Below are positions 1-64,000 of a DNA stretch of 64,000 nucleotides, piece by piece (positions within the stretch are counted from its first letter, which is position 1; each line of letters starts with the position of its first letter). Location: positions 1-64,000 of the forward strand of contig JABANP010000102.1 in the NCBI GenBank assembly GCA_013115135.1. The letters are read 5' to 3'. The notes under the pieces are model-generated. The model saw only the letters and a list, made by a program, of their open reading frames with translations. It was not told where the DNA came from and made no database searches. This DNA is from Perkinsus olseni (lineage: Eukaryota > Perkinsozoa > Perkinsida > Perkinsidae). The translations under genes and the position numbers were made by a program.

Positions 1-968
1 AGGAAATAATCTACCGCACGTTTAAGTCAATGCTGGATAGGTTAATTGCGGAAATCTGATTTCCGAGCGGAGGAGACGGGCGGAGACGCGCATCCTAATT
101 GGCGTTCTGTTCACGGGAGCCCCTGTGCTTGTGGACGCAACAGCGGTATCTTGGTCAGCTGCTAACCGTTGGCAGATGTAGCTATGATAATTTGGAATAA
201 ATAGAAATGGCATATACTAATTGTGATTGGCTGAACCAGCAGAGCTGGAATCAAGCCGTTTCATATCAGCTTCATCTAGAGTGAGCGAGATGGATTGGGC
301 GCATAGGGCACACGAACACGTTCTTGAGGACAGTGGTATTCAACGCCGTTGGCTGTCCTCATGGCTTCTGGGCGTCCCTTTGAAGTAATGGCGCGGCCAG
401 ACACTACAGTGCGCCGCAAGTTAAAGGATTCCGACGAAAGCATGGGCCACGAGAGCGACCACTCCGAAATTCCACACTTCCACAAGACAAGGTCTTTGCC
501 GTGTATTGTTCGTGCCGTGCAAAGGATAATCATAAAAAGGCCGACTCGGTAGTGGTTAGGTACCGCGCGAAATCAAACCAAAATAAACCCCCTCCCAAAA
601 TAATAGAACATACAGTATTTTTTTGATTTCTCTGTCATTACTGCGACTCAAGTTGTGAGATTCCGTGTGTGAAGGTATCACTTATGTAGAAACAAAAGTA
701 TAACAGAGTCACTTCAATATTCTGAAACGGTAGTAAAATTTCTGAAACGGTCAATTTTTCCGCGCTTCCAAAAAAATTGAATTTCCCTGCCAGAGACAGA
801 GGCGGAGGCGGTGGAGCCGGCGGCGCAGCCATGGACGAAACAAGCAGGATGAACCCTACCATGGATGAAACAATCATGGACGAAACCTACAATGTATGAA
901 ACAGCGATGTATGAATGGAGACTCCCCGGGTTTAAGACGATCGACCGCCGGCTGTACAGGTGGGCTGC

Positions 969-1016
969 CCACCTCGAATCATGTGCCCGCCGTGGGCACA
1001 TGATTCGGATAGGTGG
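969..1016. repeat. Long hairpin, 14-bp perfect arms
   Basis: Arms 975-988 and 994-1007 are perfectly complementary around the 5-nt loop GCCGT. Pairing resumes with CCACCT/AGGTGG after a 3-nt bulge. No gene flanks it closely, and there is no T tract typical of a terminator. Confidence 0.7.
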
Positions 1017-2445
1017 AACGGACTAACTGAATCACTGAAGGAATATCGGTGCTCACATGCCGGACCAGCCTGACTACTCTGTTCACGTCCAGTGCCCACC
1101 CCTAGGATCCGGTCCCTAAAACGCTGGGATCGGCCTAGCTGGACTAACATAACCGATGTGATCAGTTCGTGCGGGCTTTATGCAGATATCTGTATCGCCG
1201 GTAAGCCTACCTTGGTCCGATGATGAGGTGAGGAACTCAGCCTGAGGGAAATCGATGTGAAGAGAATAGACGCTGGAAGGCAGAACTCGGGTGTTACCAT
1301 AACAACATCATCATATTCCACAACATGTTATTGGCGATACGGCTGTCAGCGTTCCCCCAATCGACTGGAGATCACCGAAGAAGCAACCCACTTGAAATCA
1401 GCAGACGTCCTCCGTGCTCACCTTCGTTGCTTGAAAACTCACTCGGAGTGGGCCACTCCCTCAGCCTTCTCCTCACTAGAAGACAACTCGGCCATAGCAA
1501 AGATTCAGAGATCGTCTCATACGATGCTTTCAACTTGCACCATTACTTGCGTGTGTGGATTAGGTCTCCACTCGGCAAGATGGCTTGCACACTCAACATC
1601 ACGTCGCTGTGACTTAAGGTATCGAGGTAAAGCGGGTGATGGCCTTGCCTGGCTGTTCTCGTGGCACCCTCTCTCAAGTTCAAAAAACAACTTGTAACGA
1701 TACGTGGCGAGAGACAGAAATTTTGTGCATGCGTGCAAAATAACCGTCGTACCAAATTTTTCACAAATCGTGACTATTTTTCGCCGCATCTTCTACGTTC
1801 GTCAACTACAGTTGTTTACGACGCTTATGTCTGTCAAGGTCATCGACACTCAGGGCCTCTGGCGGAAGATACGTAACCATGGGGAGACCGTCGTGATGGC
1901 CGCTTCTCAGGCCCTCAAGATTCTGATAAAAATGATTAACGTGGTGAATGAAATTTACTGTCAAACCGATGCGGCTAAGTACAGTGGTGTATCTAACAAT
2001 ATTGTAGTAAATACAGCACATGCCTAATGATACGAACAGGTTAATGTTCATAACCATATGAGACCTGTTCAACAGTCATCATATGAGAACGTGGTGTAAC
2101 GATACCATTGTCGTTTGCCTTCTACCTCCCCAGTGATGCTGATCTGAGAGGGATTGTTGGGAGCTCTTCCCAAGGGCCGTGCGTCCGACGCGAGAACATG
2201 ATGATACTGCGTTGATTACTACGCCCCTGCACAAGTTCTTAGCATATCCATTTTCACATCGTCTGCTTTCATCCGGCAGCTCGGGGATGTATTTTCTCAT
2301 TCATCGCTGAGAAACAAGTCTCCGAGAGTTCGGAGGATGATCTCTCGGCAAGAAGCTTTTCTCGTCCATGAGTAGTTGTGAATCAGCAGAAGGGTGTCTA
2401 TATCCGTGTCAACTAAGTCATTCTTCTGATCATCTATTCATTATC

Positions 2446-2638
2446 GCATATCAATCGTGGTGGAATCTTTCACCTCTAGCTCAGGCATTGATCCATCGGA
2501 CTGCTTGCAAAGTTAAGAAGTAGTTGAGGAGTGTATAAACCAGAGTCGGTGAAATCAGTTATCAATTATGATTTTATAGCCGCATATCGATCGTGGTGGT
2601 ATCTTCGACCTCCATCTCAGGCGTTGATGTATCGGAGG
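2446..2638 (+). repeat. Diverged direct duplication, ~55 bp x2
   Basis: About 55 bases from 2446 recur from 2582. Both copies start GCATATC, carry TCGTGGTGG followed by an ATCTT block, and share CATCTCAGGC-type and ATCGGA ends. The offset is about 136 bases and there are several substitutions, so this is an old tandem duplication. Confidence 0.65.
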
Positions 2639-3624
2639 TATCCGAGTACGTGAGTCGAGCTGATGATGATGAACCCAAGAGTGGTGTTAATATTACTCGA
2701 GAAAAGCTACTTCAAGAGGCTGATGCCTTCAAGGTGGGAATCTTTAAAAATCTTCCGGCTGCGCATCGCCTTGATAAATGGTCAGAATTTCTGAACGTTT
2801 AAGGTCGAAAGAAAACGATGGAAAAAACTGGGAATCTCGTGATTGAAGCTTGCGTGTCGCACAGTAGTGGTGACTAGAAAGCATACAGGAGTGCCCCGAA
2901 GCAAAGATACGTTTGAGAAATTCCGCGATTTTAATTTACCGTCATTCTCCTCAAAGATTCCCTTGCCCTGTCTCAGCGTAGCGTCGTGAAGTTTGGCTGC
3001 TTCTGTGCCCAACTACAGTCGGATGACGAGCTGTCTTCGATTCTTCTACCGGCCGGTCGAGAGCTGGCCAACACGTTCGGAGTTCTCTGCACTTGCATGA
3101 CGGCAGTCGCTTTAAAGGGTAGTAACGGCGGGAGATGCTAAAAGATCTCGTAAAATTGCCGTGACAGCCAGTGGTGAGCTTTGGGCTGAGAGACGTGGCA
3201 GTTGGTAGAAGATAGTCTGATATCATCAGGAGGGGACTGGCCCGCATCCTCGTTGTTGCTTCAGCGTTCTGTCTTAATTTATGCTACTTTTACGTTGACA
3301 ATAGGTCTATTACTCTATATTACTAATAGGTTTATGTGAAGAGCTTTTGTCTGTGATGGGGAAATTGCTTGCCGATGAGAATCTCACTATTGGTCGATTA
3401 CCTGTAGTTTGACTGAGGGTGAAGGAGCCTAGGAGCGGATGACGTATCTTGTCACCAATGCCCGACTCACAGCTCACACAGAGAAGGGAATGCCACCAAA
3501 AAAAGTTAGGCCACTTTGCCCTTTAAGGTCGATTTTCAGTAGCCTCTATCTTTGTCGTTACAGACTGAGTAACGTTGCTGCTGCTACGTGGCATTGTAGC
3601 ATATGAGCTTGGTCCCGTTTTCAG

Positions 3625-3758
3625 GAGGGAAGTGTTTGACAGCAGAAGTAGCGGCCCTGGGAGATGATATTAACAAACTGGTGGACAACCTCAACGCAGC
3701 AGCTCTCACGGACAGGGCTTCTGTCAGCCGGATCTGTAGTGTGCACGGGTCGACCTAA
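3625..3758 (+). CDS. Possible terminal exon, helical (hypothetical)
   Basis: After a good acceptor (TTTTCAG, ending 3624) a frame reads through a helix-favouring segment containing AEVAALGDDINKL and LNAAALTDR, then stops with TAA at 3756-3758. No family recognised. The support is the acceptor, the amphipathic composition and the stop; no donor partner was identified upstream. Confidence 0.25.
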
Positions 3759-4156
3759 GATACTCGCCCATTCATCTTCATGCGACTAATCCTACGATCT
3801 TTAGCCTGCCGCTTCCTGGGTTAACGCTGGATTTAATAATTTCTTGTGGTTCCCTCACCTCTCTTCCGTGACTGAAAATGCGCGACGAAGATTCTCAGAG
3901 CGGAGCGAAGCCGATTCACAGATCCACGTTCGCCTGAAGAATGCGTATTGTCTGCCTGCTGGTGGATGCTCCGTGTGTTTGACATATCTTTACGTTGAAG
4001 CATTTAATACGAAGTGGTGTGGTCAATGCTGCGGTTTGTCTACTCGAGTTCTCCGGTAATTTCGGGAAAAATTGGTATCAAAGTCATCGACGAATTATGG
4101 ATCTTCGAATGACGAAATTTCAATATCTCTCCCTCGCGCATCATCGTCGCTCGCTT

Positions 4157-4223
4157 GTGTTGGTGTTGGCTTTGGACTTTCTCCGACCGACCGAGTTTTG
4201 TGGCGCGCGAGAATTTCTTTCAG
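4157..4223 (+). repeat. Probable intron with the GTGGCGCGCGA core
   Basis: The acceptor region TTTTGTGGCGCGCGAGAA...TTTCAG closely resembles the last intron of the kinase gene (10962-11008), which carries AATTTCGTGGCGCGCGAC followed by a pyrimidine tract and CAG. I place the donor at GTGTTGG (4157); a second GT at 4164 is also possible. It would be a member of the recurrent mini-intron family described in the findings. Confidence 0.4.
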
Positions 4224-4459
4224 GTGGTGCGTTGCTGGAAAGAATTCAGCGGGTCAAAAAGATGTCCTTGGAGCCTTCGAGTGCTTGTCGGAAGATTGTG
4301 ACAAGGAATATCAAGTGTATGCAAGATGCGCAAGATGAGCTAGCATCCTCCCTCGAAAGGGCTAAAGAGGGGAAGAAAACGGAAGAGGGTAGTACTCGGA
4401 AGATGGTATCGGAAAGGGAACAAATATCTTCAATTTTCCATTCGCTCACATCTGTGTGA
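4224..4459 (+). CDS. Possible terminal exon, charged helical protein
   Basis: The open frame following the acceptor at 4223 ends with a stop at 4457-4459. The product is rich in K, E and R (segments DAQDELASSLERAKEG and MVSEREQISSIF) and looks like a coiled coil. No family recognised. The preceding intron carries the recurrent GTGGCGCGCGA core. The upstream exons were not resolved. Confidence 0.3.
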
Positions 4460-4837
4460 TGCAGTGATACACATTATCGTCTGAGTATGTGTAGGCATAC
4501 TTAAGATTGTGTAAAGTGTAATTTATTTTTGTAAAAATATATTTGGTCGCCAACTATATAACGTAGTGGTATCCAGTTTCTTGTATTAGTAATACATGAG
4601 ATTGTCTAAGGTGCGCTATAGTTTCAGTTGTCATGTAGAAAATTGAAAATAGTATTAAAATAAAACTGTTACACTCACGGGAAACAAGCCGAGGAATTGA
4701 AGTTTTTTTTCTAGAATACTTATCTTTTGGATAGTATATTATCGAGAACCGTTTTGTATACTATTCCAAGTGCCTTTCTATAATGCAAAAAGTCATTTTT
4801 ACGTTCAAAATTTTTATGCATTTTTGCTGGTTCTCAG

Positions 4838-5175
4838 AGGCTCCTGAATTAGTAGACGATGAAGAAGACGTGTTGGACTTTGATGGTGATGATGATTTAT
4901 TTCTCGTCGAGAGCGCGGAGGAATTGATAGGAGCGATCGGGAGTTTGGCTGGAGATATGAAAAGATTGGCAGTTTCGGCGGCCGATGATATCTTAGCGGA
5001 GCGAAGCAGAAAAGTATCTTCGAAAATTGACGAAATTGTGGTAGCAATTACGACGGGAAGCGACGACGAAGAGGAATTTGATGATTTGTTTGATGAGTTG
5101 GAAAGAGAAGGGTGTGGTGAAAGGATGGGGAAAGTGAGGGAGATTGTGCGGAGAGAGATGATATCCAAAGCTTGA
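4838..5175 (+). CDS. Acidic helical terminal exon (hypothetical)
   Basis: Begins after the acceptor GGTTCTCAG at 4837 and ends with TGA at 5173-5175. It has an acidic start (VDDEEDVLDFDGDDD), a helical middle (AEELIGAIGSLAGDMKRL), a second acidic patch (SDDEEEFDDLFDELE) and a basic end. The in-frame ATG at 4783 could instead make it a 130-residue single-exon protein. No known domain recognised. Confidence 0.35.
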
Positions 5176-5732
5176 GCGTGCAAGATACGAAATAGGTTGG
5201 GTTGGGTGTGTATAGTTAACGATGTTCCTTACTCTTACGAAACGTTTCTACTGTGCTATGGTCGGGTTGTGTGTGAATCCTTATCGAGTGGCTGGAGAGG
5301 CTCACAATTCCGATGATACTCATTTACGCACTTTCCCGTATTTTTTCGGGAAATTCGAAATTCAGTGTGGCTCGAATAGTCAAAATTTGAGTCGGAATTT
5401 TCGTGAAATTTGGACGAAATTTTCGTAGCATTCACCTTGGCTCGATGATAGCGTTGGCAGTTTTCTGAGGAATCCGCATAGTTTGGATTATTATATTTAT
5501 TATACCAAATCTCCACCAAATCAGAAATAGTAATGGATCGAAATCACTGTCATCTTGGACAGCTTCCATAGCTCGCGAGGTGCTAATTCGACGAACGTGC
5601 TCGAAAATTTTTCCGTAAATTTCGGAAAAAAGTGGCCGAGATTTTTCCCAGCCCATGGTGTCTACGAGTTTCATCTGGTCCCTTTTTTCGGTAAATTTCC
5701 GGACGTATCGATTTTCCTTTGCGTACTTTCAG
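5176..5732. other. AT-rich stretch with iterated GGAAATTT motifs
   Basis: No gene recognised. From about 5340 the sequence repeats short words built on GGAAATTTC, GTAAATTTCGG and GAAATTTTCG on both strands. The pattern continues inside the next open frame (5890-5960). This looks like low-complexity iteration, probably intronic. Confidence 0.4.
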
Positions 5733-6111
5733 GATTGTTTTCCTTCTGATGGCAACCGCATTTGCCTCGTCCACGCCGATGAAACTTTGCACGCATGCGC
5801 ACGACGATCTTGAACCGATTGAAGTTGTCAGGAAGGTCTTTGAGTATTTCGGAGGCCGACCGGTGCCGGGGGAGCTGCAGACGATGGCAGAGGGAGCCGA
5901 TGTTTTCGCGGAAAAGTTCGGGAAAATTTGTGCGGAAAATAACGGAAAATTTCTGAGAGAATTCATGGTCTTCGCGGGTGCTGGTCGACGGACCTTTCAC
6001 GGCTTGGTTGATGGAGTATTCATATTTGTGAGATGGTGTGCAGACTTGGGAGTTGATGTCGACCTGGATGCAGTGGAGATTATGAAAAGTAGTAGCAGGG
6101 AGGAGGGATGA
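5733..6111 (+). CDS. Small protein or terminal exon with hydrophobic N-terminus
   Basis: Open frame after the acceptor TTTCAG (5732), ending at 6111. An internal ATG at 5749 gives a protein of about 120 residues starting MATAFASSTPMK. Upstream of it the frame is hydrophobic (IVFLLMATAFA), which could be the end of a signal peptide if the first exon lies upstream. The rest contains two aromatic-rich helices and an acidic tail. No family recognised. Confidence 0.35.
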
Positions 6112-6531
6112 AAAAACCGTTTTTTCGAGGGTGTGAAGGCGCTCGGCGATTCGGTTTCACTCCTGGGGCTTTTGAAGCATTGCTGCGTTGAATTTACGCG
6201 GTTTTCCGGCGTTGCTATCAAATTTTTTTTCTTAGTATAACAAAAATCCTTGTCAGAAATGTTGGCTTTTCGTGCTTCCAAGTTGGGGTGGCCTCGAGGA
6301 GTGAATCGGTGAATGGAACTTTAAAGTTGGTTTTTTGGGGGGTTGAGGGTGCAATTGGGCTCCACCTTTGAAATTGATGGGAATTTTTTTTTGCACCCCA
6401 GGCGCTTTGAAGTGTCCGAGAAAAGTTTTTTGGCACTGGTGAAAGGGCGATAGTGACGATTTTGGTCGATGAATCAATTTGTGGCCGCACGTCACAGAAA
6501 ATTGTTTTCTCGTCATCATAGCAGTTTTTGA

Positions 6532-7870
6532 ATGAAAAATTCATTCGTAGTGGCAACGGGGGTGTTGGTGATGATGATGATGATCTGTCCTAAATCTGAC
6601 TGTCGGACGAACCTCGGAAATCATGTTTCTGATACCCTCTTCTCAGATACGTACCCCCGCAAACTCCTCTGGGCTTTCGATCGTCTTTTAAAGATTCTCC
6701 CCGACCTTCCGAGTGAAGCCAGCGCGTTGCACATTCGAGGTTGCCCTTGTTTGGAGTGCCGATGGGGTAGTATCTTGGACCACTATATTACAACTAATTC
6801 CGCCATCCCGACTCCGGTCGTTCAACGGCTGGTGAGGAAGGGTGTTCCGCGGTCGGTGAGGGAAGGAGCGTGGTTTTGGCTGTCTGGAGGGAGCGCTGTG
6901 GCTCGCGATAGGAATCCTGGGTACTGCAGTTTGCTGGGGGTCGATGGCGACTACGCCGAGCTGATCGATTTGGATGTATCTCGGACGTTTTGCGGTGAAA
7001 AAGAATGGCAGAAAAAAGGCGGAGCGAAGATTTTGGGGAGGATTTTACGAGCATATTCACTGAGGAACCCTATGGTTGGGTACTGTCAGGGGTTGAGCTA
7101 CATAGGAGCGCTGCTGTTGGAGGTGTGCTCGGAAGAGGTTGCGTTTTGCTGTCTGTGTGCTTTGGTTGAAGATGGGTCGATGCCACCGGATTATTATACC
7201 AGTTTGAAGGGAGCTATCGTTGATCGATTGGTTTTGGAGGAGCTCGCGAAGCAGAACGTGAAGGGGTTGTGTCGCGCGTTGGAAGAAGAGGCAAGAAGTT
7301 TCGACGAACTCTTTTTTGGCGGTATCTTGGTTTCTGTGCTTGTTCACGGCGACCTTGCCTGTGGAAGTCTCGGTTCGAGTTTGGGATTTTTACATGACTT
7401 ATGGAATTTGCGTGATTTTTCGAGTATCTTTGGGAATCTTGACGGTCGCTCAAGGTCCGATAGTTGAAGGTGTGGAAGATATTAATGACTTGCGAGATCT
7501 GATAGGAAAATCGTTAAATGAGATTGGAGTTTGTGACGTGCCTGACTACTGCATGTCGTTTAATAAAGTTACTAATACTGTGGTAGAGACGTTGAGGGAG
7601 AGCAAGAGAAGACGGATGAGTCGGGAGGAAGAAATTGATAGAAAAATGGGAAAAAAGGAAGATGCCTTGGACCGGTGTTTTCTAGCTGTTATTGATCGTC
7701 CTGAGGAGTCCCCTGAGAAGAAAGTCAGTGAGAATTATTTTCAAGTTGATCGTGAGAGAACGTCGTCGTCGGCTGCGTCTGGTGGAAGGAGGGACGCGCG
7801 GCTGTTGGGGGAGTTGGAGGATTTTATGATGTTCAAGAAGCCTCATCACCATCGGAGGCGAAGGAAGTGA
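6532..7870 (+). CDS. TBC-domain Rab GTPase-activating protein
   Basis: The protein carries the TBC dual-finger signature. The arginine finger lies in LIDLDVSRTF (I-x-x-D-x-x-R) and the glutamine finger in MVGYCQGLSYIGALLLEV. The start of the fold is the LVRKGVPRSVREGAWF segment. Such proteins speed GTP hydrolysis by Rab GTPases in membrane traffic. The first half reads from ATG 6532. The second half (SWFLCLF, then PVEVSVRVWDFY) is in the +1 frame, and the switch falls in the TTTTTT run at 7310-7315; one T fewer restores the usual LFLAVSWFLCLF core. A basic, Glu-rich tail follows to the stop at 7868-7870. The region before residue ~85 is not conserved TBC sequence and may contain unrecognised introns. 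Product call is sure; exact start and frame are not. Confidence 0.8.
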
Positions 7871-8282
7871 GGTGTTACTCAACTTGACCTATTCTGTATC
7901 TTGCCAGGATGACCTCAGGATACTCTGTGGTCATACTGCTGTATATATTCGTATAATATGATATTCTTGTTATACTTTTCGTAATGATAAGCGTAGTTGC
8001 GTTGATAGTGCGGAAATGGGGAAGAAAGTTGGGCGATTTGTGGTATGGAATTTTGGTCGTTTTCAGATTTTTCCCTTCGGTATTGAAGGTAACGTACGAG
8101 TTTTAGTGCTATCTCGTGTAAGCGTATCTTTCCATCATCAACTTTATCGATCCGGGTCGACTTTCTCGTTGGCTTCTCTGTCCGCGAGTTGTGAGATTTT
8201 AGTGGCACTCTTTGACTTCCCTTCCTCTTCCAAGTGCGTCTGCTGGCGGAGGCTGTGGATGATACATTATTCAACTCCGCGA

Positions 8283-11202
8283 TGCGTAGAGGAATTCGAT
8301 ATTTTAAACGAGGTTGGCAAGGGGACTTACGGACAGGTAGTAGGGGGAGGTTGAACCTGGCGATTCACACAGAAAAAAGATACGATCCTCGAGGAGCATT
8401 CTCGTCCAATTCATTTTTCTTTCGATCCATCACTGATTGGCGCGGGGTTAGTTAAATATTTCACCAAAGAAATGGATAAATTTTAATAAATTTTAATTTA
8501 CCAAAAAAAATCATAAATTTTAATAAATTTTTATTCACCAAAAAAATCATAAATTTTAATAAATTTTAATTCACCAATGAGATTTTAAGAAAGTGAGCCT
8601 GAAACTCAGAACTGATTTACACATGTAAAATTTCGGAGAATTGATTTGGGCCTCCTTTTGAAAAGATATTTTTCGACCCAGAAAACTGCAATGAAAATTT
8701 TAGGAATTCTCAAATTTCATCGTAATCGATCAGCCGATCGATTTCCGCGCGGGGAGATACCTCCATGACTTGTCACCCGGCAGTTCTCCGGTGACTGGCA
8801 TTCACTTTCTGTTTCCGGTCAGGTTGTTTTTGTTTTTCCAGGTGTTTAAAGCCATCGATAAACGCACGCAGCAGTACGTAGCGCTGAAACGGGTGCTGCT
8901 GAAAAATGAGAAGGAAGGCTTTCCCGTCACGGCCGTGCGTGAAATAAAGATACTCAAGAGGTTACAGCATGAGAATGTCGTGAGGATGCTCGATGTAATG
9001 GCTGGGGCAGGATACGCGGGATTAACAGACTGTTTTTGCAATCAGGTTGTGTTTGCCAAACCGACGGACGCGGACAAGCACCGGGGATCTGTGTAGGTTG
9101 GTTTCTGGGTTCGGATGGGTTTTGGTGATCTTCTCCGTCCGCTGGGAAAATGGTTGGTCGCAAGTGTGGTGAGGACAAGTACCGTCGATTGGAGCTGTAC
9201 TTTCACATCGTGCTGATTTGCCACGTCTCTTTTCATGATCGGCGTCGGCTGTCACGCCAATGGTAGTCTTCAAAGCTCTTGTAGTTACCAGCTGCTGTGG
9301 TCTTCTCATTGTGGTGCTGCTGTTTCCGAGGAGAGATTCTCGGAGAGCACGGCGCGAGGCATTTCAAAATGCAAACTGCGAAAATTTTTTACCCCGATAC
9401 TCAGCCTCGATTCGGCGTGGGAAATGTGGTATGTGTTCTGTAGTCTGTAGTCCCGACGCTTACGGTTCCGGATCAGACTCTTGCCGCTCAGTTAGGGCCT
9501 GATATGCTATGAGAATATTATCGTTGCTGTTGATGTCAGGTATATGGTTTTCGAGTACATGGATCATGACCTTTCGGGAGTGTTGGCGTACCGCTCGCAG
9601 CGGACGGCTGACGGGAGCACGGGGCTGTCGAGTGGCAACCTGAGACCTGATGAAGTAGGATAGTTGGGAATTCGCACGAAGTATCCAAGGTTGAAGCATG
9701 GAAGATACAAAAATTTAGAGGGAGGGCGGAGCGATGCGTGGATCAGGTTAAGTGTATATTTCTGCAAGTGTTGAGAGGGCTGGACTACTGTCACAAGCAC
9801 AATGTGGTAAGTAGGGAATCTTGAGGTTACTCTGGTGGCAAGATACAAAACAGGTCGAGTTAGGTTCATCGAGATTTGAAGTTGTCCAATTTACTGTTGG
9901 ACAAGTTGGGACACATAAAAGATAGCAGATTTTGGACTGGCGAGGATCTACAAAGAGGGAAGGCTCAACCAGACCAACAGGGTCATTACTCGATGGTAGT
10001 AGCAGTAAGAGTCCAGCGGCTTGCTTGGGGATAGGCAACAGCGTTGGTTGTGGAGAGCTTACGGTGTGGTGACGTCCCCTTGGTCCTCTACCGGCGACCT
10101 GGATTGAGGAATCAGTTTAGTCGAATGGGATTATCATCATCTTGCGCGCTGGTTGAAAACACCGCCGCCGGGAATCGAACCCGGGACCTCTCCCATCTTA
10201 TTGTAGGTACCGGCCGCCGGAGCTGCTGCTGGGTACTACTATTTATGACAGTAAAGTGGACACGTGGTCGGCGGGGTGCATCCTGGCTGAGTTGATAAGA
10301 GGGAAGGCTCTGTTCCCGGGGGAGTCAGAGACGGAAGTGTAATTGTGTTGTGTGTAGGGCGTATCTTAGGTTGATGCTGGTTAGATACAGAATGATAGCT
10401 GATACGTTGGGAGCACCCTGTGAACAGATGTGGCCGGCTTGCACGCAGTTGCCGAATTATGCCCAGTTGAATGAAGCGTATCAACATATGCGGAAGATGA
10501 TGGGGGTATGCAGAGGTCCCGGGTTCGAATCCCACGGTTGACGTTTTTATTGCATTTTTCACTTGACCAATTCTGAAAAAAAGAATTTTCATTTTACGTG
10601 TACAGTAAAAAACAAATTTCGGAATCGGTTCTAAGTTTTAGGATTGGTTTGCTGTATAGTGAGTGTGGAGTATCTTTTTATTTGTTAGGCGTCAGCTTCG
10701 ACCTCCTCGTCGGTGCGTCAGACAGGCATTGGGTTGGGTGGCAGCAGCGCGAGTACGGGCAGACTGCCGGCTAGCATGATAGCGGCAGATGAGGGCCGGT
10801 TCTATGAGGTAACTCTCATTCGGAAGGTCCCTGGTTCGATCCCGGCATGCTGCATTTTTCCTTCTTTTTTTCTCAGCAACGGCAGACGTTCCGCCACGTC
10901 TTCTCCAATACAACAGAAAGCGGCAGAGATCTTCTGGCCAGGCTTCTGCAGTGCGACCCCTGTACGCCGCCGAATTTCGTGGCGCGCGACATTTTTCTTC
11001 GCATTCAGCTCGACGGCTTGACACAGCAGGGGCCCTCAATCACGGCTATTTCAGCGAGCATCCGCTGGCATGCAGCGCCCACAGTCTGCGGCTGTCCAGT
11101 AGTAGAAGCTGCCATGAGTTCACGACGACTAACGTTGGGCAAGCTACAGGAGGACAGAAGAGACTGGGGGCTATCACTGGTGAGTGTTGGAATATCTTTT
11201 AA
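8283..11202 (+). CDS. CDK12/CDK9-like cyclin-dependent kinase, 11+ exons
   Basis: Exons I can join: 8283-8336, 8842-8994, 9046-9092, 9540-9654, 9747-9806, 9864-9995, 10207-10338, 10391-10505, 10722-10808, 10877-10961, 11009-11202; all junctions are GT..AG and phase-consistent. Visible kinase motifs: glycine loop GKGTYGQ, catalytic lysine in VALKRV, PITAIRE-type helix PVTAVREIK, hinge [11 protein letters not shown], catalytic loop [16 protein letters not shown]-loop [23 protein letters not shown], and C-lobe [19 protein letters not shown] and YMDHDL at the hinge point to transcriptional CDKs of the CDK12/13/9 group, which phosphorylate the RNA polymerase II tail. The loop has Leu where Pro or Gly is usual (LKLSN). 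One extra A in the AAAA run near 9918 breaks the frame just before ADFG. The first exon upstream of CVEEFD is unresolved. Introns 6, 8, 9 and 10 carry unusual repeated cores (listed separately). Confidence 0.88.
8470..8580. repeat. AT-rich tandem repeat in kinase intron 1
   Basis: About three copies of a ~46-50 bp unit built on AAATTTTAATAAATTTTAAT followed by TCACCAAAAAAA-type spacers, lying inside the 505-nt first intron (8337-8841). The copies differ by a few bases. Confidence 0.75.
8724..8743. repeat. Intronic AATCGATC...GATCGATT palindrome (copy 1)
   Basis: AATCGATC and GATCGATT are separated by AGCC. Located in kinase intron 1. Two similar palindromes occur in antiporter introns at 13011-13030 and 14377-14394. 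Confidence 0.6.
9996..10206 (+). repeat. Kinase intron 6 ending in an antisense tRNA T-arm
   Basis: The last ~50 nt before the acceptor contain CCGGGAATCGAACCCGG, the reverse complement of a tRNA T-stem/loop (B box), then CTCTCCCATCTTATTGTAG at the splice site. The exon junction splits the Trp codon before YRPPELLL, so the intron call is firm. Confidence 0.8.
10506..10721 (+). repeat. Kinase intron 8 starting with a sense tRNA T-arm
   Basis: Right after the donor GTATGCAG comes AGGTCCCGGGTTCGAATCCC, a canonical B-box/T-arm. A T-rich tract follows. The acceptor is placed at 10721 by reading frame; GTCAG ending at 10695 is an alternative. Confidence 0.7.
10809..10876 (+). repeat. 68-nt kinase intron made of a tRNA 3' half plus pyrimidine tract
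   Basis: Composition: GTAACTCTCATTCGGA, then AGGTCCCTGGTTCGATCCC (T-arm), then an acceptor-stem-like tail GGCATGCTGCA, then a long T/C tract ending TCTCAG. Flanking exons read FYE and QRQTFRHVF in frame. Nearly the whole intron is tRNA-like sequence plus an acceptor. Confidence 0.85.
10962..11008 (+). repeat. 47-nt kinase intron with AATTTCGTGGCGCG core
   Basis: Begins GTACGCCGCC, then AATTTCGTGGCGCGCGAC, then a T/C tract ending GCATTCAG. Removal joins QCDP to [12 protein letters not shown], a typical CDK C-lobe, so this is a real intron. The same core recurs in several other introns here, on either strand. Confidence 0.85.
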
Positions 11203-12894
11203 GCGTGCATTTGGCGAGGTTGAAAGATTCCTTGTGCGGTTGGTGATGATGTAGCAGATGGTGCGAGGAAGTGGAGAAGTTTACGTAAAATTACGGTTTT
11301 TTTCGGAGGGATTTTCGAAAATTTTTGGCTGGCTCTGGTCTCGGGGAAGTTGATGATACTGTTGGGCATGCGTGCGATTTTCTGGGAATAGATCCCTCGC
11401 ATATCTTGGGTTGACCATGGATGGATATAGAAGAGGTCGAAAGATACGTATCTTTCTGTTCGTCGAGGTGCGGCATCGTTATACAAGACGGGAAGGGGGG
11501 ACTCATCGTCGCAGCGGCCGAGCGCGAAGAGGGTCCGACTGCCAAACGGATGACGATTATGATGATACACTACTAGTGCAATATTGATCAACTTTCTTAA
11601 TGACCGGTGTTGTGTTCATGCGTGCAGATTATTGATACCAACTTTTCCGCAACTTCCAGATGCGCCTCCCTCTCTCTGGTGCGCTGCTGTGGCATGGTGT
11701 TGCGGAGGAGAATCCTGTCGTCCAGCAGGTTGACATTGGCGAGGCCCTCCCTGATAAGCTCTGCCTCCAAGCAGGTAAGGGGTTAACATTGTTATGGCAC
11801 TTCGCAGAAACGGTCACATTTTTTTAAGATCATCGCGGCGACTAGCGTGTCGAAAAAACAGATTGCAACCCCTTACGAGGCGAGGTTAACTCTTCTCTTC
11901 TTTATTCCAAAAGATTGTGGAGTACTGAGTAAAATTCTGTAAAAACTGGGAAAAATGACCGTACACCGCCCCGCACGCATACACACGATTGTCTCCTGCG
12001 GCGGACTACCGTGGATTTTCCTTCGACACACGGAGTGTATCGATTACTTTATTTCGTGCTTCGTTGCATTTCCACCTTGCAGGGTGAAGAACGGGTGTGT
12101 CGTCCAGCCAAGGACCGTTTTCTTGCCCTCAGCAACGACGTCCAATGGCAACTTTTATGAGACCGAGGAAGCCCCATCGGTGGTGGTTGGGGAGGGGTTG
12201 TATAAGGACCTCGTCGCTAGAGCACGGGTGAGTCTGGATTTGGGAACAACTGCATGCCAGAAGCGGCGGCCTCGTGCGAAGTTCTGGCTTTAACGCGCCC
12301 ATCGATGTGCAGTATCTCGCTGCGGGGGATGTAGTAGTAGAACGCAACATACGTAGATTGGGCTCATAGTGAAGGAGATAGAGCGAGGAGTAGTCGACAG
12401 AATTGGAGTTAATGACGGGACACTGGTATGATAAAGCTAGTGAGCACACAGTTTATTCAAGTTATGTTACATAAACTCATGTAGACAGTCGAGGTAAAGC
12501 TCGCGCGACGCCCGACGGTGCCTGCTCTTCCGCCCTGCCAATCCGAGCAGCTCAATTGTGTGATGTAGACAGTTCACAGGGCTGCTCGGAAGAGCATCGA
12601 AAAAAGAATCTTTCTTTGTGCGTCTTTGGTAGTCCTCAGCGGAGGCCCAGCACGACCGGGTCATACAACAGCTGCACGCCGAGTTGACTGATCATGGCAA
12701 AAGTGTGGGGGAAGCAGGCGGAGCGAAGCACGGCAAATCGGCGGGGGGAAAGGTTAAACAAGTTGGAGAGGCTGAGAGAACTGAAGGACAGCACTTTCCA
12801 ATTCTGTGAGTTTGGCGGAATCTTGCAAGCTTGTAACTTCTTGCATTTCCTCAACGCGAATTTACTGATCGTCTGATGGTTGCTGTTCGATAAG
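11203..12894 (+). other. Short unassigned exon-like segments between kinase and antiporter
   Basis: Exon-like pieces exist but no family is recognised. One is around 11658-11775, containing MRLPLSGALLWHG and NPVVQQVDIGEALPDKL and ending at a good donor AAGCAG/GTAAGG. One is around 12084-12229, containing GNFYETEEAPSVVVGEGL and ending ARG/GTGAG. One is at 12694-12755, starting MAKVWGKQAERS, highly basic, and possibly the first exon of the antiporter. I cannot join these confidently. Confidence 0.3.
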
Positions 12895-15775
12895 ATTCAT
12901 AATCATCGCGGTGAGCGGTGGAATCTTTCTGTGCTGGGTGTGCGCCAACTTGGCTAAGTTTCTCCCTCCAACAGTCGCCGTCTTCAAGCTGGGCATGGTA
13001 AGATACTCCAAATCGATCACGTGATCGATTGTGATCCAGTTACTAGCTGTACTAATTCATCACGTGCCGCTGCATCGGTGGGGTGTGCTCGGCGACAGCA
13101 TCCAGACGTGAGGACTCGGTCTGTGGAATTTCGTGGCGAGTGACGCTTCAGATGGCTCACGGTGGATCCCCATCTGATGTGTTTTGTCTTCATCCCCATG
13201 CTCATGTTCGGCGACGTCCTTGCCCTCGACGCCAATCTGGTCCGGGGCGGGTTGCTGCAGTAAGTGCCTCGACGCTCTTCGTGGCGAATACTCTCGGGGT
13301 CTTTCGAGAAGAGAAAAAGCGGCAGATGAAATATTAGGAGATTGGTCGAAATAATACTGAAAAACTTTCCGTCGATTTTTTCGTGTCGAAATTTTCTGAT
13401 TACTTGGAAATTTTGAATGCTATTTTGATGACAGCGCGTTTTTGCTGAGGCTCATGTTATTATCGGTAGTAGGACGGAATCTTCTTGAGCGGGTTCAGCA
13501 CGGGTCATTTTGTGCTCTCGGGTTGCCCGTTGTACACCCCTCGACAAAATCTTATCGTGCGGCGTAGAATGCGATGATGGAACTGCATTGGAGCCTGAAA
13601 CCTGAGTCTAATACCTTAATGCATGTCCCACACCAACGCTGCCAGCCCGCTGAAGTACAGCAGCGCCTCGCCTTGTCAACGCCACACAATCTGAGAACGT
13701 CCTTCTACTTTAAATGGCACAGGCAATTCTGTTTCCTGCCTTAGCTGCTGTGTTCATAGCTTTTTACTATCCCAGGGTCATACCACTCCGCGCCGGATTC
13801 GTAGGCATCATGTGATAAATATCAAGATATCACGCGCTATCTGAAAACGCGAAGCTGACCCGTTCTCCATTCCCTGCCTACGGCGAATTTTGAACTGAAA
13901 TCCCCACTCTCAGAGCCGCCTTGATGGCCACCCTGGGCTTCCTCATCTCGGCCTTCCTCTCCTCCCTACCGACACGGTGAGGTGGTGGACGCCCGTCGTG
14001 CTGGCTTGCCGCCGAAGGTTGTGGAGCAGGTTCCTGCCATCAACGCGTAATTGGCCGGTGGCTTTGAGTGTTTGCTTCGGGGCTGTGGTGTCGGGAACAG
14101 AACCAACTGCGGCTATCTGGATCCTCAGGGCTCTCGGATGTAGGCCAATTCCGGCTGGGAGCTCTTTTCTGCCATTTTTGGACGATTAATTCCTGCCAGG
14201 GCAGCCATAAGCGCTTTGCCTTTCATCGCCATCGCGGCTGATTATCTTCGCTGTTTGGGTTGCGGAGGCTTCGGGGGTGGAGCATGATTGAGATGCTGTT
14301 GAACGATTTTTCACCTACAATCTTTTTCTAATGCTGGAGCGTCCCAATCTTGGCAGACTAGGAGCTATCGGTCGCTATCGATCGCGTGATCGATTAGTCT
14401 GTCCGGTCCATCATCGGTGTGTTGGTCTCAGCTACTCAGCGTTTGAAGACCTTGATGGAGACGGAGAGCCTGTTGGGCGATGGGATGCTCATCGTGCTAT
14501 ACTCGGTGGCCAAGACCGAGCTGGATGATCAAGTCTCACCATACGGACCACGTATGCCAAACGAGGGGAGATGAGTTTTGCCTATCGCGCCCGCCCTGCT
14601 GATCGATTTGATCCGTGGCTCTCTCCCTTCAGTCGATATTGCTGTGTATGTGGTCCGTGCTGTGATTGGATCGGCATCACTCGGTATGCTACTTGGTATA
14701 CACGGACTAACGGCCTTGGCGCACATCAGCAACAGGTATCATTTAATCTGACGCTGCTGTTCACTTCACCACTATTCCCGTCAGCCACCCGCACGCCGTT
14801 GATCGCTATGAGCATTCTCTTCCTCCTACTATCGCAGCCGTCCGCTCAGTGAGCGTCACGCGCCACGAAATTATGGGATAGGTTCGGTCAGTATGATCTG
14901 ACGCTACAGACCACCATAACGCTCGTTACGGCCTACGCCTCCTTCTTCATCGCGGAGGTCTACTTCGGGATGTCGGGGGTCATCACGACCTTCACAGCTG
15001 GCATGATACTCTCTTGGAGGTGAGCACGATGGAAATTACCGCGCGCCACGAAATTATTATCCTCAGGATGCGGCCGCTGTTAATAAGCAGCGAGGCTGTC
15101 GACTCGTTCTGGTCGGTGATGGAGTTCGTGTCGAACGCGGTCGTGTTCTTCCTGGGTGGAGTCCTCTTCGGCGATGCCTGCTACCGTGCGCAGCCGATAG
15201 AATTCCTTTGGTGAGCAGCATTGGCATGATGGCTCGTGGCATGCGAGACAACTTGGGAAAAGGACTCGGCGTTCGTCTTCCGAGAATAAGATGAATTACG
15301 AGGAAACTTAACGCATCTTAGTTTGGCCCTGGCAGAGCGTAGTGAGGTTGGTTAGAACTTCATAGCCCGTACCTTCGTCCTGTGACTAAGCACGATCGTG
15401 GAATTTTCAACAGGTTTGTTCCCTCTCTGGTTGGTCAGGTTGTTGGTGTTGTATCTTGCAACCATCGCTAGCCGAGCTATAATGGTCTTCACCTTATCCC
15501 CTCTGATAAATGCGGTCGGTGAGAAGTAATTGCGCATTGCATGCTGGTTGCGGGGGTAGAACCAGGGACCTCTCGGTCATTAGATACTCGTGGAAGGAGC
15601 TCACGCTATCAGCCTGGAGCGGCGGCTTGCGAGGTGACTCGCCAAGTTGAGCGCGTCGTTCGCTTTTCGCTAAACCCATGTTCAGGAGGGGTGTCCATGG
15701 CTCTGGCCGTCTCGCTGTCCCGTTCGACATTCCTCGATGAGGACCAAGCCACTCAAGTCTTCTTCTATTATGGAG
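12895..15775 (+). CDS. Na+/H+ exchanger (CPA1 family), 13+ exons, ends incomplete
   Basis: Phase-consistent exons: 12895-12997, 13040-13107, 13152-13259, 13914-13976, 14030-14139, 14432-14551, 14633-14735, 14786-14848, 14892-15019, 15067-15185, 15414-15525, 15584-15633, 15686-15775. Visible CPA1 landmarks in order: FVFIPMLMFGDVLALDANL (TM3 region), LLQAALMATLGFLISAFL, FGAVVSGTEPTAA (family: A-T-D-P), LKTLMETESLLGDGM (family: G-E-S-L-L-N-D-G), TTITLVTAYASFFIAEVYFG, EFVSNAVVFFLGGVLFG, LYLATIASRAIMVFTLSPL, WSGGLRGGVSMALAVSL. Such proteins exchange Na+ for H+ across a membrane. The ion-site Asp of A-T-D-P is Glu, and the Asn of the N-D pair is Gly. The conserved Arg of GGLRG is present. First exon(s) and the cytoplasmic tail after 15775 were not resolved. 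Confidence 0.85.
12998..13039 (+). repeat. 42-nt intron built around a 20-bp palindrome
   Basis: GTAAGATACTCC, then the perfect palindrome AATCGATCACGTGATCGATT (13011-13030), then GTGATCCAG. The palindrome is nearly half of the intron. Flanking exons read FKLGM and LLAVLIHHV in phase 0. Confidence 0.75.
13108..13151 (+). repeat. 44-nt antiporter intron, AATTTCGTGGCG core
   Basis: GTGAGGACTCGGTCTGTGG, then AATTTCGTGGCGAGTGACGC, then TTCAG. Splicing joins GDSIQ, the split Thr codon and WLTVDPHLM. Same core and orientation as the kinase intron at 10962-11008. Confidence 0.85.
14377..14394. repeat. Intronic ATCGATC...GATCGAT palindrome (copy 3)
   Basis: ATCGATCGCGTGATCGAT lies inside the antiporter intron 14140-14431. 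It is related to the palindromes at 8724-8743 and 13011-13030. Confidence 0.6.
14849..14891 (+). repeat. 43-nt antiporter intron, antisense CGCCACGAAATT core
   Basis: GTGAGCGTCACGCGCCACGA, then AATTATGGGATAGG, then TTCGGTCAG. It is the reverse orientation of the core seen at 13108-13151. Splicing in phase 0 joins TIAAVRS to YDLTLQTTITL. Confidence 0.8.
15020..15066 (+). repeat. 47-nt antiporter intron, antisense CGCCACGAAATT core
   Basis: GTGAGCACGATGGAAATTAC, then CGCGCGCCACGAAATT, then ATTATCCTCAG. Splicing joins AGMILSW to MRPLLISSE in a consistent phase. Confidence 0.85.
15526..15583 (+). repeat. 58-nt antiporter intron with an antisense tRNA T-arm
   Basis: GTAATTGCGCATTGCATGCT, then GGTTGCGGGGGTAGAACC, then AGGGACCTCTCGG, then TCATTAG. 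It reads as the reverse complement of the tRNA-like intron 10809-10876, including the GCATGC word next to the acceptor-stem side. Splicing joins NAVGEK to YSWKELTLSAWSGGLRG, so the intron is firm. Confidence 0.85.
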
Positions 15776-17150
15776 GTGATCAAACTGTTCGGGAATCGGG
15801 CCCGCTTCTTTCGACGCGACCGAGAGTTGGACGATCGTCCGCGAGCTATAGTACGGTCATAGTTGTCATCATTCCTCGGGAGAATGGCTGGAGTTTCTTG
15901 ATACTTGGGCCTGCCACTAGCTCATGTTTATCATGTTTATCACGAGTGACTCAGGCTACGGTTAAGTTCGATCACACAACATGTGTAACCTGCAGGATGA
16001 CGGCTGCAGAGTTTACGGAGGCTCTTTTGGCTAGGGGTGTGAGACAGAATTTCTGTCACAGAAACCTTCGGTTGGTCCTTGCCTTCCGTGCTAGTGTCTC
16101 ATCAGACGCCCACCCTCGTTACAGCCAGCAATGGGAGAACATTTTCCCCCAGGGGCCCGCCTCTTATCGAAGGATGACACTCCTAGCACTTTGTTCAGGG
16201 TTGTTCGACCAGTGATGTGGATGGCAGGTCGAAGCATGTGACGGGATTGAGCATGCCAATGCCCGTGTGCTCGCCCCGCAAGGTGGCCTGGATACCACCG
16301 AATTGGCATTATGCTGAAGAGCTGGTCGGAACTAGCTCGAGGGATCATACTAAAAGTCCAGTGTCGAATGCAATCAAATCAGCAAGATAATGGAAGGAGG
16401 CTACACACTGAGCACCTGCGGCATTCCCTGGCCCCTGTACAGGGCGATGTGGGTGGCGTGGACGAGGGGCAACGTGAGACAGCGAGACTTGCCGCACACA
16501 GCGCAGAGTCTGCACGCAGCGGTTAAAAGCTAGAAGCCATCATTATTCGAACTCTGGCTTACATATGGGCAGGGGGAATGAGTAACTTTATCTATAGGAT
16601 GGAGAAAGTCACTGATGCCAAGCAATTCGGACTTCAAGCTGGTTAACTCTAACCGGTGAATGATGAGCTCAAGCAGTAATCGTCGCGGAGACGGAGCGGA
16701 GCAATTGGCAGAATACACTTTCGTGGCACACTAGTTGGCTTGCAGTGCCTCTGGTGCTTGGCAGAACCACCGGATGCTGATAGCGCAAGACTGTTTATCA
16801 TGGAGGCTGGCTGAACAAGCCAGGCTCAGCGTGTGCTCAAGTTGCGTTAATTCAACCGTGTTCGAATTTTTCCGTGCCGCACGGGTGGAGGATATACTGA
16901 TCTCCTGAGTAGTGCAAGTGTTAAAAAGTTCAAACATGTCGTTTCCGTGAGTTTTCCTGTAATCTAGTCCCAGGAAATGGTATGATTTTATATGCTCAGG
17001 CCTAGCATGGATGAGTTTGATCGTCAATGCGATGACCTGTGGACCTCTAGTGGACTTCCTCGGTCTCTCCCATCCGCAAGTGAGTTAAACCACAGGGATA
17101 AACGCCCGAGGAATCACCTGATTTCAATTCAGTTCTCCGTAGTGATCAAA
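15776..17150 (+). other. Unresolved stretch after the antiporter
   Basis: The C-terminal part of the antiporter should lie here, but no continuation of the membrane domain could be read with confidence. There are several short open segments, for example around 15956-16050 (containing TAAEFTEALLARGVRQ). No other family is visible on either strand. Confidence 0.3.
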
Positions 17151-19967
17151 ATGGAAGCTGTGAGAGCTCGGCTGCGCGACGCGATCTACGGACATGGACC
17201 AACGGGTGGGGCGGATGAACCAAATCTCATCGACCCTCGCAGATTTCGGCTGCCTTCTAGGCCCGGTGGAAGAGCTGTGCCCGAGCACGTGGAAGTATCT
17301 TCATGCTCAGCCAGAGGCTGTGTTGAATAGCTTGTTGCAGCACAGGTCGAGCATCACTGGAGGACAACTCTATCATTACAAACCGAGTAACATCAGTACC
17401 TTCCGAGATTTCCCTCGGAGAGACGTCCGTAGATCCCACATTCCGGAAGTCCGTAGCGACGCTAAACTCGACAGAGGACTTAGGCTCTCAGTCGTCCGTG
17501 GAGGCCTCCAGCTCTGAGCTTCTGAGTACACAACGAGAAACCTACCTGAATGTGCTGGGTGAGCTCTCTTCAGTTGCCACTGCAGAGGTTAAACCTCTGA
17601 GGTTTGTATGGCCTTTCGCAGTGGGGGGGCGTTCGGTGTCACATTCATGTCGATCGGGTTTATCCAGAGTATTTGCTTGACGTGAGCTCGTTCCGGGAAT
17701 GAGTAGACTAGTTCATGAAATCAGTAACGCAGTGCGATGGCATTGCCACAGGCATGTGTAACTCAACCGTGTTGCTGCCTCCGCTCGGACACGCAGCTTG
17801 GTCGGTGAGCATCTAAAGAGGGGGAAACTTTTTCGCTCGCCTTGATATATCAGTAACCGTTTCGGATATGACCGTTTCGAGTCAACAAGTGATGTATGAA
17901 GATGATATCTATACTCTGTTAAAGGTTTCTAAATTCGTGTTAGGCTGCCAGGTATAAAAATTAGTCGAATTTGCTCAGGAAAAATGCACGCTCCTTCTAT
18001 TGCCACTGCCCTCCTCTCATCTCAGCCAGTTTCTACGCGCGAGCCTTGAAGGACGAGATCGTCCCTGGCCAACCGGAGATTGCCGGCCTACTGCTCAGGA
18101 CGGTTGAAGACGCCAAAATGAAGGTGTGTTCCGCCAAGCATCAGCAGGCCGAGCTTCTGCCGCTCCTCTCCGACGCGAAATGCCCGTTGTACGAAATTCT
18201 CGCGTGGACCGGCGTGGCCCCACTGCCAGTAGGCAACTCGGCTGCGTTCCGCTTTCCTTCAGGTCTTCGTCGGCCTTCGTGACTGGAAGGCTGTTCAGAA
18301 TTTGCTCAGGGTTGGGCGAGATAAGCACACTCATATGAGGAACGCCATGGTGGGTACATGAGATTTCGCGAAAATATGGTATGGATTTTTCGTGAGTGGA
18401 CAGTTTGAGTGAACTTTCTTCTATCAGATACTCCATCTCTTCATGGAATGTAGTCGGAAAACCGTGGAGGTAAGGTGGAGTCGGGGTGGCTGTGGGCCAA
18501 TAGCTCGCGGGAGAGGACAACAGCGTCGTCATAAAGAATTTAACTACCAAACTTGTGAATACACACGGTAAATGGTGGTGAATCGTTGTTAGTGTAGATA
18601 ACTCAACAAGAGTCGTTTATAGTGGTTCTTGAGTTATAACTACAGTAATAACAGTAATACGTAAGCTAGGCTAGCAAGGGAGACAGTCACAAAGGGTGAG
18701 ACACTCAATTGTGTACAACTTCTTTCACAATCGTCACCTGTAACGATGCCTTTTTTCGTCTTCAATTCAGCATTACTCAGTAAAACCCTTCGAATCATGA
18801 GTTGTAATTAGGGCTCTATGGAATCGTGTGAAGAGGGCCATCTGGGACTTACAAATGGGAAGAACGTCATACCCGAAAAATTCAATCGTGGAATTTGTCG
18901 TGTTGCATACCATTTTTGAGTATCTTTCGCTTTGCAGCTGCGATTGGTATCTTCCTTCGTCAGGCAGTGACAGAGTTACTCTGTCCGAGCAGCGATAAGG
19001 AGCATGACCAGCAGCAGGAAGGCAGCAAAATAGTCGAGCAGCTGAATAAGGTCTTCGACAACTTGAAGGCAAGCCGTTTTGGCGATCCTGTCAGGCTTCT
19101 GCCGATCTGACAATCCGCAGGGAACTCGACTGAAGGTCTCACATGCGAAATGTGTATACTCGCTGGCCGTTTCACTTCGCTTCCAGTGGGACCAATTTCT
19201 ATTTCCTGAGAGAATCCAGCAAACTCATTCATGTGCTGGTTAGAGGTATCGATTATCATAGAGGATTGTTTAGAACTTTCTTTGGACTTGCTAGGGAATA
19301 TCTCATGATTCGAGATGCCAATCTGTGTCTCTAAATATCTCCTACCCTGAGGAAGCTCTCTCGAATGGTGATTCTCAGCCAGTGTGGACCAACGTCCGTT
19401 CGGAAGTGGAAGAGAATCTTGGAGAAGCAGAGGCCCTGCTGGGTCGGATGCCCGCGAGAATTGTTCATCTCTCGCACAGGTGAGGCGTCTCCCGGAAGCT
19501 TCCAATTTGATCAGCGTAGAGACTCGTGAGCTCGTTGGGCATGGTACACGATTCTATCACCAAGAATTGCCTTTGAATTATTCAACAACAGCTGTCGTGT
19601 TCGCGAAGCTGCATCTTGAGGGAGGTCACTTGTATTCGCCTGTCTATCGCAAAAGCGTGTATGCGGTGATGCAAGACAGCAGGTATCAGAAGGTCGGAGA
19701 GGTCATCCAGCGGCTACAAGCTGAGCTTTCCCGTATCATCGACTCGGGTATCCTCGACCAGACAGGTAGAGTGGTTTCGTTGTTCTGGAGAACTCTTCAT
19801 TGGCGGCTTCCACAGAGGCTCAGTCGGTGCTAGAGCATATAGATGAGGATATCCACCGTTTGCAGAACAGCATGGACTTGCCGGGGAGAAGCCCGAACCT
19901 TCTGGTGTAGGAAGACTTCCACGTCACTGCGCCACGAAATTGTATGAATCATCAGGAGGAAGAATGA
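17150..19967 (+). CDS. Multi-exon helical/coiled-coil protein, function unknown
   Basis: A series of exon-like segments with good splice sites. They are ~17186-17344 (ADFGCLLGPVEELCPSTWKY), ~17440-17560 (Ser-rich), ~18030-18120 (PEIAGLLLRTVEDAKMK), ~18960-19108 (GSKIVEQLNKVFDNLKA), ~19385-19480 (NVRSEVEENLGEAEALLG), ~19600-19765 (VGEVIQRLQAELSRIID) and ~19800-19904 (SVLEHIDEDIHRLQNS). The last intron (19905-19955) is followed by three Glu codons and TGA at 19965-19967. The helical heptad-like content suggests a structural or tethering protein. No family recognised, and the exon joins are only partly checked. Confidence 0.45.
19905..19955 (+). repeat. 51-nt intron, antisense CGCCACGAAATT core
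   Basis: GTGTAGGAAGACTTCCACG, then TCACTGCGCCACGAAATT, then GTATGAATCATCAG. It shares 16-18 nt with the introns at 14849 and 15020. The donor could also be the GT two bases downstream. Confidence 0.65.
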
Positions 19968-20122
19968 CATCTCGCTGGAGGACGAGTAAACATCAGGATC
20001 CCATGCTTGTTGTTGTCATTTCCGAGGTATCATGAGAGTGGAAGATCGCGTTGCAGTGGGCCCTAACGGCTGACGGGAAGGGGGATGGACTCTGATTTCT
20101 GCAGTGTTTATTGGTTGTCTTC

Positions 20123-20917
20123 ATGGCTAAGTCACCGGAGAAGTCCGCGGTGCATTCTTGTTTGTGCTGTTTTCCTCGAGGGCGTTTGAGCCCTGTTCCT
20201 GAGAGCTCCAATGGCGGTAGCATCATATGGCATGGCGGATTGCCGTACAGAATTGAAGACGATGTTATGGAAGCGAAGAACGAGCAGTACAAGTACGTCG
20301 AGACTGATGTTGAGTTGACAGAAGAAGTGTCCTTGAGAGTGATGGAACAGCCGGACAGACCGTCGATCGCCGCGGTCCTTTGGCCCAGTGGAAGATTACT
20401 CGCTCGAGCGATTATTGAGGGTCGGGTTCCGCTGCCTTCTCGCGGCAGAGTGATCGAAATCGGTGCTGGTGTGGGGCTGCCGAGCCTAGCGGCAGCGAAG
20501 AAGTATCCTGAGCTCGACGTGACAGTCACTGATCGGCCTGAGGTTCTAGGCTTGATATCTGCAAACATCGAGGCCAACAGGTTACAAGGGCATGCGCGAG
20601 CTGAGGCATTTGACTGGTCGAACAGAGCTCATCATGACAAGATTCGCGCGCAGATGTGGGACGTGGTACTGGCGGCGGATGTGGTTTACTTTGAGGAGCA
20701 GGATCCCTTGCTGTATGCTCTCTCGGCTGTGGCCGAGGACCGCCCTGAGACTTTGGTCGTTTTGGCGTACAGGACTCGGACACCTGAGGATCTTGAATAC
20801 CTTCAGAGTCGAGTGCTGTCGGCGTTCAGCTTGGTGGACAGATTCCCGATGGAGGCTCCGGGCTGCGGGCGATCGGAGATACTGTCTCTCAGATGGAGAG
20901 GCGATAGGAGTTGTTGA
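20123..20917 (+). CDS. METTL21-type protein lysine methyltransferase
   Basis: About 264 residues from ATG 20123 (an in-frame TTG at 20111 is less likely). It has a class I SAM-dependent methyltransferase core. Motif I is VIEIGAGVGLPSLAAAK, motif II the acidic VTVTDRPEVL, followed by ISANIEAN. The post-motif strand is WDVVLAADVVYFEEQDPL, which matches the D-x-x-Y signature of the methyltransferase-16 (METTL21/EEF1A-KMT) family. LWPSGRLLARAI before motif I is the usual W-P-x-x-x-L lead-in. Members methylate lysines of chaperones or translation factors; the substrate here is unknown. Single exon in what I can see. Confidence 0.8.
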   Translation: MAKSPEKSAVHSCLCCFPRGRLSPVPESSNGGSIIWHGGLPYRIEDDVMEAKNEQYKYVETDVELTEEVSLRVMEQPDRPSIAAVLWPSGRLLARAIIEGRVPLPSRGRVIEIGAGVGLPSLAAAKKYPELDVTVTDRPEVLGLISANIEANRLQGHARAEAFDWSNRAHHDKIRAQMWDVVLAADVVYFEEQDPLLYALSAVAEDRPETLVVLAYRTRTPEDLEYLQSRVLSAFSLVDRFPMEAPGCGRSEILSLRWRGDRSC

Positions 20918-21989
20918 GTTGCTCTACGTTACTGTTGTGTTGGTGAAATGAATATGTTTGGGATGTTCATTATCATAGGTCTGTTTGTAGCTGCGGTGAG
21001 CGCCGGAACCTCCGCCATGGCATGTATCCTCTGCAGTAACGACGAGTCTTAAACTCCGGGCGCAAACTCCGTACCGGGCGTGTATCGGGGTGTCAGCTCA
21101 CAGCACACTGTTCGGTGAGACTCACAGTGTAGGTCAGTGAGTCTGTCAGACTCGCACCTTGTGACTCACTGACTGTGAGCCACCTAAGCCTTTAAGGCTT
21201 ATCCTCAGTTCAGAGTCGCTCAGCTGGCTTCCGCGGCTCATTTATGCACGAAAAGGCTGACTTGCATAACGGTTTGGGTCGGTCGGCAGGGTCCGGTAAT
21301 TTTCGCGCGCCCATAACATAACAATGGATGATGAAACGGTTCTGAAACGGTGTTAATCGATTTTCACTCTCATTATACCTTTCGAGTTTCATTGATAGCC
21401 TCTCCTTATTAAGCAAGTTATGTCGCAAAAGGTTCGCACTGTACACATATTTTTGCTATATTTTGACTGTAATTTGCTTCTGATTCTGCGGGGTGCATTT
21501 TGACCTGAGTAACAGAGTGACCTGAGATCGCTGTGAGTGGCTGCGTTTAGCAAAGAGCGTGATCAAATTGTATGGCCCGTCAAGACGCTCTGGAACCGAC
21601 GGAGTATCACAGGCTGTCGCGATATTTCTTTGAAAATACGGCTGAACAAGTCTCTTGGACTCTCGAGTACATCACAGCACAGCAGCTGGCCACAGCGTGA
21701 GGTTCCGCTCGAACCGTTCAAAGACCCGCATGGGGCCAGAGGTGTCAGATGAGGTGAGGATGGACATTTCTCGCTCGCCTCGGGCGTGCTCCTGTGCCAT
21801 CAACCGAGCTGGGTATCGTTTCCATAGGTCGGTCGTGGTCTTGTGTCTCGCATATTGCGAAAGCCGCGTTTCATCGCAAAGCGCTAGCTGTACTATGTGC
21901 ACTCTCGGGTTTTCGTGGAACGTGAAAGAAGCCTTAGCTTTGTCGTCTCAGCCTTGGGGAGATTTTACAACGTTCATTCCGTCGAATTG
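20918..21989. other. Intergenic stretch with imperfect hairpins
   Basis: No gene recognised. 21118-21180 forms a long imperfect hairpin (CTCACAGT/ACTGTGAG, GTCAGTGAGT/ACTCACTGAC). Inside it is the one-base-spacer palindrome GAGTCTG-T-CAGACTC at 21139-21153. Confidence 0.5.
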
Positions 21990-23003
21990 ATGAGGGTTCA
22001 CGTCGTCGTATACCTGGTCACAGCCCTCTTCGTTCCTGTGACCGGCGAAGATGTTTACTGCCACAAAACCAGCAAGTATAAGTTGTGTGCTACGGTGAGC
22101 TCCGCAAAGAAGCAGCATCTGCTGAACTTCAAGGCTACGCCGTTTTCTGAGGGACCGAAAATAAGATTCGCCACAGGCGACTTGCCCTTTAGAAGCCAGG
22201 GAGACAGTGGGTGCTGGATTCCAAGGGGGCCAGTGACTGATGCTCACGAGGAGATGTTCTCCGGTGTGAGAGAAATTACCAAGCTCCCATGGATGGTTCT
22301 CAAGAACATCAAAGTGTGTCCAAGGAGGGATGGTATGTTAATCATTGATGCCGCTAAGCGTAGTCGCAGAGTTTTTCTAACGAACACCCGATCCACTGCG
22401 GAGGAAAAGCGCCGACTTGAGGTTGCCTTTAGACATCTCCTAGCCAATAGAAAGAGGAAGAACCCGGGCGCCGACATCACCGAACCGCGGCCTCTTGAGA
22501 GAGGGGAAGACGCTCTGTCCAGCGGCCATCGGGAGAGCTTTTCCCGTGGAATGCCCAGTGGGCACTTCTGCAATTCCCAGCCTGTAGGTGGACTGACTAA
22601 GCTGTTGGTGACTATGAGCAATGATGGTGAAACAGTCAATGCATCACTCCTGTTCTTCGGCGATAAACCACTGGCCGCGGTCGGCATGAAAAGGGTACAC
22701 GTTATCAGTTCTCTACCACTATCGTCGTCGTCTCTCGTGCCTGGCCGTCTAGGGCTGTCATTGTGGAGCGTCGAGCGGAGTTTGGCAGATTCTGCCCACA
22801 TTAAGAGCACAGACAAGATTCTTGAGGCAGTCGGGAAGGAGGCAAGCATACCGTTACTCGGTACTACAAACCTTCACATTCTTTCTGACGAAAACAGCGG
22901 AAGCATCGGCGCCTTCTTCGGGAGCAGCGATGTTCTCGGGACTCCGGCACTGTGGGTTCCTTTGGCGAGAACGGCTTGTCGGATTGTGGACCACAATTTG
23001 TGA
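21990..23003 (+). CDS. Family A secreted protein, copy 1
   Basis: 337 residues from ATG 21990, chosen because it gives a clean signal peptide (MRVHVVVYLVTALFVPVTG) directly before the conserved EDVYCHK start. Domain 1 (about 20-135) has paired Cys (VYCH, then KLCATV), LNFKATPF, GDLPF, KVCPRRDGMLIID. A basic linker (around RKRKNPGAD) follows. Domain 2 (from GMPSGHFCNSQPV) ends with LGTPALWVPL. Copies 2 and 3 lie 2.0 and 5.3 kb downstream on the same strand, so this is a tandem expansion. No named family recognised. Secretion is inferred from the signal peptide; the basic linker resembles a nuclear localisation signal. Confidence 0.75.
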   Translation: MRVHVVVYLVTALFVPVTGEDVYCHKTSKYKLCATVSSAKKQHLLNFKATPFSEGPKIRFATGDLPFRSQGDSGCWIPRGPVTDAHEEMFSGVREITKLPWMVLKNIKVCPRRDGMLIIDAAKRSRRVFLTNTRSTAEEKRRLEVAFRHLLANRKRKNPGADITEPRPLERGEDALSSGHRESFSRGMPSGHFCNSQPVGGLTKLLVTMSNDGETVNASLLFFGDKPLAAVGMKRVHVISSLPLSSSSLVPGRLGLSLWSVERSLADSAHIKSTDKILEAVGKEASIPLLGTTNLHILSDENSGSIGAFFGSSDVLGTPALWVPLARTACRIVDHNL

Positions 23004-24015
23004 ATTTCGATTTTCGGAGGCTGCTCGGAGGAGAATCTCCGCCAGAGATGTTTGTTGCGCCGTGTCTCCATTTCCAAAGCGTATTTATCAAGTTGTCACT
23101 CGGGCTTATTCATGTCCTTACGTTGTGAGTTGTCGGTGATGTGGTGTCATAAGCTCGGTGTTGCAATCAACGGCACCGGAGAAGTGTTTATAGTATCAAC
23201 GGTGGCGCAGCGGAAGTCCTTCCCGCGCAGGATACGTTTGACAGTCTTGGAACCTCGGCGGGCATCCCCTTGCCGGAGAGTTCGTCTCCGAAGCGACATG
23301 GACGATCTCGCCCTGGCTCATTCATCTCTATTTTAGAGAGGCCGAAAGCGTACCGCGAATACGCCGGAAATTTCAAGTTCGGGTTGAGCTCAGGCCACAC
23401 TCGGAGCCCGCGAAGCTCTCATGAGACGCGGCTCACGACTCGTAGGTCATGACGAGACCCCGATGGGCTCGCTCGAAACCCCGAGATGAGCCTCTGAGTC
23501 AGATCTCAGTTTCCTGAAGCGAGCCGCGAGTGCTTTTATGAGCTCACAGTCAAGTGGACTCAGCCCACTGGAATCGGGGAGCTCGAAAGGGATAGTCTTT
23601 GCGAGTCGTGCGCCACGATTCGCGCTGAGGGTCTTTTCCATTGTGGGACGAGCGATTCCGCGTTGCTCCCGAAACGAAGTCGTCAACTTTCCTTTCTGGC
23701 ACCGATATAAATCAGATTTACAGTAGATTCTAGGAGGTACGTTGTACCCTCGGAAATCTGAGGGTTCTGTTGAGCAGCAAATCGTCATCAGAGTCGCCCA
23801 GGAAGTCTGTGCGACTGTATCTCAGTGATGGTGCTTTGCTGAGTCTGGGCCAGACTCAACAGACTGGTAAGTCTGTCAAAGACTTAGCGACGGTGTCACC
23901 GTTGATAGCAGCGCGCGGCAACCTGTCACTCGGCGAATTCCTGTATGTCTCGAGGCTCCCCTCAGCGACTCGTTTCAGTCCTGGCCCAGTCGTTGGTTGT
24001 TCTCCCTTCTTGTGA
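23004..24015. other. Spacer between family A copies 1 and 2
   Basis: About 1 kb without a recognised gene. It has several short self-complementary words around GAGCTC and GACTC, but no feature I can name. It probably contains the copy 2 promoter. Confidence 0.4.
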
Positions 24016-25044
24016 ATGACGAGGTCTCGCCTCCCGCTGATCATGGCCATGGGTATATTCTCAGAGCTTGTACACGGTGACGATGTGTACTGTTACGATG
24101 AGGCGCAGTATAAGTTCAGTGTAACGGTGAGGTCAGCTGAGGACGATCCTTCCCTTCAGTTCGAGGTCACGACGTTTTCGAAACCTCCGAGGAAATTCGT
24201 GACGGAAGATCTGCCATTCGTGTGGGATAGGGTCGACCTATGCTGGAGTCCAAGAGACCGAGGCTCCGCCGAAGGAAGGAACGCTGCCTCTGGGATAAGG
24301 AGAAGTGCCAAGCTTAAGTGGTTTTATTTTTCTACCCTTAAAGTGTGTCCAGGTGGAGATGTCATAACCATATTTGATATAGCTGACGAAAGCAACTTGC
24401 TTGTCTTGACGAGCATCAGGGGCAGTGCGAAGAAACGTCGCCGTAGTTATACGCTCGGGACCGTCCAGCCGAGTAGAAAGAGGAAAAAAGTGAGCGCTCC
24501 GACGACTCCGTCACGTCAATTCAATAAAGGCAGGGGCGCTGCGTCGAAGGGGCGCGTTAATGCTCGGAAGGGCATATCTCATGGAATGCCCATGGGGAAG
24601 TTCTGTAATGCTGAGCCCATCCATGGTCTGGCCAGTTTTTGGGTGGACCTGATGGGGGACTACAAGACTGTTAATGGAACCTTCCATTTCTACGGCAGCG
24701 AGCCGTCGCCCGAGACCGGGTTCAAGGAGTTACGCAGCACCGGTTCTTTACCGCTAGCAAGATATTCTCTTGCGCATGGTCCCGGCGATGAAGTTGCGCT
24801 GTGGAGCGTTGCACGCGAGCTCACCGAAGATAGGTTCATCGATTCAGCCAATGACGTTCTGGAAACAGTGGGGAAGGAGGCAGGTCTGCCCTCGCTCAAC
24901 GTTGACAATATTCATATTGCTTTCGACCAAATCAGCAAGAGTATGGCTGCCGTCCTTGGGAGTGAAGACACCTTTGGCTCTCCGGCGCTGTGGATCGCCC
25001 TCAATGATACGGAGGCTTGTGGGGTCTCGTCTCTCTCGCAGTGA
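24016..25044 (+). CDS. Family A secreted protein, copy 2
   Basis: 342 residues from ATG 24016 with a short hydrophobic leader (MTRSRLPLIMAMGIFSELVHG) and then DDVYCYDEAQYKF. Copy 1's second Cys position (KLCATV) reads FSVTV here, so one N-domain Cys is lost. KVCPGGDVITIFD and VLTSIRGSAKKRRR lead into a strongly basic linker (SRKRKKVS). The second domain has GMPMGKFCNAEPI, DNIHIAFDQ and GSPALWIAL. Closely related to copies 1 and 3. Intact frame. Confidence 0.75.
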   Translation: MTRSRLPLIMAMGIFSELVHGDDVYCYDEAQYKFSVTVRSAEDDPSLQFEVTTFSKPPRKFVTEDLPFVWDRVDLCWSPRDRGSAEGRNAASGIRRSAKLKWFYFSTLKVCPGGDVITIFDIADESNLLVLTSIRGSAKKRRRSYTLGTVQPSRKRKKVSAPTTPSRQFNKGRGAASKGRVNARKGISHGMPMGKFCNAEPIHGLASFWVDLMGDYKTVNGTFHFYGSEPSPETGFKELRSTGSLPLARYSLAHGPGDEVALWSVARELTEDRFIDSANDVLETVGKEAGLPSLNVDNIHIAFDQISKSMAAVLGSEDTFGSPALWIALNDTEACGVSSLSQ

Positions 25045-25570
25045 TACCGCGCGAAATCTCCTCTCATCAGTTACCGCTGGTCCAGCGGCGCTGGGTGACG
25101 GCCTTTTCTGGCCCATAAAAGTTATTAGCAGCGGGCAATGTCACCACCGTCCGTACCCGAGGATGTATTAGTTTTTACCACTCGATATTTTAGAACACTG
25201 TGTTCGTGTGTCTACATGAGAATCGCTAGTTGTTGTGCGATATCGCATTCCGCGTTTAGTATAAGAATTAGTTCGGGTTCTGTCGCATTTCGTTAAATTA
25301 GCATCCAAATTATTAGGAACCTTAGGTCATCTTGCTACACCGGGAGTGTGCAGTTCGTCGTGTGTACTGAGCACAACGAGAGACGGGCACACAAATACCG
25401 ACCGATAAATGACTGCAGCTATGCACATGCCACGACATCACAGCTTCGAATAAAATAGAAAAATGTGAAAAAGGCACTGTATGGGCTGATTGATAGCACT
25501 TGCAGACAGGACACCGATTGGATAGAGCGGCCCGCTCGTCGTCTGGGGAGTACAAGTAACCATCCAGAAG
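25045..25570. other. Intergenic, convergent gene ends
   Basis: Copy 2 of family A (plus) and the minus-strand gene converge here. No gene recognised. The sequence GTGATACCGCGCGAAATCTC just at the copy 2 stop slightly resembles the CGCCACGAAATT intron core but lacks CCAC. Confidence 0.35.
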
Positions 25571-26563
25571 TCACCAGTCATCGGTCCGCCTCAACACTTT
25601 TGTATCTCCGAGGCCTTCCAATGTTATGTGGTTATCTCCATCCAAGCAGACATGGAACCCCAAAAACTTCGCTGTTGTTCCTTCTATCTCGAAGCAGCCG
25701 GTGGCGGAACCATCTCCTATTGGCACCAATGCACCTTCGAGTACCATGAGCTCTGCATCATCTGGAGTAGTTGAGGTGAGCCTCAGAAGTTGTCGCCCAT
25801 CCTCACCGGTGTTGACATCAACCGAAGTGAAGAAATCGGTGTAGAGTCCATCTTTTATACCAGCAGCGGTCAACGTGGCCATTGCTGGCATAAACTGCCA
25901 GTTTGACTGCTCGACTGCTGGTTTGAGGGCGATCCTCGAACGCTTGTTGGGCGGCTGATCACCATCGCCAGCATCAGCAACCATCGGAGACGGCACAGCC
26001 GCAACGGAGTTTAGCAGTGGAGCTGCTCCATCACTGTGCTGAGCCTCTCTGAAGGTGAGAGTCACTGGCAAGTTGAATTCTTCATAGTTTCTGCCATTTC
26101 TGATAGCCTGCAAGTAAAGTGTCAGCTGCGGGTTGGTCTTAGTGGACTTCTTTTTTGTGCACAAAATAACGGCATCAACGCCTTGGCGTCGCCGCATACC
26201 AGTAACCTCTGCGAGGACGAATGATACTTCTCTTGCGGACGGACCACGATCCATAGAGAAGCACTTCTTCAGACCGTGTCTCTTCAACAGTGCCTTTTCC
26301 ACTTGCATCTTGCCTGTCTCATGAAGTAGCAGCTGGAGGACCGCAGTCTGGAAGAAGAGATGCACCATGCATACACCAGTGAAATGCTCCACCTCCAAAC
26401 GGAAGGATGCGATGTTCTCGAGCCCTGGCGGTACACAGCTCGGAGTGTACTCACCGGAGGGGACATCATCCGGATGGGCGGCACACAATCCGCCTCCAGC
26501 GGACCCCAGTGATTCACCGATGAGCATACCGGATGGGAGGAGACCAGTGAGGATGAACATCAT
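25571..26563 (-). CDS. Putative secreted two-domain protein, divergent
   Basis: 330 residues from the double ATG at 26563; the N-terminus MMFILTGLLPSGMLIGESLG is hydrophobic and may be a signal peptide. Domain 1 includes FRLEVEHFTGVCMVHLFFQT and several Cys. A basic patch (PPNKRSRIALKP) follows. The C-terminal domain (from about LTAAGIKDGLYTDFF) ends HITLEGLGDTKVLRR. The order (hydrophobic leader, Cys domain, basic KRSR patch, beta-rich C-domain) mirrors families A and B around it, but I see no clear sequence identity with them. No family recognised. Confidence 0.65.
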   Translation of the reverse strand: MMFILTGLLPSGMLIGESLGSAGGGLCAAHPDDVPSGEYTPSCVPPGLENIASFRLEVEHFTGVCMVHLFFQTAVLQLLLHETGKMQVEKALLKRHGLKKCFSMDRGPSAREVSFVLAEVTGMRRRQGVDAVILCTKKKSTKTNPQLTLYLQAIRNGRNYEEFNLPVTLTFREAQHSDGAAPLLNSVAAVPSPMVADAGDGDQPPNKRSRIALKPAVEQSNWQFMPAMATLTAAGIKDGLYTDFFTSVDVNTGEDGRQLLRLTSTTPDDAELMVLEGALVPIGDGSATGCFEIEGTTAKFLGFHVCLDGDNHITLEGLGDTKVLRRTDDW

Positions 26564-27269
26564 CGAGCGATGGTCAGGCTGGATGGCCACACAACTACGC
26601 GAGTATCATGGCCACAGCGGTCGTGAAGAAACACAACTCTCTAGGTAGACAAGGACGCCGTCAACACCAACAACGTCGTCGCAGAGCTAATAAATGTACA
26701 CGCCAATCGCGCTACATGCAAATGGTTCCACGAGGAGCCTCTAGCCGGTGGCAGTGGAACTGTTACAACATCTGTGATGAAGCATCTACTGTAGTGCTCC
26801 GAAGACATCCGTTGTGGATCAGAAGGCCGCCGTCACCGATTATGACATGAACATGGAATGATCCCGGTTGCACGACGCAAGTTTGCATATTGCGTCCGCC
26901 TCGAGCGACATTTCCGGGCCAAATTTCGAGCTAACGCATACTTCATGGATGGGACGGGGGATTGCGCGCTGATTGTCGGTGGGCCGAGCAAATATAAGCG
27001 CTCCTTGTGATTGCATTCATACTGCGATTATTTAACCTGATTTTGCGACGAGCGCGAACCAAAGACTATCGTCGTGTCAACGGTGTGCGATAGACAGTTT
27101 TGAGGAGTTCGTGAGACTCTCCGGTGAATCGTGGATCCAGCATCATGAGGAGCTCGTCCCCCAAAGTTCTCCTATCGTCTCGCCCTGAATGCGATTTCGA
27201 TAGCCCATATTGTGCAAAGTGACAATACTGTTGTTTCCCTACCTCCAATCGGTAGGTTGTCTTTTCCGT
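26564..27269. other. Divergent intergenic region
   Basis: Lies between the minus-strand gene and family A copy 3, so it probably holds both promoters. No coding family recognised. ATATAAG around 26992 is a possible TATA-like box, unproven in this lineage. Confidence 0.35.
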
Positions 27270-28408
27270 ATGACGAAGTCGAGCTTGCTGCTTATTGCGG
27301 TTATAGCTTCGCTCGACACTATACGAGGCGAAGGCGTGTACTGCTACGAGGATGATCAGTTCACATTGTGTGCAACCGTCATTCCAGAAGGAAAGGAACA
27401 TATTCTGAAGTTCAGGGCAAAACCGTTCTCTCAAGGTCCGAAAATTAAGTTCGTTACGGGAGACATACCCTTCGCGAAGGAGCGAGGCGGCGGTCAGTGC
27501 TGGGTTTTAAAACGGTCAGTGCCTGCTGAAAAAAGAAAGAAGTTGTACGGTTTGGGCGAAATCATCAGACTTTCGTGGTTCGCTCCCGAGAAGGTCAAGT
27601 TCTGCCCGGGGAAAGATATCATAACCATCATCGATACGACTGATGACAATAATAGACTTGTCTTGACGAACGTCCGCTCTGCTACGTGGGAGAGCCAGAA
27701 AAAGAAAGCGCTTGATCCTTCCCGGTCCAATAAGAGAATGCAAAGCCAGAGAGCTCCTAAAATTCCGCCGCAACTGCTGGCAAGGATGAGAGCTCCTCTC
27801 CTAAGCGGTGATCCCTTTGTTCAAGGGAGCACATCTCACGAAAGAAGCACGGCCTCAAGTGGCCATCCTCACGTCCAAGAGGGCATATCACACTACGACG
27901 GAATCACGGTCTCAAGTGGCCGTCCTCACGCTCCTGAGAGCACGTCTCATGAGATGCGCATGGGGAAGTTTTGTAATGCTGAGCCCATTAGTAGTCTGGA
28001 TAACCTTTGGGTGGACCTGAGGGAGGGTGGTGGATTGGTAAAGGCCTCATTCTTCTTTGTCAGCCCTGTGGATTTCTTCGAGACTGGCTCCAGGAAGGTG
28101 TATGCTACCGGTTTTCTGCCGCTGTCACGATCCTCTCTGGTGCCCGGGGGGCCAGGGCTCTCGCTATGGAGCGTTGAACGGGGCTCCATGGATCCTGCCA
28201 CTAGAGAGTCACTGGATAAGGCGCTCGAGTTTGTTGGCAAAACAACGGGTATACCATCATTCGCCACTGACACTGTCAGTCTGACAGTGTTCATATCCTT
28301 TTCGACGAAGATAGGAGGAACATGACGGCTCTCATCGGGGATTCTCTAGGAACCCCGACGCTGTGGATTGCCCTCACCGATCTGGCCTGTGGGGTTCCAG
28401 CCCTGTGA
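27270..28408 (+). CDS. Family A secreted protein, copy 3, C-terminus frame-broken
   Basis: Start ATG 27270 gives the leader MTKSSLLLIAVIASLDTIRG and then EGVYCYEDDQFTLCATV. It is the closest copy to the family pattern (FRAKPFSQGPKIKF, GDIPF, FCPGKDIITIID, basic linker around SNKRMQSQR, MGKFCNAEPI). The linker contains three degenerate repeats of about 20 residues around SSGHPHV. The frame entered at 27270 stops at 28323-28325. The family C-terminus (VHILFDEDR, then LGTPTLWIAL) continues in another frame to TGA 28406-28408. The break coincides with the palindrome at 28270-28290. Removing 14 nt gives the same spacing as copies 1 and 2, so a 14-nt palindrome-forming insertion disrupted it. Copy 3 may make a truncated protein or be a young pseudogene. 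Confidence 0.7.
28270..28290. repeat. One-base-spacer palindrome inside family A copy 3
   Basis: Arms of 10 bp (ACACTGTCAG and CTGACAGTGT) flank a single T at 28280. It lies exactly where the reading frame of copy 3 departs from its paralogues. Confidence 0.85.
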
Positions 28409-30150
28409 TATGGCCTCCCGCCGAGGGACTGGGACCAACTATATCCTAGGAGTATCTTCAGGCGGGCCGCTCTGTCAACAAGAAACCCTGTTCATGTCCA
28501 AAAATTCGTTTATTTTACTCTTCTATAGTGCCCCTCGGTCAATATTCATGATACGATGTTGTTGTTGCACCAGAGTCAATCTCGTGTTCCAAGCTTCAAT
28601 GATAGCGCGAAAGAGTTTTGGGCAAGTTCCATATCGATTCGCAGTTGAGTTAGTGAGAGAGGGGCGTGTTCTTATAGAGCTCCACCGTTGAGTGGAATCA
28701 TCCTTCCAGAGCAGGGCGAATGGTATCACCATTCAGATTCGCATACAGTATACAGGGTGGTCTAAAAAATGAGCCACCCTCGGCAATTTTTTGATGCTGT
28801 AGAATATGAAGGTGTGAAAAGTACCATTGGAAAGCTCTCGCTTTGCTTCCTGTGAAAGTGTTCGAAGCGTTCTATCATTTCCATCGTGTACCGACTTTTA
28901 GCTGAACGAAAAAGTTCGAACGAGGAAAGGTGCTCGCAGAATCATGTGAAGTTTGCAAAACGCCCTTCACTCGGCGAGGGAGACCGCTATTCTCGCTCAA
29001 AGAACAACTCTCTAGAGAGGGTTAGCAGTCCGTACAACGCCGCAGCCGCGGCACCAAGAATACCTCACGCTTTACCACTTTCTCTTCTCACTCGCCTTTT
29101 CCTTCTTTGGTCAAGGTAAGACTTGTTAGACGTGATTGGAGATGCACCCGCCGTGTGAAAGCCGCTAGCGAAAACTACATCGCGCACTTCACTTCGCGAC
29201 AAATTGCGAGAAAAAAAGCAAACATCGAAAACCGTTAGGTTTTCGGCCCGTAAACCTATCGGCGTTCATCGAAGCGAGGGCGTGGTCAAATCTGCAACCT
29301 CTGGGCGGCAGGCAGTAATTCCAGTTGTGGTTCCGCCGAGTTGGTAGAACGGTTCTCGTATATTCGCGCTCTCTCCAAGAGTGGCCCTCGGAAAAAAGGA
29401 ACAGTGCCAGACTCAGGCCACGAGTTACTGGCCGCCGACCTGTGCTGTAACCACTTGGATTAACACTACCGCCACAGGCCTTGTGTCGGAAAAGAACCTT
29501 ACTATATTTATATAGCTAATGCAAAAGCAGCCACAGTAGTCAATGCACTGCATATAGCAGATCTTATAGGCCTAGGCCTCAGTACTAATGACTGTAAGCA
29601 GTGGAGATTGGTTACATCATTCATGATATCCCAGCAAACTTCATTCGGCGACTGCGACAGCCGGGCATCGGTTGCCTCCTCGACATCTCCGAAGAAGAAC
29701 AAAAAGAGAGGCGAGCATTGTCAACACTCGGGGTTCAACACTGTGTTGAACCCCTGAGTCAATCTATACTGAGTGCCCCTCAGAAGACAAGCATCGTCGT
29801 TCCAGAACGGAGTTGCTCTTCCCAGAAGAACGAGAGTTGCCCAACGGGAATGTTTGTGTGGCAATCGTGAGTGATCAATTTGAGTGGTGCTTTCTGGTCG
29901 CTCTCTCGCTCCGGAGTATCACGGCGTCCTATTGTGTTGGTGCTAGATGAAGAAAGATTCTTTCGGCGGCACTTATCTACAAGGCGAGAAGTGTACATAC
30001 ACGTGGAAAGAGACGAATACAAAGTAATGGATGCCCAGCCTCAGAGTCTGCAGGGTCAGCCCAGGAGACTTCATTCCACCCTACTGACTATATAGCCATT
30101 CTAGAGCCGGTCCTTGGCTCTCGAGCAGCCCCGGTGGAGTTATGAGATTC
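28409..30150. other. Gene-poor stretch with a possible mariner-type terminus
   Basis: No gene recognised. At 28751-28782 the sequence TACAGGGTGGTCTAAAAAAT followed by GAGCCACCCT resembles the terminal repeat of mariner-like transposons, but no transposase is seen. At 29726-29759 there is a near-perfect hairpin (GGGTTCAACAC-T-GTGTTGAACCC, with one indel outside). 29601-29870 is an open segment with no known domain. Confidence 0.4.
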
Positions 30151-30239
30151 CACGATTCCGTTGCTTCACCGTCGATGCACGCAATTCTCGCAGATCTCAA
30201 CTTTCGTCAAAGCCGATCGCCTGCCTTTCGAGAGTTGGG

Positions 30240-33200
30240 CGTATTCAGAGCCGAATCCCTCAAGGTACGAAGGTCCCGTCACTACCCTACAGGATGGGGC
30301 AGGTCCTGAAGCGCATCTAGAATAGCCCGACGGATCGCAGTAGGCACTCAAGGGTCAAAGCACTCCGACATGTCTGGTCAATGATCGGCAATTCGCTTCT
30401 TGAGGTACACTGGTCAAGTGCTTCACGGTTACCGTCACGGTGTCGGACAATTCATGTCGAGAGATGGTAAACATACCGCAGGCAATGGCGCCGTTCCCAA
30501 AATACTCATGTGCCGAAAAAATTTTCGGTGAACGAAAAATCGCTGCCGTGCCATGTCCTCCTCTGCTGGAAGTGCTAGAGGATGTCGTTACGTACAGGCA
30601 TCAGGCGCCCGGAGAGGCTTTTGATCGGACGCCGAACATCGACGCAATCTCCTGAAATTATCTCAGGCGCTTACACTTACGAGGGCCAGTGGAGGATGGG
30701 ACGGCGTCATGGGGAGGGACTCTTACTCAGTGGACGGCAGATGGAGCTGGGCAGCGGAAAGTGAGTTGTCGACCATCGTAAGAGCGAAGAGTTGCACTGC
30801 TGGCGCCGCCAGCCTGGCGGCAGAAATTCTCAAGACTCCCGAGCTGCGCTTAGGCGAATATTGTAGGCACAGTCTTTCGTCGTTGCTGTTGACACACTGA
30901 GACTCTCAGTCTGAGAGTCTCAATCAGACTGACTGACTGAGTCAGTCTGAGCTGTAACACTGTCCGACAGTGACTGTTGTATGAGCTGCTCACGGAGAGC
31001 ACATTTCGTTCGTCCTCCGCGCGTGTAGTCACTGCGCCGCAGTGGGTCGCGCGAACTGCGGCAGTTCAACTGCCAGCCGTAAGACCGACTCGACTCCCCT
31101 GTACTGTCATCATTGGGCGGCAAGCTCCGACTTAGGTTGCCGCCGTGTATGAAGGGCAGTGGAAGGACGGCTTTATACACGGGAGAGGCAAAATGAAGAC
31201 CGCCAACACCGCATACGAGGGAGAGTGGCACATGGGGGTTATTCAAGGGGAAGGAGAGATGCAATGGTCATCCTCAATCGCCCTGGGGAGCGGCTCCTGA
31301 CTCAGCCGATCAGGGAATTTGACGGCGGGAGAAGGGAAGTCTACAAGGGCCAGTGGGAAGCCGGGTTGCAGCATGGGAAAGGCGTCCATGTGAGCCTCCG
31401 GACCGCCGACCGGGTGCCCAGCTATTGCCTAAGATATGGTGGCTCGGAGGTGAATCGGTTGCGGATCGGCCCAACATGATGAATCGCTATGATGGGCAGT
31501 GGCGAGAGGGGAAACGCCATGGGAGTGGTAGGTCAGAAGTTCTGACTCAGAAGTCGAGGTTCGGTACGGTAGAGCTGAGGCTGTCTCCGAATTTCGGAGT
31601 CCGAAAGCTACGACCGGTTACCCCCCGGGGCTCAGTAATGCGTTGCTCAGGAACATTTTACTTTGCTGGTGGTTCTATGTACACAGGGGAATGGGAGAAT
31701 AACAAAAAACACGGGAATGGCAGCCTAATAGACAAAGATGGTTATGTTGATCAATGTGAGCTGAGCCACAGCGCAGCGCCGTCAGCCCTGCCTTCAACGT
31801 TGGTCGTACCAGTCATCCGCTGGCCGGCTTGCGGTTTTACCACGATGGGGAAGCTGCCTGTGACAGGTTGTTTTTCGGAAGACAAGTGTGTATCGCGGAC
31901 ACCTCTGACGACCGCAAGAACGCAAACTACTGTTGATGAATCGGAAGCATTCGTGAACCCACTCGGGAGCCGTCTCGACCTCGGTGGTCTCCTGGAAGCT
32001 CTGTGGCTCGAGGTCGAATCACATCGCTAGGAGTGTCCTCAACTCTGTGCTTCAGGCGGAGGGCACTTCGACGTTTGAGGATATCAAGCGCGATGTCCTC
32101 GATGCACTATTGCGACACGAAGGAGGTCTGAAAGATCTTTATCGGAGGTGTGTGGGGGCGTATCCTGGCGGTTGAAGATATTTCTTCGATTTGTCTGTGC
32201 GTTCGCCATATGCTGGGTTCCATTTAAAATCCGGGAGATCTCAAGAGGAACTAGACGAAAGCTGAGTGTGCTATTTCATCTTAGAAGGCTGCAGAGTGCC
32301 TTGCTCTGTGTAGAGCGCGCAGAAACTCTGGTGTCGTCGATTCAGGTGTACGGAAGGAAAGAACCGCATATCAGAAGATCCTAGCGTTATGACCAGTCTT
32401 GACTTGTGGAGGTTGTGTCGGAACGCAGGCCTACTCGTGAATGACGGAATAGCTTCGATCGACAGAGCCATTGTTAAGAAAGCTTGCCACAATGAAGGTA
32501 GGGCTGCACGACCCGCGACTGAGCGAGCGTACCAGCCTAGATACTGACGCATGCACTGAAGAGAAAGAAAACCCTTCACAATCTCTCCTCTCGGAAGAAG
32601 CGGAAGTCGACAGGTGAGCCGCTTTGGCTGAGGAGCCCACCGCTGACAGATTCGCCTTAGAGCTCACGCTGGGAAGATTGAGAGCTTCTCACTGGGCCTT
32701 GGTAACCCCTCTCCGCCTTCGGACAAGGGTAAACCTAAGACTCGTCGCAACTGAATCTGCATGCCTCGTTCCTGATCAGATAGTGAGCCATACGATCTGG
32801 TCCTCTCCTCTGCGCTCCCTCGTGGTGGTGATCCTCGGAAGGGACTCGAGGCGCTCATACCGATACAAGAGAATGGAACTCATCAGAGGTGCGAGCCATT
32901 GAATGCTTCAGTGGTGATTGAGGTGACTCAACGCCACCGAGTCGATATAATATAGACAATGATCGCGTCGGCCAGAATCACCATTGACTAGATCAAAATC
33001 TGGTTGTGGAAACGGGGTCACTGCGCACGGGTCCCGGGCAGCCTGGTCCAGGCTCGAGTCTCCTGTCAGTCACGGACTGTCACACGAATCCCACCGCGGG
33101 ATGCCTGCGGTACCTGTTCCTGATCAGGCCCGAGGTTATCGACATTCATGCTCCCGACCGGCCCATTTTGCAGAAGGACTTCATGGAGGCCGTTGTGAGT

Positions 33201-34818
33201 GGCTGCGGCGGACCGCCTAGAGAAGTTTCGGCCAATGAGTCGAATGCAGGCCTGTATTGGAACCACTGACGGAGTATCAAATTTGGAGGGCATCATCCAC
33301 AGGCTCTGTTGTTACAAGGGGGACCATGACCCCTGGGACTGTTACATTCGACAACAGGATGTCAGTTTATGGATTCTGCTGCTCTCGTGACGGTGCGACT
33401 CTCGGCTCTACGAGGCCGGCAGATTTCAGGTCTTGACCTCACTGCGTTCGCAGCTGGATGGCCTCTTCACCAGTCTTATGAGGAAAGAGTGGTCGTCTAC
33501 AAACTGAACTCATCAATAATTCGCGGGATGAAACCTGTGGGGAGATAAAACGCTACTTTTCGCAGTGTGCCCTCGCTGAACGTCCCACTTCAACCTCGGG
33601 GGAGGATACCTCAGCAAGGAATGTCTCAAAGAGCGGATACTTGTAGTTCCGCCTATCAGGTTCGATCTCGACCGTACTGCGTGAACTAGCTATTTCAAAC
33701 CTCATTTCACACGGTACGCTAGAAAGGCAGGATCCCGCAGATAGGGCTGATGAGGACGAGGAAGACGATGAAGATGATGATGACGATGGAGACAGAGAGT
33801 CAATCGCCACAGAATCAGAGGCGATGGCGCCTCCTACTGAAGAAGAGCAGGACGTCGAGTAGGACCGACCAGGTTCGGTTCTCAGGGCGTCATCGGATGA
33901 GTCTAGGTATTACGAGCTTTCAGCAGATCAGGATATGGATTGGATGCTGGCGAAATCGCCAGCGGAAGTGCGAGTGATCGCATTAGAAGTTCTGTCGGCG
34001 GGCGTGAGTCACGCCGGGCATCATGACGCTTCAAGATCGAATCCAAGGCCGATCCCCTCACGAATGTTCGCTGTCAGGTCGACTGCGCTAGAGCCCGCAA
34101 GTGATTTTGAGATTACATTTGCCGAGTTCCAACGCCTAGTCATCCGAATGGTTGAAGAGTTGATTGAACAACAAAAAGATGGAGCGGACACAACTACGGA
34201 ACGCCAGCCGACGCTGTGAGTTACGGAGTCGAAAAGACTCGATAACTGCCACCAGATCTCGCACTGCAAGAAGGCATTGTCGTCCAGCTGGCTTCTGGAA
34301 ACTGTGCATTTTTCTGGGCCCCGGGCCGCAGAGGGTTGCTCTGATTCTCAAATTACCAGACTCTCGACTCGAGAGTTCCGACGGCCCACGGGTACAAGTC
34401 TATGCCTCCCTCTCAGGTCCTCGTGCCTCAAATTGTATATAGAGAACGTTCTAGTACCCGCATTGCTCGAAGGAAAGAAGTGAGACATACTTTGCCTTCA
34501 ATCGGTATCTTGCCTGGAATCTTGTTATATCTGGATTGTTTCTTTGATAACAGGTACAGGCACACAGAAGCTCGAGAACAGCCTGTAAATGCCAGTCCAG
34601 CTGCCGACTCAGCGGCAGCAGACCTCACCAGTGTTGAGGTCGGAGCTGCGACTTCGCAAGAGCAAAGTAACGTAGAGCTAGCAGAACAAGCCGCTCGGGA
34701 GGATGATACGGATGAGCCGCAGACGGTACCGGGACAACAGGAAGCCTCAAAACTGGATGTAAAACGTCGAATTGTCTTCTGCACTCGGATTATCCCTTGT
34801 GTGAACCGAATTACGTGA
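30240..34818 (+). CDS. MORN-repeat radial-spoke-head-10B-like protein, many exons
   Basis: At least seven MORN repeats on separate exons: RYEGPVTTLQDGA (~30268), YTGQVLHGYRHGVGQF (~30402), YEGQWRMGRRHGEGLLL (~30677), VYEGQWKDGFIHGRGKM with YEGEWHMGVIQGEG (~31144), VYKGQWEAGLQHGKG (~31340), RYDGQWREGKRHGSG (~31486), YTGEWENNKKHGNGSL (~31679). After them come helical exons DALLRHEGGLKDLYRR (~32098) and LDLWRLCRNAGLLVND (~32398), then ILQKDFMEAV (~33170), then an acidic exon (~33740-33860) and FEITFAEFQRLVIRMVEEL (~34110). The order MORN, L-K-x-L-Y, L-W-R-L-C-x, F-x-E-A-V matches axonemal radial spoke head 10B-type proteins. An Ala/Glu-rich segment (34555-34760) may be its tail. Exon borders, start and end are approximate. 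Confidence 0.6.
30898..30972. repeat. Cluster of three palindromes
   Basis: 30898-30922 has TGAGACTCTCAG, central T, then its 12-bp complement. 30925-30949 has 10-bp arms CAGACTGACT/AGTCAGTCTG with a 5-nt loop. 30958-30972 has CACTGTC-C-GACAGTG. All lie in an intron of the MORN gene. Confidence 0.8.
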
Positions 34819-37437
34819 ACTGAGTCAGCGTTCGGCCGATATTTCGCATAGATACACTCCATGGTTTGGCTTGGTCATGCAGAGCGCGTACGCGACGCCC
34901 CGGGACTTGTGTACGCGGTGAGAGCAGAATGCTCTGTCGAATGATGACTAGCTGATTATGAAACAGCCTGTGAACACATGCGTATGTCTCCCGTAAATCG
35001 CTCGTGAGAAACCCTCATTGAGTTCACTGGGTGAAGTTCACTCATCAATCTAGGGAGCCTGTCGGAACGGTGAATATGCCCAACTGTGTTACATTTTGTA
35101 GCGGAGTGAAACCTGGGGAGAATGATGCTCAGCCATACAGGTAAGATGCATCGGATAAAAATAATTAAGTGGAAGGATATCCCATAACTTATAGGCGATA
35201 AGTTTTCCTGAAACTGCCGTCGAAAGGTTTGTATGTGCCGCATCTTTTTCGCTGCAACATTGTGGTTCTTCTAGTGAGACGTTATCCCATGTAGATTATC
35301 TACAGTAGATGAGGACTTCATGGAACCTACGAGGCTCCCTGGATGATACAGGCTAGATCAGCGCTTTTCACTCCGTCCGTAGAGCGCAGCTTTGGAGAGA
35401 ATGCATATTTTTACCATTCTGGTCAATGGTAGTGTCGCCAAGGATAGTGTCACAGCCACGTTCTGGCGGAATGTTTTTTCCTGCCATCGACGCTGAAGGT
35501 AACTGTTTTCATCAAGCCGTATTTGATGACCGAGATGTGGAACTCACGGAGCAGCCTGTTCCTCGCCTTTGGGAGGAGCTTGCGGCATGTTTCGAACGCA
35601 TCTTGATGGGCATCGTGAACACAGACTCTTGTCACCGCGGTTCATGACTATGAACCCGAAGACTTCGGACCGGAAGCCTGGAGCCGAAGTCCCTCCGCTG
35701 AGCAGGGCGAAGAATTTTTTATCATTTTGCGCCACTGGACCAGTGGCACTGGTCATGGACCACGGCTGTCGAGCCTGAGTTTCACCTCCTGTGGTCCGCG
35801 TCTACTCAATGCAATGCAGTAAATGTATGCAATCTCGGTCTACCTTGATGTTATGGCCTCGCGGCCCACGACCCGCGGGCCCTCAATGAGGGCCCTTCGT
35901 TTCTGGGGCCTCGTTGCTGCCTCTCCTCCTCTCCTCTGAGGTTCCTCTGGTGCTTTGAAAGCACTGCTTTCTTTCATAGCGTGTAATCGTTGTAGGCTGA
36001 TGTTCCGCACCTTCCGTACATAGCCACAAAGTCTTATAAACCGGTAGCGGGAAAGACATCATGAGCAAAGTATGTGCAGAAGTCTTCTGCCTTCTGCTTC
36101 ATCTTCTGCCAGAAGATGGAGTTCGCTCCCAAGGAAGAAGCGAAGGCTAACGATCGAATCAGAGTTACATCAGATTCAGGATAACCGCGAAGCGTTTTCA
36201 TTAGAGGGTAGCATTAGACGTGTCTAACTACTCGGTTGAAATGCACGAAGTCATAGGCCCCTATGACATGGGACTCTTCGTTCCGGCGACTTGTTGGAGG
36301 AAGTTTTCGGCGACTTGGAGGACTACCCATCATGTATCGGTCGTAAGAGATGCAAAAAACTGAGAATTCATTATCTTCATAGACGTCCGGTGTGCGCCAG
36401 TCTGGTGCCTCCAGCGGCACGGGCCCAAAGCCGCTCTCGGATGGTCTGTCAGAGGTATAGTGGACGGTGGTGGATCTAATGGAATATTTCGTGCACTCCT
36501 CAAACCTTGGTTCAATAGCATGTTCAGGTTTTGAGAAGACTTCCTGGATATCAACGAGAACAGTTGCACAGATCTGCAATTCTCTCCACAGCGGCATCAT
36601 AGCTGAAACTTTTCCTGAGGCCGTATTCAGTCAGCTGGTGGTTAATAACTGTGTCACTCTACTCTAAGATAGTTATGAGCTGCTCAAAAGCGGCGAAGGA
36701 GCTCCTCTGGTATGCAGGGCTATCTGTTACGCTCTATCGTCCAAGCATGGCCAACAAGTCTATCGCAGTCGGCGGTCGGTGATTTTTGGAAGAGCCATAG
36801 TATACCCCGATGAGCGTTAAGCATCTCAATTATAACTTGTTCTAGACACCAACTTTCCAGCTGATGAGCTCTTCTCTTCCAACCGCCCTAACAAAAGTCA
36901 CAAGGGGAGGACTCTCTGCTTCGACAATCAGTGCCTCGGAGGCGCTGCCTCCAAGCCTCTGGAGTTTCCCAAGAGGTTGGTGCGCACATCGTGCATTCCA
37001 GGCTGATCCGTTCGCTCTATTTCAAGCCAGCCTTTGGTTCGATGTCTTGAGGGATAGTTCCTGACTACGGTAGGCCCGGCGCGAATCCCGCCGCGGGATC
37101 CGTGTCCTCAATAGGCACGCAATCAAGTCGCAATTGTTATCTGGCGGATGAGTCTCAAGTTGGGACTCTGAGTAATGATGGACTGCTGGTGCCCACCTCG
37201 TCGTGCAGTGCATATGATATCAGCATGCCTTGTGATCAAATCACATGCGATCCTATTGAAAGGACGTGTGCTTCAACTCCGCAAGAGAGAAACATCTGAT
37301 TGCATCGCAGAGTTCTTGCGAGGAGGAGTGTATCAATCCATTTGCTACGGGTGAGTCCATGTGAGTTCCGGAGATACTTCTTTGGCAGTGACTCTTGATT
37401 GAAAAGCCTTGCTTGTCATTAGGAGGTACACTGAGTG

Positions 37438-37959
37438 TACTACCCTCTGTACACTCCTTTCTGCACTGAAGAAGAAGTCCGAAAACTTCATGACGAAGTT
37501 CATATGCGAATAGAAGGGTGTACCACGATTCGCATACTGAAAACTCGTACATCTGAACGTCTCCACGGATGGCATTGCCATCTGATTGGATTGAAAACAA
37601 CTATCGTGGATGTTCCAAGGAAGTTAGGGATAGTGCTGTGCAAGCGTCGTTGATTCCAGTGGTTCCGAACCACTGGTTCGGGCGTGGGAGAGAGCGGCTA
37701 CTTACCTTATAAATTTTATCAAGGACTCTCCCGAGCAACCATTTGGTCCGGTAAAGAAGTTGTGGTGGAGGTGGGACTTTCAAACCACTCAGGGAACCTG
37801 CCTCACATCCATGCCCTAGTATGGACAAGTGAGGACCCGGAATCGAATGCAGTCCGGAATAGGGTAGCTGCCGCCTTGAAGCATAGTTTTCATGACTGGC
37901 ACAGCTTCAGAGATGCTGGTCTCGTACAGGATTTCAACGACGTTGAAATTGATGGTTGA
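37438..37959 (+). CDS. Exon-like segments of an unknown protein (PHIHALVW motif)
   Basis: Two open segments. 37438-37650 contains YYPLYTPFCTEEEVRKLHDE and HGWHCHLIGLK. 37684-37959 contains KEVVVEVGLSNHSGNLPHIH and then ALVWTSEDPE. The spacing of aromatic and His residues (PHIHALVW) is reminiscent of HUH-type replication or Helitron nucleases, but the catalytic Tyr context is not convincing. The hairpin CCAGTGGTT/AACCACTGG lies between them, possibly in an intron. Confidence 0.25.
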
Positions 37960-38907
37960 GGACCATTACACCGGCTGATCTTCCCGACCTCGAAAGGAGG
38001 GCCGAAAACATCAACACCAAAATGAGATGCCGTATCCTCCACAACAAACCAAACCAAGTGAGAAGGTTATAAGGTTCAGCAGGCCTACGGCGTACGGTGG
38101 GAAGCGTGGCAGCTAGAAAAACCGGCAGGCAACAGGGCGCAGTCATCATCGGTGGAGTATACTCGGCTGTGTTACGAGCAACACTGTGGTGGTGCTGATT
38201 ACGCGATCGGCCCAAGAATCAGAGATGATATGCCGAGGATATGAAGGGGACCTGTTCCCTGGCCAATCGGTTTGCGTTGTCGAGCCTCGCGGGCGGAGTT
38301 ATAGGAGCCCAGGGCTCCGAGCCCTTGATGACAGTACGGAACTGATGACCACAGCTGATCCTTTGTGCCGCATTCGGGTCTCCTTCTCTCTCTGCACCGG
38401 GTGCAGTGGAGTGTTGTGCGACGGCCAAATTGCACCTCCGAAGGCATGCGGATGTGAGACACATCATGTGTCTCAACCGACCGCGCAACTCACAAGTGGA
38501 TGGTGGAGTTGACCTGCACCGGCGACGGACTCAATCATTCATTCACCATCTGCAGTCACAAACTGTCATCCTTCTTCGTTGAAGGCGCTACCCTGCAAGT
38601 GAGTCACCGCATACATGATACCGAGTGAAATAATGTTCTCCTTCAAGGACCACTCCGAAGCGTGTTGAAGCTGGGGCTCCCAGCCTGGGGGTACGCAATC
38701 ATGTGAGAGCTGTCCTGGAGCCTCCAGCACAGCACGGCCTCCAGCCTGGAGGCCGTCCTTCAGGCGGGATGCGGCTGGAAGGCTGGGTCCAACGTGGCCG
38801 CCGAGACCCTGATGACATCATTGCCGAGTCGAGGCTGCATGTCTGCCGCCTTCAACCAGCAGGTTACAGTGATCAGCTCGCAGTGCGAGCCTCGCACAGG
38901 CTATTCT

Positions 38908-38970
38908 CGCGAAGCAGTAAGTTTCGGCTACACCGTGACTCACGGTGTAGCCGAAACTTACTGCTTCGCG
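38908..38970. repeat. 63-bp perfect palindrome, 31-bp arms, 1-nt centre
   Basis: Left arm 38908-38938 (starts CGCGAAGCAGTAAG) and right arm 38940-38970 are perfectly complementary, with a single C at 38939. I could not find the same sequence elsewhere in the window. Confidence 0.95.
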
Positions 38971-38981
38971 GACTCGCTCTT

Positions 38982-39030
38982 AATGATGCGCTTTAAGGCT
39001 CACGGTCCGTGAGCCTTAAAGCGCATCATT
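38982..39030. repeat. 49-bp perfect palindrome, 24-bp arms, 1-nt centre
   Basis: Left arm 38982-39005 (starts AATGATGCGCTTTAAG), centre T at 39006, right arm 39007-39030. It starts 11 bases after the previous palindrome and has an unrelated sequence. Confidence 0.95.
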
Positions 39031-39594
39031 CTACGGGTTCAAGGAGGAGATTTTTCCTTCTCCTTAGAAGAAGAAGCAGCAGAATAACAACGAACAGAAA
39101 GCTATATTTCAAAGGGCTACTTTTTCTAAGCGGGGCCTCTCCTGGCTCGCGTAGCATCGCATACTGTGACGACAGGCGTGGGAGAGACCCACGAGATCTT
39201 CTTTTTCGCGGGGGTAACTCCGAAATATCCTAACACCGAGTTGTAATTCTTCAGTCTTGATTCGTTGTTTCCAGTAATGTGATATGCCCGAGAGCGCTAG
39301 TCTTGGTGTTACACCATGTGTAGTCAGTGGGAGTGAGGTTGTCAATCGATCTCTCCTGGAGAGATCCTGGAGAGACTCTCCATGATGTACGCGCCTTCAG
39401 AGCGAGCGACGCAGATCTCGGTCAGTCTGGCTGTATCCAAGCTCAGCAGTGACACCTAAGATCGCTCGAAGGGTTAATCGGCAAAATGCCAATGGCATTA
39501 TGCCATGAATAATCTTCCTTTCTGTCAACCTGTGAGTCGCGTTTATGCTATACGGACTACTTTTGATGGATATGCTTCTCTGTAGAGAGCCTCT

Positions 39595-40318
39595 GTGATT
39601 CACGTGTATTGCCTCTCGTTTCCGACTTGTCAGCTACTCCGTTCTACACAGATTTTGGACAACTTCAAATCCAGCCTGAATTATTCAGACGAGCTTGATG
39701 GATATTCCAGGCTCTGGGATGACTGGTTTATACTGTATTCTTGCTCTTCCCAGTTTCTTTTGAATTTTCTCGAGTCGCTTCTTGCGACATTCTTGGAGAA
39801 CAGTTTATTACCTGTTCTAGTGAAGACCCGCATCACGGGCCTTGGCTCTGCTGATTTGTCTCTTCGTGGCAGTATCTTCAAGTTTCACGCTTCAAGCCGT
39901 GACCAAAAGATGGAGTGTTCTGTGTCGTCTGCGAAGGGGGAGGTCGCCCAACTGACAACTGCCATCGACGATTATATGCAGCACTCCGAGGACTACGGGA
40001 TAGTTTCTCGCAGGGATCTCACTAAACCGTCATTGGAGAACATGGATGTGATGAATCGTGGAAGGCCCTATGAGGTGAGGGTGTATGTTCATAAGAGTCT
40101 GATGTGGTTACCTTCTTTGACTCCTCGAGATGTTCAGCCCAAGGTCAGTTTGAACTTCGAAGTGACCGTGGGCTTAACTTCAGCCACTGAAGGGCTCGAC
40201 GAATCCATACTCCCTTGGGCTGAACCTCTTCAAACTTTGAAGAGGTTTACTAAGACGCTCATGAGCGATCTAGATCTCATTCACGGTTGGCATCAGCGCG
40301 ATTTTGTGCTGTTCACAG
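39595..40318 (+). CDS. Unrecognised open segment before the receiver domain
   Basis: A frame open for about 240 codons directly upstream of the receiver-domain exon. No transmembrane stretch or histidine-kinase motif is evident. Segments include FLLNFLESLLATFLENSL and KVSLNFEVTVGLTSATEGL. It may be the N-terminal part of the receiver-cyclase protein, spliced before the acceptor at 40318, or an independent gene. No family recognised. Confidence 0.35.
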
Positions 40319-41654
40319 ATTCTATCAGTTGATGACGACCCCATCAATCAAATGGTGATAGCATCAGTACTGGAGACAGCAGAGTTCATTGTGCATCAAG
40401 CGATGGATGGGTTTGAAGCGTTGGACTTCATGTCCAGTGCCACCACCCTACCAGACCTTATCCTACTTGACGTCATGATGCCTGGTGCGTTCCTATCCTT
40501 GATACGCTTGTCTCGAATAGACGCCGATATCCCCCCAGACCTCGCTTAACCGCGCGCTAGACACAATTCTGAGATGCTTTAGCTTCTTCATTACCGAGGA
40601 ATTTCCTCGGAGAATTCCTGGTCTCCCTTTATCGTTCATTTTCCTCGGAGGAAAATGGACGATTGCCTATGCGCTCTTCACTGAGGAGTCCTCAGGGCTG
40701 AGCGGCTACGAGGTCTGCGCTAAACTGAGGGCCGAATACCCTCCTGACCTACCCATCATAATGATATCCGCTAAAAATTCAAGTGATGACGTCATCAAGG
40801 GCCTTAAGTAGGATAAACTTCAGAGAAGCTCTGTTGACGAGGTCGCTGCAGGTACAAGTGTAATGACTACGTCACCAAGCCGTTCGAAAAGTCCGAGCTC
40901 CTGGCGAGAATAAACACACAAGTCAAACTCCGTCAAATGGTGAATCGTCAGGTAGGACGCTAGCTGCTTCCACGCAGCTGAAGCTGAACTTAGGCAAGAC
41001 ACCGTATGGCAGTGGAGGTCCTGCAAAGAATCTTACCTCCTGCTAGCGCCAAGAGAGTCATCGGTGGAGTCTATGATGACTTAGAGAACTACAGGGAGGT
41101 TACCATAGTGACCTGGTATGCTAATACAACGAACGAATGGCGGCTTCGCCCGCTGATCGCCCTGATCATCATAGTTTGATATTCAAGGGGCTTTTAACAG
41201 CATCACTTTCAGCTTTATAATAACTCAAGAAGATAATTGCAACCTTCCATAGCGACTGCCGCTGAGACACCGCGTGGTGATTGAGTCTTTCAGCGTGGTA
41301 GAAGGCCTGGGCTTGAATGACCCACCAAAGGCGATAGCATCTCTCAATAAGTACTTCAATGAATTGGACAACACACTGAAGGAGAGAAAAGCTCTACTGA
41401 AAATGGAGGCATGCGACGATTCCTACTCCTTCATATGCGGACTATCTCCAGAGAACGCGGCTGACCATACCGTCGGTGAGGCAGCAACTTCATCTTGCTT
41501 TCATGTGAAGCATCAGTACTCAGAATCACTTGACTTCGCGCGAACTATGATTGAAGTAGCCGCTGCAACGAATACTGGTTTGAGAGTCAGAGCTGGCGTC
41601 CATACTATCAGGAGAATGCTTGGAGGACTAATCCGGACGCTCTGCCCGAGGTAA
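40319..41654 (+). CDS. Receiver domain fused to class III nucleotidyl cyclase
   Basis: Phase-consistent exons 40319-40484, 40696-40807, 40852-40951 and 40994-41107 encode a complete response-regulator receiver: acidic pocket ILSVDDDPINQ, phospho-acceptor LILLDVMMPG, LPIIMISAK, and switch lysine YVTKPFEKSEL. The protein runs on into VLQRILPPASAKRVIGG and YREVTI, the standard lead-in of class III adenylyl/guanylyl cyclases. A further exon (~41270-41654) carries ESFSVVEGLGL, LNKYFNELD, KMEACDDSYSFICGLSPEN (second metal Asp and the Lys-x-Glu substrate pocket) and LRVRAGVHT. Where families have F-x-D-I-x-x-F, the sequence reads RVVIESF. Either the exon border is misplaced or the first metal Asp is lost. 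The end of the cyclase domain is not resolved. Role: phosphorelay-controlled cyclic nucleotide synthesis (inferred). Confidence 0.7.
40594..40695. repeat. Three palindromes in the receiver-domain intron
   Basis: All have one-base centres: 40594-40610 (CCGAGGAA-T-TTCCTCGG), 40637-40657 (CATTTTCCTC-G-GAGGAAAATG) and 40681-40695 (CTGAGGA-G-TCCTCAG). The last one ends exactly at the splice acceptor (40695) of the intron 40485-40695. Confidence 0.85.
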
Positions 41655-44600
41655 CCTGCTGCCCCTTCCATGATGGAAGTTCCATAGGCTTGAATCCCAG
41701 TAATGGGTCTGTATTACAGAGATAGTCGAGAGCAAATGAGTCATTTGAAATGACCATCCTGAATCTGCATCTTGCATGTATGCAAGGACCATCCAACTCG
41801 CATGCTGCATGACCTGTGCTGTACGGCCGTGGATTCGAAGGTTAGGAAGTATCTACAGCGTCTATCGTATTTTTAAAATACTATTTTAGAAGAATAATTT
41901 CTCCAATTTTTTGGTTAGCTTTCATTGGATGCCTGGCTTCAAGTCTCGAAGTTCAACACAATATCTGAAAACTATGCAGCGTCAAGATGAAACGAACCAA
42001 CGCGCATTCTCAGATTAATGTTGTTCAGTGATGAGGTTGAGGAAGCTCGTCATGCAGCAGTGCGCGGTGTCTACGGTTGTATACATCTCAGTAATAATCA
42101 CCATCCATGCGAAGGAACGCTGAGTTACGGTCATGTCCGACGGACAGCTGTTCCTCTCAGCTCAAGAAGCTAGGGAGAGTTACGAGAGACAGAAGGCTCC
42201 TCTGTGTGATAATCCACCACCGACTTCCGTTGCTGACGAAGGAATCCGCGCGACTGAAGACATCGAGCAGGCAGATATAAGCGTGGAAGGCTCCATCAAG
42301 CCGCCAAGGGCAGTGTAGGTTTGTCAGACACCAAAAAAGATGTCAAAGTGTGTTAGCTTACCCATTCGTCAAATGTATGAGGTACGCGTTGGACCCCCGA
42401 GGGAGCAGTGAACATTTCAAGAGGGTGGACTGCGCGGGAAAAGAGCGAGATTCAAGAGGTGAGATGATACCAGTTGGTGTCAGTGGCAATCGTAGCCTCG
42501 ACTGCATCACCATTGGTGATCCACAAACCACAGTTGGTGATGCAGTCCGCACCGACCACAGTTAGCGACTCACCAACTTACTGATCGAGACGTTTGTAGC
42601 ACTTTTCGTGCTGAGGAACGTGGCGAATATACCGTGTACTGCGAGAGGAAGTTTCAATCGATGCATTGGAGCGATCGAGATCGCCGTCACCTCGTTCATA
42701 CCCCTCGACGGCCCCCTTAAGTCTTTCGGAGACCGTGAATTTCCAGAGCAGTACTCGCATTCGCTCCTCGCTGCTAGTATGAGGATTCGGTGTTCGGACT
42801 CCGGAGATAACGTTACATGTCGGAGGTATTGAGATAGCTTCGCCTCAGAAGCGCCCATCGGGTCCTTCCGGTGGCGACCCGTGAAGAACACCACCGCAGT
42901 GCCTGCTGGAATCTCACATAGTGGGAGGAAAATGCAGGCTGACCATGCTCGAGATGAGCGTGAAGAGAATGACGTTGCTGAGCTGAGGGCGCGTGTGCAG
43001 CAAGTAGGTTTGCGTCGAGTCTGTGTGCCATTTGAGCTGCCTCTGGATACTACAGTATCTCATAGACAGTCAGACTGACTGATTCAGTCACTGAGTGGGT
43101 CGAATAGCCTGTGTCAGCATTCTCAAAGCCGTGTGTCTCCGCTTCGAATGGTGCGTCCTTGGTCTCAGCTTGAAGGCGAGAACTCGATTCTCCAAGAAAG
43201 TATCAAAATTACCACACAGATGACTTACTGGCAGACGTTAAGCATAGAAGGTAAGGGGAAGACCAACCAACAGCGTCTCGCACTCCAGTCATATTCTTGG
43301 GGAATCGACCGCGAAAGGCTTTCGCCGAAAGCAGGACGCATCTGGCATATGATGACAGTCGTCATATGCCATAGTCATCAGATGACTGAGGCTGCTGGTC
43401 TCCCGCTATCAGACCGGGCTCAACGTGGCCTTGACAATTACAACGCCTGCCTGAGTATCTTGAGGAAGGGTGTATGAGGAAGGGAGAAATTAAAATTCGA
43501 TGTCACTCTCCTTCAGAAGATGCGGGCGCTCCAATATGCAGTTCTTTACTGCACACAACACTGTCGGAAGCTCAGTTTCTGAAACTGGCATTGCTGTATA
43601 TACTCACGAGCGCTTCACGGCAACGAGCGGTTCGACAGGCCTCGAAAATCAGGGGATCCTTCGCTCCGCCCAGGACTGAACGACGTCGAGGCAGCTACTC
43701 CGCCCGCAGCTATAGAACTGGGTGAGGTACAGCGAGGGATGAACAGTAGCGTGCCGACAGAAGGACACGGGTAACAGCATCTGAGCTCAAGTTGTTGCTC
43801 CCCTTCTTCCCTAGTCTCGGGATCCGCGATGGTTAGAGTCGCCCCTCAGCCACCGCGGTTGAAAATGTGAGCTGATACCCGGTAGCTGGTTCAGGTCTGG
43901 AGCCTGTCTGAGCGCCTCTGGGGCTCCCGGACTCAAATGGAAGTGGCTTGAAGTGGAGAAAGAGCTGCGCGCCCGACAGGTGGTCACTTGCTGCGATGAC
44001 TACTACTCTCCAGTCAGAGACGAAGGGATCCCGATTTCCCTACGTCTCGCATGGCCGGATCGCACAGAATGATCCACTCCGACTGCCCTCCTCAATCGCT
44101 CAGGCGTTACGAACTCCCAAAGAGGGAAGCGAGGCCAAGAAGGTAGCGTGATGGTGTCCTGGCTGCTGCGCTGAATAGTCTTTACTCAGCTTGTCGGAGA
44201 CTTTCTGGTATGCATGGAGGAAGCGTGCGAAGTCTGCGATGATGTTGCGAGCCGAGAGTCACCGCAGAGCCGTCGTGAGCCCAATCCGGCTACCCCGTAA
44301 CTCTCGAATGTGTATTTTGCAATTTGCAAAATTGCGAATTGTCGATTGCGAATGGCAACCGGCAACCGTTGACGTTACGACAATGAGACGCGAGTTCTTC
44401 AATGCCATAAACTCGCGTCCCTCCGCTCGTGCTCGCGCGACTCTTGCATTAGACGAGCTGACGAGATAGCATTGTCGTCTTCAGACTGAAACTCGACCGC
44501 TATTAGCGCTCATTACCCGTCGTTCGGATTCCAGAGTCTGAATCTCATCGATCGCAACTGTCGGGATAACACATCACAATGCGATTCGACGTGCTCGCTC

Positions 44601-46100
44601 GTACTCGGTTCAGCACAGATTCAGTGGCTAAACGCGAGGCTTCCTCCCTGGATAAGTGGTCCGATTCGGGAAAGACCCAAAATGCACTTAGCAGACTGTC
44701 GGTGAGGCCCAGCTAGGTTCCACAACCGATCATCTGGCATAAGTTATGCCGACCACGTGTCGCACTGTGATCATATGGCTACGATGCCACGCTATACACA
44801 AGGCGTGCGATTGTTGGTATCCCCTCAGGCTGAACAGCAGCTGCTCAGGAAAGAGAACGAAGCAAGGATAGGTCGAGAAGTACTTCCAAATGCATGAGAG
44901 TATCAGTTGCTAGCGCTTAGGGCACACGAAGCCGACGCCTCAGCACCTTGACGTAAATCAACTGTCCAATGGTGCGGTATCCGAGTCGATGAGTGATTTG
45001 CAGAGCGAAAATGAGAAGATTAGCGCAGAGTGAGTCTTGATCGAGGAACTAACGTGAACTCTAACTCCGTCTTCCGCAGACTGGCAGAGATCAGGTCGGA
45101 GACTTCGGCAATACGGACAAGGTTGTTCTCTGAACATCCTACTCTCCTCGAACTTGAGGAGCACGAGGCGATACTCGAAAAGAGGACACGCCATCTGGAG
45201 GCAATATCCGAATTCTCCGGAATACTGTAATGATATTCCAATCATGACAGACCCTTGAGAATCGTTGATGATCTCATCCCGTGCCGTGCTCGAACTTCAA
45301 CGTTCACAGCCTTCTTTTGAGAACGCTGCTGATAGCTTCGGGTATTGAGTTTGGAAGGCAGGGGTTCAACAATTACTGATAGTGGGACACTATCAGTAAT
45401 TAGTGTTTGCATTGTATCGTTCTTGTATCAGTGCCACTATTAGTGGCACTGATACGGGGTGTTCAGAGAAATCAACCGGAATCCATTATATTCCCTTGGT
45501 CGACACCTACGAATCAAAGGTGTCGACCAAGGCTTTGATATGATGAAATTTTGAAAATTTGAATTGGAGAATTTAAATTTCCCTGGTCAAGGCTGTTTCC
45601 CAAGGTGGAACAGTGATCTATGATACCTCTCATTCTCGGCCAGAAAAGATTCCGCTCAGTTTTCGGTTGCAATGCGGCCGCCGCATGGGAGAGGCCGCAT
45701 GCGTCTCGTCGTATGGGACGCCGAGATGTAGGTATTCTCGCTCGCCCGAGGAGACAAGTGAGCCAGTGTGAGGTCACGCCACTGGGGTGTCACGCAGCCG
45801 CAGCATGACGTGAGCGTTCCCCTGCTACTTCCAGCTCAGCTAGGCTCCTGCCGTTCACGTTCTCTAAAGCGTTTCTCAGCAACGCTACCTCAGAATGAAA
45901 ATTCTGGTGAAATGACTTCTCGAACAAGGGAACGGAGCATGATGAGCAGTCACATTTGAGCTATTGATAGCTCTGTCGTCCTTCTCGGGCAGTACAGTGC
46001 ATTGCAGTTAGGACTAAGATTCTGATCAGCCACTGGCCACCCGCTCCCGACTGGTATTCTTGGATAGCTTTGTTTTTTCCATCGAGGCTTCTCTAGCTCC
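41655..46100. other. Stretch without a recognised gene
   Basis: Exon-like pieces only: 42133-42315 (+; begins MSDGQLFLSAQEARESYERQ, could belong to the cyclase gene), 43160-43250 (+; LEGENSILQESIKI) and 45068-45230 (+; coiled coil VFRRLAEIRSETSAIRTRL). Near-repeats of ACCACAGTTGGTGATGCAG-type words at 42490-42560 form a hairpin. Perfect palindromes at 43373-43387, 45371-45401 (3-nt loop), 45425-45455 and 45494-45532 (9-nt loop). Confidence 0.35.
45371..45532. repeat. Cluster of three 14-15-bp-arm hairpins
   Basis: 45371-45401: AATTACTGATAGTG, loop GGA, complement. 45425-45455: GTATCAGTGCCACTA, single T, complement. 45494-45532: CCTTGGTCGACACCT, 9-nt loop, complement. The three arms are unrelated in sequence. 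Confidence 0.9.
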
Positions 46101-46229
46101 CTTCAAGACTGGACATTGATTGCAAATGAGAAGTCCCCTCTGTGCCACAGCCCAGTGCTCCGGTCCAGCGGCAGCTCCCAGTTCGCAGAGGCCCTGTGTT
46201 AATAGGCTTCTTCGCGGCTGCTCCTTATC

Positions 46230-47624
46230 TACCATAATGTTGGATCGATCCTTTCTTCGTACCTGTGAGAGCCATGAAGATGCATTCCTGGCCTCGGTAC
46301 CGGTCAGCTCAGTCAGTTTTTTCTTGAGCCATTCGTGGTCTGCTGACGGATTCTGGAAACAGATGGCTCTTTTCATCTGCTGCAGTACTATTCCCTGCCT
46401 GCAAGGTCACGTTACTCACCTCTTTAATTGCAGCGTATATTTTCCATTCACCGGCAGGCGGCCTCACAAAATCCGGACCTGATCGTATTAGTCATTGGTT
46501 TTCTATCATTTCTGCTCGCCCTATTCATTGTTCCGTTATTTAAGCATCGCAACACCATGGTCTTTCTCGACAAATGTTGTATCTCACAGAAGGACCCCAT
46601 TGCCAAGGCCTACGGTATATCGAGGCTAGCCGACAACCTGCGTGCATCAGACAAGCTACTAATACTCTGGTCTCCTGATTATCTTGATCGCCTGTGGTGC
46701 GTCTACGAGTTAGCAGTCTTCCTGCGGACGCATGATCTGAAAGATGTCGTCTTGGTGAATATGGACCACTTCAAGCTCTGTGCAACCCTCATGCTTCTGC
46801 AGTTCTTCAGTATCCTCGCTCTAGGTCTCACGGAAGATTACGATCCGAGATCGAAGCTATATGTCGGGTACGTGCTGGTATTAGCGACAAGTCTCCTGAT
46901 TGGTCGTGGGGCCTTCGGTTGCAGTCAGGAGTGGCAGAAGTTCTGCTCTAGAGTGAAGCGTTTCAGTGTTCACAAGGCCAAGTGCTCATCTTCAGCGGAC
47001 TACACTAACCTCAAGCAGCTCATAAATGATATGTACGGCTCGGAGACAAAGTTCGAAACGGTCGTCAGAGGCCTCTGGTTGGGTGAGGGCCAAAAGAAAC
47101 ACATTCCATCCTGGATGTTCTCTGGGGCATCCCTGAGAGTAATCTCTGCGACCTATGTCCCTCTCATCGTTGGTAACATTGTTCAATTTATCGTCAGCGC
47201 AGTGAGAGTGGACGCCATTCCTGCAGCGAGAGTGACTCCTGCAGGTGAAGCCCTTCAGCCCCCGCCGGGCAAAGTACACGCATTACTGTGGAACTCACGT
47301 TGCGCAATTATTCCAGTAATGATGTTGTGCTTCCGAGCTCCCTTGATGCTGCTCGTAGGCCATGCGCTGGCGTCTTGTCGGATATCTGAGAAAATAGGCA
47401 AATGGAGTCGTGGTATTATTTTCGCTGTTTGCTTCTGTGCGTATAACTGTCTAACGCAGATGCTATGCGGCTTGCAAATCTTCTATCATCCACTCCGTTC
47501 ACCTTCGATAAGCGGATGGACGCATGATGCGCTTTTGTGGATAGCCGGAGTCAGCGTTATCACTGTGGTATCTTTAATCTTACGCCGGTCGTACGCGTTT
47601 GAACTACTAAATGATTCATTCTAG
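46230..47624 (+). CDS. Multipass membrane protein with a TIR-like SHSW domain
   Basis: The first exon segment (about 46230-46410) carries VSFFLSHSWSADGFWKQMAL. The main exon, from acceptor 46430 to the stop at 47624, begins RIFSIHRQAASQNPDL. The motifs FLSHSWS, FLDKCCISQKDP, LLILWSPDYLDRLWCVYELAVFLR and VVLVNM are those of the TIR-like fold (SHSW, D-K-x-C-I-x-Q, W-C-x-x-E-L) widespread in protists. Around and after this lie hydrophobic segments: LIVLVIGFLSFLLALFIVPL, LMLLQFFSILALGL, VGYVLVLATSLLIG, YVPLIVGNIVQFIVSAV, IIPVMMLCFRAPLMLLVG, IIFAVCFCAYNCLTQML, ALLWIAGVSVITVVSLIL. So it is a polytopic protein with an interrupted cytosolic TIR-like domain. Function unknown; NADase or scaffold are both open. 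The donor before 46430 is ambiguous and the N-terminus is uncertain. Confidence 0.7.
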
Positions 47625-48300
47625 CCGCTCGGCTGCTCACGTAAAATTCTTCAAATTTTCACCCACATTAATTCCTTCTACTTAATAACTTATTAAGTAG
47701 TACTTATACACCGAAAAGTCTGTCGAGTTTTCCAGGGGGAGCTGACTGGGCTGTTGTTGGGCTTTGGCGAAGCAGTTCCTCGGCGAGGGACCCTCGCTCA
47801 ATGATCGTTCGGCAGCGGCAGCACTCACTACGTACACGGCATCACCGCCAACTCGGTCGAACCGGCAAACCTTAAGTCGGAGCAAGGAACGCTCCCGACG
47901 ATTCTCGATTTTCGCGCTGAATTTCTACGTAATACGTATCACGCTATGGGTAAACTCGGCAAGCGGATGCATCGACGAGCCGCAAGAGGGACTCCCAGGA
48001 CTGTGGGACCTTGTTGTGGTATCTAATGCACGGCCTAGGCATCTCGCTAGTCCACACGCTTGGTATCGGGCCGATACTATCGAGCCCATTAGCTATGACA
48101 GGACTGCCAGATTTCGAGCTTTTCCATAGATTTGACAAACCGTCGAACATTTCCAAAACCTACTGAGGGCAAACCAAAAAATTATCAGTAGTAGCCTACT
48201 ACGAGTTGCCAACTAGTAGTTGGCAATCTGAGACAAGCTGCGTCAGATTGCCAATCGGCAAACACAACACATTCCCTTCGATTCGCCTATCAGCTCGACT
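47625..48300. other. Intergenic stretch with hairpins
   Basis: Palindromes at 47678-47700 (CTACTTAATAA-C-TTATTAAGTAG, just after the membrane-protein gene, possible 3'-end structure), 47783-47797 (GCGAGGG-A-CCCTCGC) and 48206-48226 (TTGCCAACTA-G-TAGTTGGCAA). The right arm of the last one is reused in a second hairpin reaching to about 48254. No gene recognised. Confidence 0.55.
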
Positions 48301-48307
48301 AGTGTTA

Positions 48308-51086
48308 TGGTAGCATCTTCTTCTGCTGAGCAGCGTAGCTCCTGCATCACCGCTTGCATAGAGCGGGTGAAGACCACAGTTTACCAAGAGGGGCGAAGTA
48401 CTGTTTTTGAAGAAACTCGGCGAGCCGTTCTGATAGACACGGTCGCCAACGGAGGCTTCAACCCGGTACTCCCAAGTTTCCGCTCAACCTGACTTTCCTT
48501 GCAGGGCCGTTGCCTCGCTGTTCTGCAAGACCAGGGACTGCTGGCGCAGTATCGTCGTAGATTGGCGTTTGAGATAGATGACCAACAATTCAGAGCGCAA
48601 AGAGACGCTAGCTTGGAGGAGGGAAGGCATAAGGCTGGTGAGCTCAACACGGGGTGGGGTCGAGTGCTCGAGCGAACGGCGTAGAAATGAATCATTTGAA
48701 ATGATTCACGAAAAATCATACTAGCAATTCGATGGCCGATTTTTGAAAGAAGTCTCGCTATTGTGTTCTCCGTTGCTCAGAAAGAGACGCCCTGTCCGCA
48801 GCCCATCGGAGGTTGAGCGAGATTGTTCTAGCAAACCTGCGGCAGCACTTATCGAAAGTGACCAGAGGTCAGCCCCTTCGTCCAAGCTCGGGAAGCCCGT
48901 ACTGTGAACAGCACCATAGATGGACGAATCGAGATGGGACCTATCGTCTCGATGGAGGACATTTACATCGCTTTGGTATCCGCTAGAGGGAATCAAGTGG
49001 AAGACGCCGCCTTCAGTGACATGTCGATAAGCTTGAAGACACCTCCTTTGTCTGAACTCAGAGAGAGGTAAGTCAGACGTAAGCTCGGCCCTTGAGCTCT
49101 CGAGTCGAGAAAATTTCACTTTGTTGAATAGGATAGTTTTCTGCCATCATTCAATGATGGCGATTCAATGACAATGTTTATCATTGTGTCATTGTAGGAG
49201 AGTCATCCTAGTGGAAGAACCCCTTTCTCCGACAGCAACCTAGTGGATAGAAAGTTTCTTAAGTTTAAATTTACACAGGCCCTAATTCAATTCTCACCTA
49301 CAGTTGAGGCCGACAGTCGGCCGCCGACCAAGCATAAGTTCGGGGTGTTCAGTATCTTGTTGAACCTCGGAGTATATGTTCGCGATCCACACCATTTCCC
49401 GTGCAAGTTTGGCACGTGGACAGGCAAGAATGACAATGTCACAAGCAAGTTCGACAATGAACACGCAAGTTTGACACATGTCAAATTCGTTAACACCAAA
49501 AATGTCACTGTCAAGTCCATGTTTAACAAGGGCTAAATCATCACATGCAAGAATGACTGTACCACAACCAAGTTTGACAATACACAGGCAAGATTGACAA
49601 GTGCCAATCCAAGTTTGCCAGCGCAGTATTTCCCTCCCAAAACGATAGCTCGGCGCCATTGCCATTGAGAAGAGCCTCGTCTGAAGAGGCCTCCAGTCTC
49701 GCATCTTTTTCAGAACCAGGCTCATTCAGTGTGTGGCATACAGAAGGAATCATACCCTAGTGACTAGGGCCTAGTCCCATTGAAATCCAGCGGCTGGATT
49801 AGACTTGCTGTTTCATCTCGTCTCTCACTCCCTTGCACGGTGTCAAAGAGTTCCTTGCCAGCTCCTCGCTCGGCGATAGATCAGAGTCCTGCCTGGCAAT
49901 CGCGCAGGCTGTCGGAGAGCCGGTCTGTATAATCTCATTGTTCCTAGGCACAACTCGTTACACTCCAAAACTCAATAGTAGCTATCAAATTACCACGACA
50001 GATTACCTGTCACAGATACATATCGTTGAACGGCAAAGATAACATAGACGCTGCTGACATCGATGCAACAGACCGCCTCTCATATGCCTGGGAGGCCGAT
50101 CAAACAAGAACGTTACAGCGAGAATCCGAGGCTGGAGCGCTGATAGCAAGCGGCGCCGACCCAGCCAAGATACACCGATATCTCCGAGGTAGATGAGAGT
50201 CTCTGAGGTAAGGACGTCAGGCACCTCCCTTGCAGGTGGCGCGCCATCTCAGTCTAGACTAGAACTCTGGGCGTTAGCTCTGGACTCAGCAGTACAGCCT
50301 GGCGAGCTCGACGATCTCCTCCACGGCGTCATTGCGCAAAAGTGGATAACTGATGATATAATTCGGTAGCATTAGAAGGCGGCATAGTTGGAGTTGACGT
50401 TCGTCACAGAGACGACGTGGCGGAAAGGACGGCCGACGGGAACTATTTCCCTTTTGAAGATCTCATCGAATCGCTCTCTCTCACGCTATCCCGTGATCCG
50501 TGGGTCGGGACAAACGCCCGCGCGGCACCACATCAACCCATAGCTCCTGGATGACGAGGAAACGTCCGAGGCTGTGCCGCCCTCCTCTCACGTCCCTTTC
50601 GAGGGTTGGGCGTGTCTTGCCTGCCCGTTCGCCTATCTTGCCGAAAGTATCAACTCAACACTCTACGGTGTTTACCGGGCCTTCTACTGTCGCTATTGGG
50701 TACGGTTAGTTTCACTAGAGATGAACATCGACTCGCTACCCTACCTTGCTGGCCTCTGCGAGAATCTTGTATACGATGTAGCGCCGGAACTGGTCGCCCA
50801 TTTGCAGTCGATCGAGAACTCGCCGTCCGTGCTTAAAATTGCCTTTCCGTGGATACTCTGCGGATTCGTCGGGTACATCCGTCCGATGCAGTTGCTACTC
50901 CTCTACGACCGCATCATCGCGTATGATCGCCTTGAGCTCATCGCCATCTTGGCCGCGGGCATTATTGTATCCCGGAGAGAGGCTTTGATGGTTGCTCAGA
51001 CTATGGAGGAAGTCAGAGACGTATTCTCGAATTTGGATTGCATACAGGTCATACCACTCCTCCAGAACATCATATTTTCTAACTAA
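48308..51086 (+). CDS. TBC1D19-like TBC-domain protein, multi-exon
   Basis: The C-terminal exon (50544-51086) matches the TBC1D19 pattern closely: VPFEGWACLACPFAYLAES, YRAFYCRYWVRL, LAGLCENLVYDVAPELVAHL, VLKIAFPWILCGFVGYI, LLLLYDRIIAYDRLELIAIL, and a terminal QVIPLLQNIIFSN. The preceding exon (after a 40-nt intron 50504-50543) carries YFPFEDLIESLSLTLSRDPW, again as in TBC1D19. Further upstream are ADPAKIHRYL (~50150) and SRLELWALALDSAVQPGELD (~50255), the usual N-terminal part of the TBC fold. Coiled segments at 48310-48490 and 48505-48684 are plausibly its first exons, but that is inference. Predicted Rab-GAP-like; the catalytic Arg/Gln fingers are not evident. Confidence 0.7.
48688..49161. 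repeat. Two palindromes in the TBC1D19-like gene
   Basis: 48688-48708 is TGAATCATTT-G-AAATGATTCA. 49143-49161 is GCCATCATT-C-AATGATGGC, followed by an imperfect hairpin on CAATGACAATG/CATTGTGTCATTG. Between them the sequence shows no known gene. Confidence 0.75.
49402..49622 (+). repeat. Degenerate tandem repeat, GCAAGTTTGACA unit
   Basis: About nine diverged copies of a 20-26 bp unit with core GCAAG(T/A)(T/A)TGACA, each followed by A/C-rich sequence (for example GCAAGTTCGACAATG, GCAAGTTTGACACATG, GCAAGATTGACAAGTG). Probably an intronic minisatellite in the TBC1D19-like gene. Confidence 0.7.
49755..49800. repeat. Two adjacent one-base-spacer palindromes
   Basis: CCCTAGT-G-ACTAGGG at 49755-49769 and AATCCAGC-G-GCTGGATT at 49784-49800. 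Both have a single central G. Confidence 0.75.
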
Positions 51087-52592
51087 TTTGATATCACGCC
51101 AAGTTCAGAGCAATTCGGGTCCCCAATTTCGGGAGACCTCGGGCTGGAACCTGGAGAATCACTGTCAGCAACTCATTTTGATGTCTCCTGTCCATGATGG
51201 CTTTGATAACCATACGAACAACGGCCACGACAGCGGTGGTTTGGTACCCCCAATCTTGAGGGAGTATTTCCACAATAATTCTGGTAACACTGTGGGCGCT
51301 GCTGGACTATGTCGATTTCAAGAGTTGTGTTCGACTGCTCTCCTGAAGCGACTGACTCTCCCTCGAGGTTCTCATTATTTCCGCGTGTTGCCGGTGAATT
51401 CGTCGGAAGGCCCTAAGGGAGTGCAGGAAGTTGTCAAAAAGCTCGTAGACATGAAGTCATTCGAAGTTTATCAAGTCGAGATCACCAGCATCTCCTGCCA
51501 GGAACGCGTCACTGCGCCACGAAATCCCAACCAACCCCAAGGAGTTTACGACTGGCCACAGCGCTGAGACGATGGACCAAGTTCGACTCATTCCCGTAGG
51601 TAACGCTGATGTCCCGCAGGGAATAAGCGCCCATGCCACTACATGGTTTATCTGACCCCTCTAACTGTGCTTTTTGGTTGAAGTATCATTAACTCGAGAG
51701 AGGCGTTTTGATCAATTCCAATACCTCGAGCATCGCGTGTGTCAAGGAGACTTTGTGTCGGCCTTTGTATTTGTGGTTTCTCCCGCCGCGGAAGGAAGTT
51801 CCGCGTAAGTCCCGCTAGTGCTTCGAGATATAGTCGCCCTGGGTAACAGTTCTTCCCGGCTTTACTGGCATTTGAGGCTTTTTCTCCTGACTATACCCTT
51901 CGTTCGTATTCAACCCGGCCTTCAGTTATGTCAAAGTCCGGCAAGTTGCTGGCAGCAAGTAATCATTCAGATTCTGAATTTGCGAAGTCTAATCGGCGAA
52001 GAAGACCACTATTTCCGAGCTCGAGGATATCACATTGGCGAGCACCCGAACTTTTGCTGGGGAATATGATCACAACGGCAATTCTGTTTCAGGTCGCGGC
52101 TCCGAGGTGGAATGTTACCGTCAGAAAGAGCAGTCACGCTAGCACTTGCGTTATTGAATTCCCGCAGTTGCAAGTGACGGTTCGTAGGGTGAGCGACGAC
52201 GCGCCCGATCTGGTCGCTGAGAGCGTGGTGACGGAGCGCGAACGTGAAACCTTTACCATTAGACTCGTGTAAGACTCCTCTCGATCATCGGCTTCCTTAT
52301 CATGGCATTCTCAGAGAGAATAACGCATTTGATATTCACTACAAAAAGTGGTCGAGTCAGTTTACGGGCGGCTCCCTGGACCAACAAGATCCCTGCTATT
52401 CTCTCTTCGATGAGGTCATGATTATAATGGACGATGAGGTTAGCGAGGGACCTGCGGTAGAGTAGCTGCTTATATTGTGAAGAAGCACCGTGAATCTGCT
52501 TCTGAGCGTGACGCGGGCTGGATGCGCCAGTACTTGATTGGCATGGCCGATAGATGGGGACTCGGGAAGGAGGCCCATCCCCTCTTCCAGTC
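51087..52592 (+). CDS. Unknown multi-exon gene
   Basis: Segments: 51110-51490 (SGWNLENHCQQLILMSPVHD, FQELCSTALLKRLTLPRGSH, EVVKKLVDMKSFEVYQVEI), 52060-52270 (FQVAAPRWNVTVRKSSHAST, then beta-like VTVRRVSDDAPDLVAESVV), 52310-52465 (NNAFDIHYKKWSSQF, SLFDEVMIIMDDE) and a tail 52466-52592 (ESASERDAGWMRQYLIGMAD) ending in TAG. Splicing between the last two segments is unclear. The intron before 51542 seems to contain the CGTCACTGCGCCACGAAAT core (51506-51524). No family recognised. Confidence 0.4.
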
Positions 52593-53327
52593 ATAGGCTT
52601 ATCATATCCTGATGAGATTCTATCATGAGTTTATCGTGTGGATGAGTTGTTATTTGTTGGATTTTTCATGTTTTGCGTTCAAAGGTAGTAAGTTACTACA
52701 GCTATAATGTATGTTAATACTAGTAACCTAGTCATTAACAACCGTAGTGTAATCCGGATAACACAAGCCAGGACCTTGGAGAGGTTAATCTGTATTGATT
52801 TCCCAATCTCAATGAATCCACACTTGAATAATCAAAGATCACTCAAGCCAAGAAGCAGACAATATCACAGTACATTGCGTGGCGAGCGACAGCCGACACG
52901 ACCGCACGTCGTCTACGATCCGTAGACGTGGTATCTGTGGTGTCCCACCATAGGCAAGAAAGCCTTTCTTGCCTATGGTGGGACACCACAGGTGACTTCT
53001 TAGAAAGGCGCGGCTTACTGCGGAGCATCGCCTAGGAATTCAGCCGCGCCACGCCACCGCACTCTGCGCCCCGACCAGTCTCCCCACACGAAATCCTTTT
53101 TCCATCCGTCAGGCGCGGGAAGACAGTCATTATCGAGAGCAATTAGCCTTATCGTTGCTCAGTCAGATCCCAGTAGTATCATCATCAACTTCGAGCGTAT
53201 GCAAGACCCCCTCTCACTTCCGATGCGAATCATCGGAATAGATCACAAATGGGAGTAGCTCCACGGACTTCCTCTCCAGCCAGGTAACTGAGCTCTAAGT
53301 CGTTACAGTTTTGACTACCCTTTCTTC
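52593..53327. other. Intergenic stretch with a 57-bp palindrome
   Basis: No gene recognised. It contains CGTCTACG-ATC-CGTAGACG (about 52909-52927), the long palindrome 52935-52991, and a wider inverted repeat GGCGCGGCT/AGCCGCGCC around 53007-53049. Confidence 0.5.
52935..52991. repeat. 57-bp perfect palindrome, 28-bp arms, 1-nt centre
   Basis: Left arm 52935-52962 (starts CTGTGGTGTCCCACC), single C at 52963, right arm 52964-52991. No second copy of the arm was noticed elsewhere. Confidence 0.95.
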
Positions 53328-54303
53328 ATGAAAATATACAAGCGCTTTCCCCTGATCACTCTCGCGGTTTGGGGCGTCACTTCGGGGCTCGCCGGCGAAA
53401 TCTGGGGAACCTATTGTTATCGCGAGCAAATATTCTCTTCCTCGGGGTTGCCATTCCACCTGTTCTGTGTTACACTTACCGAGACTGAAGATAGGAAAGC
53501 AAGAAGCCAAAAAGTCGCGACGAAAGAGAATCGAGGCAGATTTTCGGTTCTCGACAAGAAGTCTACCAGAGGCTCCAATTGCTGCACCGAAAATTCGCTT
53601 GAAGTGGGAAGAAGGAAAGCTCGCTGACGGCACGACGAAGTCGTTGGTTGTTAATACGAAGAGACTCGAGCATGGGGCTGGGCTATTCGACTGGATAAAG
53701 CGAGTTGGTGCTTTGCTCAAGGTTAGAGGTGCGATCGGTGCTCAGAGCATCCGGATGTATCCAACAGCGCCCGTGGGCAACACTCAGCTCACCGTGGATC
53801 TCGGAGGATACCGTTTGGTGTTGGATCGCGAGGAGTCGTTAGAAGAGAGTGGTTTGAAAAGGAAATGTGAAGACTCCGAGGACCTCGCTGAGGGAGCTCC
53901 CCCTTCGAAGATTTGTGCAAGGAGACGGGTGGAAGCGGGGTTGTACCAGGTTCATGGTCAACCAAGTGAATGTAGATCGATAACAGTCCACGTCGACGAG
54001 GAGGACGGATCTTTGGCAGCCACGTTTACTTTCGTGTTCACAGATGGCCTCGAGGACAATATCGACTACGTGAAACTGAAGGGCAAGAGCATTCTGCGAG
54101 TGGACCGAAGAGCGTTGGATGCTGCCAGCATGGCCGTTCTTGAACTGCAAGTATGGATCTTGAGGTCGAAGCTTAATATTGGTAACCTCACTATGGATAC
54201 TATCGCCATCGAACACTATGGAGATGATCGTATTCTGCTGCACCTCGGGAAGACTGCGATTGGCTCGCCAGCCGAGTCTGTGAGGCTCTCCAAGGTGGCA
54301 TGA
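53328..54303 (+). CDS. Family B secreted protein, copy 1 (one frame break)
   Basis: ATG 53328 gives a signal peptide (MKIYKRFPLITLAVWGVTSG) and then the family start EIWG-T-YC. The family N-domain (YC, then LPFHLFCVTL, then FRFSTRS, RLKWEEGKL, IRMYP) is in two frames; the +1 switch lies between about 53480 and 53530 and can be placed in an AAAAA run. After the break the frame is intact: a basic linker (GLKRKCEDSED, KICARRRVEA), then the C-domain (GLYQVHGQPSECRS, TFVFTDGLEDNIDYV, LTMDTIAIEHYGDDRILLHL), ending GSPAESVRLSKVA. Three family-B genes follow one another on this strand. Probably functional if the break is an assembly error. Confidence 0.7.
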
Positions 54304-55094
54304 TTCATCATATCATATTCATCATGTCATATTCGTATGCGTGAGCGTCTTAAGTCCAACACCCTTTCCGGGTCAGTTGGACTCTAATGTGCTCAGCTAT
54401 GTTCGTGTTCATCATACTCTTATCGATGTTTTGCTTGTCGACTTTAACGCGTCGGGTTCCTCAATAGCCCGGGAGGTTGTCCGTTTCGCCAAGTAGAATG
54501 CCTGCTCGAGAGAAACTGCTCGCTGTCACAGCAGGAAGATCTCACCACATCATCCTTGCGAGCTTACTGTTCAGCGCGAAGCCTCTCATTCTCCCTGCAG
54601 AAGCTAGGACGATCCTAGCTTCGTGGACGGCTTAAGAGACCGCGAAGGTTGGAACTTCCAACTTGGAAGTCGCCTGCGGTAGCAACGCCGTGCGGAGAGG
54701 GGTACGTAGTTGCAAATCTCTAGCGCTATTTTCGAAGTCTATGTCTGAAACTTGCGGGATGAAGAATGCGAAGAACTGCGCGGAGTGACTGAGTGACGCG
54801 GAGATTGTCAAATTCGAGCGCACCGTGCGAGAGCCGCCCCCTCGGACCCTGCTACAGGGCTCGTGGAGGGTGCAGGTGAATCCTTCACCATGTTAACCAT
54901 GAGTAACTCAGGAGATACATGGTTAGCGCCACTAACTTAGTGGAATCCCGAGATCCTATCTTCAACTATACTGATAAAATCCTTCACTAGCGTCAAGCTG
55001 GGCTGAGGATCCATAGTCGTACACTTGCAGGATTACAATCGCTCGCTCGATCGATAGAAAGACAATTTCGTCATCTCAGTGTTTGACACAGTCA
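54304..55094. other. Spacer between family B copies 1 and 2
   Basis: No gene recognised. Hairpins: 54600-54622 (GAAGCTAGGA-CGA-TCCTAGCTTC), 54654-54670 (ACTTCCAA-C-TTGGAAGT) and a wide TTAACCATG/CATGGTTA pair near 54890-54930. Confidence 0.5.
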
Positions 55095-56018
55095 ATGCTC
55101 GGCCGTCACCTACTGACAGCACTTTCAGCTTACATTGCAGGTGTACAGGGCGTGGAGCTATGGGGAACCTACTGTCACAACAAGGAAATCTTCATCTATC
55201 CGAAGCTACCATTCGATAGCTTCTGTCTTTCCCTCAACAAGGGGCAAGCTCCCGTGGGCGCAGACCTTCCGCAGCGCCTGGCATGGATCGAAGCGCTGTT
55301 TCGCTACACGACGACAATCCCAGCCAAGGCCTTGGTCTATTCACCCAGAATTCCCTTCAAGTGGGATAAAGGAGAGCTTGCAAATACCTCTATGAACATA
55401 TTGGTAGTTGATCTGCGGAAACTAGAGCATGAAGATGAGCTCAGCAGATGGCTGAGAGAGGTTGCCGAACTGCTCGGACAAGGTAACGGGACGGCTGTTG
55501 AAGGCCTCCGAATATATCCTAAGTTGAAGGGCAACTTGCCGTCTGGGAACGCTCGCCTAACGCTCTCTCTCGTCGATTATCACCTAGTGCTCGATCGCGT
55601 GGACAAGGACATCATTGCTTCGGAGAGATCCATCGAGGGGCGAGTGAAAGCTGGAACTTACCGGGCTTATGGTCGCCCGAACAAGTGCTCATCTACTACC
55701 GTAGATATTCGTGAGAGGAGGGAGGGTATCGAAGCTTCGATCACGTTTGTGTTCTCCGATGGCAGTGCTGAGAAGATCGGCTACGTGAAGCTGGAGGGTG
55801 ATAGAATGATGAAGGTGGACCAGAAATCGATGGACTTCATACAACTAACCACCTTCAACCTAAAAACCTACTACGTGAGGAGGAACACGAATATCCGAAA
55901 CCTTACTCTAAGTACCATCGCCATCGCGCCCAATGGAGAGAAGCAAATTCTGCTGTACCTTGGAGAGGCCCACGACGGTTCTCCCGCGGCGATGGTGAGT
56001 CTGCCCAGGGTATCATAA
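55095..56018 (+). CDS. Family B secreted protein, copy 2
   Basis: 307 residues from ATG 55095 (MLGRHLLTALSAYIAGVQG signal peptide, then VELWGTYCHN). Intact family-B layout: paired Cys (TYCHN, DSFCLSL), IPFKWDKGEL, LRIYPKL, LVDYHLVLDRVDK, then the C-domain from VKAGTYRAYGRPNKCSS through TIAIAPNGEKQILLYLG to GSPAAMVSLPRVS. The inter-domain linker is short, with no strong KRKR cluster. Sits 0.8 kb after copy 1 and 0.2 kb before copy 3. No known family recognised. Confidence 0.75.
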   Translation: MLGRHLLTALSAYIAGVQGVELWGTYCHNKEIFIYPKLPFDSFCLSLNKGQAPVGADLPQRLAWIEALFRYTTTIPAKALVYSPRIPFKWDKGELANTSMNILVVDLRKLEHEDELSRWLREVAELLGQGNGTAVEGLRIYPKLKGNLPSGNARLTLSLVDYHLVLDRVDKDIIASERSIEGRVKAGTYRAYGRPNKCSSTTVDIRERREGIEASITFVFSDGSAEKIGYVKLEGDRMMKVDQKSMDFIQLTTFNLKTYYVRRNTNIRNLTLSTIAIAPNGEKQILLYLGEAHDGSPAAMVSLPRVS

Positions 56019-56204
56019 CGCAGTCGATGTCTTCTTTATATCTATGCTTGATGTATCCGCTGTCTCTAAGCCGGTGTTGCTTCCGTCAATCTCACCAGAT
56101 CGGGCAACGGAGGTCAGTTCCCTAACTCTGACGTACAGCGAAATCGCCGAAACCTGAACTGTCCGGCTTCGAGTTCCGATGATAATGTATGTGCATGATC
56201 GGTA

Positions 56205-57363
56205 ATGCGCTCTGGACCGGGCCCACTGGGTGATTTAACCAGCGATTCTCGCCGACAATGGGAGTGCAACTTATTTGGGTTTCATTCGTTTAGTTCTACC
56301 AATGTCGCGCCGCTTCGCCGCCTTTTCTCCGCCGTGATCTTGACGGCTCTCAGTGTGGTGACCTCGACTTTCGACGGCGCCACTAAGCGTTGCCACTCGA
56401 GAGAGAAGTTCTCCTTCCCTGAGCTTCCGGTAGACACCTTTTGCGTCGAAGCTAAAGATGGATGATGATAGTGCATGGACCGCTCGGTTCGCGTACTCCC
56501 TTAAAGACCACCCGACCGTGCATCAGGAAACTCCAGTTTTACCAATGTTACAAGGGGAATACAAAACTCACGAAGGGGACATCATCAATTACATAAGGCC
56601 GGTACTCCACGAACTTAACGTGGATGAAAAGAACGCGGTGAGAGAGTGGTTCACTGAGCTGGGGAAAGGCCTTCGGCATGAAAGAGCGGCTTGATCCTCG
56701 CGACGTACTTGTACATGTGGGGTATCATAAGGGCAAGCTTGTGCTTGACAAGGAGGTTACGGTAGAGTTGAGCTCTTCGACTGAAGCTGCCGGTAGAACC
56801 CTGGTCCTGAGCCCACCGGGTTACAAACCTTCCGCTCCCAAGTACGCATCAAGAGAAAACGGATGGGGCTCTGTGGTCAAACGCAAACGTATTGAGTCTG
56901 ACTTCGGAGGGCCATCGCGTGAGAAGCGTTTCCGGAGGCCTGCCGACCCAGTTGCGATTACATCTGGGAACTACGAGTACATCGACCCGACGCAGGATAC
57001 CCCCAATGTCATGGTGGAGATCATAAACAACACCAAAGGAATGGTAGGAGCCGAAGTTAAGTTCGGACTTTGCGAGGATGATCGCGGAAAGGAGCTAGCC
57101 ACTACGGGGTTTGTGAAACTAACGGGCTCCTACAGAGCCTTTCGCTTGGATACCAACTCGATGCCCGAAAAGAAGCGGGAGGGCTGCCGAGGACAGCATC
57201 AAACGTTTGGCTACTTTCATGCCAGCGCTCGATCTCAATACCATCACTATCGAACCTCTCGAGGGCGAGAAGATTCTTTTACGCTATGGTAAAGTGGAGA
57301 ACGGCAAGGCGGCTCATGCTGTCGAACTTCGCCATGTGAGAAGGAAGCTGCGATGGTGTCACT
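56205..57363 (+). CDS. Family B protein, copy 3, three +1 frame breaks
   Basis: Family-B signatures appear in successive frames. The N-domain is FSAVILTALSVV (leader), then RCHSREKFSFPELPVDTFC, then MDDDSAWTARFAYSL. REWFTELGKGL precedes VLVHVGYHKGKLVLDKEV. A very basic linker (VVKRKRIESD, REKRFRRPAD) follows, then the C-domain (SGNYEYIDPTQ, GAEVKFGLC, LNTITIEPLEGEKILLRYG). All three breaks are +1 and can be placed in short runs (AAA near 56455, GG near 56670, GGG near 57180). The start codon is unclear, and the C-domain lacks the Cys of its relatives. Either a recent pseudogene or an intact gene with assembly errors. Confidence 0.55.
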
Positions 57364-57387
57364 GATGTCGGTGATGTTGTTGTCATT

Positions 57388-59069
57388 TCACGACTTGCGT
57401 TTCATGAACTGATAAAACTCGGAACGTTGAGGCCAACCAGAAATGAGGCTAGTACGAACACAACCATGGTAGAAATATGCATGCCTGATGCGGCCGATCT
57501 CAGCCGCAGTCTCGCCGAAGAAGCTCCTCGAGAGAACAATAGCCGCCGCCTTTTGCAAGATGTAGTAGTTAACATACGACAGAGTGACGCCCGTGAACTG
57601 ATGGTAGACATCAGAAGACCGATCAATGTGGACGATCTCCTCGCCCTCATTGGTCTCATCGATTCTCAGTCTGACGATCTTGGCCCCATGCTCATGCACG
57701 GCAGTAGTGTCGAACACATCTTCCGTGTCCGAGCTGAGAAACCACTTAGTGTGAGCTGCTGAGAGGCCGAGTTCCTCTTCAACACGAGCAGCACATGACA
57801 GGAATTCTTCCAGTGTCTCGAGACCATGGCGTTTGGGGTCCCACCATTTGTCCAACTGTCTATCACCACTTCTGAAATGTATCGCGATGAAGCTACTCGG
57901 ATTATCAGTACCAAATGTCGCCCGCATCGCCCTCTCAATATGTCGTGCCAAGTGAATGGTCGGGTTGAAATAGACATCTCCAGATCTCACTCGTCAAATG
58001 CTCCACCTCACGGATGGCCAGAGCTGCCGGCGACTTCCGAAAAGCCTCACTTTCCAGAATATTGCCGATGTCGCGATGGTTGTGCGAGAATATCATCACT
58101 CGACTCGTGTCGTTGGCGATGAACGGCAAATCTCTGATCAAACGCTTTCGGTTATCAACATACACGAAGACTGAAGGATGGGCTCCGACTCCGCTGGGAG
58201 GGAATCCGCCAATCGATTGAGTCTGGTAGGGGCTGCAGTAGCATGCCCAGCGGAATAGGAGAGTCGACGTCGAGCAACAGAGCACGACCGGTGAGTAAGG
58301 CCAATACAAAAGCCGTGGATATACCGTTGATTCTGTCACCGTGTCCGCCACATAGTGACCAAGGATTGCAAGAAAAAATCAAAAATCGAGATGAGCGGGC
58401 AGTTGGATTCGCAATCATTTCAGCATGGATTGCCTTGTACTCTTCAAAGATACGCTCGAAAGAAGTCGACGGGTTCGGAGGCCCAGGATTGACGGTGGAT
58501 ACCGTCATGCCGGTCGGACGGTCGGCGCTGGCTTTCCATTCCCAAGTCCGATCATCCACTCTCCACCGCTCAGTGGCGTCAATGAGGCGGATTCTCGAGC
58601 TCGATGGCCACCCACGTGGAAGGCAGTCGTTGATGAGCGCGAGAAAGCCCGGTTCCGTTGCACTGTGACGCCGCCAGCAGAGGGACTGCCTATCACCGGA
58701 GGCCTCCAGAGTAATGCCGAGATGAGTCGGGCGGAGATTGTGATACCAGGGCTCCCTGAAGCTGTCCTCGAGCCAGAGTGTAAAATCAGACGACCGGACC
58801 AGCGGGGATGATTGGATATTGTGAATGGTGACGGGAGCTGTGAGATTTGAGATGTGTACAACCGTCAAGGTGTGGTGATGTGACGATGAGTGCGCAAGAC
58901 CACCGCCATTGATGGAGAGTCGCCGATCGGCTTCCTTGTATGGGAGGTCAGGGAGAAAAGTGCGCTCGACGAAAAGGTCCTGATCGAGAAGACGAGAATA
59001 ACCTAAACTCTTGCCGTGGGATGCTAATCCCAGAAGACCAACTTGAGAGGGGCGCAACATCAAAGTCAT
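57388..59069 (-). CDS. Fucosyltransferase-like glycosyltransferase (two frame breaks)
   Basis: Read from 59069 down. The central motif FSCNPWSLCGGHGDRINGIS, then ALLTGRALLLDVDSPIPLG and IDWRIP, fits the nucleotide-sugar region of GT-B fucosyltransferases (G-x-G-D/N-R-x-x-G). Later come VFVYVDNRKRLIRDLPFIAN, FNPTIHLARHIERAMR, SFIAIHFRSGDRQLDKWW (H-F/Y-x-R-x-G-D), TKWFLSSDTEDVF, and the end LSRSFFGETAAEIG. The frame shifts twice by +1 (near 58180-58195, where a CCC run fits, and near 57955-57985, where a TTT run fits). No signal peptide at 59069; the true N-terminus may lie elsewhere, since a tRNA gene begins 5 nt upstream. Probably transfers fucose in the secretory pathway. Exact GT family not fixed. 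Confidence 0.6.
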
Positions 59070-59073
59070 CCAC

Positions 59074-59146
59074 GGGGGACTAGCTCAAATGGTAGAGCGC
59101 TCGCTTAGCAAGCGAGAGGCACCGGGATCGATGCCCGGGTTCTCCA
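59074..59146 (+). tRNA. tRNA-Ala (AGC)
   Basis: 73 nt fold as a full cloverleaf. Acceptor GGGGGAC pairs with GTTCTCC (two G-U pairs). D-arm GCTCAAATGGTAGAGC. Anticodon stem GCTCGCT-TAGCAAGCGAG with anticodon AGC at 59107-59109. T-stem CCGGG/CCCGG, discriminator A at 59146. The T-loop reads ATCGATG, so position 54 is A rather than the usual T. A TTTT run at 59160-59163 can stop RNA polymerase III. It sits 5 nt from the fucosyltransferase ATG and 5 nt from the stop of the next minus-strand gene. Confidence 0.92.
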
Positions 59147-59151
59147 TTATA

Positions 59152-60420
59152 TTATAGCGTTTTCCCTCGTCTTACTTGTGCTACTCTATGCCCTCGATAG
59201 TCCGAGTTGAGCATAGCGGTGATTAACTGCAACTCGTAGACAAGTTTTGCAACTATCCGCACGAACGGCAGCACCAGACGGTCGGCCAGCTGCTCCCACG
59301 GCGCAGTGTGACCCAGCGAGCTATCGTCCACCGCACTATACCAAAACAAAGGGGTAGTCAACTGAGGGGACCGTATAAAATAGAGTAGCTGAGGGCCATT
59401 GTCGCGGCTACTTCAGTAACCCAGGCTGCATGCTCATAAGTCTCCGCAACTTGAGCCATATTCACTCCTGTTTCTCCGAAGGCCCATATGGCAGCGGGGA
59501 CACAGTAGGGGTCGACCTCCTCAACTTCACCGTAGATGAAGGCTCGATCGACTGACAGTATCTACTAGACACCGCTGAGGATGACGGGAGAGGGTGGAAC
59601 GCTCACGTAAGTGTAAATGGAATTGAGAGCGTTGAAAAGCTCGTTCATCTCCACCAGGCTGCTGCTGGGGTTCTCGCGAGGGCGCGCCGAGCAGATCCTA
59701 AGCCCACGGCTCACGAGCGCGGTAGTTGATGGTTTCCGGTAGACGAACCTGCACAGTTCTGTGTCCAGAACTGCTTCTATTGGGGAGGACTTCTCTCCAT
59801 CACGGCCTGAGTACGCCTGTCTTTGCCAAGGTAATGGCTTGTTGCAGAGCATCAGTTCGAATTGCAATAATTGAAGACAGCGTCTGAGGAGCCTTATGAT
59901 GCGCCTCGATTGGGGTGGAGGGGGAGCGGGTTTGTGGACATTTGAAGAGTCCACAGAAGGCGGATGCCCGACGGGCAGTCGTGAAGGTTGCGCTCGTATC
60001 TTTCAACCTCGAAAGTTACGCGAAGGATATGATACTTGGTTGCAAGGGAAGGACGGCATCTTTCTGAGGAGTTCTTCCATGCTGTCCACAACCTCTTCAG
60101 CAATCACTAAATTGGTGGTGCGGAACTCGATGATCCCTGAGAGGTATCGGAGAGCCTCTCCCACAGTGCTGAGCATTGCATCATTTGGTGGCACGACCTG
60201 AATACACCAGGGTTCGATCCGCGCCACAGGTATTTTTTCTCACGGGTTCCACCCCAGCGCAAGCGGCTTCAAGTCGGTCGAATGCGCCTTCGACTTGAGA
60301 TGAGAAGGCTGCAGCTGACGAACTCCACCCTGCAGAGGCTGGTCCAGCGCTCAGCATCTACTTTGTCTGCTCACCTCCGAAGCAGCCACTGTCCTTCTCC
60401 TGTTGAGCCGCGCATCGCCA
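59152..60420 (-). CDS. Unknown multi-exon minus-strand gene
   Basis: Exon-like segments in order: ~60303-60244 (SSQVEGAFDRLEAACAGVEP), 60197 down to ~60060 (VVPPNDAMLSTVGEALRYLS, VIAEEVVDSMEELLRKM), ~59800-59565 (SPIEAVLDTELCRFVYRKPS, VEMNELFNALNSIYTYVS), ~59545-59385 (DRAFIYGEVEEVDPYCVPA, QVAETYEHAAWVTEVAA) and ~59320-59152 (LADRLVLPFVRIVAKLVYEL). The stop is at 59152-59154. The first two segments are joined by a 46-nt intron (60243-60198) that contains an antisense tRNA T-arm. Helical protein, no family recognised. Confidence 0.5.
60198..60243 (-). repeat. 46-nt intron containing an antisense tRNA T-arm
   Basis: Read on the minus strand: GTGAGAAAAAATACCTGTG, then GCGCGGATCGAACCCTGG (reverse complement of a T-arm), then TGTATTCAG. 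Flanking exons read in phase 0. It has the same arrangement as the end of kinase intron 6. Confidence 0.75.
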
Positions 60421-60737
60421 AGTCAAGAGGAGTAGTGAGGAATAGAAGAGCAGGAGCATTCAATACCAGAGTATATACGAGAAAGAATACATCATAATGA
60501 TGACAAACCCCCTTCTCTAACCAGAGAGCGTCTGTTAGACAAGTTCAAAGACCACAACTATAGTACCGGCGTGACAGCCGTTTTCCTTTGCGCTGATATA
60601 CAGTGCGATGTGTAAGGGAAGGTTCAACCTAGCTAGGAGGGTGTCTATGGTCAGTGACTCATGTTGAGTGACACTCGAGAACACAACGTGCTCCGTCACC
60701 ACAAAGCACATCATGATGAACAACATTATCAAAAGAC
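60421..60737. other. Intergenic, start regions
   Basis: No gene recognised in about 300 bases between the unknown minus-strand gene and the end of family B copy 4. Confidence 0.4.
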
Positions 60738-61712
60738 TTACGACAGTCTGGGAAGCTTCACCGTCTCCGCAGGAGAGCCGTCTCGAGCCTTCCCGAGAAG
60801 CAACAAAATTTGATTCTCTCCGTCAGGCTCAATAACGATAGTGTCGAGAGTGAGATCCGGGATGTGAGTATCTTTCTGGAGGAGCGTGACTTTCGCGCTG
60901 AACCCCATCACCTCGGCAGAGGTCATCGCCCCTCGGTCCACCTTCAAAGCGCCATCGCCGGTCAGCTTGACCCAGCCGATGTCCTTCGACCCTCCCCCGA
61001 GGATCCCGAATGAGAACTCGGCTTCTAATGTTCCGTTCACTTCACGAATTTGTACTTTAGTTGATAGGCAATTTCTGGGGTAACCGAAGGTCTTGTAAGA
61101 GCCAACATTCACCTCTTCTGCAATTTTATCCATGAAGGAAATAGAATCCAACGCAAGTTTAGGTAGTTTTTTGTTTCTTCTCTCTGGCTTCTTCGGCACC
61201 CAAGGCTTCACTCTCTCCAACACGAAGCGGTATTTCCCAATTGCCATCGTAACACGGCACTTCACCGGTTCTGTCGACGAGCACACTGGGTACAGTCGAA
61301 GGGACCTCGCGAAAAGTCTTTCTCTTAGTCCGAGAAGTTTGCCCGTCTTACCCAGCCACTCGTGGAGCTCAGTTCTATTTTGAGGAGCATAGAAATCAAC
61401 ATAGATTTTATACACCGTAAACCCTGGAACGTGTTCTGTCGTCCATGACATTGGCACTTCCCGCAATGTACTCTCGGTTTGATCTCGCGATTTATAGCGA
61501 AACGTGGCATTAACGTCCACTTCATATGGCATAGGGCCGGCGTGACTAGCTTGGCGCTCGTCACGCGGGCTAAGGTCAACGCAGAAGAGCTCGAAGGGCT
61601 GCTCCGGATAGGGAAACAACTTTTCGCTGTGGCAATAGGTTCCCCAGAACTTCTCAGACAGCACTCGGCCGACGTTAACCGTGAGTAGTAGTAGGATGCG
61701 GTGGCTTAACAT
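60738..61712 (-). CDS. Family B secreted protein, copy 4
   Basis: 324 residues, intact. Signal peptide MLSHRILLLLTVNVGRVLS, then EKFWGTYCHSEKLFPYPEQP and FELFCVDL (paired Cys). Then VNATFRYKSR, VPMSWTTEHVP, LRLYPVCS, IGKYRFVLERV. The linker is basic (VPKKPERRNKKLPK). C-domain NVGSYKTFGYPRNCLSTKVQ, KDIGWVKLTGDGALKVD, TLDTIVIEPDGENQILLLLG, GSPAETVKLPRLS. Its 5' flank (61731-61786) is about 80 percent alike to that of copy 5, so the duplication included the promoter region. Confidence 0.75.
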   Translation of the reverse strand: MLSHRILLLLTVNVGRVLSEKFWGTYCHSEKLFPYPEQPFELFCVDLSPRDERQASHAGPMPYEVDVNATFRYKSRDQTESTLREVPMSWTTEHVPGFTVYKIYVDFYAPQNRTELHEWLGKTGKLLGLRERLFARSLRLYPVCSSTEPVKCRVTMAIGKYRFVLERVKPWVPKKPERRNKKLPKLALDSISFMDKIAEEVNVGSYKTFGYPRNCLSTKVQIREVNGTLEAEFSFGILGGGSKDIGWVKLTGDGALKVDRGAMTSAEVMGFSAKVTLLQKDTHIPDLTLDTIVIEPDGENQILLLLGKARDGSPAETVKLPRLS

Positions 61713-62364
61713 TGAGATAACAACGGGAAGGCTCGAGGACAGAATTTCATTCCGGAAGGGCTGAAAATGGAAATGTTGTTTTCGAGCAGGCTAAACTGTG
61801 GCGCCACCAGAACAACCCAGTGTGACGCTGTGACGCACGATCATCCGCCCTGCTCGGCGGGACTGCCGAGACAGCCGAGCAGCTTTGCACCCTGCAGGGA
61901 GCAGGATCCCTTCTGTTCGTTCTAAAGGGACTGTGTGAGCAGGCCACATCGACAGCATCGGCAGCAGCCTCAGCCGGAAACGGGGCCTTAGAACGTGCTT
62001 TCGTCTCATGCGTCTCCAACAGCTGCAGTCCAGCCACATTCAACGTCTCCTCACCTGGAGGCACGGCCCCTCAACGCACTGAGGAGCCCCCGGAAAAGCC
62101 CGAGGTCTACGTGGTCAGGGACCAGAATTTCACGTGAACTAGAAAGTGGTCGTCGCGGAATTTTTGACCGAGGAATTACGATTTATAATTTATGAAACGG
62201 GAATGGAAGATTTCGGTTCCCTGGAATTGAAATGGAAGTGACAGTTCATGAAATCGATCGGGCAATGGTGTGCCAGGGTGATCTGATTGGATAACACAAT
62301 GCTAGCAGCTCTTTTACAACATCAACATCATGATAAATTCTGATGAATTCGAGTATCAAACTAC
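61713..62364. other. Promoter-side spacer of family B copy 4
   Basis: Holds the conserved 5' block 61731-61786 (shared with 63817-63870). No other gene recognised. The minus-strand open frames here are not family-like. Confidence 0.4.
61731..61786 (-). promoter_or_regulatory. 5' block shared by family B copies 4 and 5
   Basis: Matches 63817-63870 at roughly four of five positions (words ACAGAA, TTCGTTTCGGA-like, GGCTG(A/G)AAATGGAAATG). It lies 19-74 nt upstream of the copy 4 ATG and at nearly the same distance (25-78 nt) in copy 5. It may be 5'UTR or core promoter, or simply recent duplication. Confidence 0.5.
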
Positions 62365-63792
62365 TCACGACGACACCTTGGCGAGCTCCACCGTCTCTGC
62401 AGGAGAGCCATCACGGGCCACTCCGAGGTGGAGCAAGATTCGATCGTCTCCATTGGGTTCGATGGCGATGTTATTGAGAGCAAGGTCTCGGACCCCAGTA
62501 TGTTCCTGCACGTTCCAAACTTGCATCTCGGCCACCATCACATTCGTAGGGTCCGTGTCTCCCTCGTCTACCTTCATAACTCTATCGCCACTCAACCTCA
62601 TGTAGTCGATGGTCTCCCCGTTGCCTTCTGGGAGATCGAAGGTGAACCTAGCTTCCAAAGCCTCGTCTTTTTCGCGAATATCCACCTCCGTTGACAAGCA
62701 CCCGCTCGGGTGACCAAAGACGCTGTAGGTGCCAGCCTTCACCGGGGCCACATAGGGAGTCGAAACGCGAGGAGACACCGCAGCGGTGCTGAGGCGTGCG
62801 GTTGCAGCGCGGTCGTCAAGTATTGTGGGTTCCCTTTCTGTTCCGGAGACCCTATCCAGAATCGCCGTCGCAGCAGGTGACCCATCACGAGCCCTCCCAA
62901 GGTTCACAAGAATCTGCTTATTCCCCTTCGCTTCAATGGTGATGGTACCGAGGGCCAACCCTCGAATGTTGGTAGCCGCCTGCACGTTCCAGACGTACAT
63001 TTCGGACAGCATCACAATCATCGGGTCTGTCACTTCCTTGTCCACCTTCATAACTCTATCGCCACTCAACACCATGTAGTCAATTTCCTCCTCGCTTCCG
63101 TCAAGGAGCTTAAAGGTGAACTTAGCTTCTAAATTCTCGTCTCTTTCACGAATATCCACCTTCGTTGACAAGCAGCCGCTCGGCTGACCATATACCTCGT
63201 AACTCCCTACTCCCACGCGCCCTTTAGAGGAGCCACCAGCAACAGCAGGGCGGGGCCGGGGCGTCACAACGCTCTGCCCAGGGTATCCGCCCTTCTTCAC
63301 GGGTTTCCTCTGTAGCATAGGCTCCTCGTCGTCCAAGACAAGGTGATACTTCTCTATCGCTACAGTAAGACGGTACTTGTATTGGTAGCGCGTTGATGGT
63401 GTTGGATAAATTCTAAGGGACTCCGGGCTGAGCTTGGCGTCGATTTTCAACAACTTTCCCGCTTTATTCAGCCACTCATTGAGCCCCGTACCATTTCTCA
63501 GCTCTGTGCTATTAACGACCAACTTGTGAACCTCGAAAGTGTGCATCTCTTCCATCTCCCACTCGAAGGGCACCACAGGGGTCGCGACTTCAACGTTGTT
63601 TCTCGTCGAAAAGCGGAGCCTCGCATCGACATCCACCTCGTCACGTTGGTACAAGTCCGCACAGAAGGTGTCGAATGGGACCTCAGGATAAGGGAAAAGT
63701 TTCTTGCTGTGACAGTAGGTGCCGTAGAACTCCTCAGCCAGCACTCGGCTGATGTGGGACGTAATTATAAGGAGAAGGTAACGGCCAAGCAT
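62365..63792 (-). CDS. Family B secreted protein, copy 5, duplicated C-domain
   Basis: 475 residues from ATG 63792, chosen because the signal peptide MLGRYLLLIITSHISRVLA precedes the family start EEFYGTYCHSKKLFPYPE; the frame is open further upstream without a leader. N-domain as in the family (FDTFCADL, RLRFSTR, VPFEWE, LRIYPTP, IEKYHLVLDDEE). A basic linker (LQRKPVKKGG, PRPRPAVAGG) follows. Then come two tandem C-domains, each with SYEVYG/TYSVFG, QPSGCLST/HPSGCLST, YMVLSGDRVMKVD/YMRLSGDRVMKVD and GSPAAT/GSPAET. The second copy ends VELAKVSS. The other copies have one C-domain, so an internal duplication is specific to this gene here. Confidence 0.8.
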   Translation of the reverse strand: MLGRYLLLIITSHISRVLAEEFYGTYCHSKKLFPYPEVPFDTFCADLYQRDEVDVDARLRFSTRNNVEVATPVVPFEWEMEEMHTFEVHKLVVNSTELRNGTGLNEWLNKAGKLLKIDAKLSPESLRIYPTPSTRYQYKYRLTVAIEKYHLVLDDEEPMLQRKPVKKGGYPGQSVVTPRPRPAVAGGSSKGRVGVGSYEVYGQPSGCLSTKVDIRERDENLEAKFTFKLLDGSEEEIDYMVLSGDRVMKVDKEVTDPMIVMLSEMYVWNVQAATNIRGLALGTITIEAKGNKQILVNLGRARDGSPAATAILDRVSGTEREPTILDDRAATARLSTAAVSPRVSTPYVAPVKAGTYSVFGHPSGCLSTEVDIREKDEALEARFTFDLPEGNGETIDYMRLSGDRVMKVDEGDTDPTNVMVAEMQVWNVQEHTGVRDLALNNIAIEPNGDDRILLHLGVARDGSPAETVELAKVSS

Positions 63793-63816
63793 CAAACGGA
63801 GAACGGAGACTGAAGA

Positions 63817-63870
63817 GGTTCGAGAACAGAACTTCGTTTCGGACAGGCTGGAAATGGAAATGAACTTTTC
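63817..63870 (-). promoter_or_regulatory. 5' block shared by family B copies 5 and 4
   Basis: Counterpart of 61731-61786, upstream of the copy 5 ATG at 63792. Similar distance and sequence. Confidence 0.5.
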
Positions 63871-64000
63871 GGGCACACTGGGTGATCTGTGGCGCGGAGT
63901 GCGACGCCGTGACGCGAAATCGGCGATTTCAAATCGCGCAGTGCCTCTGATGGCGGCGTAGCGGACTGTGCCCAACAGGGCTGTGCGCAGTAAATCGATC

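Follow-up and report, generated by a model that had tools for sequence, protein, structure and literature searches.

The window analysed here, a 64,000-nucleotide stretch of a Perkinsus olseni contig (the host is a single-celled parasite of shellfish), holds a CDK12/13-like kinase gene, a Na/H antiporter gene, and a gene on the minus strand, whose five predicted introns listed below each contain a short segment resembling the 3' end of a tRNA.

9996..10206, plus strand: predicted intron 1 of the CDK12/13-like kinase gene; 211 nt, antisense element near the 3' splice site, Pkinase continuity
10155..10191, minus strand: tRNA 3'-end element, antisense to the kinase gene; T-arm word 10171-10181, 41.3 bits
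10506..10721, plus strand: predicted intron 2 of the kinase gene; up to 216 nt, sense element near the 5' end, reading frames
10512..10548, plus strand: tRNA 3'-end element, sense; T-arm word 10522-10532, 39.3 bits
10809..10876, plus strand: predicted intron 3 of the kinase gene; 68 nt, more than half of it sense element, splice-site score p=0.0075
10823..10859, plus strand: tRNA 3'-end element, sense; T-arm word 10833-10843, 35.8 bits
15526..15583, plus strand: predicted intron of the Na/H antiporter gene; 58 nt, antisense element, splice-site score p=0.33, unremarkable
15537..15573, minus strand: tRNA 3'-end element, antisense to the antiporter gene; diverged T-loop word GGTTCTACCCC, 15553-15563, 23.2 bits
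60198..60243, minus strand: predicted intron of the minus-strand gene; 46 nt, antisense element, GTGAGA...TTCAG, p=0.14, flanking frames open
60201..60237, plus strand: tRNA 3'-end element, antisense to the minus-strand gene; T-arm word 60211-60221 (GGTTCGATCCG), 23.7 bits

An earlier note on this DNA had described five introns carrying T-arm words, in sense at 10506 and 10809 and in antisense in the other three, with three of the introns no longer than 46-68 nt. All five segments are there: the word GGTTCRANNCC is exact in the three kinase elements, the antiporter and minus-strand words are one-mismatch relatives of it, the orientations are correct, and the short lengths are confirmed at 68, 58, and 46 nt. 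The note also held that the flanking frames show splicing. Domain continuity agrees with this for kinase intron 1 and, below the Pfam cut-off, for the antiporter intron; at 60198-60243 the spliced peptide has open frames on both sides and no Pfam domain. With kinase intron 1 removed, the peptide matches Pfam Pkinase (1.2e-18) over residues 1-68 of 70, the joint falling after residue 25, and among the matches listed at least 120 database proteins align over 90-100% of it, across that joint; no Perkinsus-named protein appeared among the matches listed in this and one further protein search. In a separate comparison, one window protein proved 100% identical, over 91% of its length, to a protein named Perkinsus olseni. 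Removal of the antiporter intron gives Na_H_Exchanger at 13-64 of 68, with the joint after 46 (E 4.7e-4). Kinase intron 2 has two in-frame acceptors, ending it at 10688 or 10721, of which 10721 was used for the frame test. Kinase intron 3 matches predicted introns of other genes, from its first base in one case (on C7) and to its last base in another (on C19). This locus is present as two homeologs that agree at 91-94% over most of their length and at 77-85% elsewhere; both retain the element at the four introns compared (kinase 1, 2, and 3, and the antiporter). The window by itself gives no significant excess of the word, with three exact copies of GGTTCRANNCC versus 1.16 expected (11 of 100 shuffles reach three) and, one mismatch being allowed, 31 versus 27.5, as by chance. 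Our home-made gene finder in its final form called none of the five introns, and at an earlier training stage it called 10809-10876.

A dispersed family with the geometry of a tRNA 3' end

Across the genome (61.5 Mb in 968 contigs searched for words) GGTTCGAATCC occurs 988 times, 496 and 492 per strand, versus 26 (12 + 14) for the reversed word, which is not chance; a 22-base core occurs 22 times versus 0. Among 48 loci, which cover 49 of the 100 listed GGTTCGAATCC places, with the window adding one and the other 50 listed places, tandem clusters included, left out, ARAGORN predicted a complete tRNA at 10 and none at 38. The 38 share a consensus, AGGTC-CCGGG-TTCGAAT-CCCAG-N4-GGC-A-TTTTT, running from ~10 bases upstream of the word to 26 past its first base. 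The element, ~37 nt long, corresponds to tRNA positions about 42-73 plus a T-run, the 5' half being mostly absent: T-loop, discriminator A, and T-run follow at tRNA spacing, and the variable loop and the 7-nt acceptor strand match as well. Family and tRNA geometry are in this respect directly supported.

We assembled 72 elements, all with a B-box by choice: 38 were found by the word, 15 came from 200 kb of contig C1 or from the window, the 22-base core added 13 (19 loci minus 6 duplicates removed before counting), and similarity to introns 6 (L081-L086), the last biasing the set toward introns. Information content is high at AGGTC (tRNA 44-48) and at the T-arm, whose word had itself been used for selection, and low across acceptor positions 66-69, which are nearly random, with a second rise over GGC, the discriminator A, and the T-run; this high-low-high profile is, as read from the aligned copies, the layout of a tRNA 3' end plus terminator. 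Subfamilies can be told apart by their last bases, ATGTTGC-A, AGAGGGC-A, or ACCTGCC-A. Scanning 264 kb with a matrix made from the 38 loci yielded 11 matches above 20 bits versus 1 in the reversed sequence, and once the matrix was retrained on its own matches 18 versus 0, 3 of the 18 being true tRNA genes. The remaining 15 per 264 kb correspond to ~3,500 non-tRNA elements genome-wide (95% limits ~2,000 to 5,800).

Matches between loci extend over 29-57 nt at 83-100% identity, several of them in different conserved genes, and what is shared is mainly the ~37-nt core. Upstream of -10 only a weak G at -34 is common, at the place of G18 (P 0.016, 62 positions tested). Pairs of the T-stem are often broken, identically in many copies, and no T-stem covariation was found across copies; the elements are thus not functional T-arms, and mismatches that recur suggest a multiplication of copies already altered. 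Longer repeats also contain the word (L038/L050, L046/L054). A spliced-leader word, presumably the Perkinsus leader, has 85 genome copies versus 0 of its control.

Elements as the bodies of short introns

The best GT...AG pair (40-75 nt) around the core reached p<=0.05 in 19 of 72 elements versus 3.6 expected and p<=0.1 in 28 versus 7.2, an excess over random positions (P 2e-11) and over other GC-rich words (P 2e-10) alike. With the 11 domain-checked loci removed, p<=0.1 is still found in 20 of 61, and 9 of those 11 loci have the domain-supported intron as their top-scoring pair, kinesin and phosphoglucose isomerase (PGI) being the exceptions. A coding-based local test on 53 elements was weaker (p<=0.05 in 8 versus 2.65 expected, p<=0.25 in 27 versus 13.25), and for several segments the splice-site score is unremarkable. 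Outside the domain-checked loci, intron borders were mostly chosen by eye.

Spliced in silico, 12 of 20 peptides carry a Pfam domain that crosses the joint, 9 of them over the cut-off (kinesin, PGI, HATPase_c, SNF2, FAD_binding_8, UCH, CK2 kinase, zinc_ribbon_6, and the window kinase) and 3 below it (Response_reg, WD40, and Na_H_Exchanger); of the remaining eight, seven gave no domain, and L061 had a match confined to one side of the joint. The kinesin joint falls within AYGQT-GSGKTYTMG. Against the best solved structures, PGI is gap-free at the joint and the deubiquitinase (UCH) is gap-free over piece 55-102, across the joint after residue 60, while SNF2 has a one-residue gap adjoining it in comparison with a solved structure. 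Five of these 12 introns hold the element in antisense (FAD_binding_8, UCH, WD40, the antiporter, and intron 1 of the window kinase) and seven in sense. That elements of either orientation form the bodies of introns in conserved genes is on this evidence directly supported, and splicing in the cell we infer from it.

In the 200 kb of C1, predicted introns cover 19% of the sequence and hold 7 of the 10 elements (P 7e-4), a predicted exon holds 1, and 2 are in neither; the gene finder was trained on the sequence to which it was applied, and its introns have a 5th percentile of 40 nt under a minimum set by hand at 30 nt. Some elements sit where it recognised no intron. If the excess of 28 - 7.2 in 72 is taken as the fraction of elements in short introns, the genome would hold ~1,000 of them, a rough figure. 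It is probable, with splicing predicted from domain continuity, that many very short introns consist mostly of a tRNA 3' half, running in either direction.

Source of the elements

Several candidate parents were tried. Full tRNA genes are rejected at the 38 loci that gave no complete cloverleaf by ARAGORN. Degraded full tRNAs are rejected too, a 5' acceptor partner being no commoner at the tRNA-like offset than in shuffled sequence (2 versus 1.5, P 0.48); over the range 63-90 there were 6 versus 2.5 (P 0.04), scattered without a fixed position. For a parent carrying the acceptor GCAACAT there were 18 matches versus 15 for the control, and none is supported. Selection on RNA structure at the T-stem is likewise rejected, no covariation being seen. 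An A-box-like word lies upstream in 3 of 72 elements. Rfam at a permissive threshold returned no match to the tRNA family at 20 loci; weak tmRNA-family matches fell on the T-arm of three (L043, L044, and L058; 9.7-10.5 bits, below the cut-off of 47). At the gathering threshold, 18 more loci and the window gave nothing but a tRNA at 59074, away from the five elements.

The core is absent from the true tRNAs seen, a limited range of species (Met, Leu, Ser, Arg, His, Ala, Ile, Thr, and six partials), and since no true tRNA read carries it, direct origin from working tRNAs is not supported. The combination of a random acceptor part with a constant T-arm would fit several sources or masters rather than one recent master. 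Reverse transcriptase domains are common in the genome (at least 150 matches, with 150 of 421 candidates scored), which makes an RNA route possible.

Insertion as the probable origin of the introns

We favour the reading, with a probability of roughly 0.7, that spliceosomal introns were created here when members of a dispersed family, derived from tRNA 3' ends, inserted into genes in an introner-like process. Alternatively, fragments of a tRNA-derived repeat might have hit pre-existing introns that merely tolerate them: elements do occur where no intron is recognised, the longer repeats hold the word, and window introns 1 and 2 (211 and 216 nt) are long enough to have stood before an insertion. 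This is unlikely, however, given the dimensions of most introns. Of 46 introns, a count that omits an alternative border of L112 and that of C1:14546, 39 have at most 26 nt outside the 37-nt core, and 10 of the 12 domain-checked loci have at most 22 nt, whereas the introns of P. marinus, in the account of them within PMC3101222, measure 39-1622 bp, most below 100 bp. Since the remainder is smaller than the 39 bp of P. marinus, no older host intron fits in most cases. In a search for an empty site, 31 loci were queried and 6 had duplicates, 7 copies in all that agree at 92-100%; every match spans the element, and one copy is 9 bases shorter. Target-site duplications were sought at the offset where splicing restores the exon, and the mean repeat was 2.5 in 33 introns versus 2.8 in 341 control introns, a comparison in which 2-4 bases within the splice consensus could be hidden. 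Creation of the introns by insertion is likely, judged from these sequences.

The shared word could also reflect repeated convergence, the T-arm being selected within introns as a TFIIIC/B-box site or a splicing signal. A T-arm that is uniform, in part through the search word, beside a nearly random acceptor part looks as if the box alone mattered; yet the element occurs in both orientations, a B-box needs neither the T-run nor a discriminator A at tRNA spacing, and between homeologs substitutions are about as frequent inside the element as in the rest of the intron (C226, 5/111 versus 20/374; C275, 5/110 versus 20/379). The last comparison, from a small sample of little power, indicates no function, and we regard such selection as very unlikely. 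A DNA-transposon introner that resembles a tRNA T-arm by accident would agree with most described introners, for which DNA transposition is a consistent explanation according to PMC9860276. That such a resemblance should span the variable loop, T-loop, 7-nt acceptor strand, discriminator A, and terminator at tRNA spacing, with no target-site duplications found, is nevertheless highly improbable. The slightest chance goes to the idea that the segments are not introns and that the open frames across them are accidental, as the failure of the final gene finder on the window's five and the several unremarkable splice-site scores might suggest, for conserved domains are joined in 12 of 20 peptides, 9 over the Pfam cut-off.

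Under the insertion reading, an element of ~37 nt, tRNA 3' end plus T-run, would land in an exon as a ready-made intron. In sense, the end of the variable loop, AGGTC, with the preceding bases would furnish the donor, as in GTAGGTC or GTGAAGGTC, with pyrimidine tract and acceptor coming from the T-run (TTTTTTCAG); in antisense, the complement of the T-run end would furnish the donor (GTGAGAAAAA, GTAAAA) and that of the variable-loop end the acceptor (GACCTTCAG, GACCTCTATTCTCAG). Splicing on both strands would be possible because the variable-loop end and the T-run each resemble splice signals both ways. The copies themselves may arise by reverse transcription of the 3' ends of Pol III transcripts.

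Discussion

Dispersed copies related to tRNAs and followed by a T-run are familiar from tRNA-derived SINEs and tRNA retropseudogenes, and the Perkinsus element is like them in these features. It differs from SINEs in that the A-box and the 5' half are almost absent, no target-site duplication is found, and whole introns are formed; no shared tail beyond the T-run was found among the elements either. By the usual marks, as far as sequence can tell, the element is not a SINE. The earlier note had proposed tRNA-derived elements landing as ready-made introns and had called them SINE ends: the first part remains the best fit, given the tRNA 3' geometry, both orientations, and short introns, and the second is not supported, since only 3 of 72 elements have an A-box-like word upstream, 5' acceptor partners are not in excess, and no target-site duplication was found.

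The closer parallel lies with introners (Gozashti et al. 2022, PMC9860276) and introner-like elements (Collemare et al. 2015, PMC4457414). As these sources present them, introners are many similar introns in unrelated genes that carry or recruit splice sites, and the Perkinsus element would work likewise. Unlike the introners described there, it has a tRNA 3' end for its body, which would serve as an intron whichever strand is transcribed. The introners of PMC9860276, although mostly consistent with DNA transposition, include some families without TSDs and TIRs, and its main text contains no occurrence of tRNA, SINE, or Perkinsus. Amoebophrya, a related alveolate parasite, likewise has repeated introns; in the genome paper's account of them (PMC7789003), its introners carry 8-20 nt inverted repeats, direct repeats of 3-5 nt span their borders, and their splice sites are non-canonical, whereas the Perkinsus introns studied are GT-AG, show direct repeats not beyond controls, and have a tRNA-like core. 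That paper is the one among the literature matches listed in which Perkinsus and introner co-occur. The earlier note knew of no description of such elements, and searches on tRNA-derived introners, on Perkinsus or alveolate introners, and on tRNAs with intron gain likewise gave none among the matches listed, subscription papers lying mostly and preprints wholly outside them. On the best reading, what would be new is an introner with a tRNA 3' end as its material, introners themselves being already known.

A wider proposal, which we offer tentatively, is that RNA-derived tRNA 3' ends (halves or 3' trailer fragments) might be a standing source of introns, perhaps ~1,000 in Perkinsus, spliced at once. 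The origin of new introns is a long-standing question. Described mobile introns are mostly DNA-transposon-like, and a family built on tRNA 3' ends would indicate an RNA-based route. If true, the material of introns would be something that every cell makes, and the splicing of insertions in either direction would be explained.

Duplicated loci and the kinase reading frame

The region holding the CDK12/13-like kinase gene and the Na/H antiporter gene (loci L077, L078, L079 and L080) exists in three copies, mostly 91-94% alike, the two homeologs of the window copy lying on contigs C226 and C275. Duplicates were also found for some other loci (contigs C134, C283, C94, C318, C340 and C225), while none was found for 25 of the 31 loci queried. 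At positions 9880-9995 of the window, the kinase exon preceding intron 1 is frame-shifted relative to both homeologs, in which the kinase reading is intact at this exon; the shift is either an assembly error or a real lesion.

Two open frames and tandem arrays

Elsewhere in the window, two open frames (21888-23000 and 27204-28322) have similar, cysteine-containing starts. In a protein search with the latter as query only two proteins were matched, both named Perkinsus olseni. Evenly spaced tandem arrays of true tRNA genes occur on contigs C778, C154, C172, C142 and C108, and a further tandem array, on contig C268 (207896-235713), consists of the spliced-leader word CCGTAGCCATCTTGGCTCAAG.

Longer repeats with the T-arm word

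The T-arm word, the B-box word of the short tRNA-3'-end-like elements, also accompanies longer repeats. One of these, shared by loci L046 and L054 (86% across ~160 nt), contains the word; part of this repeat, lacking the word, recurs both in the window's antiporter gene region (12820-12857) and in locus L035. A different, dispersed repeat is found at loci L038, L050 and L073, with the T-arm word inside or nearby and matches of at most ~170 nt at ~74-78%; the short tRNA-3'-end elements may be related to this longer sequence.
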